Assembly: GCA_028824295.1 (NCBI GenBank)
Contig: JAPPED010000012.1
Coordinates: 1 to 48,621 of the forward strand
Source of the DNA: Rhodospirillales bacterium
Lineage (GTDB): Bacteria > Pseudomonadota > Alphaproteobacteria > TMED109
Reading direction: 5' to 3'
DNA length: 48,621 nucleotides
The notes under the pieces were generated by a model, which searched no databases, had not been told where the DNA came from, and saw only the letters and a list, made by a program, of their open reading frames with translations. Numbering within the stretch: the first letter of the stretch is position 1; each line of letters begins with the position of its first letter. Below are positions 1 to 48,621 of the stretch, piece after piece. Position numbers and translations under genes: made by a program.

Positions 1-1422
1 CCGGTCGTCCTGTTCGACAGTGGCGACGAAGGCCTTGCCGATCGGGCGGCGGGCAGGCTGGCCGACGCGGGGTACGCCGATCTCTCGGTGCTCGAAGGCG
101 GATGCACCGGGTGGGAGGCGAGCGCTGGGGAGCTATTCAGCGGCGTGAACGTGCCGTCGAAGGCGTTTGGTGAATACATCGAGCATCGCTTCCAAACGCC
201 GGCAATCGGTCCCGAGGAACTCAAAGCGATGCTCGATTGCGGCGAACCGGTCGTGGTCCTCGACTCGCGTCCCTACGACGAATATCACCGAATGACCATT
301 CCGGGCAGCACTGACGTGCCCGGGGCGGAACTCGTGTACCGGGTACATGATCTCTTGCCCGACACCGATCCGCTCGTGGTCGTGAATTGCGCCGGCCGTA
401 CGCGAAGCATTATCGGTTGCCAGTCGCTGCGGAACGCGGGCGTTCCCAACCGCGTGGCGGCTCTGACGAACGGAACCATGGGATGGGAGATTGCCGGCTT
501 AGGCTGCGAGCGGGGCGCAACACGTGTGGCTGCTCCTCCGTCCGCGCGCGGATATTCCATGGCAGTGGCAGGAGCAGACCGGATTGCCAAGCACTTCAGG
601 GTCGAGTTCGTCGGCGGTGAGATCGTTCGTGCCTGGCAGCATGACACCACACGCACACTCTTTCTCCTGGACGTACGCACGCGGGAGGAATTCGAAGCCG
701 GCCGAATTGCCGGCTCACGCCATGCGCCGGGCGGGCAGCTGGTTCAGGCGACTGACGAATACATCGGGGTGCGCAACGCCAGGATTGTGCTGATCGACCC
801 AACGGGGGTCCGTTCCGTGTTAACGGCCTCCTGGCTCAACCAAATGGGACTGAAGGATGTGTATGTCATGAAACCTGAAGGCGATGACGGATTTGCCGGC
901 TGTGCGACGGAGCGCGGTCAATGCCGGCGGGCGCGCCTGAGGTTCTCAAGTTGGCCAACGCTGCAAGCAGATGAACTTCAGCAGATGCTGGGCAGTGACG
1001 AGGTCGCGGTGATCGACCTTTCCAGCAGCCTCAGCTTTCGGAATGGTCACATCCCAGGGGCGTGGTGGGGAGTGCGATCCCGCCTTGAAGAGGCCTACGC
1101 GACCCTGCCGGTGGCGAAGCGCCTGGTGCTTACCTCTCCCGATGCAGTGCTCGCACACTACGCGGCGCCGGAAGCAGCGGAACTCTGGCAATCTTCGACC
1201 ATTCGGGTGCTGAAGGGCGGCAACTCCGGCTGGCTTGATGCGGGCCTGCCGTTCGAGACCGGTACCGATCGAATCACCACGACGCTGGATGACATTTGGT
1301 ACCGGCCCTACCAGCGTGCGGAGGATTACGAGAGGCACGCCCGGGACTACCTGGCCTGGGAAGTAGCACTGCTCGAGCAAATCAAGCGTGATCCCACAGT
1401 GGCATTTCGCGACTACAGCTAG
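1..1422 (+). CDS. Multi-domain rhodanese (sulfurtransferase-like) protein, 5' end outside window
   Basis: The frame is open from base 1, so the gene begins upstream. Four rhodanese folds follow one another: the end of a first (to about base 170), then folds at roughly bases 190-530, 590-900 and 950-1270. Rhodaneses move sulfane sulfur through a loop cysteine. Only the second visible fold keeps it (VNCAGRTRS, Cys codon 388-390). The matching loop has Asp in folds one (LFDSGDEG) and three (LIDPTGVRS) and Ser in fold four (LTSPDAV), so three folds look non-catalytic and may be structural or binding modules. No signal peptide or membrane segment is seen in the visible part. The stop is TAG at 1420-1422. 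The substrate is unknown. Confidence 0.9.
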   Translation, partial: PVVLFDSGDEGLADRAAGRLADAGYADLSVLEGGCTGWEASAGELFSGVNVPSKAFGEYIEHRFQTPAIGPEELKAMLDCGEPVVVLDSRPYDEYHRMTIPGSTDVPGAELVYRVHDLLPDTDPLVVVNCAGRTRSIIGCQSLRNAGVPNRVAALTNGTMGWEIAGLGCERGATRVAAPPSARGYSMAVAGADRIAKHFRVEFVGGEIVRAWQHDTTRTLFLLDVRTREEFEAGRIAGSRHAPGGQLVQATDEYIGVRNARIVLIDPTGVRSVLTASWLNQMGLKDVYVMKPEGDDGFAGCATERGQCRRARLRFSSWPTLQADELQQMLGSDEVAVIDLSSSLSFRNGHIPGAWWGVRSRLEEAYATLPVAKRLVLTSPDAVLAHYAAPEAAELWQSSTIRVLKGGNSGWLDAGLPFETGTDRITTTLDDIWYRPYQRAEDYERHARDYLAWEVALLEQIKRDPTVAFRDYS

Positions 1423-1636
1423 TGCTTCCAGCCGGGCGTCTCGTGACCAGGCCGTATGGCCAGGTTAGGGCGCATGGCATTGGGGCGAAACGTTGAGATC
1501 GTCGATCGTTCCCGACCAGGCATCCGGTTCACGCTCTGGGACCTGAACATCCACGCCATAGGCGCGTGGAAAAGCGAGATCTGGCCAGTCTTGCGGCAAT
1601 ACCTGTGCCTGGCCCCCCAACTGCCCCGATCTCGCA

Positions 1637-1930
1637 TCAGGCGTCGGTCAATTCGAAATGCCGGATGCTCGGCGACTCGGCAAGGCGCCCGATGAGACGT
1701 GCGCTGGTACCCCTGTCCCGCTGCCAAGCCAAGTATTTCTCGTATCGCTCGCGGGATTCCCACAGTTCCACCACTACCACGTGGTCGGGATCGTCGCTGT
1801 TTCGCAGTGTCTGGACGCTGGTACAGCCATCATGAGCACGTGTTTCCGGCAGGATTGTCCTGAAGAATGCAACCAGCTCATCCCCGGTGCCGGGCTTCGC
1901 CTAAACTTCGAGAAGCACTCCTGCAGCCAT
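1637..1930 (-). pseudogene. ABM-family (antibiotic biosynthesis monooxygenase-like) gene interrupted by in-frame TAG
   Basis: The minus strand reads MAAGVLLEV, then TAG (1901-1903), then 87 further in-frame codons to TGA at 1637-1639. The downstream part is a recognisable ABM-type ferredoxin-like monomer: AKPGTGDELVAFF, DGCTSVQTL, VVVVELWESRERYEKYL and an end at FELTDA. An AGGGATGGGG run precedes the ATG as a plausible ribosome site. The nonsense codon falls in the first beta strand, so a later start would lose that strand; no good later start is seen. One base change from GAG, AAG or CAG would explain it. It is either a recent pseudogene or an assembly error. ABM proteins are small dimeric oxygenases or electrophile-handling enzymes; the substrate is unknown. 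The 214 bases between this gene and the rhodanese stop hold nothing recognised. Confidence 0.75.
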
Positions 1931-2622
1931 TTCGTTACCCCATCCCTTCGGATGTGAAGCTATCACTACTGCCGATCCGCCGTGCGCGGCCACGCACCAG
2001 TCGAACATGCCGCGACCCGAGGCGCCGGAGCCTGGAGACCTTCTCGGCAGCCAAGGGCCGAGGAGTTTCTTGCCGGTCGCCCTGGCCACCGTTCCACGAG
2101 CCCTTAGTGATGCTTACGGTTGTGTGGATTGTCGTGACCACACGAGGCGATCTTCCATCGAATCCTTGGGCAACCGATTGAACTCCCGGCACTCGATCCC
2201 TGGGAACCGAACCGGTACTTGGCGATTCAGCCGGCTGGAAGCTTCGTCACCAGCCTAGGACGTTCCTGTGACAAAGACCGGCGTCGCTGTTGTCCCCGCC
2301 TACATGACAGGAAGCCCCTGGACAGGCGCAGAAACTGGCCTGAGCCTCGCAGCCCGCTTCACAATGCTGGCCGAAGACTTGTCCGAACGTCGTTACAGGA
2401 ACGCCGAACACGATGGAAGGCAGCGGAAAGGCGCCATCGGAGGGCTGGTAGCCAGAACTACGTGAGCGGCTCGAAAACTTCTTCGTTCATTTCGGGGGCG
2501 CGTCCGCCGGCCGTTGCCTCCGGTTCCGGGCTGTCTTGCCGCCCTCGCGGTCGACCGACTGGCTTCGGTGAGTTTCTGAGCCGCCGGAACTGTCTCCGAG
2601 CCGTCCGGCGCCCGAAAACCGA
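1931..2622. other. Gap without recognisable gene
   Basis: Several short open frames occur on both strands, for example a GTG-started 65-codon plus-strand frame at 2268-2465. None matches a family I know, and third-position GC in that frame is lower than in the real genes nearby. No RNA gene or repeat was seen. Confidence 0.5.
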
Positions 2623-3126
2623 CTATTTCGGAGACTCTCTCAGCCCTTCGACACGGAGCTTGAGCGCCTGGTTGACCTCTTCATAGGTCGGTTGGACCCA
2701 GCTCGAATCCCAGAACAGCATGGCGACACCATTGTCGACTTCATGCTGGATCAGGCGTGTTCCACCCTGCGTCGGTTCCAGCCGATAGCTGTGGTGGGCA
2801 GTCAGGATGCCCGGTATTCCAGCGTGCTGATGGAGTTCCTTCGGGGCGACCACCTTTTCGATTCTGGATTTCATGACGGACTGCGTGCCGTCGGGCTGGG
2901 TCATTCGGTACTCGACCTCTGCGCCCTCGCGGATTTCGCCACTGATCGGGACAAGCAGGGGGTTCCATGCCGCATAGTTGGAGACGTCAGTCAGCACCGA
3001 CCAGACCTCCTCCGGCGTGGCCTCTATGGTGATCTCGGCGTGAAACGTCTTGCGACCAAGAAGAAACAGGATCACAAGGACGACCGCGAGCGAGACCACG
3101 ATCCCGACAATCCACTTCATCAACAC
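2623..3126 (-). CDS. Membrane-anchored SRPBCC (START-like) protein
   Basis: A 167-residue protein with one N-terminal transmembrane segment (about residues 5-23, VGIVVSLAVVLVILFLL) followed by an SRPBCC/polyketide-cyclase-like fold: FHAEITIEATPEEVWSVLTD, then NYAAWNPLL, and a C-terminal helix at LKLRVEG. The TPEEVWxVLTD and AWNP motifs are typical of the family, which binds small hydrophobic ligands in a deep cavity. Start GTG at 3126 is chosen because GGGAG lies 7 bases before it; an ATG two codons later is possible. It is transcribed divergently from the cupin gene. The ligand is unknown. Confidence 0.85.
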   Translation of the reverse strand: MLMKWIVGIVVSLAVVLVILFLLGRKTFHAEITIEATPEEVWSVLTDVSNYAAWNPLLVPISGEIREGAEVEYRMTQPDGTQSVMKSRIEKVVAPKELHQHAGIPGILTAHHSYRLEPTQGGTRLIQHEVDNGVAMLFWDSSWVQPTYEEVNQALKLRVEGLRESPK

Positions 3127-3325
3127 TGGTTCTCTCCCTTGAGCGATGAGCTGCAGTCACCGGTGTTCGAGCTGCGCTCCCTTTGCATCGCGACAGATCG
3201 AGGTAGGAACTATCATGACTTCTCCGGGTTGGAGAGGGCGACAAGGCCACAGGCGACGTCAAATTCGACCGTCGATGATCAGTTGCGGCCGGTCCCAGCA
3301 ACTGCCGCTCGGAAAGGAACCGGGG

Positions 3326-3646
3326 ATGCACGATTTCTTTCGGCACGGTGCTTATACCGTTCCTGTCTCGCGCGACACGGTAAGGGCTGATCATCCAGAT
3401 TTCTCCTTCGGCGTCTTCCGAGATCCGCCGGGACAGGTCTGGGCAGATTTTGTTCACGGCACCGACGAGTTCGTTGTCGTGGCTGAAGGCGAGCTCGAGA
3501 TTGAAGTGGCGGGAGACGTCGCCCGTTGTTTGCCCGGAGATCTCGTGCGGATTCCGGCGGGCGCCGTACATACGTTGCGGACGTCGTATCAGGCAGGCAG
3601 CGTCTGGTACTATGGCTACGGCCACTTCGAGGATGCCTCCGGGTGA
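3326..3646 (+). CDS. Small cupin-domain protein
   Basis: A 106-residue single-domain cupin. Motif 1 region is FVHGTDEFVVVAEGELEIEV and motif 2 region is LPGDLVRIPAGAVHTLRT. These give a beta barrel that could hold a metal through His of VHG, Glu of DEF and His of AVH. ATG 3326 has AAAGGA 8-9 bases upstream. An upstream in-frame ATG near 3212 would add about 38 residues that do not look like cupin, so it is not chosen. Such small cupins may be enzymes or ligand sensors; no function can be assigned. The gene sits 199 bases from the divergent SRPBCC gene and the two could share a promoter region. Confidence 0.85.
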   Translation: MHDFFRHGAYTVPVSRDTVRADHPDFSFGVFRDPPGQVWADFVHGTDEFVVVAEGELEIEVAGDVARCLPGDLVRIPAGAVHTLRTSYQAGSVWYYGYGHFEDASG

Positions 3647-4226
3647 CCGGGATTCTCTCGGCGACATGCGCCGGCCTGTAGCGCGGCGCGCCTAGCTGTG
3701 GCTAGCCAGATCGCCGGTTGGAGCCTGTGCCGGCCAGCTGTGGACCAGGTCCCGCCGTAGATCGCTCTTTAATCAGCAACTTTCGAATTCCGGCATACAG
3801 CCTGGGTCGTCCGAACACGGTACGGGTTTCCTTCCAGCGCACCCAATCGCGCGATTGTCCCCATCAAACCGTTCACTCGCAGCCATCGGCGAAGCTTCAT
3901 GGCACCGTGGGCGCCGCGATGCCACGCGACCGTGCGTTTCCATGACAAACTCGGGGGCCCGTCGCACCGTTGTCCACAAATGGCCCAGTTCTGCAGAATC
4001 GAATTCTCCATCCCCGCCGGTCCAGTCGGGAGCCAGCCGTTGTTCGCGTGATCCCATGGCCGGATGGTCTCTCGGAAGTGAATCCGACTGCCGCGAAATC
4101 GCAACAGTCATTTGCGTTAGTGTGGCTTCAACGGCTCAACCGACGAGTCGTGGATCGAGCAGCAAGCGCGTTTCCGCCGCCGCCACGCCGGTGCGCGGCC
4201 CCAAACGAATGCGGTCGGAGCGAACC
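3647..4226. other. Gap without recognisable gene
   Basis: The frame of the next gene stays open upstream to 3855, but that extension has no family similarity and the dehydrogenase starts cleanly at 4227. Minus-strand frames at 3769-4111 are unrecognised. No terminator hairpin with a T-run was seen after the cupin gene. Confidence 0.5.
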
Positions 4227-5609
4227 ATGCAAATTGTGATCGTGGGCGCCGGCTATGTCGGATTGGTTTCCAGCGCCTGTTTTGCTGAGGCCGGTATCAA
4301 TGTGGCGTGCGTCGATTCCAACGCCGAACGCATTCACCAGCTGCAAGAAGGTCATATCCCGATCTTTGAGCCCGGCCTCAAGGAGCTTGTCGGGCGAAAC
4401 GCGGGAGCAGGACGACTGATCTTCCGTGACGACCTCGGTGACGAGATCGCGCGGGCTGACGCGGTCTTCATTGCGGTGGGCACCCCAACGCGGCGCGACA
4501 GTCAAGCAGCCGATCTCAGCTTCGTGAACCATGCGACCCGAGGCATCGCGGAACGCCTCGACCCGAAGCAGGGCCGAACCGTCATCGTGACCAAATCAAC
4601 GGTACCGGTCGGCACGGCAAGGTCCATTGAGAAACTCGTCGTCGCAGCCAGGCCGGAATTGAGGCCCGGACACGACTTCGACGTCGCCTCGAACCCCGAG
4701 TTCCTGCGGGAGGGATCGGCGATCGAGGATTTCATGCATCCCGACCGCGTCATTTGCGGAACCGAGGACGCGCACGCGGAGCGTGTACTTCGGGACCTCT
4801 ACGCCCCTCTCATCGTTCGCGGTACGCCGATGATGTTCACCGACCGCGCAACCGCGGAACTCATCAAGCTGACGTCCAATTCGTTTCTTGCCATGAAAGT
4901 ATCGTTCATCAACGAGATGGCGGACCTGTGCGAACAGTGCAACGCGGACGTGCAGGACTTGGCGCTCGGATTGGGGCTCGATCAACGCATCGGGCCTAGG
5001 TTCTTGCGTGCCGGCCCCGGGTTCGGAGGCAGCTGTTTCCCGAAGGACGCGGACGCACTCGTCGCGATCGCCCGAGACTATGGCGTCGATGCCCAACTGG
5101 TCGAGGCAACCATTCGTGTGAATGACGCGCGAAAACATGCCATGGCGGATCGCGTTCGTGCGGTGATGGGGGGCAGCGTTGCGGGCAAACGGATTGCGGT
5201 CCTGGGGGTGACCTTCAAACCGAACACCGATGACCTCCGCGAAGCTCCCAGCCTCGTGATCGTCCCCGAGCTGATAGCGATGGGAGCATCGGTCGCCGCG
5301 TACGATCCTGCTGCCTCCGCCAACGCTCGCTCCGTGCCAGCGTTTCGAGGCGTACTCTGGGCTGAGTCCGCCGAGGCGGCCATGAGGGAAGCTGACGCGG
5401 TGGTGGTGCTCACAGAATGGGACGAGTTCCGCAGCCTGTCCGCACAACGGATGGCAGCACTCCTCCGCGAGCCCATCGTCGTCGACCTTCGGAATGCACT
5501 GGATCCGCAGGTCCTGCAGAGTGCCGGCCTGCGTTACTACGGGGTCGGACGCGGCCGGGTTCAGCCGACCCCCGCACTCCATCCTGGCCGTGGCCGAAAG
5601 CCAGACTGA
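4227..5609 (+). CDS. ugd: UDP-glucose 6-dehydrogenase
   Basis: A 460-residue UDP-glucose/GDP-mannose dehydrogenase, the usual length for bacterial Ugd. It oxidises UDP-glucose twice with NAD+ to UDP-glucuronate for polysaccharide or lipid sugars, in the cytoplasm. Seen in sequence: N-terminal Rossmann motif IVGAGYVGLVSS, VGTPTRRD, KSTVPVGTA, SNPEFLREG, the central-helix Lys-Asn region (ELIKLTSNSFLAMKVSF), catalytic Cys270 in GFGGSCFPKD, and the C-terminal UDP-binding domain starting LGVTFKPNTDD. ATG 4227 has GGAG 6 bases upstream and begins exactly at the nucleotide-binding strand. The gene stands alone, with no sugar-nucleotide or capsule genes beside it. Confidence 0.96.
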   Translation: MQIVIVGAGYVGLVSSACFAEAGINVACVDSNAERIHQLQEGHIPIFEPGLKELVGRNAGAGRLIFRDDLGDEIARADAVFIAVGTPTRRDSQAADLSFVNHATRGIAERLDPKQGRTVIVTKSTVPVGTARSIEKLVVAARPELRPGHDFDVASNPEFLREGSAIEDFMHPDRVICGTEDAHAERVLRDLYAPLIVRGTPMMFTDRATAELIKLTSNSFLAMKVSFINEMADLCEQCNADVQDLALGLGLDQRIGPRFLRAGPGFGGSCFPKDADALVAIARDYGVDAQLVEATIRVNDARKHAMADRVRAVMGGSVAGKRIAVLGVTFKPNTDDLREAPSLVIVPELIAMGASVAAYDPAASANARSVPAFRGVLWAESAEAAMREADAVVVLTEWDEFRSLSAQRMAALLREPIVVDLRNALDPQVLQSAGLRYYGVGRGRVQPTPALHPGRGRKPD

Positions 5610-5984
5610 TCTCGCTTCGAATTCCTGTACGTGAGAACCGAAGGATGGCTCTGCTGAAGCTCCGATCCACATCGAAATGCGGGCTACGGAGTCCGCCGAG
5701 GCTGCGAAGCTGTGGGGCCAGCCGGGTCCCGGTTGGCCGACCGCAACCGGACCCTAGCTTCGAGAGGAACCAGCCAAATGCACGGCAGCACACCGCCGTA
5801 AATCCAGCGATTTCATAGGGTTAACTATCAACTTCTCGAAGCGCCCGCTCTCCCTGGTTGACTTGGAATCGCAGTCGGCACCGCGATATCGCGACGACGC
5901 ATGGGGAAAACGGTTCAATACTTGCGCAATCCTTGATAGTAGACTGAATGGCACCCTTCACCTGGCGCCGGCTTGATAGATGAG
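5610..5984. other. Gap upstream of the RpiR-type regulator
   Basis: No coding region is recognised. The right half carries symmetrical motifs that may be regulatory (see the entry at 5824-5980). Confidence 0.5.
5824..5980. promoter_or_regulatory. Candidate operator cluster before the RpiR-type gene
   Basis: Seen directly: ACTATCAA at 5824-5831; its exact reverse complement TTGATAGT at 5933-5940; a third copy of the core, TTGATAGA, at 5973-5980; and a perfect 12-bp palindrome CGCGATATCGCG at 5882-5893. RpiR/MurR regulators commonly bind symmetrical sites near their own promoter, so autoregulation is an inference. The -10/-35 elements are not clear. Confidence 0.35.
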
Positions 5985-6899
5985 ATGCCAGCCAACGTGA
6001 GCGCAGCACTGCGCGCGGCCGCAGGCGATGCAAAAGACGAGTACGAGCGTGTCCGGGAGCGCTTGACGAGAGTGCGGCCGACCTTGTCGCCAACACTCGG
6101 TCGGGCAGCAGCTTACATGCTGGACCACCCGGCTGATGTCGTCACGATGTCAATGCGCGAAATCGCCCGCGCGGCGAATGTTGCGGCACCCAACTTCTCT
6201 CGGCTTGCACAACGGGTGGGCTTTGCCGGCTACAGCGGGCTGCGGGCCGTCTATCGCCATCGAATCCATACCGGAAAACCGGTGGGGGATTCTATTCCGG
6301 ATCACGTCGCCGCCCTTGAGGGCGCCGACCGCCGGCCAGAGGAACTTTGGCACCAGTTCCGTCAGACGGCCCTCGGTAACCTCGCTGCCACGTTCGAGAA
6401 CGTCGATTCCGCCCTGATCGCTGAACTTGCCGACGAACTGCGCTCCCGCGACAGGATCTACCTCGCCGCCGCTCACGCATCACAGCACGTGGCGAGATAC
6501 CTTCAGTCCCTGGGCAACATGGTGGCGCCGTCATTCCGCCTGGTCGGACGCGAGACCGGCAGCGTCAGCGACGGTCTCGTCGACATCACGGGACGGGATG
6601 CGGTGATCTGCCTGGCCGCGACGATGCCATCCGGGGGCACGATCCGCGTGGCTGAGCTCGCGCAGGAACGCGGCGCGCTCATCGTGGGGATCACGGAAAG
6701 CCGAACAACCCCGTTGGCCGCCGTGTCCGACCGCCTGCTGATCGTCCCTGTCCAGAGTCCGTCCTTCTTCCGCTCCCATGTCAGCGCACTCGCGATTGTG
6801 GAGATGCTGGTCGGGTTCATCGTGCTCGGCGCGGAAGAGAGGGCGACGGACCGCATTGAAAGAATTGAGGCCGACCGCCGCAGATTCGCCGACGAATAA
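5985..6899 (+). CDS. MurR/RpiR-family transcriptional regulator
   Basis: A 304-residue regulator with an N-terminal helix-turn-helix of the RpiR type (residues about 15-85; TMSMREIARAANVAAPNFSRLAQRVGF fits the family's recognition region) and a C-terminal SIS sugar-phosphate-binding domain (about 120-260; IYLAAAHASQHVARYLQSLG and VICLAATMPSGGTIRVAE). The family senses phosphosugars or related small molecules and represses or activates catabolic genes. ATG 5985 is chosen; TTG 5973 is in frame but has no ribosome site. The genes downstream on the same strand (CxxC protein, ThDP enzyme) are 560 bases or more away, so the target is not evident. Confidence 0.88.
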   Translation: MPANVSAALRAAAGDAKDEYERVRERLTRVRPTLSPTLGRAAAYMLDHPADVVTMSMREIARAANVAAPNFSRLAQRVGFAGYSGLRAVYRHRIHTGKPVGDSIPDHVAALEGADRRPEELWHQFRQTALGNLAATFENVDSALIAELADELRSRDRIYLAAAHASQHVARYLQSLGNMVAPSFRLVGRETGSVSDGLVDITGRDAVICLAATMPSGGTIRVAELAQERGALIVGITESRTTPLAAVSDRLLIVPVQSPSFFRSHVSALAIVEMLVGFIVLGAEERATDRIERIEADRRRFADE

Positions 6900-7460
6900 C
6901 CTTCGACCGCGCGGACTGCCCCTGGTTTCCACAGGATTCGCCGCCATATCCTGGATGCCTCCCCAGCACCTTGGTACCTGGTCCGACGCAGTAAGGATTG
7001 GTCCGTCAAAACCGAGTACATGCTGCTGGCTTGAACCTGGCCGTACTGCGACCGGCCACCCCGACCAGCGTTGCCTGTCTCCCCCCCGGGCTTCGAGGCA
7101 TCATCGTCGTCCATCCGGATGACAGGGCACAGCACCGTGTCAGATGCAGATCCGATCGTGGCGGCTAGCGGGACGCAGCTCAAACGCAACTCGGAGAGTA
7201 CCGGGCCCCGGACATGGACGTTGCGCGGATGGTTGGTGCAGGCGTCGACCACCGAGCCGGCACAGCGGGGCATTCCGACCAATCCCTCGATGGTCTTTCG
7301 CTCCTAGCCTGCACGACCAGACTAGGCCGTGATCCGGGAAGCTCCTTGGTTCCGCCCGCGTATCATCGTGCTACCCCAATGCGGGGCAGTACCCGCGATG
7401 ATGCTGAAATGCGGGTACACCGGGCAACACCGGAAGCCCCGAGAAGAACGAGAAGGTGAT
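6900..7460. other. Gap without recognisable gene
   Basis: Short frames on both strands are unrecognised. The frame of the following small gene stays open upstream to 7329, but nothing in that part resembles a protein family and a good ribosome site sits at 7454. No hairpin-plus-T terminator was seen after the regulator. Confidence 0.5.
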
Positions 7461-7775
7461 ATGGGGATCGTGCTGTTTTACAATGCGGATTGTCCCCGTT
7501 GTACCCGGCAGGCGGCCCGCACATGTCGCCTGGACTGGCTGAACCGCGTTGAAGCGCGAACCGACGAATCGCCCGTGGGGGAAGTACCGGTCGGCGAAAT
7601 CGTTGTGGTCGACAAAGACAGCAAGCGGGTCTTCACCGGGCCTTTTGCGACCCGCAAAGTGTGCCTGCAGATTCCCTTGCTGCTGCCGTTGGGCCTAGTC
7701 CTGTTCCTACCTCCCATTTTGAGGATGGCGGGGCGGAACAAAGTCGGATGCAATGGCGATGCATGCGAAATTTGA
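7461..7775 (+). CDS. Small DCC-like (DUF393-type) CxxC protein
   Basis: A 104-residue protein that begins MGIVLFYNADCPRCTRQA. The Cys11-Pro-Arg-Cys14 motif directly after a beta strand resembles the thioredoxin-fold DCC/DUF393 proteins, whose motif is usually DxxCxxC. A later segment, VGEIVVVDKDSKRVFTG, fits the central strands, and a hydrophobic stretch (about residues 72-90, LQIPLLLPLGLVLFLPPIL) may be a membrane anchor. AAGGTG lies 5 bases before the ATG. A thiol-disulfide role is an inference from the CxxC only. It stands alone. Confidence 0.7.
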   Translation: MGIVLFYNADCPRCTRQAARTCRLDWLNRVEARTDESPVGEVPVGEIVVVDKDSKRVFTGPFATRKVCLQIPLLLPLGLVLFLPPILRMAGRNKVGCNGDACEI

Positions 7776-8186
7776 CCGGTCGCCGAACCGGACGTCACCA
7801 CGTTCCAGGTAGTAATTCAGGCTGACTACGGCAGCGCCGATGTCGTGCCCGCAGTCAGGAGTGCCCCGCAGTATCCAGCCGCTGAATGTTCTGCAACCGG
7901 TTCCCCAGACCGGTCACCGGCCTCGTCGGCATAGTTCGCTTTGTGCGGATGAGCAGTCCCAGTCGTTCCGTCCGATGGGATGGCCGGCACCCCGACCCTG
8001 GCGCGCCGCCTGACGTCTCGCCGCCTTTCGGCTGAAATGGCCTTCCGATGGTGCGGAGATTCGACGAAGCCGCATGGCTGCGGCTGTGCCCGGATCGACC
8101 ATCCCTCGCCCCAAGACCAAGCGATCGAGAAATCGGTATCGTCCCCCTTGGCTCCGCTACGTCCCCAGAGAGGCACCACGCCCAAC
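7776..8186. other. Gap with one small hairpin
   Basis: No gene recognised. A perfect 7-bp inverted repeat with a 4-base loop (AGCCGCA/TGCGGCT, 8068-8085) lies about 100 bases before the next start codon. It has no T-run and its role is unknown. The frame of the next gene is open upstream to 7980 without family similarity. Confidence 0.4.
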
Positions 8187-9860
8187 ATGAACAGCATCTT
8201 CGGTCGCGAAGCCTTTCTCGCGCTGCTCGAAAGCGAAGGCGTGTCCCATCTATTCGGAAACCCCGGCACCACCGAACTCCCGATCATGGCCGCACTGCCC
8301 GATCGGCCGGCGATCAACTATGTCATGGCGCTCCAAGAGGCGCTCGTGGTGGCCATGGCGGACGGCTACTCGCGCGCATCCGGCGACCTCAGCGCCTGCA
8401 ACGTTCACGTCGCGCCCGGCCTGGGCAACGCCATGGGGTCGCTTTACAACGCAAAGTGGATGGGGTCGCCGATCATCGTCACGGCCGGCCAGCAGGAGCA
8501 GGGGCACGGGCTCACCGAGCCGATGCTCTATGACTCCCTAGTGCCGATTGCGCAGCCGCTTGTGAAATGGGCGGTCGAGGTCAACCGGCTTCAGGACCTG
8601 CCGCGGATCGTGCACCGGGCGGCCAAGGTCGCGATGACCCCGCCGACCGGACCGGTGTTCATCTCGCTGCCCGGCGACATCCTCAATGAGCAAGATGCGC
8701 TGGAGCTTGGCCGGCCCACCCGGGTCGATACGTCCGGTCGCCCGAGCGATGCTGGGCTCGGGCGGCTGGCAGACCGGCTGCTCGCGGCGCGGCACCCGGT
8801 CATCATCGCCGGACACGAGATCGCGACCGCCGATGCCCTCGGGGAAGCGGCTACCCTCGCCGAGTTGCTCGGTGCACCGGTGTACCAACAGACGGTGTGC
8901 GACGGCGCCCATTTCCTCTCCGAGCATCCGGCTTTCATGGGCGCACTGACCCGCGACCAGCGACAGGTTCGCGACACGCTTGCTCCTCACGACCTGATGT
9001 TCTGCGTCGGCTCCGACGTGTTGCGCATGTCCGTGTTCAGCGAGACTGACCCGATGCCCGACGGCATGGTCGTGGTCCAGCTGGGGCTTCGCGACTGGGA
9101 GATGGGCAAGAACTACCCCGCGGATATCGCGTTGCGGGCCGACGTGAAGGAAGGCCTCGCCGCCCTAGCCGGCGCGATCCAACGCAAGCAAGGCCCGGCC
9201 GGCGCCCGGAAGGCGGCAGCGGCGCTTGCAGCGCTCGGCCCATCCAACTGGTCGGCGAAGCGCGAAGCCGTTCGGATCGATGCCCTGAAGGGTGCCGGCG
9301 CAACGCCCATGCCGCCGTCGCTGGCCATGCTTCGGATCGTGGATGCCCTGCCCGACGACGCGGTCATCGTCGACGAAGGGATCCTGAGTACCCGCTCCCT
9401 CCCCTCGCTCTATCCGTTCCGCGACGCGAAGGCGCTCTTTGGTCTGGGCAGCGGCGGCATCGGGTTCGCGATGGCCGGGGCGGTCGGTGTGCAGCTCGCC
9501 CTTCCCGATCGTCCCGTCGTCGCCATCGTCGGCGACGGCAGTGCCATGTACAGCATCCAGGCCCTCTGGACCGCTGCCAACGCCAAGCTCCCGATCACGT
9601 ACGTCATCGCCAACAACGGCGGCTACAGGATCATCAAGGAGCGGCTGAAGTCGTTTCACGGCGTCGAGCGCTACACCGGCATGGAGTTCAAGGACCCGCC
9701 AATCGACTTCACCGGGCTGGCCCGCTCAATGGGGGTGTACGCTCAGTCGATCACGGACCCCGACGACATCGCGCCCGCCATCGCCGAGTCGACCCGGTGC
9801 AACCAGCCGACGCTGCTTGACGTTATGGTCGACGACGGGTTCGGGAACGAAGGACGGTAG
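8187..9860 (+). CDS. Thiamine-diphosphate-dependent decarboxylase, benzoylformate decarboxylase-like
   Basis: A 557-residue three-domain ThDP enzyme (N-terminal Pyr domain, central domain, C-terminal PP domain). Seen: Glu51 in YVMALQEALVV, which activates the cofactor; and VGDGSAMYS near residue 448 with the paired NN in VIANNGGY, the Mg/diphosphate motif. It aligns well with benzoylformate decarboxylase (MdlC): His74 in NVHVAPGLGN and the His of LSEHPAFMG match that enzyme's two active-site histidines, while its active-site Ser is Thr28 here (GNPGTTE). A 2-keto acid (benzoylformate-like) decarboxylase is the best guess; a carboligase or another pyruvate-oxidase-family member is possible. The usual mandelate-pathway partners are absent. 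The AGAGG before the ATG is rather far (about 13 bases). Confidence 0.85.
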   Translation: MNSIFGREAFLALLESEGVSHLFGNPGTTELPIMAALPDRPAINYVMALQEALVVAMADGYSRASGDLSACNVHVAPGLGNAMGSLYNAKWMGSPIIVTAGQQEQGHGLTEPMLYDSLVPIAQPLVKWAVEVNRLQDLPRIVHRAAKVAMTPPTGPVFISLPGDILNEQDALELGRPTRVDTSGRPSDAGLGRLADRLLAARHPVIIAGHEIATADALGEAATLAELLGAPVYQQTVCDGAHFLSEHPAFMGALTRDQRQVRDTLAPHDLMFCVGSDVLRMSVFSETDPMPDGMVVVQLGLRDWEMGKNYPADIALRADVKEGLAALAGAIQRKQGPAGARKAAAALAALGPSNWSAKREAVRIDALKGAGATPMPPSLAMLRIVDALPDDAVIVDEGILSTRSLPSLYPFRDAKALFGLGSGGIGFAMAGAVGVQLALPDRPVVAIVGDGSAMYSIQALWTAANAKLPITYVIANNGGYRIIKERLKSFHGVERYTGMEFKDPPIDFTGLARSMGVYAQSITDPDDIAPAIAESTRCNQPTLLDVMVDDGFGNEGR

Positions 9861-10780
9861 GACCGGCCTGAATGCTATCGCCGCACGCGGGGCGACCAAA
9901 GCGGCGCTCACTTGTTTCCGCCGACCGGTGTCGCGATGGATAAAAGCGGGCACGGCCGCCCAGCGCAACGGTCTGTCCTGGTACGAGATCGAAGTGGCGA
10001 TCGGCGCCGCGACCGGGTCGCAGGGAGATGCTTCCATGCCGGATCGCGTCGGCGAGGCCGGAAATGTGATCACCAGATCGGCTGCCGGCGCATTGCCCGC
10101 GGCCCGCGAACGACTCCCGCGAACACACGAACCTGCCAACGTTGTGGTGACGGAAGCCACGCTCGAACCCGTTGCCTGCGATGCCGGCCCCGGCCGGCCG
10201 GCGCACGCAAGCCTCATTGCGCTCAGCCCCGCCATGCCGGCGGAAGTCCATCCCCACACCGGGGACCACTCGCCGCTGAGCTACCTCTCCAAGCCGCCGA
10301 TCAATTATTTTTCGCGAGCCCTGCGCAAGGCACGACCTCGAGCGACGCGGCGGCGTCAGGCTCGCTGAGCATACGCCCGCCAGCCCGCCGGTCGTTGGCC
10401 CATGGGGCGCTGTTCATGAGTACTGCGCTTCCCGGGCACAGGCAGCCGGACTGCCAGCGAGATGACAGCCTGGCGCTTGATCGCGGAGGCGGATCCGCGC
10501 GCGAAGTTCGGCATCGTTGTTGAAGAACTTTAGATCTCGGAGTCGCCGGCCCAACTGAAGCGGATACCCCCTCGGCCACGGCGTTGATTTCCACGGCACC
10601 TTTGGCGGTCGGTCCCGGCCCGGCTGCATGGCAACAGGTGGCCACCGAACTCAGCGTGAAAGCCAGCCGAACCCGACGTCGGCTTCGATGGCCGGTCAGC
10701 TCTCGGATGTCCGACCTGGAACGGGTGGTGTCTACACTGCACACAGCCACTTTGCCCGTCACCTTCCGTCGGAGGCCGCC
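9861..10780. other. Long gap without recognisable gene
   Basis: 920 bases. Open frames on both strands run through parts of it but match nothing I recognise; the plus-strand frame from 10628 is the untranslated lead-in to the next gene. A stretch at 10271-10295 resembles a tRNA 5' end on the minus strand but lacks the rest (see the rejected list). Confidence 0.5.
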
Positions 10781-12499
10781 ATGTCCGTAATGGCCGTCAC
10801 CCGTGGTCACCATTACGTCGTCAGCTCCGGGCACGAACTCGCGTCACTCGCCGCGTTTGAAGTGCTCGACAACGGCGGCAACGCCATCGATGCGGGGGTC
10901 GCCGCGATCCTGGCCCTCGAAGTGGTCTACAGCGAGCAGGTGAGCGTTGCGGGGGTCGCGCCAATGATCATCCGCCTGGCCGAAACCGGAGAGGTGATCA
11001 CGATCGCGGGAGTCGGAGGCTGGCCGCGCGCGCTCGACGTCGACGCGTTCATCGCGCGGCACCGGGGCAACATTCCGCTCGGTGTGCGGCGCACTGTCGT
11101 GCCGGCCGCGCCCGATGCCTGCCTCCAGGCGCTGGAACGGTGGGGAACCATGACGTTCCGGGATGTGGCTCGGCGCGCCGTGCACTACGCTTCCATGGGC
11201 TTCGCCCGCCATCCCGTCATGCTCGACTACCTGCGCCAGTACAGCGACGACATGCGTCACTGGCCGGACAACGTCGCCATCTGGATGCCTGGCGGTGAGG
11301 TGCCCGAACCCGGTGATCGGCTGGTGCAGGCCGACCTCGGCCGCGTGCTCCAGTTCCTCTGTGACGAAGAGCGTGCCGCCGGCGGTGACCGCAGGTCCGG
11401 GCTCGCGGCGGTACGCCGGGCGTTCTACCGTGGCGACATCGCCAGTCAGATTCTTGCGCACCAGCGGACGCATGACGGCCTTCTGGCGGCCGAAGACCTG
11501 GAATCGTTTCGCTGCCAGGTGGTTCCTTCGGTGTTCCGCCGGTTCCGACTCAACGGTGAGGAGGTCGAAGTCCACACCGGTGGCGCTTGGTGCCAGGGAC
11601 CGTTCCTGCTCGAGGCGCTCTCCATCGCGGAGGCGGCCGGAATACCGGACATGGAACACGGCTCCGATGCCTACCTGCATGCCATCGCCGAGATCCTCAA
11701 GCTGACACTGGCGGATCGCGAAGGCTACCTGGGCGACCCGGATTTCGTGGACGTGCCTCTGAACACGCTGATCGGGAACGCCTACGCCTCCGAGCGACGC
11801 AAAGCCATCGATCCCGAGGCCGCGTCCCCCGGCATGCCGCTGCCCGGCAGCATCCCTGGCCGTACGGCCTACGTTCCCCCATGTGCCGCCGGCGAGGCGC
11901 CGGCTGGACCGCCGCCTGACACCTCGATCGTCTGCGTCATCGACGGCGAGGGAAATGCGCTCTGCTCCACCCCGTCGGACACGAGCTGGGACACGCCGGT
12001 GGTGCCCGGTACAGGCTTCGCGGTGTCGGCGCGCGGGGCGCAGTCGTGGGCGGTGCCCGGTCATCCCTCTTGCATTGCGCCCGGGAAGCGTCCCCGCCTC
12101 ACCCCGAGCCCTTGCCTCGTCCTTTCTCCTGGACGATGGGTCATGCCGTTCGGCACTCCGGGCGGAGACGTCCAGATCCAAGCGAACCTGCAATCGCTCC
12201 TCAATCATCTGTCCTTTGGAATGCCGATCCAGGACGCGGTCGAAGCGCCCCGCCTCGTCACCCACAGCCATCCCGACACGTTCGCCCCTCACACGGCCCA
12301 GCCCGGACTGCTGACAGTCGAAGGGCGGGTCGACGAGACGGCATGTGACCGTCTCACCGCACGCGGACACCGCATCGAACGCCTTGCGGATTGGACCCAT
12401 TGGGCAGGCGGGGTATGCGCGGTTCGGAAGGACCTCGCAACGGGTGCGATCGAAGGTGCCGCTGATCCGCGGCGCTGTAGCCGAGCGATGGGCTGGTGA
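10781..12499 (+). CDS. Gamma-glutamyltransferase-family (Ntn-hydrolase) protein
   Basis: A 572-residue member of the gamma-glutamyltranspeptidase family, normally self-cleaved into two chains at a Thr that becomes the nucleophile. Thr381 in PPDTSIVCVIDGEGNA sits where the family has TTHxSVVD, so the cleavage site is kept although the neighbouring His is replaced. Other family marks: GHELASLAAFEVLDNGGNAIDA near the N-terminus, IAPGKRPRLTPSP, and FGTPGGDVQIQ followed by QDAVEAPR. The glycine-rich motif near residue 60 is altered (VAGVAPMII). GGAGG sits 5 bases before ATG 10781. No signal peptide is seen, unlike periplasmic GGTs. The substrate may be a gamma-glutamyl compound or an amide. The Liv-type operon 730 bases downstream runs the same way. 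Confidence 0.88.
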   Translation: MSVMAVTRGHHYVVSSGHELASLAAFEVLDNGGNAIDAGVAAILALEVVYSEQVSVAGVAPMIIRLAETGEVITIAGVGGWPRALDVDAFIARHRGNIPLGVRRTVVPAAPDACLQALERWGTMTFRDVARRAVHYASMGFARHPVMLDYLRQYSDDMRHWPDNVAIWMPGGEVPEPGDRLVQADLGRVLQFLCDEERAAGGDRRSGLAAVRRAFYRGDIASQILAHQRTHDGLLAAEDLESFRCQVVPSVFRRFRLNGEEVEVHTGGAWCQGPFLLEALSIAEAAGIPDMEHGSDAYLHAIAEILKLTLADREGYLGDPDFVDVPLNTLIGNAYASERRKAIDPEAASPGMPLPGSIPGRTAYVPPCAAGEAPAGPPPDTSIVCVIDGEGNALCSTPSDTSWDTPVVPGTGFAVSARGAQSWAVPGHPSCIAPGKRPRLTPSPCLVLSPGRWVMPFGTPGGDVQIQANLQSLLNHLSFGMPIQDAVEAPRLVTHSHPDTFAPHTAQPGLLTVEGRVDETACDRLTARGHRIERLADWTHWAGGVCAVRKDLATGAIEGAADPRRCSRAMGW

Positions 12500-13227
12500 C
12501 AACACCGGGCGTGTGGGTTCTCGCGTCTATCAGGTCAGGGCGCCCCGCCGCAAAAGTCGGTATTCAAACCCAGGAGCGGGAGAACGGAAACGGCTTCTCG
12601 AATGCGAGGCCGGGGGCGGACTACCCGGCATCGATCGGCCGAACACGTGCGATCGGCTTACCACGGCACCAAGTCGGTGCAGCGAATTTGAGCACTGCAG
12701 CCGGCGCATCTCGGGATAGGGGTCATCGGCCGAACGGGATCGATGATCAAGTCACCCGCGCCACGGCGGAACCTCCATGTCGAACGCTGCAGCCGATGCT
12801 GGAGCCGCAGCCGACCCCAAGGTTTCGGCAAGCCCGCGGTCCGAGCCCGCTGCGCGGGTCAAGAACGCCCCATCAGGTTGCCTGCGCTGCAAGCGTTTCT
12901 TCGCGTGGAGCCGGTTGGGCCGCGGCACCGCCTGTTGCCAATAGCAGTCCGCCGTACTGATGGACTTACGTCCTGATTGATTTGGCAACGTAGCTTGAAG
13001 TTCCTGTTCAGCGCGCCGAAGTCGGGATGTGCTTCCTGATGCGCACCAAGCTCACGTACCTGCGCATTGCAGCGATTTCTATGGGTTGTCTGGCGCGTTC
13101 GGTACAATTCCGGACTGTGACTCTGCCTGGTGCCTTGTCCCGGATGACCTGCTCAACGTCCGGATTGACACGAAAGCGGAGATACTCCCGGCAGACCATG
13201 AGCATGGGCAACTGAAGGAGACGGCAG
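12500..13227. other. Gap between the GGT-family gene and the first Liv operon
   Basis: 728 bases, with only one weak small open frame (12777-12944, listed separately). TTGACA occurs about 60 bases before the binding-protein start but has no convincing -10 at the right distance. No terminator was recognised after the GGT-family gene. Confidence 0.45.
12777..12944 (+). CDS. Possible 55-residue Cys/Arg-rich small protein
   Basis: Reads MSNAAADAGAAAD at the start and ends GCLRCKRFFAWSRLGRGTACCQ before TAG. The CxxC and the terminal CC could bind metal, and third codon positions are mostly G or C. The ribosome site is weak (CGGAAC) and no family is recognised, so it may be chance. Confidence 0.2.
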   Translation: MSNAAADAGAAADPKVSASPRSEPAARVKNAPSGCLRCKRFFAWSRLGRGTACCQ

Positions 13228-14409
13228 ATGAGACGGTTTGTGATGGCGGCCGCGGCCTTGACGATGGCGACATCGGCGGCGCAAGCGGACATGAAGGTCG
13301 GCGTCCTGATGGGTTTCACAGGGCCGATCGAGTCCCTTGCACCCAACATCGCAGCGGCAGCCGAACTTGCCATGCAGGAAGCCACGGAGTCCGGTGCATT
13401 CCTGGGCGGGAAGCAGGTCATCCCTGCGCGCGGCGACTCCACCTGCATCGATGCCGCAGCGGCGACCACCACGGCCGAGCGTCTGGTGACGTCAGACAAG
13501 GTCGCGGCCATCGTGGGCGCCGACTGTTCCGGCGTGACCATTGCCGTGGCGAACAACGTGGGCGTACCGAACGGCGTCACCATGATCTCGCCGTCGGCCA
13601 CATCGCCGGCACTCACCACGCTCGACGATCAGGGCTATTTCTTCCGCACCGCCCCGTCAGATGCGAGACAGGGCAAGGTGCTGGCTCAGGTCGCCAAGGC
13701 ACGCGGCATCGAGAGTATTGCGGTGACCTACACCAACAACGACTACGGGAAGGGTCTGGCAGACTCGTTCTCAAACGCCTTCAAGGCGGCCGGCGGTGCG
13801 GTCGTGCTGACAGTGGCGCACGAGGACAGCAAGGCCGACTACGCGGCGGAGGTCGGCGCGCTTGCCGCGTCCGGCGCAGAGCATCTCGCCGTGTTCGGCT
13901 ACATCGACAAGGGCGGCAAGGGGATCATCCAGGCATCGCTTGACGCCGGCGCCTTCGACACGTTCCTGCTCGCAGACGGCATGGTCGGCGATTCCCTGGT
14001 TGAAGCCATAGGGGAGGCACTGAACGGGTCCGTGGCGACCGCACCCGGTTCCGATTCCCCGAACGCCAAGAAGTTCCAGGCGGCCGCGGCACAGGCCGGC
14101 GTCGACGGTTCCAAACCGTTTTCCGGAGAGAGCTATGACGCAGCGGCGCTGATCATCCTCGCCGCCCAAGCGGCGGGGTCGACGGATCGGGCGGCAATCC
14201 AGTCAAAGATTCTTGAAGTCAGCAACGCGCCAGGCGAGCAAATCGGTCCGGCCGAGTTGGCCAGGGGTCTGAGCCTGCTCGCCGAGGGCAAGGCGATCGA
14301 TTACCAGGGTGCGACGGACGTCGAGCTGACGGCGGAAGGCGACGCGTCGAGCCCCTACAAGGAATATGAGGTCATGGACGGAGAGTTCACTACCGTGCGG
14401 GTCCATTGA
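13228..14409 (+). CDS. Liv-type ABC transporter periplasmic substrate-binding protein
   Basis: A 393-residue binding protein of the branched-chain-amino-acid family (type I periplasmic fold). It has an N-terminal signal peptide (MRRFVMAAAALTMATSAAQA, cleavage near residue 20), then MKVGVLMGFTGPIESL, the usual first strand and ligand loop, AIVGADCSGVTIAVANNVG, and VTYTNNDYGKGLADSF. GAAGGAGA lies upstream of the ATG. It is the first gene of a five-gene operon with two ATPases and two permeases. The family binds amino acids, amides, urea or aromatic acids; the ligand cannot be read from the sequence. The GGT-family enzyme upstream makes an amino acid or amide plausible, as inference. Confidence 0.93.
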   Translation: MRRFVMAAAALTMATSAAQADMKVGVLMGFTGPIESLAPNIAAAAELAMQEATESGAFLGGKQVIPARGDSTCIDAAAATTTAERLVTSDKVAAIVGADCSGVTIAVANNVGVPNGVTMISPSATSPALTTLDDQGYFFRTAPSDARQGKVLAQVAKARGIESIAVTYTNNDYGKGLADSFSNAFKAAGGAVVLTVAHEDSKADYAAEVGALAASGAEHLAVFGYIDKGGKGIIQASLDAGAFDTFLLADGMVGDSLVEAIGEALNGSVATAPGSDSPNAKKFQAAAAQAGVDGSKPFSGESYDAAALIILAAQAAGSTDRAAIQSKILEVSNAPGEQIGPAELARGLSLLAEGKAIDYQGATDVELTAEGDASSPYKEYEVMDGEFTTVRVH

Positions 14410-14504
14410 CCGATCGCGAGGCACGGGACCCTCGGGCGATTCCCGTCTCAGCGGCGCCCCGGCCTCGTTGCTGATCTAACGCGTACACCGGGACGGGCAC
14501 CCGC

Positions 14505-15296
14505 ATGATCCGCGTGGTGGACCTGCACAAGCATTTCGGTGGCGTGCGGGCGGTCGACGGGGCGAGCCTGAACATCGGGGAAGGGGCGATCACCGGCCTG
14601 ATCGGGCCGAATGGTGCGGGCAAGACCACCCTCTTCAACGTCATCGCCGGGGTCTACCCGCCCACCTCTGGCCGCGTCTTTCTGGCCGAGGAGGACATCA
14701 CGGGCCTCCGCCCGCATCAGCTCTATCGCAGGGGCGTGGTGCGCACGTTCCAGATTGCGCATGAGTTCACCACGTTAACCGTCGTCGAGAACCTGATGGC
14801 GTCGGTCGGCAACCAGACCGGCGAAAGCCTTGTCGGGGCGTGGCTGCACCGGGGCCGCGTGCGGGAGGAGGAAGCGAGGCTTCGAGGCCGGGCGGAGGAA
14901 GTGATCGAGTTCCTGAACCTCGGAGAGGTCGCCGATACGCCGGCCGGTGAACTCTCGGGCGGCCAGAAGAAGCTTCTGGAACTCGCCCGCGTGATGATGA
15001 CCGGCGCCAAGGTAGTCCTGCTCGACGAGATCGGGGCCGGGGTCAACCGAACGCTGCTGCGTTCCATCTCGGGGGCCATTCTGCGGCTCAATATCCATCA
15101 CGGATACACGTTCTGTCTGATCGAGCACGACATGGACTTGGTCTCGCTGCTCTGCGACCCGGTGATCGTGCTGGCGGAGGGGAAGGTCCTCGTCGAAGGT
15201 TCCCCCATGGATGTTCGGTCCGACGATCGGGTCATCGAAGCCTACCTGGGCTCCAGGTCGCGAACCGGCGGTCCCGGGGCGGCTGGTCCCGCATGA
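14505..15296 (+). CDS. LivG-type ABC transporter ATPase (operon 1)
   Basis: A 263-residue cytoplasmic ATPase. Walker A is GPNGAGKTT (residues 34-42), signature LSGGQKKLLELAR, Walker B VVLLDE with IGAGVN replacing the common PxAGLN, and a switch His in LIEHDMDLV. It pairs with the following LivF-type ATPase to drive import through the two permeases. The stop overlaps the next start (ATGA). It lies 95 bases after the binding-protein gene. Confidence 0.93.
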   Translation: MIRVVDLHKHFGGVRAVDGASLNIGEGAITGLIGPNGAGKTTLFNVIAGVYPPTSGRVFLAEEDITGLRPHQLYRRGVVRTFQIAHEFTTLTVVENLMASVGNQTGESLVGAWLHRGRVREEEARLRGRAEEVIEFLNLGEVADTPAGELSGGQKKLLELARVMMTGAKVVLLDEIGAGVNRTLLRSISGAILRLNIHHGYTFCLIEHDMDLVSLLCDPVIVLAEGKVLVEGSPMDVRSDDRVIEAYLGSRSRTGGPGAAGPA

Positions 15297-15997
15297 GCTT
15301 CCTGACCGGCACCGACATGTATGGCGGGTACGGCGGCGGCGACATACTGCGGGGCTGCACAGTAGCGGTCGACAAGGGCGAGATCGTGGTGATGGTGGGC
15401 CCGAACGGCGCCGGCAAGTCGACAGCCATGAAGGCCCTGTTCGGGATGGTGCGGCTCCGCCAGGGGGAGGTTCGACTGGCCGGTCAAGCCATCACCAGTC
15501 TCTCGCCGCAGAGTCGCGTGAAGCGGGGAATGGCGTTTGTTCCGCAGACCGGCAACATCTTCACGACCATGACGGTTGAGGAGAACCTGGAGATGGGCGC
15601 CTTCTTGCGCCGCGACGACATCTCGGAAAGCATGGAACGCGTGTTCGGACTGTTTCCCGCTCTCGGGGAGAAGCGTCGCCAGTCGGCCGGGGAATTGTCC
15701 GGCGGCCAGCGCCAGCAGGTGGCAATCGGCCGCGCGCTGATGACGCAACCGGCCGTGCTCATGCTTGACGAGCCCACTGCCGGCGTGGCTCCAATCGTTA
15801 TGGACGAGCTGTTCGACCGGATTCTCGAAATCCGGCAGGCGGGCATCGCCGTGCTCATGGTGGAACAGAACGCCCGTCAGGCGCTGGCGATCGCGGATCG
15901 CGGGTTCGTGCTGGTGACCGGCGAGAACCGGTTTACCGACAGCGGCCGGGCCCTGCTGGCCAACCCGGAAGTACGACGCTCGTTTCTCGGCGGATGA
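15293..15997 (+). CDS. LivF-type ABC transporter ATPase (operon 1)
   Basis: A 234-residue partner ATPase. Walker A is GPNGAGKST (about residue 37), signature LSGGQRQQVAIGRAL, Walker B VLMLDEPTAGVAP, and MVEQNARQAL for the switch region. The start overlaps the LivG-type stop by four bases, which implies translational coupling. The permease gene begins six bases after the stop. Confidence 0.93.
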   Translation: MSFLTGTDMYGGYGGGDILRGCTVAVDKGEIVVMVGPNGAGKSTAMKALFGMVRLRQGEVRLAGQAITSLSPQSRVKRGMAFVPQTGNIFTTMTVEENLEMGAFLRRDDISESMERVFGLFPALGEKRRQSAGELSGGQRQQVAIGRALMTQPAVLMLDEPTAGVAPIVMDELFDRILEIRQAGIAVLMVEQNARQALAIADRGFVLVTGENRFTDSGRALLANPEVRRSFLGG

Positions 15998-16003
15998 CCG
16001 GCG

Positions 16004-17020
16004 ATGGGCGTCGACGTCGTCAATGCGATGGTCCTGTTGGCGAATTTCGTCGTCGTTCCAGCGCTTGCCTATGGATCACAGCTCGCGCTGGGCGCGCTCG
16101 GGATCACGCTCGTCTACGGGATACTGCGCTTCGCCAACTTTTCCCATGGGGACCTGATGGCGTTCGGCACGATGGTCGTGATCATGCTGACGTGGCAGCT
16201 GCAGGCGTGGGACGTCGGGCTGGGCCTCCTGCCGACCGCATTGCTGGCCCTTCCCCTTGGCATCGCCGCGACCATCGCCGTCGGCCTGGCCGCCGACCGG
16301 GCGGTCTTCCGGTTCTATCGTCTGAGACGCAGCGCGCCGATGGTGCTGGCCATTGCCTCGGTTGGTGTGATGTTCGTCCTCAACGGTGTCGTCCGGGTGG
16401 TCATCGGCCCGGATGACCGATCCTTTTCGGACGGCGCTCGCTACCTGATCAACGCGCGCGAGTTCAAGACTCTGACAGGCCTTGCCGAGGGGCTATCGAT
16501 CCGCACATCCCAGGTCCTGACCCTGGCCCTGGCAGTCATCGCGGTCACGGCGCTGTTCTGGTTCCTGCGCCGTACCCGCGCCGGCAAGGCGATGCGCGCC
16601 TACTCCGACAACGAGGACCTGGCCCTTCTTTCGGGCGTCGAACCGGACCGGGTGGTCCTGCTGACCTGGGCCATCGCGGCCTCGCTTGCCGCGGTTGCCG
16701 GCACACTCTACGGGCTCGACAAGAGCTTTCAGCCGTTTACCTACTTTCAGCTCCTGCTTCCCATGTTTGCTGCCGCGATCGTGGGTGGAATCGGACAGCC
16801 GCACGGTGCGATTGCGGGCGGCTTTCTGGTCGCCTTCTCCGAAATCGCGCTCACCTACCCCTACAAGAAGTTCCTGGGTTATCTCCTCCCTGACGACATG
16901 CGTCCCGTTGGCCTCGTGCAACTCCTCTCCACCGACTACAAGCTCTCGGTCTCATTCGTGATCCTGGTCGTGGTTCTACTGTGGCGGCCGACTGGGCTGT
17001 TTCGGGGGCGTAGCTCATGA
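16004..17020 (+). CDS. LivH-type ABC transporter permease (operon 1)
   Basis: A 338-residue polytopic inner-membrane permease. LALGALGITLVYGILRFANF, then SHGDLMAFGTM, is the family's first-helix motif; VVGGIGQPHGAIAGGFLVAF-like sequence near residues 260-280 is its hallmark glycine-rich loop. Hydrophobic segments run to the C-terminal FVILVVVLLWRPTGLF. It forms the translocation path with the LivM-type protein. The stop overlaps the next start by four bases. Confidence 0.93.
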   Translation: MGVDVVNAMVLLANFVVVPALAYGSQLALGALGITLVYGILRFANFSHGDLMAFGTMVVIMLTWQLQAWDVGLGLLPTALLALPLGIAATIAVGLAADRAVFRFYRLRRSAPMVLAIASVGVMFVLNGVVRVVIGPDDRSFSDGARYLINAREFKTLTGLAEGLSIRTSQVLTLALAVIAVTALFWFLRRTRAGKAMRAYSDNEDLALLSGVEPDRVVLLTWAIAASLAAVAGTLYGLDKSFQPFTYFQLLLPMFAAAIVGGIGQPHGAIAGGFLVAFSEIALTYPYKKFLGYLLPDDMRPVGLVQLLSTDYKLSVSFVILVVVLLWRPTGLFRGRSS

Positions 17021-18399
17021 GCGGGAACGCTCGCGCCGCCATCGGTTTCGGCGTGGTCGCGGCGGCGCTCCTGTCCATCGGCCTGGGCCAGTCCTGGTCG
17101 GTCAGTCTGGCGGTGCTCAACCTATGCCTGATCTCGGCGGTGATGGCGCTTGGCGTCAATATCCAATGGGGCTACGCCGGATTGTTCAACGTGGGGACGA
17201 TGGCGTTCGCCGCATTGGGGGGTCTGGCCGCGGTGGTGGTCTCGCAGCCGCCGGTCCATGAGGCCGTTTCGGCGGGCGGCGCGAGCCTGCTGCTCGCCGC
17301 CGGAGTGGCGTGTCTGACGGTGGCGCTGATCTGGCTTGCCTGCCAACGGCTGCCGGCCGGCGCCCTCCGCACCGCCGCAGTGGCGGTGGCGGCCCTCGTC
17401 GGATACTTCTCGATCAGCGCCTTCTTCAATCCGGCGGTGGAGGCGATCGAAGCCATCGACCCGTCTTCCACCGGCTATCTCGGCGGGCTCGGTCTTCCCA
17501 TTGTCATGTCGTGGGCAGTGGGCGGGTTGTTTGCCGGGAGCGCCGCCTGGGCGATCGGCCGCGTGGCGCTGGGCCTACGCGCGGACTATTTCGCGATCGC
17601 CACGCTCGGGATCTCCGAGATCGTGATCGCGGTACTGAAGAACGAGGACTGGCTCGCCCGGGGGGTGAAGAACGTCACCGGGCTCGACCGCCCGGTACCC
17701 TATGAAATCGGCCTCCAGCGAGCGGACTGGTTCCAGGACCTGGTGCACTCGCTAAACCGGGACAGGCTCGCCGCATTGACCGAGTCGGAATCCGCCGCCC
17801 TGCTGCGCGAACTGGTGGTCGAGGCCTCCGGCATCTTCGTCAAGCTCTGTTACGCGGGATTGTTCGCCGCCGTCCTCCTGGTCGTGCTGCTGCTCAGCGA
17901 GCGGGCACTCCGTTCACCGTGGGGACGGATGATGCGCGCGATCCGCGACAACGAGACTGCCGCCGAGGCGCTGGGAAAGGATGTCTACCGGCGCCACATG
18001 CAGGTCTTTGTGCTTGGCTCAGCCGTGGTTGGCGTTGCAGGCGCAATGCTGGTGACTCTTGATGGCCAATTCACGCCCACCAGCTACATCCCGTTGCGGT
18101 TCACTTTCCTGATCTGGGTGATGGTGATCGTCGGGGGATCCGGCAACAATCTCGGCGCGGTGCTTGGCGGGTTCATCGTCTGGTTGAGCTGGATCGAAGC
18201 CGAGCCGGTCGCACTGTGGGCGGTCGCGACCCTGACGGCAGCGATGGCGCCGGACGATCCTTTCCGCGTCCACCTGGTCGAGGCCGCGGCGCATGTTCGG
18301 CCCATCTTGATGGGCGTGATCCTGCTGCTCGTGATGCGTTTCACCCCGCGTGGCGTCGTGCCGGAAACGGTGGGCCGTCAACGACCTCTTTCTTCCTGA
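17017..18399 (+). CDS. LivM-type ABC transporter permease, long form (operon 1)
   Basis: A 460-residue permease, clearly longer than the 300-360 residues usual for LivM. It has the LivM marks: GYAGLFNVGTMAFAALGG near residue 50, FAIATLGISEIVIAVL, and WGRMMRAIRDNETAAEALG with VVGVAGAML after it. The extra length lies in a hydrophobic block at about 85-150 and a polar stretch at about 235-270 (from ADWFQDLVHSLN). Last gene of the operon; it converges with the BCCT gene. Confidence 0.9.
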   Translation: MSGNARAAIGFGVVAAALLSIGLGQSWSVSLAVLNLCLISAVMALGVNIQWGYAGLFNVGTMAFAALGGLAAVVVSQPPVHEAVSAGGASLLLAAGVACLTVALIWLACQRLPAGALRTAAVAVAALVGYFSISAFFNPAVEAIEAIDPSSTGYLGGLGLPIVMSWAVGGLFAGSAAWAIGRVALGLRADYFAIATLGISEIVIAVLKNEDWLARGVKNVTGLDRPVPYEIGLQRADWFQDLVHSLNRDRLAALTESESAALLRELVVEASGIFVKLCYAGLFAAVLLVVLLLSERALRSPWGRMMRAIRDNETAAEALGKDVYRRHMQVFVLGSAVVGVAGAMLVTLDGQFTPTSYIPLRFTFLIWVMVIVGGSGNNLGAVLGGFIVWLSWIEAEPVALWAVATLTAAMAPDDPFRVHLVEAAAHVRPILMGVILLLVMRFTPRGVVPETVGRQRPLSS

Positions 18400-18793
18400 A
18401 CATCCTCGCGCCTACCGAACGGACCGTCGCGAGGAGAGGCCTGACGCCGAAACGCTCCGCTCCCACGCGCGACAATCCGGGCACCAACCGGTCCTGGCTG
18501 CAGCCCGAGCACGTCGGCCACGCCCGCTGTTATCCGGGTTGCGACCCATCATGCGTTCCCCGACACTGCCACCGGTGTCCCGAGGCTGGCCGACGGCCAA
18601 CCGGCACATGGGGGCCTGAGCCCAAGCCGTCTGTGGTCGGATCCGGCACAAAGAGCACGCGTGACCGGATCTGCCGAGGGACCCCGGGCGCCCCACACCG
18701 TTGGCCGGCTGCGGGGCGCTCCTTGGTGCCTGACGTCGAGGACCGCGATACGGGTCTGAGGCTACGCTGGGTCGATCAACTCCATTCGCCTCG
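18400..18793. other. Convergent gap without recognisable gene
   Basis: 394 bases between two converging gene ends. No gene and no hairpin with T-runs were recognised. Confidence 0.5.
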
Positions 18794-20449
18794 TCAAGCG
18801 TGCAGTTCCTGGGCCATGCGCGTGCCGTCGGCGGCACGTTCCCCGGATGGCGTCTTGACCTCGCTCGGGTCCTCGTGGAGCGACTTGACGATTCCGTAGG
18901 TCATCAGCAGCAGGACCACGCTGACCGGCAGGGCCGCGGCGATGGACGCCGTCTGCAGCGCCACCAGTCCGCCGGCGAGCAACAGGATGGCGGCGACCAG
19001 ACCTTCACCCAGACCCCAGACGATGCGGAAGTGCTGCGGCGGGTGATCGTCGCCCATGGAAAGCATGGTCGTGATCACCAGTGTCCCGGAATCCGACGAG
19101 GTGATGAACCAAGTCGCCAGCAGGAAGGTCGCCAGGGCCGCCATGATCCAGTTGAGCCAGCTGACGGACGTCACCTTGTCGATCGTGCCGTAGAGTGCCC
19201 CGGGCAGGTCCCAATTGCGCACCAGATCGGCGATACCGGCGGTGCCGACGCCTCCTTGGGCGTTCAGCTCGAGATAGATGGCGGAACCGCCGAAGATGCA
19301 CAGCCAGAAGAAGGCGATCGTGGTCGGCACGAACATCACGCCCAGCATGAACTCGCGGATGGTTCGGCCGCGGCTGATGCGTGCGATGAACATGCCGACG
19401 AAGGGAGCCCAGGAAATCCACCATCCCCAGTAGAAGATGGTCCAGCCCCCCTGCCACGCTGCAGTCCCCTGATCGTTGAAGGTCTGGAAGCCCATCGGAA
19501 TGAAGTTCCACAGGTAATCACCCGCCGTCGTGACAAAGAAACCCATCAGCCACTTGAACGGACCGCCGAACAGGAAGAAGGCCAGCAGCGCGATGCTCAG
19601 CCAGATGTTCCACTCAGAGATGATGCGGATTCCCTTTCCGACCCCTGAGACGGCCGAAAGGGTTGCAACGGCCGAGATCACGGCGATCAGGACAATCTTC
19701 GTGACGATCCCCGGATCGATTCCGAACAAGTAGTTGAGCCCGGCCGCCATTTGCGACACGCCGAGGCCCAGCGAGGTGGCCACACCGAACACGGTGCCGA
19801 ACACGGCCAGCAGATCGACCGCGTGGCCAGCCGGCCCGTAAATCCGGTCGCCGATGACCGGGTGCAGCGCGCTGCGCAGCGTCAGTGGCAATTTCTTGCG
19901 GAAACCGAAGTAGGCCAGACAAAGGCCAACGATCACGTAGAGCGACCAGGCGTGGAACCCCCAGTGGAAATAGGTCACGCGCATCGCAGCGACTGCGCGC
20001 TGCTCGCTCATCTGGGTAAAGCCGGCTATGTCGGCAAACGGGTTGTTGGGATAGCCCCACGGCTCCGAATTGTCGAAATAGAACATCGGCTCGGCGATGC
20101 CGAAGAACAGAATGCCGATACCCACGCCTGCCGAGAACAGCATCGCGAACCACGAGAAGTTGGAGAACTCGGGCCGGCTGTCATCGCTACCGAGCCTGAT
20201 CTTTCCAAACCGGCTGAACATCAGGTACACGCAGACGAAGAGCGTAATCAGCAGCACCGACACGTAGTACCAGTTGAGCGCCGACTCGATCCATCCGCGC
20301 ACGGCCGAATAAATGCTGTTGGCGAATTCCACGTTGAGGGCGGTAAAGACCACGAAGGCGATCACCATGCCCTTGGATGCCAGCCCCATCCCGCCGTGCA
20401 GTCCCTTGAAGATGCCCGCTTGGGCTACCAGACTTCGGTGTGTCGTCAT
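18794..20449 (-). CDS. BCCT-family betaine/carnitine/choline transporter
   Basis: A 551-residue sodium- or proton-coupled carrier of quaternary ammonium compounds with about 12 membrane spans. Seen: GVGIGILFFGIAEP, the glycine-rich first-repeat helix; the tryptophan-rich signature WTIFYWGWWISWAPFVGMF, then IARISRGRTIREF; and WFITSSDSGTLV near the end. The C-terminal tail is short (LHEDPSEVKTPSGERAADG), unlike the long osmosensory tails of BetP-like members, so catabolic or constitutive uptake is more likely than turgor sensing. ATG 20449 has GGAG 7 bases upstream; a GTG two codons earlier is less well placed. It is transcribed away from higBA. Confidence 0.94.
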   Translation of the reverse strand: MTTHRSLVAQAGIFKGLHGGMGLASKGMVIAFVVFTALNVEFANSIYSAVRGWIESALNWYYVSVLLITLFVCVYLMFSRFGKIRLGSDDSRPEFSNFSWFAMLFSAGVGIGILFFGIAEPMFYFDNSEPWGYPNNPFADIAGFTQMSEQRAVAAMRVTYFHWGFHAWSLYVIVGLCLAYFGFRKKLPLTLRSALHPVIGDRIYGPAGHAVDLLAVFGTVFGVATSLGLGVSQMAAGLNYLFGIDPGIVTKIVLIAVISAVATLSAVSGVGKGIRIISEWNIWLSIALLAFFLFGGPFKWLMGFFVTTAGDYLWNFIPMGFQTFNDQGTAAWQGGWTIFYWGWWISWAPFVGMFIARISRGRTIREFMLGVMFVPTTIAFFWLCIFGGSAIYLELNAQGGVGTAGIADLVRNWDLPGALYGTIDKVTSVSWLNWIMAALATFLLATWFITSSDSGTLVITTMLSMGDDHPPQHFRIVWGLGEGLVAAILLLAGGLVALQTASIAAALPVSVVLLLMTYGIVKSLHEDPSEVKTPSGERAADGTRMAQELHA

Positions 20450-20779
20450 GTCCACGCTCCACTTCCGTCGACACAGTACATCGTCGGCCGCGGCGGAACC
20501 AAGGAATCATCCGCAGGCGGAGCTTCTCCCGCAGACCTGGGGCCACTGCCCATGGCGCTTGGCGGAATCGCATCGGCAGCGATATTGCTTCTTTCGAGCA
20601 AGCCCGAGACAGGTCACGACGAAGACGTGGTCCCATCGAACCCGGTGTGCACGGCCTGCCGGTGCGGGGACCCATCCGCTGGCCACGCCGCCTGGCCGGT
20701 TTGGCCGCAGCGCCCGCTCAACGCCGCCGCAGCTAGCGCCGCTCGTCCTCCAGGTGCTCGCTCGGCTGACCTCCCTTAA
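20450..20779. other. Divergent intergenic region between BCCT gene and higBA
   Basis: No gene recognised. It should contain the BCCT promoter on the minus strand, but I see no clear -35/-10 pair there. The higBA promoter lies just to the right. Confidence 0.5.
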
Positions 20780-20808
20780 TTGAGTACTGTCGATGGACAA
20801 CGTACAAT
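20780..20808 (+). promoter_or_regulatory. Sigma-70-type promoter of higBA
   Basis: TTGAGT (20780-20785), a 17-base spacer, then TACAAT (20803-20808). Only six bases separate the -10 element from the toxin ATG at 20815, and no ribosome site lies there. The transcript should begin at or next to the A of the ATG (leaderless). AATTGAGTAC and GTACAATTG around the two elements form an imperfect inverted repeat that could serve as an antitoxin operator. Confidence 0.6.
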
Positions 20809-20814
20809 TGAAAC

Positions 20815-21075
20815 ATGATCCGGTCGTTTCGACATCGCGGACTGAAGGAACTATATGAGCGCGGGCAGTCAAGCAAAGTGGCGCCCGAGCACCTCGCGAA
20901 ACTCTTGCGAATCGTGACTGCTTTGGACCGAAGCACGAACCCGGAAGCGATGGATCTTCCGGGCTATCGCCTGCACCGCCTCCGCGGTCACCATGCGGTG
21001 GCGGTCTCCGCCAATTGGCAGGTGACCTTTCGGTTTGATGACGGCGATGTCGTGGATGTCGACTATGTGGATTAG
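20815..21075 (+). CDS. higB: HigB-type toxin, truncated before catalytic Tyr-His
   Basis: An 86-residue RelE/HigB-fold protein. HigB toxins cut mRNA on the ribosome. Family marks: MIRSFRHRGLKELYE at the start, LPGYRLHRLRG with His54, and NWQVTFRFDDGDVVDVDYVD at the end. HigB proteins usually finish ...DYH, and in the studied Proteus HigB the residues His54, Asp90, Tyr91 and His92 form the active site. Here the frame reads GAT-TAG-CAC-TAG (21070-21081): the Tyr codon has become amber, followed by the expected His codon and a second stop. The protein therefore lacks the Tyr-His pair and is probably inactive or weak. It is followed 17 bases later by higA. Confidence 0.9.
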   Translation: MIRSFRHRGLKELYERGQSSKVAPEHLAKLLRIVTALDRSTNPEAMDLPGYRLHRLRGHHAVAVSANWQVTFRFDDGDVVDVDYVD

Positions 21076-21092
21076 CACTAGGAGGTTCTGCC

Positions 21093-21380
21093 ATGGCAAT
21101 GAGCGACCCTGTCCATCCCGGAGCCATCGTGCGTGAGGATTGCCTGAAGCCTCTGGGTCTGTCGGTCACGGAAGGGGCACGGCGGCTCGGTGTCGGGCGG
21201 CAAACGCTATCCAATCTGGTGAACGAGAAGGCTTCGGTCTCAGTCGAGATGGCCTACCGCCTGTCGAAAGCGTTCGGGTCCACACCGGAAACCTGGCTTG
21301 GGATGCAGCTGGCCTTCGACCTCGCGCAGTCACGCGATCTCGAACGGACGATCCAGGTCGAGCGCATCGCTGCCGCCTAG
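21093..21380 (+). CDS. higA: HigA-type antitoxin (helix-turn-helix)
   Basis: A 95-residue HigA/VapI-family antitoxin: VHPGAIVREDCLKPLGLSVT, then an HTH (EGARRLGVGRQTLSNLVNEK, with VEMAYRLSKAFGSTPETWLGMQ after it). It neutralises HigB and normally represses the operon by binding the promoter. It has a strong ribosome site (AGGAGGT, 6-7 bases before the ATG), in contrast to the toxin gene, which has none; antitoxin should be made in excess. The sequence looks intact. Confidence 0.93.
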   Translation: MAMSDPVHPGAIVREDCLKPLGLSVTEGARRLGVGRQTLSNLVNEKASVSVEMAYRLSKAFGSTPETWLGMQLAFDLAQSRDLERTIQVERIAAA

Positions 21381-21437
21381 GGCGTACCCGCAGCCGGCAT
21401 TGCCGTCATCGTCATGCCGATCGGGCATTGCGCGCCA

Positions 21438-21640
21438 GACGATCTGGTGCGCAGCTTCGTTGCCATCGCATAGCGCGAGTTGATGCTGCCTGCCCCGCTT
21501 GCCGGGCAGTTGGCCAACCACGCTGGTCCGAACGACGTCACCTCAGGCCAAACGCTACGCGCACCTCGTGACCGACTCGGTGAGAGAGTCAGGGTCTCGC
21601 GTTGGCGACAGCATCCGCACACATATTGCCTCTTCCGAGC
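21438..21640 (+). pseudogene. Decayed C-terminus of a tyrosine recombinase (phage/island integrase)
   Basis: Read in two frames, this stretch spells the end of a P4-type integrase. Frame one gives DDLVRSFVAIA, an in-frame TAG (21471-21473), then RELMLPAPLAGQLANHAG. After a one-base shift near 21528 it continues RTTSPQAKRYAHLVTDSV, then RESGSRVGDSI. This matches the family pattern HDLRxSFAS..., LxxLxGHxxxxTTxRYAHL, and an R-x-GDxI tail, including the catalytic Tyr (codon 21556-21558). The rest of the gene is gone. It follows higBA in the same direction and suggests a lost mobile island. Apart from this relic I see nothing in 21381-21858. Confidence 0.65.
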
Positions 21641-21858
21641 GGACCCGCGGCAATTTGCTCAACCTTCGGACGGTGCGCACCGCTTTTCCGTCCAAGACCC
21701 CCGGACCTTCGGCGCGGTTTCGATTTCGGTCACCCGCCCGCGCCACGGAGCCGTACTCATGACGGGCGCCGTTACACGTGACACCGTCAAGCGGATGACA
21801 GGCGATAGGAGGCTGATCGGTTGGCTTCGAGCCGCGCGAGCCTTGGCCAAGTGGTGCT

Positions 21859-23202
21859 TTACGACCTGGTCGCCTGATAGGGGCCCCAGGAGGGGTCTGA
21901 AGCATCAGTGGGGGTCGGGAGTTCGCGTTCCCGGTTGCCCGTGATGTCGATCGTGTAGATCCGAATCGTGTCGGCGCTGCCCGGAGCCGGTTCAGTTCGC
22001 GCAAACGCCAGCAAACGTCCATTGGGCGCCCAGCTGGGACCCTCCACCAGAAAGCCGTCCGCGATCAGCCGCTCGCCGGTGCCGTCCGGGTGCATGAGTC
22101 CGATATAGAAGCGTCCCTTCACCGACTTCGTAAACGCAATGTAGTCGCCGCGGGGAGACCAGACCGGAGTGGTATAGCTTCCCTCTCCGAAACTGATCCG
22201 GCGGGCCACACCGCCTCCGGAATCCATCACGAACAGATGTGGTCGCCCCGATCGGTCGGAACTGAAGACGATCCTGTCTCCATCGGGGCTATAGCTCGGC
22301 GACGTGTCGATCGCGCGGCCGCGGGTCAGCTGCAGAAGATCACCGGTTGCCAAATCCAATGTGAAGACGTTGGTCACACCCTCGCGTGCCAACGACATGG
22401 CAACCTCAGTGCCCTCCGGGTGGAACCGGGGCGCGAATGACATGCCGGAGAATTGCCCCAGTTCCTCGCTTCTGCGGGCATCCAGATCGTATCGAAACAC
22501 GCTCGGCTCCCGGCCCTGGTAGCTGAAGTACAGCGCTCCATTTCCGTCGGGCGAGAAGCGCGGCGTCAAAACCAGATGCGATCCATCTGTGAGGTATTCG
22601 TGGTTGGCCCCGTCCTGATCCATGATCGCGAGCCTCTTGACGCGCTCCGTCGCCGGCCCCGACTCGGCCACGTACAGGATGCGCGTATCGAAGTACCCGG
22701 GCTCACCCGTGACACGGGTATAGATTCGATCAGCCAGCACGTGCGCCATCCGGCGTGCGAGCGCCAAGGGTCCATTCAGGCGGACACCGACCATCTCCCG
22801 GCCGCCATAGACGTCCCAAGCCCGGACCGCCACCTCGATCGTCCCGTCACCCCGATCGCGAACCGACCCGGCGATGAGCACCTGAGCATCGATGATCCGC
22901 CAGTCGCGGAACCGCGGCTGCTCTGCCGCGTCCGCCGCGCTTTGCATGTACGCTTCCGGATTGATCTGCCGAAAAAGAGCCGAACTCTGGAGGTCGTTGA
23001 CGACGACATCACCGATGTCGCCGGCATCCGTCGCCAACAGATTTCCTTCCACATCGAGTGTCAGGGCGAAAGGAACGGGCTCGATCCGCCCCTCGGTGAT
23101 ATCGATTTCCAGCGGCCCTTCCTGCGCCAGCACAGAGTGGCCGGCAACAAGCAGGACGGCGAACGGCGCCGTGAAACGGAAAAAAGCTGACATGCGTGGC
23201 AT
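21859..23202 (-). CDS. tolB: Tol-Pal system protein TolB
   Basis: A 447-residue periplasmic protein: signal peptide (residues 1-26, ending HSVLA), an N-terminal alpha/beta domain (LEIDITEGRIEPVPFALT), then a six-bladed beta-propeller with TolB repeats (RFSPDGNGALYFS, SYSPDGDRIVFSSDRSG, VWSPRGDYIAF, SWAPNGRLLAF). It links the inner-membrane TolQRA motor to Pal during outer-membrane constriction. ATG 23202 is chosen: it has AGGTGT 7 bases upstream and lies 17 bases after the tolA stop. The pal gene that normally follows is not present here. Confidence 0.97.
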   Translation of the reverse strand: MPRMSAFFRFTAPFAVLLVAGHSVLAQEGPLEIDITEGRIEPVPFALTLDVEGNLLATDAGDIGDVVVNDLQSSALFRQINPEAYMQSAADAAEQPRFRDWRIIDAQVLIAGSVRDRGDGTIEVAVRAWDVYGGREMVGVRLNGPLALARRMAHVLADRIYTRVTGEPGYFDTRILYVAESGPATERVKRLAIMDQDGANHEYLTDGSHLVLTPRFSPDGNGALYFSYQGREPSVFRYDLDARRSEELGQFSGMSFAPRFHPEGTEVAMSLAREGVTNVFTLDLATGDLLQLTRGRAIDTSPSYSPDGDRIVFSSDRSGRPHLFVMDSGGGVARRISFGEGSYTTPVWSPRGDYIAFTKSVKGRFYIGLMHPDGTGERLIADGFLVEGPSWAPNGRLLAFARTEPAPGSADTIRIYTIDITGNRERELPTPTDASDPSWGPYQATRS

Positions 23203-23219
23203 CGAGAACACCTGGCGGG

Positions 23220-24185
23220 CTAGCGCGGTGGACGGAAGTTTAACCGCACGCGCCGCCACAGTGGGTACTCCTCGGGCGGCAGCCCGGTGATCTTGCCAGT
23301 CCTCAGGATCGCGGCCTGGGCACTGTCAAGCAGCGGCCGCAGGAGCGCATTCCGATCGATCCGGTCGAGTTCCGCATCCGAAATGTGAAGATCGTGGATG
23401 GTGCCGTCCGGCTGCAGCTGGAAGTCCAGGCTCACGACCATGTCGTCGACCTCCTGCAGTGCCGGAGGGCGCCTCCAGTTGGCCTGGATCTGCCTCTGAA
23501 TCAAGCCGTAAATCCGGGCCCGTGCGAAGCGGTCTTCGGGTGTGTCGCGCGCGACCGGCCGTGGCACCGGTTCGAGTGCCGCGAGGCGCTCCAGCGTTTC
23601 CTCCAGATTGGTCTCGGCCTCCCCGGCTTCCGGCGGTGAAGGTTCTCGTTCGGAAAGGTCACGGAGCATGTCGTCGAAACGCGATGGCGGGGGTGGCGCA
23701 GCCGGCGCGGGGGGAGGATCAGCCTGCGCCACCTGCGGGGGCATGGGTTCCGGGAGTTCGGGTTCTACGGGTTCCGGCTCGACCATCGTGGGCGCGGGTG
23801 GCGGTGGCGCCGATTCCGAAGCTGGCGGTTCGGGGCTGGGCGGCGGGGGAGCAGGAGGCGCCACCGCTACCGGTGCTGGTTTGGGCGGCGGCGGCGGGGT
23901 GTCGTCAACGGGCGCCTCGACGGCTTCGGGTTCCGGCGGGCTGGCCGCTGCGACCGGTTCCGGCGGTCGTGCGGGCGCCGGATCCGCCGGATTCTGTTCC
24001 CGCTGCGGCATCGCCGGCGGAGGCGGCGCCTCTGCCGGCTCCAGCACGGGTTCGAGAGCCTGCGCCACCTCCACGTCGATCGAGGGCGGCAGCACGATCG
24101 GCCGCGACAACGTTGGCAGGCCCACCACTGCCAAGGTCACGAATAGAGCGTGCAACAGGACCGATAGAAAGACACTCCGGCCCAC
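23220..24185 (-). CDS. tolA: TolA-like energy-transducing protein with proline-rich linker
   Basis: A 321-residue protein: N-terminal membrane anchor (residues 4-24, SVFLSVLLHALFVTLAVVGL), a long Pro/Ala/Glu-rich middle (about 35-190, many PPPP runs), and a C-terminal TolA/TonB-like domain (about 215-321; YGLIQRQIQANWRRPP, then VVSLDFQLQPDGTIHDLHI). It transmits the TolQR proton-driven force across the periplasm. The linker is proline-rich as in TonB, not the Ala/Lys/Glu helix of enterobacterial TolA; position between tolR and tolB decides the name. The start is GTG at 24185, 4 bases after the tolR stop. The stop is TAG. Confidence 0.9.
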   Translation of the reverse strand: MGRSVFLSVLLHALFVTLAVVGLPTLSRPIVLPPSIDVEVAQALEPVLEPAEAPPPPAMPQREQNPADPAPARPPEPVAAASPPEPEAVEAPVDDTPPPPPKPAPVAVAPPAPPPPSPEPPASESAPPPPAPTMVEPEPVEPELPEPMPPQVAQADPPPAPAAPPPPSRFDDMLRDLSEREPSPPEAGEAETNLEETLERLAALEPVPRPVARDTPEDRFARARIYGLIQRQIQANWRRPPALQEVDDMVVSLDFQLQPDGTIHDLHISDAELDRIDRNALLRPLLDSAQAAILRTGKITGLPPEEYPLWRRVRLNFRPPR

Positions 24186-24189
24186 GGCG

Positions 24190-24633
24190 TCAGGGCCCGT
24201 CGGAATTGGGCGGGACCGTGACCAGTGCCACGCGATGCCGGCCTGACGCCGAAATGAGTCCGATCACTTCCATGATCCGTCCGTAGTCTACATCCCGGTC
24301 GCCGCGTACGAACACCCGCTGACCGGACCGGGCCTCCTGAATGGCGGCCAGCTTGGCCGCCAAGGTCTCGATCTCAATCGGTGTATCGAGCAGCAGCACC
24401 CGCCCGTCGGCCTGTACCGTCACGACGATGGGTTCATCGTTGCCGGGGATGGGTTCCGCATCTGCCTCGGGGAGGTTGACGCTCACACCCGTGGTCAGCA
24501 GCGGTGCGGTGATCATGAATACGACGAGCAAGACGAGCATCACGTCGACGAGCGGGGTGACGTTGATCTCCGACATGGGGGCCCGGGTGCCCCGCCCGAG
24601 ACGCGCCTTGTGCTGAACCGGATCAATGTTCAA
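24190..24633 (-). CDS. tolR: Tol-Pal system protein TolR (ExbD family)
   Basis: A 147-residue inner-membrane protein. SEINVTPLVDVMLVLLVVFM is the ExbD/TolR transmembrane helix with its essential Asp (in LVDVM) that takes part in proton flow; the periplasmic part (VNLPEADAEP, FVRGDRDVDYGRIMEVI) follows. It begins with TTG at 24633, which overlaps the tolQ stop (TTGA), implying coupled translation. Confidence 0.95.
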   Translation of the reverse strand: MNIDPVQHKARLGRGTRAPMSEINVTPLVDVMLVLLVVFMITAPLLTTGVSVNLPEADAEPIPGNDEPIVVTVQADGRVLLLDTPIEIETLAAKLAAIQEARSGQRVFVRGDRDVDYGRIMEVIGLISASGRHRVALVTVPPNSDGP

Positions 24634-25340
24634 GTTTCGTTCTCGTCAATGTGTCGCGACAGCAGCGCGCCGAGTTCACTCGCAAACGTTTCGAGACGTG
24701 CGGCATAGCGATTCAGATCGCTCGAGATCTTGTTGTACGCCACCACCGCCGGGATGGCGGCCAACAGTCCGAGCGCCGTTGCAAACAGGGCCTCGGCGAT
24801 GCCTGGAGCCACCACGGCCAGCGACGTGTCCTGGCTCACGGCGATCGACTGGAAGCTGTTCATGATCCCCCAGACCGTCCCGAAGAGACCGACGAACGGT
24901 GCCGTCGAGCCGACCGTCGCGAGGAAGCCGACGTTTCTTTCGAGGGCGTCCATCTCCCGGGTGACGGTAACGTGCATCACCTGTCCAATCCGTTCACTCA
25001 GGCCCGCCGCAATGGTCCGTTGGCGCTCGGTCTGCGTGACCGACCGCTGCCACTCGTTCATGCCGGACACGAACACCGCGGCCAGCGGGTGATCGGGGCG
25101 GCTCTGGAGATGCCGGTGCAGCTCCTCCAACGAGCCCCCTGACCAAAACGTCTGCTCGAACTGATTGGCCTTGCGCTTGAGAATTCGCAGTCGGCCCATC
25201 TTCTGAATGATCACCGCCCAGCTCCAGACCGAGGCCAGGACCAGCACGACCAGTACGGCCTTTACCACGATGTCGGCCTGCAGCACCAAGCCCCAGATCG
25301 TCAGATCGATGTCACCCGTGGTGGTGAGAAATTCGTCCAT
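24630..25340 (-). CDS. tolQ: Tol-Pal system protein TolQ (ExbB family)
   Basis: A 236-residue membrane protein with three transmembrane helices: AVLVVLVLASVWSWAVIIQ (about 29-47), GFLATVGSTAPFVGLFGTVWGI (about 139-160) and GIAEALFATALGLLAAIPAVV (about 176-197). The last two carry the family's conserved Thr and small residues around the TolR helix. It forms the proton-driven stator with TolR. It lies 20 bases after ybgC. Confidence 0.96.
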   Translation of the reverse strand: MDEFLTTTGDIDLTIWGLVLQADIVVKAVLVVLVLASVWSWAVIIQKMGRLRILKRKANQFEQTFWSGGSLEELHRHLQSRPDHPLAAVFVSGMNEWQRSVTQTERQRTIAAGLSERIGQVMHVTVTREMDALERNVGFLATVGSTAPFVGLFGTVWGIMNSFQSIAVSQDTSLAVVAPGIAEALFATALGLLAAIPAVVAYNKISSDLNRYAARLETFASELGALLSRHIDENET

Positions 25341-25360
25341 GTACCTGAAGATGTCCGGAA

Positions 25361-25807
25361 TTACGGTCGGGTCAAGTTGGCAATTGCCGCTGCTACGCGA
25401 GCGGGCCAGCGACGCGGGCGCCCTTCCCTTGTCACGCAGGCCAAGGTCAGCGCGAACTCCACCAGCACCACGTCTCGACTACAAACGGTTTGCGAAAGCC
25501 GCAGCCTGGCCCCGCTTGCGGAATCCGTTCTGGTATGCACTTCGAGCGCGTCGTCAAGGCGAGCCGGGGCGTGAAATTGCACATGCATCTCGCGAACGAC
25601 AAAAAACACGCCGAGCTCGGCCAGCATGAGCGTGTGCTCGATGCCGAGGCAGCGCAACATCTCCGTCCGGGCCCTCTCCGCGTAGCGGAGGTAGCCCGCA
25701 TGATAAACGATGCCACCTGCGTCGGTATCTTCAAAATAGACCCTGATCGGCAGGATATGCGTACCGTTCCGAAAGCAACCGCTTGTCGGAACAGCATCAT
25801 CCGTCAT
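25361..25807 (-). CDS. ybgC: YbgC-type acyl-CoA thioesterase
   Basis: A 148-residue hot-dog-fold thioesterase. [20 protein letters not shown] (residues 22-41) is the family's active-site segment with the catalytic Asp of the DTD motif and the conserved [10 protein letters not shown] begins the central helix. It hydrolyses acyl-CoA or acyl-ACP near the membrane and usually heads the tol operon, as here. ATG 25807 overlaps the ruvB end by 11 bases; an upstream in-frame start at 25834 would give a longer tail. No strong ribosome site supports either. Confidence 0.93.
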
Positions 25808-26873
25808 CGGCAGAGCCAGTTTCGGCGGCAGCATCCGCCGGGAACAATCCGGGAATGGTCCCCGGACGGGGCGGTTTCAGGCCCAACCGCCTCCAGGCCA
25901 ATCCGGCCGCGACACGTCCGGCTGCGGTCCGCTGGACAAAGCCTGCCTGCAGGAGAAACGGCTCCACCACGTCCTGAAGCGTCTCGACTTCCTCCGAGAG
26001 CGCTGCGGCCAGCGATTCGATCCCGACCGGCCCGCCTTCGTAGCTTCGGACCAGGCAGTCGAGGTAGCGGCGGTCCAAGGCATCCAGCCCGTCGGCGTCG
26101 ATGTGAAGCTGCTCCAGTGCGGATTCGGCATCGTCCTTGACGACCGCATTTGCGCCCCGGACCGTCGCGAAGTCCCGGACGCGGCGGAGCAGCCGCGCGG
26201 CCACCCGAGGCGTACCGCGTGCCCGTCTGGCGATTTCGGCGGCGGCATCCGGGGCAAGGTCCAAGCCGAGGAGCGCGGCGCCGCGGGCAACGATCTGCTG
26301 CAGTTCCTCCGGTCTGTAGAAGTTGACGTGAAACGGAATGCCGAACCGTTCACGCATCGGGTTTGAGACGCGCCCGACGCGGGTGGTGGCACCGACGACC
26401 GTGAACGGCGGCAGCTCGATTCGCATGGTGCGGGCGCTCGGGCCGCGTCCGATCATGATGTCGAGGCGGAAATCCTCAAGGGCCGGATAGAGGGTTTCCT
26501 CCACGGTGACGGGCAGCCGGTGAATCTCGTCGATGAACAGGACGTCGCGCGGGTCGAGGTTGGTCAGGATCGCGGCGAGGTCGCCCGGCCGCCCGAGTGC
26601 CGTACCTGACGTCGCCAGGATGCCGGTCCCGAGCTCCTCCGCGATGATGTGCGCGAGGGTCGTCTTGCCGAGACCCGGCGGCCCGTACAGCAGGACATGG
26701 TCGAGTGCCTCGCCGCGCGTGCTTGCCGCCTGGATGAACACTCGAAGGTTCGCGAGATTGCGTTCCTGCCCGACAAATTCATCGAACCGGGTGGGCCGGA
26801 GCGCTCGGTCTGCGGACTGTCGCGGTCCGCCAGCCACCACCCGCACCGCGTCGACAGGCTCGCCCCCGCTCAT
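25797..26873 (-). CDS. ruvB: Holliday junction branch-migration helicase RuvB
   Basis: A 358-residue AAA+ motor that pumps DNA through Holliday junctions with RuvA. Seen: [11 protein letters not shown], Walker [10 protein letters not shown] (residues 64-72), Walker [12 protein letters not shown], sensor GATTRVG, the RPEEL arm and a C-terminal winged-helix domain ([31 protein letters not shown]). The start overlaps the ruvA stop by four bases. Confidence 0.98.
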
Positions 26874-27460
26874 CGGGCTATTGCCTGGAGCGCATGCCTG
26901 ACGAGAACCTCCGCACTGACATCGGGATGCTGCGCCTGCGCACTCGACAGCGCCCCCACCGCCTCAAGTCGCCCGTACCCGAGGGCAACGAGAGCCTCGA
27001 CGGCATCGCGGTAGGCGTTTGCATCGGAGCCCGGGCCAGCGTCGGGAGCGGTCGGAAGGGTGCCGACGCGGTGCTTGAGTTCCGAGAGGATGCGCGAGGC
27101 GGCCTTGGCGCCGATCCCTTCGGCCCGCGCGATGGCCTTGGCGTCGCTCGCGGCCACGGCCTGTTCGAGCTCGGCAGGCGCCAGCGCGTCAAGTGTCGCC
27201 AGCGCGGTCTTGGCACCAATCCCCTGGACGGTAAGCAGGGCCCGGAACCAGCTTCGCTCGGCATCGTTCCGAAACCCGAAGAGCTCGACCGCATTGTCGC
27301 GGGCACTCGTATGCACCAGGACTTCCGCCTCCGGCCGGGCACTGAGCAGCCAGCCTAGCGTGCGGCGGGTGCACGTCACCTGGTAACCGACTCCGCCCAC
27401 GTCGATCAAGGCCCAGCCGTCCCCCGTCGAATCCAGAATGCCCCGCAGCTTGGCGATCAC
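26870..27460 (-). CDS. ruvA: Holliday junction DNA-binding protein RuvA
   Basis: A 196-residue protein with the three RuvA domains: OB fold ([22 protein letters not shown]), helix-hairpin-helix pair ([32 protein letters not shown]) and the C-terminal helix bundle that contacts RuvB ([16 protein letters not shown]). The start overlaps the ruvC stop by four bases. Confidence 0.97.
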
Positions 27461-27972
27461 GGGCAGCCACCCGTGATGACAAGCCTCGCGTGCGACCGGG
27501 CGTGGCTCGCGTGGCAGATCGCGACCGCCAGGGCGTCCGACGCGTCATGGGTCTCCAGGGTGGCCTTTGGCAGCAATGCCCGGACCAGTGCGGCCACCCG
27601 CTCCTTGCTCGCATTGCCCTGTCCGGTCACAACCCGCTTGACCGTGGCCGGCGCGTATTCGTGCACGGGCATCTGGCGCCGGGCTACGGACACGAACACG
27701 GCGCCGCGCGCCAACCCGAGTGCCAGTGTCGACCGCGGGTTGCGGTTGACGAAGATCTGCTCGAGTGCGGCCTCCGAGGGGCCGTGCGCCTCGAGCACCT
27801 TGCCGAGCTCGCAATCGAGGTGCCCCAGGCGTTCGGCCATCGTCTGCTTCGGGTTGGTCCGGACTGCCCCCGACGCCACAAAGGCGAAGTTCCGGCCCTT
27901 CACATCGATGATCCCCCAGCCGGTACGGGTCAGACTCGGATCCAGACCGATCAAACGCATAGGCTCGGGCAC
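27457..27972 (-). CDS. ruvC: Crossover junction endonuclease RuvC
   Basis: A 171-residue RNase H-fold resolvase (167 if it starts at ATG 27960). The acidic active site is visible: Asp in LIGLDPSLTRTGWG, Glu in ALEQIFVNRNP, and the two Asp of THDASDALAVAICH. It cuts Holliday junctions handled by RuvAB. The start is uncertain between GTG 27972 and ATG 27960; neither has a good ribosome site. Confidence 0.97.
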   Translation of the reverse strand: MPEPMRLIGLDPSLTRTGWGIIDVKGRNFAFVASGAVRTNPKQTMAERLGHLDCELGKVLEAHGPSEAALEQIFVNRNPRSTLALGLARGAVFVSVARRQMPVHEYAPATVKRVVTGQGNASKERVAALVRALLPKATLETHDASDALAVAICHASHARSHARLVITGGCP

Positions 27973-28004
27973 AGCGCGTCAGGGATCCGTTGTGCGCGCC
28001 CGAG

Positions 28005-28760
28005 TCAGGTGGATTCTCGCAGTTTCTCGAGGACCTCGTCGGACACTTCCAGGTTGGCGGAGACGGACTGCACGTCGTCATTGTCTTCCAGCACCTCGAT
28101 CATGCGGAAGAGCGTCCGCGCCTGATGCTCATCCACCGGCACCATCGTGTGCGGGACCCACTCCAGACGAGCGCTGGTCGGGGTTCCGAACTGCTCGCTC
28201 AGGGCATCCCTAACCGCGCCGAACGTGTCCGACTCGGTCCGAACCTCGTGCATGTCGGCGCCGGAAATCACATCGTCGGCACCGGCCTCGGCCGCGGCTT
28301 CCAGCATGCTGTCAGCATCGGCCGTGTCGGCCGCGTAACGGATCACTCCCTGACGCGAAAAGGCGAAACCGACGCTGCCGGTCTCCCCGAGCGTGCCCCC
28401 ATGCTTTCCGAAGGCCGCGCGCACCTCCGAGACCGTTCGGTTCCGGTTGTCGGTCAGGGCCTCGACGATGACGGCCACACCGCCCGTGGCATGGCCCTCG
28501 TACCGGACCTCCTGGTAGTCACTTCCCGCCGCCGGACCCTGCGCCTTCTGAATCGACCGCTCGATGCGGTCCTTCGGCATGTTCTCCGCCCGAGCGGCCA
28601 GCACCGCGGTGCGGAGCCGGGGATTCTTGTCGGGATCCGGGAGTCCGGACCGGGCGGCGACCGTGATCTCGCGCGAGAGCTTCGAAAAGATCTTGGACCG
28701 CTTGGCGTCCTGCGCGCCCTTGCGATACATGATGTTCTTGAATTGCGAATGACCGGCCAT
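28005..28760 (-). CDS. yebC: YebC/PmpR-family protein
   Basis: A 251-residue YebC-family protein: starts [20 protein letters not shown] (the family start is MAGHSKW), has [34 protein letters not shown] and ends [13 protein letters not shown]. YebC was long called a transcriptional regulator; more recent work links the family to helping ribosomes at proline-rich or stalling sequences. The proline-rich TolA nearby is a possible client, as inference. ATG 28760 is chosen by family length; the frame is open 36 bases further up. It lies upstream of ruvC, as in many alphaproteobacteria. Confidence 0.95.
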
Positions 28761-29144
28761 GAGCTTTTCGACAAGTTCCTGCAATGCTGACGTCAACGAC
28801 GAAATTTATCATACGACCATTGGCCACGGGCCTCACGAAGCGCCATGGACCTGCCATCGGTCCGCTGCCTCGGACCCGCGGTCCGATACCTGGCCCGCTT
28901 CGGGCGTTCCCCCGTTCCGGCGTCCCCTCCCTGCCCTGACAATCGCCCGCCAAGAAAGGCGGCGCCGCACTCGTGGAACGAATGCAGCGCACCGCGCGCT
29001 CGCCGGAGGTCTCGCCCCGCGTTATGGCAGAGGCCGTCAGTCAGGTGGACGGCGTCGCCGCTCTCGAGCTTCCGGTCGTTCGCCAGCCATGCTCGCTGCC
29101 GATCCGGACCGCCGGTCACCCGTCGATCCAGCGAGGCCCGCCAG
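28761..29144. other. Gap without recognisable gene
   Basis: 384 bases between the NosR-like stop and the yebC start. The yebC promoter should be here, but I cannot place it. A minus-strand frame at 28793-29119 matches nothing. Confidence 0.45.
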
Positions 29145-31460
29145 CTAGGCCGGCGCGTGGGCCGGTCTCGGGGTGTCCTGCCGGGCGGCTCGCGCCTTCA
29201 GTTGCGCGACGAGTGGTGGGCAACGGGTCTTGTCGTCGTGCAGGACCTGGCAGTCCAGGCAGTAGAAGCATTCGCTCATGTTGATCTTGCCGGACCGGTC
29301 GATGGCGCCGGTGGGACAGACGGGCCCGCAGGCCTGGCAGGGACTGCCGCACTCGGGGCGGCGCCGGAGGAACGAGAACACCCGGATCCGGCCGAGGATC
29401 GCGAGGCCGGCACCAAGGGGACACAAGAAGCGGCAGAAGGCGCGCTCCACGAACAGCGCGAGAATCAGGAGCCCGCCCGCCCACAGCACCGCCGCCGTCG
29501 GCGCGTCGAAGCGGAGCGTGATCGCGGTCTTGAACGGCTCGATGCCGGCCGCCCACGCCGCCCACTCGAAATCCACGAACGTAAGCACAAGGAGGACGGC
29601 CAGAACCGCGTACTTCACGCCGGAGAGTCGCTTGGTCCAGAGCGGCGGTATGTGCGGCCGCCGGACCCGGAACGTCCGCGCGAGACGACCCAGCAGTTCC
29701 TGCATGGCTCCGTAGGGACACAGCCAGCCGCAGAAGAGCGAGCGACCCCAGAATGGCAGGGTCACCAGTGCCGCAATGCCAACGATCGTGATCAGTGGCT
29801 CCGCGAGAAATCCGGCGAACCCGCCGCCGTAGAACGGAACCTGGACGACGTTCATGAGGTGGAGGACCGTGAGCTGCCCTCCCGCCACGATCCCGAGCCA
29901 GCCGACGATCCAGACGAGGAGACCGATCCGGATGACCCGATAGAGGGTGCGGTTGCGCACGATTAAGCGCTGGAAGGTGAGTGTCAGGATGACCGCGAGC
30001 GCCGTCGCAAACCCCAGCGCCACGGTCACGGGCTGGTCACGCCAGATGCCCTGCCAGTCCAGTCCGCTGTCCAGCGCAGCCGCAGCGGTCTCCACCGGTG
30101 GCAGCGGCAGCGGTTCGGCACGCACGTAACGGGCCGGGATGGCGTAGGTGACCGGGAAGACCGCGGACGCCGGCACGGCGTCTTCCGGCGCCCCCCGGGC
30201 CAGGTCACCGTCGACCACGTACTCCAGGCTCCATGGTCGTGTGGGATCCGGCCCGGTCCCGGGAGCGAAATAAAACAATCCCTGGTCGTCCAGGGTGGGA
30301 GCCTCGGCGATGTGGTGGAAGGGAAGCGCCTTGAAGAGTTCCGGCGTCAGCGCGATCGTGCGATCATCCTGGCGAATGCGGAGGTTGTCGTACACCTCCG
30401 GCGCGACGGCAGTGGCGCGCGTGTCCCGGAAACCAATCGGCCCGCGGAAGCCGACCCAGATGACCACGTCCCCGACCGAACGGCCCGCGGACACGTACTG
30501 GTCGTACCAACGACGGTCAAGGATGTTGATGCCGATACCGGCCGGGGTAACGAACGCCGCATAGACCTCGGCAACCGGCTCATCTGCGCCGGCGTATCGG
30601 ACCGACCTCGGGAGCGCCGTGTTGGCGTCTCCTTCAAGCGCAGCCTCGAGTTCCCCGACCGTAACCGTGCGGGAGGCTATGGAGCTGTCCTCCAACAGCG
30701 ACGCCCACGGCTGTGCCGTCATCTGCTCGAGATCAAGCACCCGACCCAGGTCATCCGCGGACAGGACGGACCCCCGGTCACGCATGACCTTGCGTGAACC
30801 ACGCATGATGGCGTCCATGAACAGAAGCGACGAGGTCGTGATCCGGGAGATGGCGTCGACAGGCACGAGATCCGACGTGTCGCCGGCGGTCTCGCGCATG
30901 GCGATCGCCTCGCCTTCCAGGACCGAATCCGACAGCCCGAGCCGCATGCTGATCCCGCGGGCGGTGTCGATCTCGGTGTACTGCGTCAGGTACTGGTGAA
31001 AGTCCTCGTCCGTCCGGCCGAGGATGGCGATCGGCTCCACGTGGGCGAGCAGCCGCACGCCCGAGAGCACGCCGTCCTTCCGCACGCCGACCATGAGATG
31101 AAATGGCCGCCGCGAGTAGCCCAATCCGCGCACCGTGTCATACGTCTCGAACACGTACCCCACGAGTTGGCCGCCCTGGTAGACGTCTGCACTTGGAAAA
31201 TCGCCCGGAACGAGTTCGAACGAATCTGCACCTGGGAACACGTACTGGATCGTTTCGTCGTTCAGGTAGGTCGCAAGAAACGAGTCCGTGCCGGGCGCGG
31301 TCGTGGCCTCTTCGGGCTCGTCCTCCTTGGCCTGTTGCAGGATCGTGGGACCTTGCGCCGACGCCGGCCAAGCGTGCAGCAGCACGAGGAGGAGCAAGCC
31401 CGCGCCCGCAAGCAGTCGCCCACGGCAGCCGCCGTGTCCGGCAACAGTAGTACCTGGCAT
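29145..31460 (-). CDS. NosR/NirI-family FMN- and [4Fe-4S]-binding membrane protein
   Basis: A 771-residue protein with signal peptide (cleavage near residue 35, AWPASA-Q), a periplasmic FMN-binding domain (about 60-260; VGVRKDGVLSGVRLLAHVEP, and SRITTSS as the likely flavin-attachment Thr), then from about residue 455 several transmembrane helices with SLFCGWLCPYGAMQELL and FCRFLCPLGAG. The C-terminus (704-747) has CGSPCQACGPVCP and CFYCLDC, two iron-sulfur sites. NosR passes quinol electrons to nitrous oxide reductase; this gene has no nosZ, nosDFYL or denitrification gene beside it, so another electron-transfer or maturation role is possible. ATG 31460 has GAGGGGG 7 bases upstream. This start lies inside a livF relic (next entry). 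Confidence 0.85.
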   Translation of the reverse strand: MPGTTVAGHGGCRGRLLAGAGLLLLVLLHAWPASAQGPTILQQAKEDEPEEATTAPGTDSFLATYLNDETIQYVFPGADSFELVPGDFPSADVYQGGQLVGYVFETYDTVRGLGYSRRPFHLMVGVRKDGVLSGVRLLAHVEPIAILGRTDEDFHQYLTQYTEIDTARGISMRLGLSDSVLEGEAIAMRETAGDTSDLVPVDAISRITTSSLLFMDAIMRGSRKVMRDRGSVLSADDLGRVLDLEQMTAQPWASLLEDSSIASRTVTVGELEAALEGDANTALPRSVRYAGADEPVAEVYAAFVTPAGIGINILDRRWYDQYVSAGRSVGDVVIWVGFRGPIGFRDTRATAVAPEVYDNLRIRQDDRTIALTPELFKALPFHHIAEAPTLDDQGLFYFAPGTGPDPTRPWSLEYVVDGDLARGAPEDAVPASAVFPVTYAIPARYVRAEPLPLPPVETAAAALDSGLDWQGIWRDQPVTVALGFATALAVILTLTFQRLIVRNRTLYRVIRIGLLVWIVGWLGIVAGGQLTVLHLMNVVQVPFYGGGFAGFLAEPLITIVGIAALVTLPFWGRSLFCGWLCPYGAMQELLGRLARTFRVRRPHIPPLWTKRLSGVKYAVLAVLLVLTFVDFEWAAWAAGIEPFKTAITLRFDAPTAAVLWAGGLLILALFVERAFCRFLCPLGAGLAILGRIRVFSFLRRRPECGSPCQACGPVCPTGAIDRSGKINMSECFYCLDCQVLHDDKTRCPPLVAQLKARAARQDTPRPAHAPA

Positions 31461-31590
31461 CCCCGAACCCCCTCTTGTCGGATCCTGCAAGGCCGAGAGC
31501 AAACTCCTTCGTGCAGGAGATGTCGGACAGCTGTCTGGATGCGCGTTCCAAGACGACTCGGCCTCGCACCAGAATATAGCCTCAGTGGGC
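31420..31590 (-). pseudogene. Relic of a second LivF-type ATPase 3' end, overlapping the NosR-like start
   Basis: In the frame ending at 31420, the minus strand reads GYILVRGRVVLERAS, RQLSDISCTKEFALGLAG, SDKRGFGDARYYCCR. The intact LivF-type gene next door ends GYILENGRVVMEGAS, EELTENSDVKEFYLGLGE, SGRRGFRDAKHYRRR. By my own count 29 of 54 aligned positions are identical, up to the stop position. Upstream the relic is interrupted by TGA (31582-31584) and fades out near 31590. Its last 41 bases are the first codons of the NosR-like gene in another frame. It is a decayed partial tandem copy, or the trace of a lost second transporter operon. Confidence 0.8.
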
Positions 31591-31644
31591 CCGCTTGCGG
31601 TCCTAGCTCCGGCGTTACCGCTTTCTCGACCCGCCGGCAATCGT

Positions 31645-32487
31645 CTATGACAGCCAGCGCTTCCGGCGGCGATAGTGCTTGGCGTCCCGGAACCCTCGCC
31701 GGCCCGACTCGCCAAGGCCCAGGTAAAACTCTTTCACATCGGAGTTCTCGGTGAGCTCCTCGGACGCGCCTTCCATGACGACCCGGCCGTTCTCGAGGAT
31801 GTAACCGTAGTCCGAATGCTTGAGCGCGGCATGGGTATTCTGCTCGGCAAGGAGAAAGCTCACCTTCTCCTCCCGGTTGAGACGGTCGACGATGCCGAAG
31901 ATCTCGGCCAGTAACTGCGGCGCCAACCCCATGGACGGTTCGTCGAGCAGGATCATCCGCGGGCGCGCCATGAGCGCCCGGCCGATCGCAGTCATCTGCT
32001 GCTCGCCGCCCGAGATGTAGCCCGCTTGCGTGTGCCGGCGGTCTCGGAGCCGCGGAAAATAGGCGTAGGTCTTGTCCAACTGCTCCCGTCGTTCCGCCCG
32101 ACTTTCGCTGCGGGTGTACGCCCCCAACAGGAGGTTCTCCTCGACCGTCAGGTGCTCGAAGCAGTGGCGGCCTTCCATGACCTGCACGAGGCCTTTCCGC
32201 ACGAGATCGGACGGGGTGAGCGAGTCCGTCTCCGTGCCGTCGTACACGATGCTGCCCCGGGTGACCTCACCCCTCTCCCCCTTCAGGATGTGGGAGATGG
32301 CCTTCAGCGTCGTGGTCTTGCCGGCGCCGTTGGCGCCGAGCAGTGCCGTGATCCCGCCGCGGGGCACGCTCAGGGACACACCCTTGAGCACGAGGATCAC
32401 CCGGTTGTAGACGACCTCGATGTTGTTGGCCGACAGCAGCGGGCCGGACGCGTCATCCGGGCCCGTCGCTGTCGCGGCGTCGGTCAT
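31645..32487 (-). CDS. LivF-type ABC transporter ATPase (operon 2)
   Basis: A 280-residue ATPase, longer than most LivF proteins because of N-terminal (about 15 residues) and C-terminal (GLGESGRRGFRDAKHYRRRK) extensions. Walker A is GANGAGKTT, signature ISGGEQQMTAIGRAL, Walker B MILLDEPSMGLAP, switch LLAEQNTHAAL. The C-terminal basic tail is typical of the LivF proteins found in operons with acyl-CoA synthetases. The start overlaps the binding-protein stop by one base. Last gene of the operon. Confidence 0.94.
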   Translation of the reverse strand: MTDAATATGPDDASGPLLSANNIEVVYNRVILVLKGVSLSVPRGGITALLGANGAGKTTTLKAISHILKGERGEVTRGSIVYDGTETDSLTPSDLVRKGLVQVMEGRHCFEHLTVEENLLLGAYTRSESRAERREQLDKTYAYFPRLRDRRHTQAGYISGGEQQMTAIGRALMARPRMILLDEPSMGLAPQLLAEIFGIVDRLNREEKVSFLLAEQNTHAALKHSDYGYILENGRVVMEGASEELTENSDVKEFYLGLGESGRRGFRDAKHYRRRKRWLS

Positions 32488-33812
32488 CAGGACTCGCAGG
32501 TCCGCGGCGTGATGCCCTTCTCGGCGGCGTACTTCGCGGCCGACTCCTCGATCATCCCGCGCACCAGGTCACGATCGGGCTCCAGCCAGTCGGACGCCGT
32601 TTCGAAGGACTCACCCGTCCATCGCACGAACAGGACCTTGCCGCCACCCTCGTGGTCGGCGCAGCTCACGCTGATCGGCGGCACCAGGTTGGTGGCGCCG
32701 GCGGCCGCTATGTCGGCGTCGGTGAGGTCCATGTTCTCGATCCCCCAGCGTACCTCCTCACCGCTGAGCGCCCGGGCACCGAACTCGCCCATCGCCGTGC
32801 GAATGGCCTCAACGGTCACGAAGGCATTGATGACCCCGCGGTTGTAGAAGCCGGTGCCGACCGCCTCGCGAGGACCCGTGCCGTCGCCGGCATCGTGCAC
32901 GTGCGTGATGATGTCCTGCATCAACTGGAAGTCGGTCCCGTTGTTGTGGAAGGTCGAACACGTGTAGCCGACGGCCGCGTCACCAGCCGGAACCGTGTCC
33001 TGCTCGGCGCAGGACCACCAGACGCCGACGATCTTGTCGGCGGGTACCCCAACGCGGGCAGCCTCCTTCAGGGCGGTCTGGTTCATGACCCCCCAACCGC
33101 GGAGAATCACGTAGTCCGGCCGATAGCGCCGCACGTTCAGCCAGACGGCCTTCTGGTCGATGCCGGGGTGCACGACCGGGAAATGCTGCACCTCGAAGCC
33201 GTAGCGCTCGGCCTGCTTCGCCAGGACCGGCGCCGTCTCCTTGCCGTAGGCCGAGTCGTGGTGGACGTTGGCGATCTTCAGCCCGTCCAGGTTCTCGAAG
33301 CCGCCCTCCAGGCTCGCGATGTAACGGATCTTGGCGGTGTTCTGGCTCCAGTAGTTCACCATCAGCGGAAACACGTACGGGAATACCCGTCCGTCGCTTG
33401 CGTCGGTGCGGCCGTATCCGAGAGTAATGAGCGGGATCTTGTCGGCCGGCAACCGGTCGATGACCGCGTAAGTCAGCGGCGTGCCCAGCGGGTTGAAGAC
33501 TGACGCGCCGCGCTCGCCCCGATTCTTCAACCGCTCGTAGCACTCGACAAAGCGGTCCGGCTTGTAAGCGGTCTCGCACTCCTCCCAGGCGATCCGCACC
33601 CCCTCGATACCGCCGTCACGGGCGTTGATCATCTTCAGGTAATCGACGAACCCGTCCTGAAACGGGATTCCACCGACCGCATACGGACCCGTCCGGTAAC
33701 TGGTGATGGGGATGAACTGCTCGGCGCCGTCGCCGGACTGATCTTGCGCCACTGCCGGCACCGGCGCCGCCAAGACCAAGGCGGCCAAGGCAACAAACAT
33801 GCACTTGTGCAT
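32487..33812 (-). CDS. ABC transporter substrate-binding protein (operon 2)
   Basis: A 441-residue periplasmic protein with signal peptide (residues 1-22, ending VPAVA-Q) and a Liv-type fold: ITSYRTGPYAVGGIPFQDGF, then VDYLKMINARDGGIEG, YERLKNRGERGASVFNPLGT, and IANVHHDSAYGKETAPVL. The Y-R-x-GPYA start and the two Cys pairs (CETAY, CYERL; WWSC, YTC) set it apart from the operon 1 binding protein. GGGAG precedes the ATG. With a CoA ligase in the operon, an aromatic or aliphatic carboxylic acid is a reasonable ligand, as inference. Confidence 0.93.
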   Translation of the reverse strand: MHKCMFVALAALVLAAPVPAVAQDQSGDGAEQFIPITSYRTGPYAVGGIPFQDGFVDYLKMINARDGGIEGVRIAWEECETAYKPDRFVECYERLKNRGERGASVFNPLGTPLTYAVIDRLPADKIPLITLGYGRTDASDGRVFPYVFPLMVNYWSQNTAKIRYIASLEGGFENLDGLKIANVHHDSAYGKETAPVLAKQAERYGFEVQHFPVVHPGIDQKAVWLNVRRYRPDYVILRGWGVMNQTALKEAARVGVPADKIVGVWWSCAEQDTVPAGDAAVGYTCSTFHNNGTDFQLMQDIITHVHDAGDGTGPREAVGTGFYNRGVINAFVTVEAIRTAMGEFGARALSGEEVRWGIENMDLTDADIAAAGATNLVPPISVSCADHEGGGKVLFVRWTGESFETASDWLEPDRDLVRGMIEESAAKYAAEKGITPRTCES

Positions 33813-33834
33813 GGCTTACTCCCGATTTTCTCAA

Positions 33835-34899
33835 TCAGTAAGGGAACGGCCAGAGTCTGAGCTTTTCCTTGACGATTTGCCACAGCCGCGCCAGGCCGAG
33901 AGGCTCGACGACAAGGAACAGGATGATCAGGCCGCCGAAGATGACGAACTCAAGATGGGCAATGGTTTCCGCGGAAAGCGCGCTACCGAACACGCCGCTC
34001 GCGTTGGCGATGAAGATTGGGAGCAGCACGATGAACGCCGCGCCGAGGAATGAGCCGAGAATGCTGCCGAGCCCGCCGATGATCACCATGAACAGAATCT
34101 CGAACGAACGCAGCACGTCGAATGCCTGCGGCTCGACGGTCCCGAGATAGACGTACGCCCAGAGCGCACCCGCCACGCCGCAATAGAACGAACTGACCGC
34201 GAACGCGGTGAGCTTCGTTGCCATGAGGTTGATTCCGATGGCTTCGGCCGCGACGTCCATGTCGCGCACTGCCATCCAGGCCCGCCCCAGTTCGCTGCGA
34301 ACCATGTTCTTGGCCATGATCGCCATCCCGGCCACGATGCAGAGAGTCAGCAGATAGCGGGACACCGCGCTCTCGAAGCTGTAGCCGAGCAGGGTCATTG
34401 GCGGCGCGGTGATCACGCCCGAAGTGGAGTAGTTGGTAAACCAGCCGACGTGCGTGAACAGCCATTCGATGAAGAATTGGGCGGCTAGGGTGGCGACCGC
34501 CAGGTAAAACCCCTTGATGCGGAGGGACGGGAGTCCAAACAGGATTCCGACCCCGGCCGCGGCCAGCCCCGCTACGACGAAGGACACCAGGAACGGCACC
34601 TCCGGCACGCGTACCTCGAGGTTGTACGCTGCAAAGGCGCCCACGGCCATGAACGCCGCGGTTCCCAGCGACAGCTGCCCGGTATATCCGGTCAGGATGT
34701 TCAAGCCGATCGCGGCCAGCGAAAACACCAGGACAGGCGTCAGCACGGAACGCAGCCAGTACTCGTTGGCGAAGAGTGGAATCACCACGAACGCCACCAC
34801 CAGGAGAATGGCAATCCCGATCCGGTCCTGGCGGATCGGGAAGATGGCGCGATCAGCGGCGTAGGTCGTCTTGTACTGGCCGGTCTCGCGGTAAAACAC
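33835..34899 (-). CDS. LivM-type ABC transporter permease (operon 2)
   Basis: A 354-residue polytopic permease. GLNILTGYTGQLSLGTAAFM is the LivM signature helix; LGRAWMAVRDMDVAAEAIGI is its cytoplasmic coupling loop; GGLGSILGSFLGAAFIVLLP is the C-terminal glycine-rich helix. The start is GTG at 34899 with AGGATC 8 bases upstream. It lies 22 bases before the binding-protein gene. Confidence 0.94.
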   Translation of the reverse strand: MFYRETGQYKTTYAADRAIFPIRQDRIGIAILLVVAFVVIPLFANEYWLRSVLTPVLVFSLAAIGLNILTGYTGQLSLGTAAFMAVGAFAAYNLEVRVPEVPFLVSFVVAGLAAAGVGILFGLPSLRIKGFYLAVATLAAQFFIEWLFTHVGWFTNYSTSGVITAPPMTLLGYSFESAVSRYLLTLCIVAGMAIMAKNMVRSELGRAWMAVRDMDVAAEAIGINLMATKLTAFAVSSFYCGVAGALWAYVYLGTVEPQAFDVLRSFEILFMVIIGGLGSILGSFLGAAFIVLLPIFIANASGVFGSALSAETIAHLEFVIFGGLIILFLVVEPLGLARLWQIVKEKLRLWPFPY

Positions 34900-34909
34900 G
34901 TTCAGATCC

Positions 34910-35800
34910 TCACACGCGTTCGATGATCTTTTCGCCGAAGAGGCCCTCGGGCCGCACCATCAGCACGAGCATCGCCAGCATGTACGGGAACCAGTTTTCC
35001 AGCCCGCCACCCACGAACGGGCCCAAGTACACCTCGGCCAGCTTCTCGCTGGCCCCCACGATCAGGCCGCCCACGATTGCGCCCGGGATCGAGGTGAAGC
35101 CGCCGATGATCATCACCGGGATCGCCTTGAGCGCCACCAGTGAGATGGAGAACTGCACGCCGAGCTTGGAGCCCCACACGAGGCCGGCCACGAGGGCCAC
35201 GAACCCCGCCACGGACCAGACTGCGACCCAAACGTGATGCAGGGGGATGCCGATCGACAGGGCCGCCTGATGGTCATCCGCCACGCCGCGAAGCGCCCGC
35301 CCCATCGTGGTGGTGCGGAAGAACACGCCCAGCCCGGCCACGAGGAGGGCCACGACGGCGGCGGCGACCAAATCGAAGTGGCTGACCAGAATGGGCCCCA
35401 GCCACAAACCCCGATCGGGAATTCCGAGATCGAGGACGTGCACTTCCGTACCCCAGACGGTCTGGCCAAGGCCCTCCAGGAAGTAGGCCAGCCCGATGGT
35501 CGCCATGAACAGGATGACCTGGGGTTGGTTCACCATGTGTCGGAACACAAAACGTTCCACGGCGAAGGCGAGCACCACCATCACGGCCAGCGTGATCACG
35601 GCTGCCAGCAGCATCGGCGCACCCAGCTCCAGCACGCCCACGAAGGTCAGCGCCGCAAACAGCACCATGGTGCCTTGGGCAAAGTTGAAGATGCCTGATG
35701 CCTTGTAGATCAGCACGAAACCGAGGGCGACAAGCGAGTACAGCGTGCCCGACAGCAGGCCGCCAATCAGCACCTCGAGGAAGAAGTAAAGCTCGTCCAT
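34910..35800 (-). CDS. LivH-type ABC transporter permease (operon 2)
   Basis: A 296-residue permease: GLLSGTLYSLVALGFVLIYK is the first membrane segment, then FNFAQGTMVLFAAL, RGVADDHQAALSIGI and GGFTSIPGAIVGGLIVG. ATG 35800 is used; the frame is open upstream but the permease begins MDELYFFLEVLIGG, as its homologues do. It lies 13 bases after the LivG-type stop. Confidence 0.94.
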   Translation of the reverse strand: MDELYFFLEVLIGGLLSGTLYSLVALGFVLIYKASGIFNFAQGTMVLFAALTFVGVLELGAPMLLAAVITLAVMVVLAFAVERFVFRHMVNQPQVILFMATIGLAYFLEGLGQTVWGTEVHVLDLGIPDRGLWLGPILVSHFDLVAAAVVALLVAGLGVFFRTTTMGRALRGVADDHQAALSIGIPLHHVWVAVWSVAGFVALVAGLVWGSKLGVQFSISLVALKAIPVMIIGGFTSIPGAIVGGLIVGASEKLAEVYLGPFVGGGLENWFPYMLAMLVLMVRPEGLFGEKIIERV

Positions 35801-35813
35801 CACGCGTCCGGTC

Positions 35814-36611
35814 TCAGTGCTCGTGCGCAGTTCCGAGGTACGCGTCAATCACCGTCTGGTCACGGCGCACGTCGTCGGGAGCGGCGTCGGCAATCTTGCG
35901 GCCGTAGTCGAACACGGCCACCCGGTCGGAAATATCCATCACGACGCCCATGTCGTGCTCGACGAGGATCAGGGTCGTGCCATGAATCTCGTTGACGTCC
36001 AGGATGAACCGGCACATGTCCTCCTTCTCTTCGAGGTTCATGCCGGCCATCGGTTCATCGAGCAGCAGGAGCTCCGGTTCCGCCGCCAAGGCCCGGCCGA
36101 GCTCCACCCGCTTCTGCATCCCGTAGGGGAGCTCGCCGACGGGAGTTCTCCGGACCGAGGGAATCTCCAGGAAGTCGATGATTTCCTCGGCCCGGCGCCG
36201 ATGCTCGATTTCCTGTCGGCGCGCCCACCCCAGCTGCAAGGCCTCGCTGAGGATGCCGCGGCGCATCAGGCTGTTGCGCCCCGTCATGATGTTGTCGAGC
36301 GCCGACATGCCCGGGAACAGCGCGATGTTCTGGAAGGTCCTCGCAATACCGAGACGGGCGACCTCATACGGTTTCATGCGTGGTGGCCGTTCCTCGCCCT
36401 TGTGGCGAACGACACCGGAAGAAGCGGTGTAGATGCCGCTGATGATGTTGAATAGCGAGCTCTTGCCGGCGCCGTTCGGCCCGATAATTGCGAGCCGTTC
36501 GCGCGGCTGGACCGCCACGCTCACATCCTGCAGTGCCCGCAGGCCGCCGAAGGAAAGGTGAATGTTCTCGAGCGCAGTGACCGGAGGGCCGCTGCCGATC
36601 TCGCGTTTCAT
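35814..36611 (-). CDS. LivG-type ABC transporter ATPase (operon 2)
   Basis: A 265-residue ATPase. Walker A is GPNGAGKSS, the LivG motif LGIARTFQNIALFPGM follows, then signature LPYGMQKRVELGRAL (degenerate LSGGQ, common in this subgroup), Walker B LLLLDEPMAGMN and switch LVEHDMGVVM. The start overlaps the acyl-CoA synthetase stop (ATGA). Confidence 0.94.
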   Translation of the reverse strand: MKREIGSGPPVTALENIHLSFGGLRALQDVSVAVQPRERLAIIGPNGAGKSSLFNIISGIYTASSGVVRHKGEERPPRMKPYEVARLGIARTFQNIALFPGMSALDNIMTGRNSLMRRGILSEALQLGWARRQEIEHRRRAEEIIDFLEIPSVRRTPVGELPYGMQKRVELGRALAAEPELLLLDEPMAGMNLEEKEDMCRFILDVNEIHGTTLILVEHDMGVVMDISDRVAVFDYGRKIADAAPDDVRRDQTVIDAYLGTAHEH

Positions 36612-38557
36612 GCCGCCGCCGCCACGGGAGCGGCTTCATCCACGTCCCAGATCTGCACGTCGGCCTCAATCGTCCCCCGCCGGCCGTCCTCGAAGGTGAC
36701 CTCGGCCGCTACGCGGCAAGAGTCCCGACCCGCGTACAAGGCTTCCACGAGCTCGCCATAGTTTTGACCGATCACGGTCCGACGGACCTTTCGGGTTCGG
36801 GTGAGTTCGCCGTCGTCGGCGTCGAGTTCCTTGTGGAGGACGAGAAAGCGTCGAATCTGGGAGCCGCGCAGCGCCGGATCCGCGCCGAGGTCGGCGTTTA
36901 CCTCGCGGATCGCACCGCGCACCAGCTCATACACCTCCTTTTGCCGTGCAAGATCGGTGTATCCCGAGTACGCGATACCGCGGCGCTCAGCCCAGTCGCC
37001 CACCGCCTCAAGGTCGATGTTGATCATGCAGCAGGCCATGTCGCGCTCGTGCCCGAAGGCCACCGCCTCGCGGATCCACGGGTGGAACTTGAGCTTGTTC
37101 TCGATGAACTTGGGTGCGAACAGCGTACCGTCGGTGAGCGCTCCCACGTCCTTGGCCCGGTCGACGATCCGCAGGTGCCCGGCTTCGTCGAAGTACCCCG
37201 CATCCCCGGTTCGCACGAAGCCGTCCTCGGTCATTGACTTCGCCGTCGCATCGTCGTCCCGGTAGTAACCCTGGAACACGCCATCGCCGCGGAACTGAAC
37301 CTCCTGGTCCTGGATTCGGACCTCGACCCCGGGGAACGTGGCGCCGACCGTGTCGGCCCGCGCTTCCGCATCGGCCTGAATCGTCACGTAGACCGAGGCT
37401 TCGGTCTGGCCGTACAGCTGCTTGAGGTTGATCCCCAGCGACCGGAAGAAACGGAACACATCAGGCCCGATCGCCTCGCCGGCGGTGTAGGCCACGCGGA
37501 TGCGGCCCAATCCGAGTACGTCGCGGAGCGGTGCGTAGATCAGCAGATCGCCCACCGCATACTGCAGTCTCTGCAGCGGGTTGACCCGGTTCCCGTCAAG
37601 AATGTCGCAGCCAACGCGCCGGGCCACGCCCAGGAAGTAGGAAAACAGGCGACGCTTGACCAGGGCGGCATTCTCCATGCGGACCATGAGGGAAGTCAGC
37701 ATGTTCTCGAAGATGCGCGGTGGGGCGAAGTAGTAGGTCGGGCCGATTTCGCGCAGATCGGTCAGCACGGTCTCCGGCGACTCGGGGCAGTTCACGCAGA
37801 ACCCGGCGATATGGCACTGCGCGATCGAAAACACGAAATCACCCACCCATGCCATTGGCAGGTAGGCCAGCACCTCGTCGCTGTGGGTCAAGCTGTCGAA
37901 CTTGACCGCGCGCCGGGCCGGCTCGATCAGGTTGGCGTGCGTGAGCAGCACCCCTTTGGGTCGGCCGGTGGTGCCGGACGTGTAGAGGATGGCCGCGATA
38001 TCCGTGGGGCGGCCGCGGGCGACTTCCCGCTCGTAGTCTTCGGGGTCCCGGCCATGCAGACCCTTCCCGGCCTCGGCGACGGCAGCTAGGTTAACCAGTC
38101 CTTCGACCTCGTCGTACCGCTCAAGACCACGCGGGTCGGTGTAGACGATCGCCCGCAATTCGGGGAGGCGGTCACGGACCTCAATGAGCTTGTCGACCTG
38201 CTCCTGATCCTCGACCACGGCAATCCGCACGCCGGCATGTTCGCAAACATAGGCAATCTCTTCGGCGACCGAATCCTGGTAACACGGAACGGGTATGGCA
38301 CCGATGGTCTGACCGGCAGTGAACGACCAGTAGAGGTGCGGCCGGTTGTCCCCGATGATCGCAAAGCGGTCGCCGCGATCGAGGCCAAGAGAGCGGAGCC
38401 CGAGCGCCAGGTGCCGCACCTCCTCGGCAACCTCGGACCACGTCCATGTCTGCCAGATCCCGAATTCCTTCTCGCGGTAGGCGGGCCGATCACCCAGGTG
38501 TTCGGCGTTCGCCCGCAGAAGCCTCGGGAATGTGTTTGCAGCGGGTTTTCCAGCCAT
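36608..38557 (-). CDS. AMP-dependent acyl-CoA synthetase (long-chain type)
   Basis: A 649-residue adenylate-forming enzyme that activates a carboxylic acid with ATP and CoA. Seen: the P-loop AILYTSGTTGRPKGV (about residue 190), the central motif QLYGQTEASVYVT, DGFVRTGDAGYFDEAGHLRI (adenylate contacts) and IVDRAKDVGALTDG in the hinge region. No classical C-terminal PTRKVRR-Lys is clear, but RTRKVRRTVIGQNY near the end fits the FadD/long-chain subgroup. First gene of the transporter operon, so the imported acid is probably activated on entry. ATG 38557 starts the protein at MAGKPAANTFP; the open frame extends upstream without similarity. Confidence 0.94.
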   Translation of the reverse strand: MAGKPAANTFPRLLRANAEHLGDRPAYREKEFGIWQTWTWSEVAEEVRHLALGLRSLGLDRGDRFAIIGDNRPHLYWSFTAGQTIGAIPVPCYQDSVAEEIAYVCEHAGVRIAVVEDQEQVDKLIEVRDRLPELRAIVYTDPRGLERYDEVEGLVNLAAVAEAGKGLHGRDPEDYEREVARGRPTDIAAILYTSGTTGRPKGVLLTHANLIEPARRAVKFDSLTHSDEVLAYLPMAWVGDFVFSIAQCHIAGFCVNCPESPETVLTDLREIGPTYYFAPPRIFENMLTSLMVRMENAALVKRRLFSYFLGVARRVGCDILDGNRVNPLQRLQYAVGDLLIYAPLRDVLGLGRIRVAYTAGEAIGPDVFRFFRSLGINLKQLYGQTEASVYVTIQADAEARADTVGATFPGVEVRIQDQEVQFRGDGVFQGYYRDDDATAKSMTEDGFVRTGDAGYFDEAGHLRIVDRAKDVGALTDGTLFAPKFIENKLKFHPWIREAVAFGHERDMACCMINIDLEAVGDWAERRGIAYSGYTDLARQKEVYELVRGAIREVNADLGADPALRGSQIRRFLVLHKELDADDGELTRTRKVRRTVIGQNYGELVEALYAGRDSCRVAAEVTFEDGRRGTIEADVQIWDVDEAAPVAAAA

Positions 38558-38585
38558 AGTCTCTGCGTCGTGCGAGGGGGAGAGG

Positions 38586-38610
38586 CCTGCAGTGGCGATG
38601 GCACTGCAGG
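38586..38610. promoter_or_regulatory. Perfect inverted repeat upstream of the acyl-CoA synthetase operon
   Basis: CCTGCAGTG (38586-38594) and CACTGCAGG (38602-38610), an exact 9-bp dyad with a 7-base centre, end 29 bases before the operon's start codon. Size and position fit an operator for a dimeric repressor such as TetR type, or a 5' leader hairpin. No regulator gene is adjacent. Confidence 0.5.
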
Positions 38611-38849
38611 AACACGATTCTCGTTGGCCCGCGAAGTTGTGGCCCGGACCCGTGGCGGAATGCTTGGGCTCGGTGGGGGCCGGCCCGGAATCAGCCCAGA
38701 TGGCGATGCCACAGCCAGCGTATGTGTCTACCACACAGGCCCTTGGTTTTCCACGGATAGAGCCCGTCATGCGGGCGAAAACACTGTAGCTTGCACTTGC
38801 GTGCGGTCTGCGCGAGCATCGCTGCCCTGAACCGGAGGGTCCCGCTTCC

Positions 38850-39809
38850 ATGACCCGCTTCTTCGCCGCCCTCCTACTGGTGGGCGTGGCCGTCGCAACC
38901 GGCCCAGCCTGGGCGGCCGACACGTTTCTTCGCATGGTCTCGGGGCCGGCTGGCGGGAACTGGTACCCCCTCGGCGCCAAGCTCATGGAAATCGTCGGTA
39001 CCGGCCTTGACCAAGTGGTGACGTCCAATGCCCCTGGCGGCGGCGGGGCCAACGTGCAGGACATCAACCGCGGCGACGCCGAGATCGGCTTCAGTTACGG
39101 GCACACCGTCTACCGCGCCTTCTCCGGCGTTGACCGCTCCGGCAAGGAGCACCCCAACCTCCGGTTCGTCGCGACGCTGTATCCCGCCGCCCTGCAAACC
39201 GCGGTGCCGGCCGACTCCGACATTGTGTCCTACTTCGATCTACAGGATCGCAATATCAGCCCCGGCAAGGCCCGCTGGTCCGGTTTCGAGGCCGTGCAGC
39301 TGCTCCTTTCCTATTACGGGTTCGGAGTTGACGACGTTCGCGCCAACGGCGGCACGGTGCACCACGTGTCGTACAGCGATTCCGTGGCGCTGATGCGCGA
39401 CGGGCACATCGACGCCTTCTCCGGCCTCACCAGCGTCCCGCAGGCGTCCTTCATCGATCTCAATTTCAGCGTGGGAATCCGGTTCCTGCCAGTCGAGGAT
39501 GACGTTCGTACGCGTTTTCTCGCCGAGAATCCCGGATACGTCGACAGCGTGATCCCGCAGGAGGCATATGAGGACCAGTCCGGCGACGTGCCGACCGTAG
39601 GGGCCACGACCGTCCTCATCGTCAACAAGGATGTTCCCGAAGAGGTGGTCTACGGCGTGACCCGCCTGCTGTGGGAACGTCATGCGGATCTCGCTGCCGT
39701 GAGTCCGACCTGGAAAAACGCCAGGCGGGAAGATGCCCTGCAGGCAGCGATCATCCCGCTCCATCCCGGGGCGGAACGCTACTACACGGAACACGGCCTG
39801 CTCCCCTAG
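38850..39809 (+). CDS. TAXI-family TRAP transporter substrate-binding protein
   Basis: A 319-residue periplasmic receptor of the TRAP-associated extracytoplasmic immunogenic (TAXI) family: signal peptide ending GPAWA-A near residue 23, then LRMVSGPAGGNWYPLGAKL, the TAXI N-terminal motif, TSNAPGGGGANVQDINRGDA, and IGFSYGHTVYRAF. GGAGGG lies about 10 bases before the ATG. It hands a substrate (often an organic or amino acid; unknown here) to the fused permease 15 bases downstream. Divergent from the acyl-CoA synthetase operon. Confidence 0.94.
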   Translation: MTRFFAALLLVGVAVATGPAWAADTFLRMVSGPAGGNWYPLGAKLMEIVGTGLDQVVTSNAPGGGGANVQDINRGDAEIGFSYGHTVYRAFSGVDRSGKEHPNLRFVATLYPAALQTAVPADSDIVSYFDLQDRNISPGKARWSGFEAVQLLLSYYGFGVDDVRANGGTVHHVSYSDSVALMRDGHIDAFSGLTSVPQASFIDLNFSVGIRFLPVEDDVRTRFLAENPGYVDSVIPQEAYEDQSGDVPTVGATTVLIVNKDVPEEVVYGVTRLLWERHADLAAVSPTWKNARREDALQAAIIPLHPGAERYYTEHGLLP

Positions 39810-39824
39810 CAGGGCCGGCACACC

Positions 39825-41822
39825 ATGAGCGGACGGGAACGCTCCGGCCCCGACAACCTGTCACTTCTTGAACAGGCGCTCCGACACCCGGGCGCCAACC
39901 TTGCCCGGACGGTCGCCTGCACGGTGGCAGCGCTCAGCATCGCGCTGGCGTTGTTCCACCTTTTTTGCGCGCTGTTCGGAACTCCGGAATCGCGAGCCTT
40001 CCGCTCCACCCACCTGGTGGTCATGCTGGTGCTCGCGTTCCTCCTGCGGCCGCTCGGCCGCGCCTCGCCGCTTGATCCGGTCGTGGTGCCGGGCGATCCG
40101 GGCAACACGCGCCGGATGATGGGGTTCGCCGCCGATCTCTCCCTCGCCGCTCTCGGCATCTTCGTGCAGGTCTACACCCTGTTCGATCTCGAGGCGTTCC
40201 TCATGCGTCAGGGGGACATCACCGACACCGACATGGCCGTGGGCACGCTGATGGTCATCCTGGTGCTCGAAGCGACCCGCCGGATGGTCGGGTTGGCCAT
40301 GGTGGCGGTAGCAGGCTTCTTCGTGGCACACGCCCTGTACACGCCCCACTTTCCCGGCTTCCTGTACGGGCCACCGACCTCGTTCCGAAAGTTCGTCGAC
40401 TTCGTCTTCATGCGCACCGAGGGGATCTTCGGGATCCCCATCTACGTGGCGTCCACGTACATCCTCCTGTTCATCCTCTTTGGCGCGATCCTGCTGCGCT
40501 CGGGCGCGGGCCGGTTCTTCATCGATTTCGCGGTGTCGTTGACCGGCCACCGAATCGGCGGCCCCGCCAAGGCGTCCGTGGTGGCGAGCAGCTGCCTGGG
40601 GACGGTCTCCGGATCCGCCGTTGCCAACGTCGTGACGACCGGGCCGTTCACGATCCCCCTCATGAAGCAGATCGGCTACCGACCCCGGTTTGCCGGGGCG
40701 GTGGAGGCCTGCGCGTCGTCCGGCGGCCAGATCACACCACCGATCATGGGCGCAGCTGCGTTCCTAGTCGCCGAGTTCCTGCACATCAGCTACCTCTGGG
40801 TCATCGTCGCCGCGATCATTCCGACGGTTCTCTACTTCACAACCGTGTATTTCATGGTGCATCTGGAGGCCGAGCAGCACGGGATTGGTCGCATCGATCG
40901 CGACCAGCTGCCGAAGTTCCGTGAGGTCCTCGCCCGGGGATGGCACCTGCTGCTGGCCCTGGGTGTCCTCCTTGGCCTCCTGTTCGCTGGCTACACGCCG
41001 ATGCTTGCGGCGTTCTGGTCGATCATCGCGCTGGTCGGCCTGAGCTTTCTCCGGCGTGACACGGCCATGACAGCCGTGGACCTGTTCGCGGCCCTGGAAA
41101 CCGGCGTGCGGAACACCGTGCCGGTGACCATCGCGTGTGCCTGCGCCGGAATCATCATCGGTTCGATCTTCACGTCGGGACTGGGCCTGAAGTTCACCTA
41201 TTCCGTGATCGACCTGGCCGGGGGGAGCCTGCCGATTCTCCTGTTCCTCACCGCTGTCGGCGCGATCATCCTCGGCATGGGCATGACCACCACGGCGGTC
41301 TACATCACCGTCGCCGCCCTGGTTGTTCCCGCCCTCATCGAAATCGGCGTCGTGCCCATCGCCGCGCACTTCTTCGCCCTTTACTTCGGCGTCGTATCCT
41401 CCATTACACCACCCGTGGCGCTGGCCTCCTTCGCTGCAGCCGCGGTCGCCGGCGCACCGCCGATGGCGACCGCGGTCGAATCCGCCCGTATCGGAATCGC
41501 CAAGTACCTGGTGCCGTTCGCATTCGTGTACAACCCGTCGCTGCTTCTGGAAGGACCGGTCTGGATGACCGCAATATCCCTGCCGCTTGCGCTGGCCGGA
41601 GTCTGGTCCCTGTCCCTGGCGCTGGAAGGATGGTACCGCGGGCCGCTCCCGCCCGCGCTGCGAATCGTGTTGGTCGTCACCGGCGGACTGCTCTTCCTGC
41701 CGCCACAGGCGGTGATCGCAGGCCTGCCGGCGTGGTGGCTGGTGGCAATCGGGGGAACGGTTCTGGTCCTCGTGGCCCTGGGGAGGAGGCGCGGGCTCCT
41801 GCGCTCGGCACCATCGCCATGA
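39825..41822 (+). CDS. TRAP transporter fused permease (DctQ-DctM type)
   Basis: A 665-residue membrane protein, the usual size of the fused small-plus-large permeases that work with TAXI receptors. N-terminal DctQ-like helices lie at about 25-150, then the DctM-like part: FILFGAILLRSGAGRFFIDF, VVASSCLGTVSGSAVANVVT, GPFTIPLMKQIGYRPRFAGA, and ASSGGQITPPIMGAAAFLVA, the family hallmark. Uptake is driven by an ion gradient. The stop overlaps the next start by four bases. Confidence 0.95.
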   Translation: MSGRERSGPDNLSLLEQALRHPGANLARTVACTVAALSIALALFHLFCALFGTPESRAFRSTHLVVMLVLAFLLRPLGRASPLDPVVVPGDPGNTRRMMGFAADLSLAALGIFVQVYTLFDLEAFLMRQGDITDTDMAVGTLMVILVLEATRRMVGLAMVAVAGFFVAHALYTPHFPGFLYGPPTSFRKFVDFVFMRTEGIFGIPIYVASTYILLFILFGAILLRSGAGRFFIDFAVSLTGHRIGGPAKASVVASSCLGTVSGSAVANVVTTGPFTIPLMKQIGYRPRFAGAVEACASSGGQITPPIMGAAAFLVAEFLHISYLWVIVAAIIPTVLYFTTVYFMVHLEAEQHGIGRIDRDQLPKFREVLARGWHLLLALGVLLGLLFAGYTPMLAAFWSIIALVGLSFLRRDTAMTAVDLFAALETGVRNTVPVTIACACAGIIIGSIFTSGLGLKFTYSVIDLAGGSLPILLFLTAVGAIILGMGMTTTAVYITVAALVVPALIEIGVVPIAAHFFALYFGVVSSITPPVALASFAAAAVAGAPPMATAVESARIGIAKYLVPFAFVYNPSLLLEGPVWMTAISLPLALAGVWSLSLALEGWYRGPLPPALRIVLVVTGGLLFLPPQAVIAGLPAWWLVAIGGTVLVLVALGRRRGLLRSAPSP

Positions 41823-42019
41823 GGCGCGCCCTGCTGTACTGGCTGCTCTGGGCGGGAATCCTCGCGGTCCTCGCCTACCTGGGTTACGCGAAGATCCACG
41901 TTCGAGAATTCATCGTGTTCATCTGCGTGCTGCTCGGGCTGGCCGTAGTGACGGTGGTCATCATCCTGGCGACTTATCGCAAGGGAGAACGCGTCACGCG
42001 CGAGCCCTTTGACACCTGA
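41819..42019 (+). CDS. Small two-helix membrane protein after the TRAP permease
   Basis: A 66-residue protein with two transmembrane helices (ALLYWLLWAGILAVLAYLGYA, then FIVFICVLLGLAVVTVVIILA) and a charged tail RKGERVTREPFDT. Its ATG overlaps the permease stop (ATGA), so it is probably translated with the transporter. I do not recognise the family; an accessory subunit is inferred from coupling only. Confidence 0.75.
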   Translation: MRRALLYWLLWAGILAVLAYLGYAKIHVREFIVFICVLLGLAVVTVVIILATYRKGERVTREPFDT

Positions 42020-42228
42020 CCGGGATCCGGCCGGGCAGAGAACGCCCTTCGTACGACGAGCACGCACACCCTGCCCGACACGGTCTTCGGCACGCCCCGA
42101 CCAGCACCAACCAGCTGGAAGACCAGGCGGTCCTGCCACCAGCCGACATCCACAGACCCGACCGCCCCGCAGCAGGCCGTGCGGCAGGGTCCTGCGATCG
42201 GCTGACACACCCCGGTGCGGATCGGCCT

Positions 42229-42252
42229 CCCTGCCGCAGCGCTACGGCAGGG
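42229..42252. terminator. Hairpin between converging TRAP and SDR genes
   Basis: CCCTGCCG and CGGCAGGG (8-bp exact stem) enclose an 8-base loop with AGCGCT; the stem includes the last codons and stop of the SDR gene. No T-run follows on either strand, so it may only stall or stabilise transcripts. Confidence 0.35.
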
Positions 42253-42997
42253 TGATGCGCCCCCCGCTCGCGACCATCGTCTGCCCGGTGGAGAAACTCG
42301 ACCGGTCGGACAACTGGAACAAGATCATCTGTGCAATTTCGTCGGCCGTGCCCATGCGCTGCATCGGGGTATTGTCGATCACCGATTGCCGCCAGACAGG
42401 ATCTGAACCCGCCACCATGTCCGTGTCCGTGAGACCCGGCGCCACCGCGTTGATCCGCACCGCGGGCGCCAGGGCGCCCGAGAAATTGCGGACGATACCG
42501 ACGACTGCCGCCTTGGATACCGCGTAGTCAATCATCATCGGTCGACTAAATAGCCCGGCGATCGACGCGATGCACACAATCCGCCCGTATCCGCGCTCCA
42601 GCATGCCGTCCTTGACCGCCATGACGGACAGAAACACGCCGTCCACGTTGACGGCCATGGTCCGCTTCCAGATGTCGTACGTGAGCTTGGTATGCGGAAC
42701 CGAATCGGCGATCCCGGCGTTGGCGACCAGGAGATCGACCGGCCCGAGGTCTGCTTCCACAGACCTCACCATGGCCTCGACCTGCGCCGGGTCTGACACG
42801 TCAGCCTGGACGGTCATCGCCGCCACCCCCTCCGCTTCCACCAACCGACGGGTCTCCGCTGCGGCATCCTCCCGGCCGACATAGTTGATGGCGACCCGTG
42901 CGCCTTCCTGTGCCAGCCGCACGCAAGTCGCTCGGCCGATCCCGCGGGACCCGCCCGTGACGAGCGCCGTACGTCCCTCAAATTCCTTCGTTGCCAT
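42242..42997 (-). CDS. Short-chain dehydrogenase/reductase (FabG-like)
   Basis: A 251-residue classical SDR: TGGSRGIGRA cofactor motif near residue 14, VANAG motif, Ser of IASIAGLF, and catalytic YAVSK. The Arg of the early strand region and the lack of an acidic residue after the second strand (NYVGRE) suggest NADP(H). The C-terminus keeps the FabG pattern (STGQTMVASGG). It reduces or oxidises an unknown alcohol or ketone. AAAGGA lies 6 bases before the ATG. Confidence 0.94.
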   Translation of the reverse strand: MATKEFEGRTALVTGGSRGIGRATCVRLAQEGARVAINYVGREDAAAETRRLVEAEGVAAMTVQADVSDPAQVEAMVRSVEADLGPVDLLVANAGIADSVPHTKLTYDIWKRTMAVNVDGVFLSVMAVKDGMLERGYGRIVCIASIAGLFSRPMMIDYAVSKAAVVGIVRNFSGALAPAVRINAVAPGLTDTDMVAGSDPVWRQSVIDNTPMQRMGTADEIAQMILFQLSDRSSFSTGQTMVASGGRITLP

Positions 42998-43240
42998 GGC
43001 GGTTCCTTTCGATCGTGTCGGCCTCGCCGCCCCGGATTCGTGCCCGCGCCGACGTGGTCGCGTCCCGAGCGGTCAGGGCTGGCTCCTGCCTCAGCGGGCG
43101 GTTCGACCGCGCACTATAGGAGCCGTAACCGCACGAGTCCGGTGCTGTTGGCTCCCGACGGGATCGCCCCGCGACATTCGCTGTGACAGCGTCCGTTCAC
43201 GGGATTGAACGCCCGCCCGGCAGATTTGTAACCGCAGCCC

Positions 43241-43292
43241 TGACATGGTCCAGTCGAACTGGTAGTATCATCCCTCAGGTCAGGTGATATCA
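43241..43292 (+). promoter_or_regulatory. Promoter and candidate operator of the MNT/HEPN module
   Basis: TGACAT (43241-43246), a 16-base spacer and TAGTAT (43263-43268) form a good sigma-70-type promoter, with transcription expected near 43275. Just downstream lies the 8-bp palindrome TGATATCA (43285-43292), and TATCAT occurs at 43266-43271 and again within GATATCATAC. The repeated ATATCA/TATCAT elements fit ribbon-helix-helix binding sites; autoregulation is an inference. Confidence 0.5.
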
Positions 43293-43304
43293 TACGAGAC
43301 TGTC

Positions 43305-43868
43305 ATGGCCCACGATGCATGCTCAGGACGGTTCCTGCTCCGTATTGATCCATCTCTGCATGCCGCCCTGCGGCAGGCAGCGGCCGCACACGGGCTCTCG
43401 CTCAACGCTTTTTGCGCGCGGCGCCTCGCCCACCCCATGGGCATGCTCCTCGACTTCCCGGCGGCCTCTGCAGCGCTTCAGCGCGCGAACGACGTGATCG
43501 GGGGTGCGCTGATTGGAATGGCAGTCTTTGGATCCTGGGCCCGCGGCGAACCCACCGACGCCTCGGATGTCGATGTGCTGGTCGTGGCCGACGAGAACGT
43601 CCCGATCGCCCGCACCTTGTACCGGAAGTGGGATGAAAAGCCGGTCAGGTGGGAAGGACGGCCCGTCGACCCGCATTTCACCCGATTGCCGACCGGCCGA
43701 CGGCCACCGTCCGCGCTGTGGGCCGAGGTGGCGATCGACGGCATGGTGCTGATCGAACGTGAACTCCGCCTTTCCGCACACCTGGCGGCAGTGAGACGCG
43801 TGCTGGCGGCAGGGCGGCTCCGCCGACGAACCGTGCACGGACAAGGGTATTGGACGGAGGTCGCTTGA
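43305..43868 (+). CDS. MNT-type nucleotidyltransferase with N-terminal ribbon-helix-helix segment
   Basis: A 187-residue protein. Residues 9-42 (RFLLRIDPSLHAALRQAAAA, HGLSLNAFCARRLA) match the ribbon-helix-helix of HicB/Arc-type antitoxins. Residues 64-110 hold a minimal nucleotidyltransferase: FGSWARG, then DVDVLVVAD with Asp88 and Asp90 as metal ligands. In MNT-HEPN toxin-antitoxin pairs the MNT protein is the antitoxin and adds AMP to the HEPN toxin. The stop is two bases before the HEPN gene. ATG 43305 is used; a GTG at 43284 would lie inside the palindrome. Confidence 0.85.
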   Translation: MAHDACSGRFLLRIDPSLHAALRQAAAAHGLSLNAFCARRLAHPMGMLLDFPAASAALQRANDVIGGALIGMAVFGSWARGEPTDASDVDVLVVADENVPIARTLYRKWDEKPVRWEGRPVDPHFTRLPTGRRPPSALWAEVAIDGMVLIERELRLSAHLAAVRRVLAAGRLRRRTVHGQGYWTEVA

Positions 43869-43870
43869 CG

Positions 43871-44287
43871 ATGCGTAACCGGGGACTTGCAGCGGATTAT
43901 GTTCGGCGTGCCGTCGTTCGCGTTCAGGCAATTGAGGTACTGCACGGTGCCGGTAGCTGGGCCGATGTCGTACGCGAATCGCAGGAAGCGGTTGAGCTCG
44001 CGTTGAAGGGGCTGCTGCGTAGTTCCGGCATCGAACCGCCGCGCCTTCACGATGTCTCGGCCATATTGGCCAGCGAACGCCAACGTCTACCCGAATCCGT
44101 CCATGCGCACGTCGACAGGATGGCCGCGATTTCCCGCGACCTGCGCCGCGACCGAGAACTCGCATTCTACGGCGCGGAGGACCTCGTCCCCTCCGAGTTC
44201 TACGGGAAACAGGACGCCTGCCGGGCGCTCGCCGGTGCGCGCTTCGTCGTCGACACCGTTGCCTCGGTGTTCGGCACGCCGGACTGA
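43871..44287 (+). CDS. HEPN-domain protein (putative toxin partner)
   Basis: A 138-residue helical HEPN-type protein: AADYVRRAVVRVQAIEVLHG, the hallmark ESQEAVELALKGLLRSSGIE, then PPRLHDVSAIL, and RDLRRDRELAFYGAEDLVPS near the end. HEPN toxins are RNases with an R-x4-6-H motif; no such motif is visible here, and the sequence resembles the HEPN subgroup carrying R-ER--FYG. The activity is therefore uncertain. GGAGG lies 10 bases before ATG 43871. Transcribed with the RHH-MNT gene. Confidence 0.85.
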   Translation: MRNRGLAADYVRRAVVRVQAIEVLHGAGSWADVVRESQEAVELALKGLLRSSGIEPPRLHDVSAILASERQRLPESVHAHVDRMAAISRDLRRDRELAFYGAEDLVPSEFYGKQDACRALAGARFVVDTVASVFGTPD

Positions 44288-44365
44288 TACCGGCTCGTAC
44301 CGGACCTCCGACCGGGAGCACCGACCTTCACGGCGGCGCCCGATCCCCATCAAACGGACGACAGG

Positions 44366-45220
44366 TCAACGCCCGGACGAATGGGCGTTCAGGAATGCGT
44401 GAATTGCGGGCCAGTAGCCAGGCTGAACGTGGAGGTCGTTGTGGTCCGCGTCGGGGACGCTGATCCATTGCTTCGGGCCGCCCCAGGCGTCGTACAGGCG
44501 CTGCGACAACCGGGGCGGGACCAGTCGGTCGTCGGCGCCCACCAGCACCAGCGCGGGCGTCGGGATGGCGGGTGCGCGGGCCAGCGAATCGAACGGGTGT
44601 TTGAGGAGCAGGGACACCGGCACAAACGGGTAGTGGCTTTGCGCGATGCTGCGGAGACTGTCGAACGGGGAGACCAGGACAGCAGCTTGCACCGGACGGT
44701 CGGCAGCGAGCTGCACCGCGACCCCGGTGCCGAGGCTGCGTCCGAACACCACGATCCGGTTCGGATCGACACCGTCCAGCTTTGCCAACCAGTCGAAGAT
44801 GACCCGGGCATCGGCCGTCAGCGACACCTCGCTCGGGCGTCCTTCGCTGAGCCCGTACCCGCGGTAGTTGATGGCGGCGAACGACCACGGCGCGAGCGCT
44901 TCGGCATCGTGGAACTGCCCAGACACCTCCTCCGCGTTTCCGCCGAAATAGAGCACCAGGCCGCGAGGCTGCGCATCGCCCGTCGTGTGCCGGAGCCAGC
45001 CGTGAAGCCGGGTACCGTCCTCCGCCTCGATCTCTATCTCTTCGGTGTCCGACAGGAGCGCCACGGCCCGGCGATCGCCCTCCAGCAGCGGCGCCCGCAA
45101 GAAAATCAGCCGCTCCTGCAGCAGATAGAGCACCGCGCACACCCCAACGAATACGGCAAAACCGGTGCCGACCAGCGGCAGCACCGTTCGACGAGCGAAA
45201 CTAACATTGCTGCCGTTCAT
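44366..45220 (-). CDS. Membrane-anchored alpha/beta hydrolase
   Basis: A 284-residue Bem46/ABHD13-like hydrolase. An N-terminal transmembrane helix (about 12-30) is followed by the fold: [15 protein letters not shown] (oxyanion region), [11 protein letters not shown], nucleophile Ser in [12 protein letters not shown], acid Asp in [11 protein letters not shown] and His in PDADHNDLH. The substrate is unknown; esterase or peptidase activity is common in the family. It lies 60 bases before gltD, which runs the same way. Confidence 0.92.
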
Positions 45221-45280
45221 GCCGGCGGATCCTGAGGGCGGTGCAGAACGGGCCGCCGAGCGGGAAGCTTCGGGCTGGCG

Positions 45281-46699
45281 TTACCTCGGCAGGTCAGTGC
45301 GCCCGATCAGGAACTGGTCGATCGACCGGGCCGCCTGCCGTCCCTCGCGAATGGCCCAGACCACCAGAGATTGCCCGCGACGCATGTCGCCTGCCGCGAA
45401 CACGTTGCCGATCGAACTCTGGTAGCTCTCGGTGTCAGCCTTGACGTTGCCGCGTGCGTCGAGGTCGACGTCCAGCTCATCCAGCATGCCCTTTTGCACC
45501 GGGCCGAGAAAGCCCATGGCCAGCAGTACGAGGTCGGCCTCGAGTTCGAACTCGGTCCCGGCCACCGGCTGAAAGCGCTCGTCCACCCGCACGCATTGCA
45601 GACCGCGAACCCGACCGTCAGCACCGGCCAGCGCGCGCGTCTGGACCGACCAGTCTCGCTCCGCCCCTTCGGCCTGCGACGACGACGTGCGCAGCCGCAG
45701 CGGCCAATGCGGCCACGTTGCACCCTTGTCAGGATGCTCCGGCGGCATCGGGAGGATTTCGAGCTGCGTCACCGATGCCGCCCCCTGGCGGAACGAGGTG
45801 CCGATGCAGTCCGACCCGGTATCCCCGCCACCGATGACGATGACGCGGCGCCCGGCGGCCAGGATGTCTCGTTGCCAGTTGCGCGGGTCGCTGCCGATCC
45901 GGCGGTTCTGCTGCGTCAGGAAGTCCATCGCGAAATGCACACCGTCGAGGTCGCGGCCCGGGACTTCCAGGTCGCGCGGGTGTTCAGCGCCGCCCGCCAG
46001 CAGGACTGCGTCGAAGGTCGCGGCGAGGACCGAGGCTGTCTCGTCGTGTCCCACATGAACACCGCAGCGGAACTCCACGCCCTCCGCTTCCATCTGCTCG
46101 ATCCGACGGTCGATATGCGACTTTTCCATCTTGAAGTCGGGAATGCCGTAACGGAGTAGCCCGCCCGGCCGCTCGTTCTTTTCGAAGACGGTCACCGCGT
46201 GGCCTGCTCTGGCAAGCTGCTGCGCGGCAGCCAGCCCGGCCGGGCCCGAACCCACGACCGCCACAGTCCGCCCGGTCCGAACGATGGCTGGCTGGGGTTC
46301 GATCCAGCCCTCTTCCCAGGCCCGGTCCGCGATCGCGCATTCGATCGTCTTGATGGTGACCGGCACGTCCTGAATGTTCAGCGTGCACGATTCCTCACAT
46401 GGCGCCGGGCAGATTCGCCCCGTGAACTCGGGGAAGTTGTTGGTCGAGTGCAGCACGTCTGCCGCCTGCTTCCAGTCGCCCCGGTACACGAGATCGTTCC
46501 AGTCCGGGATAATGTTGTTGACCGGACATCCCTGGTGGCAGTAAGGGATCCCACAGTCCATGCACCGGCCACCCTGGACTTGCAGCTCCGAATCCACGAG
46601 CGGCTCCACGAATTCGCGGAAGTGTCCGATCCGCTCGGTGACCGGCCGATAGGCCCGTTCGCGCCGTTCGAACTCTAGGAAGCCGGTAACCTTTCCCAT
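45281..46699 (-). CDS. gltD: Glutamate synthase small subunit
   Basis: A 472-residue NADPH-dependent electron-input subunit. N-terminal iron-sulfur ligands lie in [20 protein letters not shown] and [11 protein letters not shown]; the FAD motif is [15 protein letters not shown]; the NADPH motif is [15 protein letters not shown]; the C-terminal FAD contact is [19 protein letters not shown]. With GltB it makes two glutamates from glutamine and 2-oxoglutarate. Its ATG follows the gltB stop by one base. Confidence 0.97.
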
Positions 46700-46700
46700 G

Positions 46701-48621
<1,921 letters not shown>

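Follow-up and report, generated by a model that had tools for sequence, protein, structure and literature searches.

The closest described counterparts of the gene reported here are young pseudogenes of insect endosymbionts, bacteria with genomes that hold thousands of pseudogenes. That account (PMC13345370) assumes that gene breakage begins with small lesions and describes ribosome-binding sites as outlasting the lesion, and a young loss of our gene agrees with it. Our gene shares with those young pseudogenes one small lesion, a near-complete frame, and a kept start with a ribosome-binding-like stretch; unlike the endosymbiont case, no other lesion was seen in the comparable genes across about 14.6 kb. 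The relevant protein family is ABM (PF03992), which the gene resembles in scoring above the curated cut-off and in that the modeled product of an intact orthologue has the fold of PDB entry 3fgv, and from which it differs in being interrupted. No paper returned by our literature search was taken, on the portions of text retrieved, to describe this ABM gene.

The window analyzed here (48,621 nucleotides) is the whole of contig 12 of a 3.02-Mb, 35-contig assembly that is 97.86% complete. The features of the broken gene are as follows.

1637 to 1930, minus strand: gene of the ABM family (PF03992), 97 codons and an end stop, interrupted by a nonsense codon (translation, profile, and orthologues)
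1901 to 1903, minus strand: in-frame TAG as codon 10, inside the predicted first beta strand, which spans residues 3 to 11 (translation; model of the G004 orthologue)
1928 to 1930, minus strand: ATG start, common to the ten orthologues read (codon alignment)
1938 to 1948, minus strand: ribosome-binding-like purine stretch AAGGGATGGGG (sequence reading; similar in G004, G005, and G002)

Translation of the minus strand from 1930 to 1637 gives MAAGVLLEV*AKPGTGDELVAFF...FELTDA*, that is, nine residues, the TAG, and then 87 residues up to a TGA. A first-pass annotation had proposed an ABM gene with an in-frame TAG at codon 10, naming no strand, and this proposal is borne out by the translation, the PF03992 score, and the orthologues. 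Its description of clean coding on both sides also holds: the TAG (1903-1901) is the sole internal stop among 98 codons, the end stop counted, and it is the one point at which the uninterrupted frame of an ABM (PF03992) gene is lacking. Against PF03992 (cut-off 23.1), the segment after the TAG alone obtains 42.8 bits; it shares 92, 93, and 94% identity with three orthologues from the same genus, and a chance reading frame is thereby excluded. The ribosome site placed by the same annotation at the upstream ATG corresponds to the purine-rich stretch AAGGGATGGGG at 1948-1938, and a similar stretch is kept in the three nearest relatives, G004, G005, and G002. Downstream of the TAG, the first in-frame ATG, GTG, or TTG is codon 51; between the two, the frame has CTG at codons 19 and 27 and ATC at codon 26.

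A homologue search with the segment after the TAG covered 61 genomes, the source genome included, and 14 of them matched. The codon alignment built from the orthologues has 12 rows, 11 of which (the window and 10 relatives) are in register; the twelfth, labeled G014 but really L014 of G023, is out of register and was left out. Position 10 is a sense codon in every one of the ten in-register relatives: seven carry AAG, and CAG, AAC, and CGC occur once each. At the matching place in G022 and G045, located by offset without alignment, AAA and CAA are found; the codon 10 data exclude G023, G027, G049, and G055. Intact orthologues with the same start are present in G004, G005, and G002 and in five more distant relatives (JAPOQE, a Defluviicoccus bin, JAPOQB, G012, and G054). 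Of the three options raised in the first-pass annotation (recent loss, sequencing error, and readthrough), recent loss is the best supported. The same annotation would have been refuted by family members that start after this point, but 11 of the 12 alignment rows, the window among them, share the upstream ATG.

The orthologue of G004 scores 51.7 bits against PF03992 (cut-off 23.1) and was modeled from six aligned orthologues. The model (mean pLDDT 91.8) has a ferredoxin-like alpha+beta fold with elements in the order E H E E H H E, the first strand spanning residues 3 to 11. Its best PDB match is 3fgv (SPO2313; E 8.3e-10, rmsd 1.5, TM 0.89 by query and 0.91 by target, 23% identity), and Rv0793, LsrG, SnoaB, YgiN, and PA3566 are also among its top 50 PDB matches; ABM proteins are numerous among the leading ones. 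The ancestral protein was probably a small cofactor-free oxygenase with the YgiN/LsrG/SnoaB fold. No NCBIfam model matched the three orthologues scanned at E 0.001, which leaves its substrate unassigned. A product that ended after nine residues or began at codon 51 would, judging from this model, be without the fold. The predicted position of strand 1 also bears on whether the real start lies downstream, with the first ten codons serving as a leader. Nothing was found in favor of this arrangement, and we consider it scarcely credible: the orthologues share not only the upstream ATG but also residues similar to residues 1 to 9 of the window copy, strand 1 spans residues 3 to 11, and the next in-frame ATG, GTG, or TTG is codon 51. 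A real gene starting downstream was rejected on these grounds.

We consider it very probable that the ABM gene of the window is a nonsense pseudogene of recent origin and of an ordinary sort. Under this reading, an ancestor would have encoded a working single-domain ABM protein until codon 10 became TAG through a base change. Translation would still initiate at the retained ATG but end after nine residues, within the first beta strand, and there would be no useful restart after the TAG, given that the next in-frame ATG, GTG, or TTG comes only at codon 51. Intact orthologues with the same start exist, and the stop falls in strand 1 far ahead of that codon; from sequence and model, the lesion is predicted to remove an essential part that no restart rescues, with loss of activity. 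That the protein has been lost, and lost recently, is inferred. We claim nothing new other than a further pseudogene and a minor instance of one gene damaged repeatedly (see below).

Selection on the window branch was estimated with codon models written for this analysis, on tree topologies assumed from identities rather than inferred. In the four-genome model, dN/dS was 0.144 on the window branch vs 0.043 elsewhere, a difference that is not significant (2dL 2.52, p = 0.11), and values up to about 0.4 were not rejected for the window branch (2dL 3.75 at 0.4). In the six-genome model, the window branch and the rest showed no difference (0.134 vs 0.145; p = 0.89), and dN/dS = 1 was rejected for the window branch (p = 1e-4). 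If neutrality set in when the stop arose, a simple mixture of 0.043 and 1 would date it to roughly the final tenth of the window branch, and to about two fifths at most. The neutral length of this branch for the ABM gene (0.605) is about twice that of five fitted neighboring genes (0.21 to 0.35), a difference that may be due to chance in a gene of 97 codons. Private codons of the window copy comprise 10 silent and six amino-acid-changing ones, the stop being one of the six, as against 5/0, 4/0, and 3/1 (silent/changing) in the three intact copies; this contrast, picked after the data were seen, gives a one-sided Fisher p of 0.07, or 0.12 without the stop. A dN/dS well below 1 is expected from either a young loss or a gene that still works, and the selection data fit a young loss but do not alone prove one.

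The possibility that the stop is tolerated, with readthrough or a weak or unusual restart still yielding some ABM protein, was considered in the light of the surrounding genes, which include the following.

1 to 1422, plus strand: rhodanese-domain gene without internal stop, a conserved neighbor that ends in TAG; its 5′ end lies beyond the window (Pfam, synteny)
2623 to 3126, minus strand: SRPBCC gene (polyketide cyclase-like, PF10604) without internal stop, ending in TAG (Pfam, synteny)
3326 to 3646, plus strand: cupin gene without internal stop, a conserved neighbor (Pfam, synteny)

Toleration would explain the apparent purifying selection on the frame past the TAG, and the rejection of neutrality for the window branch in the six-genome model, together with the retained start codon and ribosome-binding-like stretch, speaks in its favor, although recent loss explains this retained sequence equally well. 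The gap in start codons between codons 10 and 51 speaks against a restart. Release factor RF1 is intact (467.7 bits, cut-off 423.25), and none of the 41 tRNA matches in the genome (RF00005) has a CUA anticodon; ARAGORN named 40 of the 41 anticodons, and that of the last tRNA, at a contig end, was assigned by eye as CAT, in a survey of a draft genome (97.86% complete) from which a tRNA could be absent. TAG is also the end codon of three of seven neighboring genes (rhodanese, SRPBCC, and the gene ending at 9860). A suppressor tRNA or altered code was rejected on the basis of intact RF1, the 41 tRNAs, and this ordinary use of TAG; the readthrough option of the first-pass annotation found no support in the same data, and we regard a tolerated stop as very unlikely.

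Damage to this orthologue recurs within the genus. The copy of G003 (L023 4971-5261) has a TAA at codon 4, directly followed by a GTG at which restart is possible judging from the sequence, and carries arginine instead of tryptophan at residue 57, where tryptophan is invariant in the six intact orthologues aligned. In the copy of G001 (L070 8002-8291, minus strand), one base is missing near codon 73, which puts the remainder out of frame. Across seven genus genomes, three different lesions are thus found in six orthologue copies, and no copy was found in the seventh genome, G006: the search with the segment after the TAG gave no match there, and the sole match in another search was weak (E 3.2e-4, 35% identity) and falls on an ABM paralogue. 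An orthologue may have been overlooked in G006, the genome being 92% complete. The seven genomes hold 26 PF03992 matches, six to this orthologue and 20 to others. Internal stops occur in two of the six copies vs none of the 20 other ABM matches (one-sided Fisher p = 0.046), and with the G001 frameshift included the ratio becomes 3/6 vs 0/20 (p = 0.008), a weaker figure because the paralogue scan counted stops and not frameshifts; both contrasts were picked after the data were seen.

The G003 and G001 branches have dN/dS values of 0.49 and 0.43, neither different from 1 (p = 0.56 and 0.36) nor significantly different from the rest (p = 0.10 and 0.09). With the three damaged branches pooled, the estimate is 0.23 vs 0.096 (p = 0.054), and 1 is rejected (p = 1.5e-5). 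The G001 and G003 copies sit in a different gene block that is common to these two genomes, and the changed location may bear on their decay. The SRPBCC neighbor lies elsewhere in G006 and G001, and its 1.5-kb flanks there have no match to the surroundings of the window gene. A single fresh nonsense pseudogene is ordinary; the pattern of repeated damage is modestly interesting and would mean a dispensable gene caught in recurrent loss, one that annotation would omit or call as a shortened protein.

The separate lesions in G003 and G001, together with clean neighboring genes, make it less likely that the TAG is an error of base calling or assembly, or a variant of a minority strain that entered the consensus, and that the gene of the organism is intact. 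One affected codon in an otherwise open frame, a window-branch dN/dS far below 1, and a source assembly that is a 35-contig draft would all suit such an error. Nine neighboring genes (rhodanese, SRPBCC, cupin, and those at 4.1-5.6, 5.9-6.9, 7.4-7.8, 8.1-9.9, 10.7-12.5, and 13.2-14.4 kb) in the first 14.6 kb nevertheless match G005 without an in-frame stop; these were accepted as real genes from the length and identity of the G005 frames, a sorting that is our own judgment, and other, mostly overlapping G005 frames that do contain stops were treated as shadow frames. Private codon changes are also elevated outside the stop, though not significantly. We regard an error or strain variant as unlikely and retain the recent nonsense pseudogene as the preferred reading.

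The gene order rhodanese, ABM, SRPBCC, cupin, and UDP-sugar dehydrogenase is common to the window, G004, G005, and G002; the first, third, and fourth are Pfam names, and UDP-sugar dehydrogenase is our own name, given from sequence. One stretch between the ABM and SRPBCC genes differs in length from that of the relatives.

2080 to 2605, no strand assigned: 526 bases, against about 90 in G002 and G005 (genome comparison)

This stretch is about 440 bases longer than in G002 and G005, and G004 has a run of 100 N there. Used as a query, 2070-2620 matched only its own genome among the seven of the genus (1/7) and none of the six others. The stretch contains one weak inverted repeat (76% complementary), and Rfam gave no match at gathering score within the window. 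A pattern scan of 1400-3700 returned no promoter-like sites (0.4 expected) and three terminator-like sites (1.7 expected). In G031, the upstream region has a 74-base match, which was taken as a chance GC-rich one after its surroundings had been translated.

Between the SRPBCC and cupin genes, about 178 bases have been deleted, with the junction at 3175-3177 and 3-base microhomology. The divergent intergenic stretch deleted in the window is kept in G004, G005, and G002, and the deletion may have removed promoters. Further along, about 0.2 kb at 9962-10174 of the window stands between matching stretches where G005 has about 4.6 kb (L072 4248-8859), a difference that is a lineage-specific loss or gain.

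Follow-up and report, generated by a model that had tools for sequence, protein, structure and literature searches.

The liv operon and its NosR-like gene

The window, by which we mean the whole stretch of DNA analysed, comprised 48,621 nt of contig JAPPED010000012.1 (GCA_028824295.1) from a Rhodospirillales bacterium of the TMED109 lineage. Its minus strand carries an operon made up of an AMP-dependent ligase gene, five liv genes and, as the last gene, one encoding a NosR/NirI-like membrane protein. The stretch behind the intact livF contains a decayed copy of the livF 3' end, hereafter the tail, in which the nosR-like gene is predicted to begin (Table 1).

Table 1. Features of the operon, the tail and the nosR-like start in the window
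Feature	Positions	Strand	Basis
NosR/NirI-like membrane protein gene, 4Fe-4S motifs, 771 aa, last in liv operon	29145..31460	(-)	NCBIfam, Pfam
Start and first 14 nosR-like codons, out-of-frame livF tail (MPGTTVAGHGGCR)	31420..31460	(-)	alignment, frame reading
Decayed copy of livF 3' end, codons ~223-280 to stop position	31420..31598	(-)	DNA and protein alignments, tree
SD-like GAGGGGG (AGGAGGGGG in clade B), from livF codons for RRG	31468..31474	(-)	seven-genome comparison
GCTATATTC block, identical in 7/7 genomes; livF has GCTACATCC or GTTACATCC	31572..31580	(-)	seven-genome comparison
Spacer, livF stop to tail; first 15-21 bases possibly homologous to nosR-like codons 15-21	31599..31644	(-)	register match
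Intact livF, branched-chain amino acid type ABC ATPase, 280 aa	31645..32487	(-)	ORF, NCBIfam, synteny
AMP-dependent ligase, livG, livH, livM, livK (operon remainder)	32487..39067	(-)	ORFs, synteny

The best NCBIfam match of the intact livF was LivF (E 4e-61), at 206 bits against a cut-off of 441 for the LivF equivalog NF008626, and we therefore call it LivF-type, from its best match and operon context only. The protein of the last gene matched the NosR profile NF046105 almost completely (E 5e-126) and, like members of the NosR/NirI family, has a 4Fe-4S part, with a Pfam Fer4_5 match. It differs from that family in its setting, a ligase-liv operon, and its 421.6 bits lie far below the equivalog cut-off of 1000, so that the name NosR-like is used throughout. 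The genome of the window contains three NosR-family genes, namely that of the liv operon (C12) and those at C26:50193-52313 and C34:120482-123418; the second encodes about 770 aa, and the third has about 1300 codons and two family matches, as if fused. The plus strand of the window also carries, at 14550-15991, a further pair of livG/livF-type ATPase genes, approximately 34-36% identical to livF.

Starting from the NosR-like protein (90-99% identity), we reached six other genomes of the genus, which together with that of the window form two clades: A (L014, L015, L016 and L020) and B (L017, L018 and L019). The gene order of the operon was alike throughout the genus and in the sister genera g4 and g5, and in the sister genus g2 just livK, livF and the nosR-like gene were visible before the contig end. 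Orthologues of the intact livF were syntenic across the genus and the family.

A second copy of the livF 3' end

The first-pass annotation had read 31420-31590 as a degraded repeat of the livF end, with about 29 identities in 54 residues and alignable to the stop. Comparison with shuffled sequence bore this out: the local DNA alignment of the tail region (31400-31640, minus strand) with the livF end scored 61, whereas the best of 2000 dinucleotide shuffles scored 33, and under an alternative scoring the values were 335 and 205. The DNA identity was about 68% across 166-181 columns and the protein identity 52-56%. When the LivF protein was searched against six-frame translations of the whole genome, 31429-31596 aligned with LivF residues 223-278 at 52% identity (E 7e-10), and tblastn gave 56% across residues 228-279; the earlier count agrees with both. 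The region is GC-rich, which could favour chance similarity between such stretches, but none of the 2000 shuffles matched the observed score, and the tail was present in seven genomes and formed a strong clade in the tree described below. We consider the probability of a chance resemblance to be negligible.

The aligned copy ended exactly at the stop position of livF, where a TAG is still present in L015, L016 and L020 (3/7 genus members). The tail of L014 has one TGA in the livF frame and those of clade B have a one-base deletion, so that the tail can no longer encode the LivF end. The copy adjoins its source on the same strand, shares a recent common ancestor with it, is incomplete (codons ~223-280) and no longer encodes the source protein, as expected of a partial tandem duplication. 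The left border of the duplicated unit is eroded; the right border is the livF stop or a point 15-21 bases past it. Self-comparison of the window revealed the tail and livF as its sole same-strand repeat, and the tail DNA used as a query against the whole genome returned no further locus. All seven genomes of the genus showed the identical structure (intact livF followed by a spacer and the tail, in which the ATG occupies the same position), and an assembly error was thereby discarded as the source of the tail.

A DNA tree of the livF 3' end was built from the seven tails and the livF ends of the genus, the family and 26 other alphaproteobacteria. The tails formed one clade (support 99/98), and the tails and the livF ends of the genus together formed another (100/100), leaving the sister genera and the 26 other alphaproteobacteria outside. 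The tail and the LivF of the genus also share the genus-marking residues RG..DA, where other LivF proteins have KS..DV. These clades and shared residues strongly indicate that this livF was partly duplicated on one occasion, in the stem lineage of the genus.

Two origins had been offered earlier, a partial duplication and the loss of another transporter operon, and the first of these alone agrees with the tree and the residues. The tail might instead be what is left of a second liv operon, or of a resident livF pushed out by an incoming one; the old age of the copy, which is merely ~67-78% identical to the intact livF end across the genus, would fit this origin, as would the LivF protein of the genus, equally far (~70%) from the sister genera and from other alphaproteobacteria. 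However, the tails fall with the genus livF rather than nearer a different livF lineage, the LivF protein tree unites the genus and the family (support 90), the entire operon is syntenic with that of the sister genera, whose operons are free of the tail, and a whole-genome LivF search found no other intact livF above 50% identity. We therefore regard displacement or a lost second operon as very unlikely, and a relic of a different transporter operon was rejected on the tree and synteny.

Between clades A and B the tails were 77-83% identical and the intact livF ends 84-88% identical. Taken with the divergence of the tail from livF given above, these values indicate that the copy was made before the genus divided. 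In L016 and L020, the sequence between the livF stop and the stretch that aligns with the tail contains 343 bases absent from the other members; these gave no match of weight in the genus (one 25-base stretch aside), in livF or in the nosR-like gene.

The sister genera keep the order ligase-livGHMKF-nosR-like and have no tail. Their nosR-like gene starts 47-68 bases past livF, mostly behind a GGGAG motif, with an unrelated N-terminus, and the other family members, in which no livF adjoins the nosR-like gene, again have different N-termini. A look through the wider genome collection for intermediate lineages showed this livF directly ahead of the nosR-like gene only in members of the sister genera. 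Thus, relatives without the tail, with or without an adjoining livF, do not share the N-terminus of the genus, contrary to what would be expected had that N-terminus existed independently of the tail. Because the sister genera have the same gene order, no tail, and other starts and N-termini, the duplicated tail appears to have replaced the start of the downstream nosR-like gene. In other genera of the family (loci L028-L032, L179, L180, L182 and L183), the nosR-like gene occurs without liv genes and near a second, oppositely oriented NosR-family gene of approximately 31% identity.

Putative translation start and leader of the nosR-like gene

The ATG at 31460 was the sole start codon common to all seven genomes. 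It descends from livF GG-GAT-GCC, within codons for R R G F R D A, and lies inside the copy as the first-pass annotation had placed it; about 14 nosR-like codons lie within the copy, one more than the 13 given there. The suggestion of a livF origin for the ribosome site and leader was also supported, as GAGGGGG, the ATG and codons 1-14 are all homologous to out-of-frame livF codons. In L018 and L019, translation of the intact livF in the nosR-like frame yields MPSTTAAASAGCRR, and the NosR-like proteins of the same genomes begin with MPSTTVAGNAGWR. The codons of the new protein segment thus derive from the other frame of an older gene, as in overprinting. In the protein sequence, codons 1-14 precede a hydrophobic run and an ASAQ-like end, and the residues that they encode are read as the putative n-region of a signal peptide.

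Between the clades, the bases from -16 to 0 before the ATG were 81% identical and the first 42 coding bases 79%, in comparison with 57-65% at fourfold sites. When the first 14 codons of L016 were compared with those of clade B, 4/7 and 5/9 changes fell at third positions of the nosR frame; these small numbers are a suggestive hint of translation in that frame. An upstream TTG (-30 or -42) could in principle be the start of the protein, with the ATG internal, since such codons are in frame in clade A. In clade B they are absent, the frame being shifted by the one-base deletion, and the SD-like site stands ahead of the ATG only; even if used, a TTG start would still lie within the livF tail. We consider initiation at a TTG extremely improbable.

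Altogether, it is very probable that the livF 3' end was duplicated and joined to the NosR-like gene, and that it now provides the putative leader and start of that gene. The duplication took place once, in the stem lineage of the genus; it covered at least the final ~56 livF codons up to the stop, and perhaps a further 15-21 bases, and the copy was joined to the hydrophobic core of the NosR-like signal peptide. The ancestral leader, SD and start of the NosR-like gene, as found in the sister genera, were lost or displaced. The copy would make no LivF peptide and may act as a 5' leader for the nosR-like gene: ribosomes would bind GAGGGGG, formerly Arg-Arg-Gly codons of livF, and start at the ATG formed from GG-GAT-GCC, and approximately 14 residues would be translated in a frame foreign to livF to give the signal-peptide n-region. 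The gap between livF and the nosR-like gene has widened from 47-68 bases in the sister genera to 184-548 in the genus, and therefore translational coupling to livF has probably weakened.

The bases just past the livF stop bear on the order of events. In L014 and L015, 11/15 of them agreed in register with nosR-like codons 15-21, a match equalled in 0.0005 of other registers; averaged over the genus, the p value was 0.003-0.02, and no significant match was obtained in L016 and L020. This is weak evidence that the livF homology extends 15-21 bases beyond the stop. Past these first bases, the spacer of the genomes tested resembled neither a decayed 5' part of the nosR-like gene nor further livF better than shuffles did.

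The register match would also be expected if an overlap had come first, that is, if the gap between livF and the nosR-like gene had already been lost and the nosR-like start already lay inside livF before the duplication. A tandem duplication across that junction would give the order livF, nosR fragment, livF fragment, nosR; this is a variant of the duplication account and not its alternative. The matching post-stop bases (RRLPAG against GRLLAG in L014) are in line with it, as are the AGGAG retained by clade B livF and an ATG at the homologous place in 2/3 genomes of that clade. The match is short and missing in L016 and L020, however, the longer spacers have no similarity to the nosR-like gene, and a duplicated piece running 15-21 bases past the stop would give the same match. 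We therefore hold an initial overlap to be possible, though not the favoured sequence of events. It is likewise only tentatively suggested that the duplication relieved an overlap between livF and nosR, which left a spare copy able to evolve into a leader, start and signal-peptide n-region for the nosR-like gene alone.

We also examined the conservation of the leader. The GCTATATTC block is a possible -10-like element, although the length of this run was not significant at the divergence between clades A and B. A consensus RNA fold contained an 8-pair helix within 31460-31580, AGGCCGAG / CTCGGCCT, with one two-sided change in clade B; with few independent lineages, it could be due to chance or be an RNA element. 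Strong constraint on the whole leader was sought between the clades and not found. Because the identity of the whole leader was 69%, most of it may drift, evolving near the neutral rate, with the exception of the SD-ATG block.

These data also bear on the proposal that the tail was retained because it brought the nosR-like gene a new promoter or RNA element, TATATT having arisen there by mutation of livF bases. The invariance of GCTATATTC (conserved TATATTC block) in 7/7 genomes where livF has GCTACATCC, and a helix nearby that was kept through one two-sided change, are consistent with such a role. So is the persistence of the tail, older than the genus split and with few indels, behind a spacer that varies from 49 to >340 bases. 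On the other hand, no -35 match was present, a consensus promoter scan of the tail returned none on the coding (minus) strand, the 69% identity of the leader compares with 57-65% at fourfold sites, and only two clades are independent. Retention as a promoter or RNA element is accordingly rather unlikely in our estimation.

Relation to known processes

Tandem duplication in bacteria can hand a gene a new promoter (PMC11111574 and references therein). The livF-tail event is similar in that a short duplication by illegitimate recombination yields a new 5' region; it differs in that a translation start and N-terminal codons were captured, out of frame, and in that the event is old and fixed across the genus, whereas the promoter arose under laboratory selection. 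Overprinting and gene overlaps through reading-frame extension are also known (PMC2174442, PMC4683798). As in these, coding sequence arises from the other frame of an existing gene, but the DNA of the livF tail is a spare copy, its frames are not in conflict, and only about 14 codons are concerned. In deletion-born gene fusions (PMC12803068), a structural change likewise attaches a piece of one gene to another; here, in contrast, the source livF is intact, because what was joined is a second copy, which is moreover read in another frame than its source. A limited literature search found no report of a gene whose ribosome site, start and signal-peptide n-region come from the duplicated 3' end of its neighbour, read out of frame. 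We regard this case as an unusually clean example of known processes, namely partial duplication, overprinting and start capture; it is an accident of evolution and does not represent a new type of system.

Within the 449 kb surveyed from the genome of the window, a few other repeats on the same strand lay near each other, mostly inside single long reading frames. One that is not within a single reading frame is a 162-base direct repeat at L195 (G000:C1), 9292-9452 and 10467-10628, whose copies are 85% identical and 1.2 kb apart; it is possibly a similar local duplication or a repeated element.

The livF tail, with its clear phylogenetic position and an intact source gene next door, shows how the out-of-frame 3' end of a neighbour can give a bacterial gene a different ribosome site, start codon and N-terminus. 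If gene 3' ends often hold an SD-like sequence and an ATG, such captures may be commoner than has been noticed and could account for some poorly conserved N-termini.
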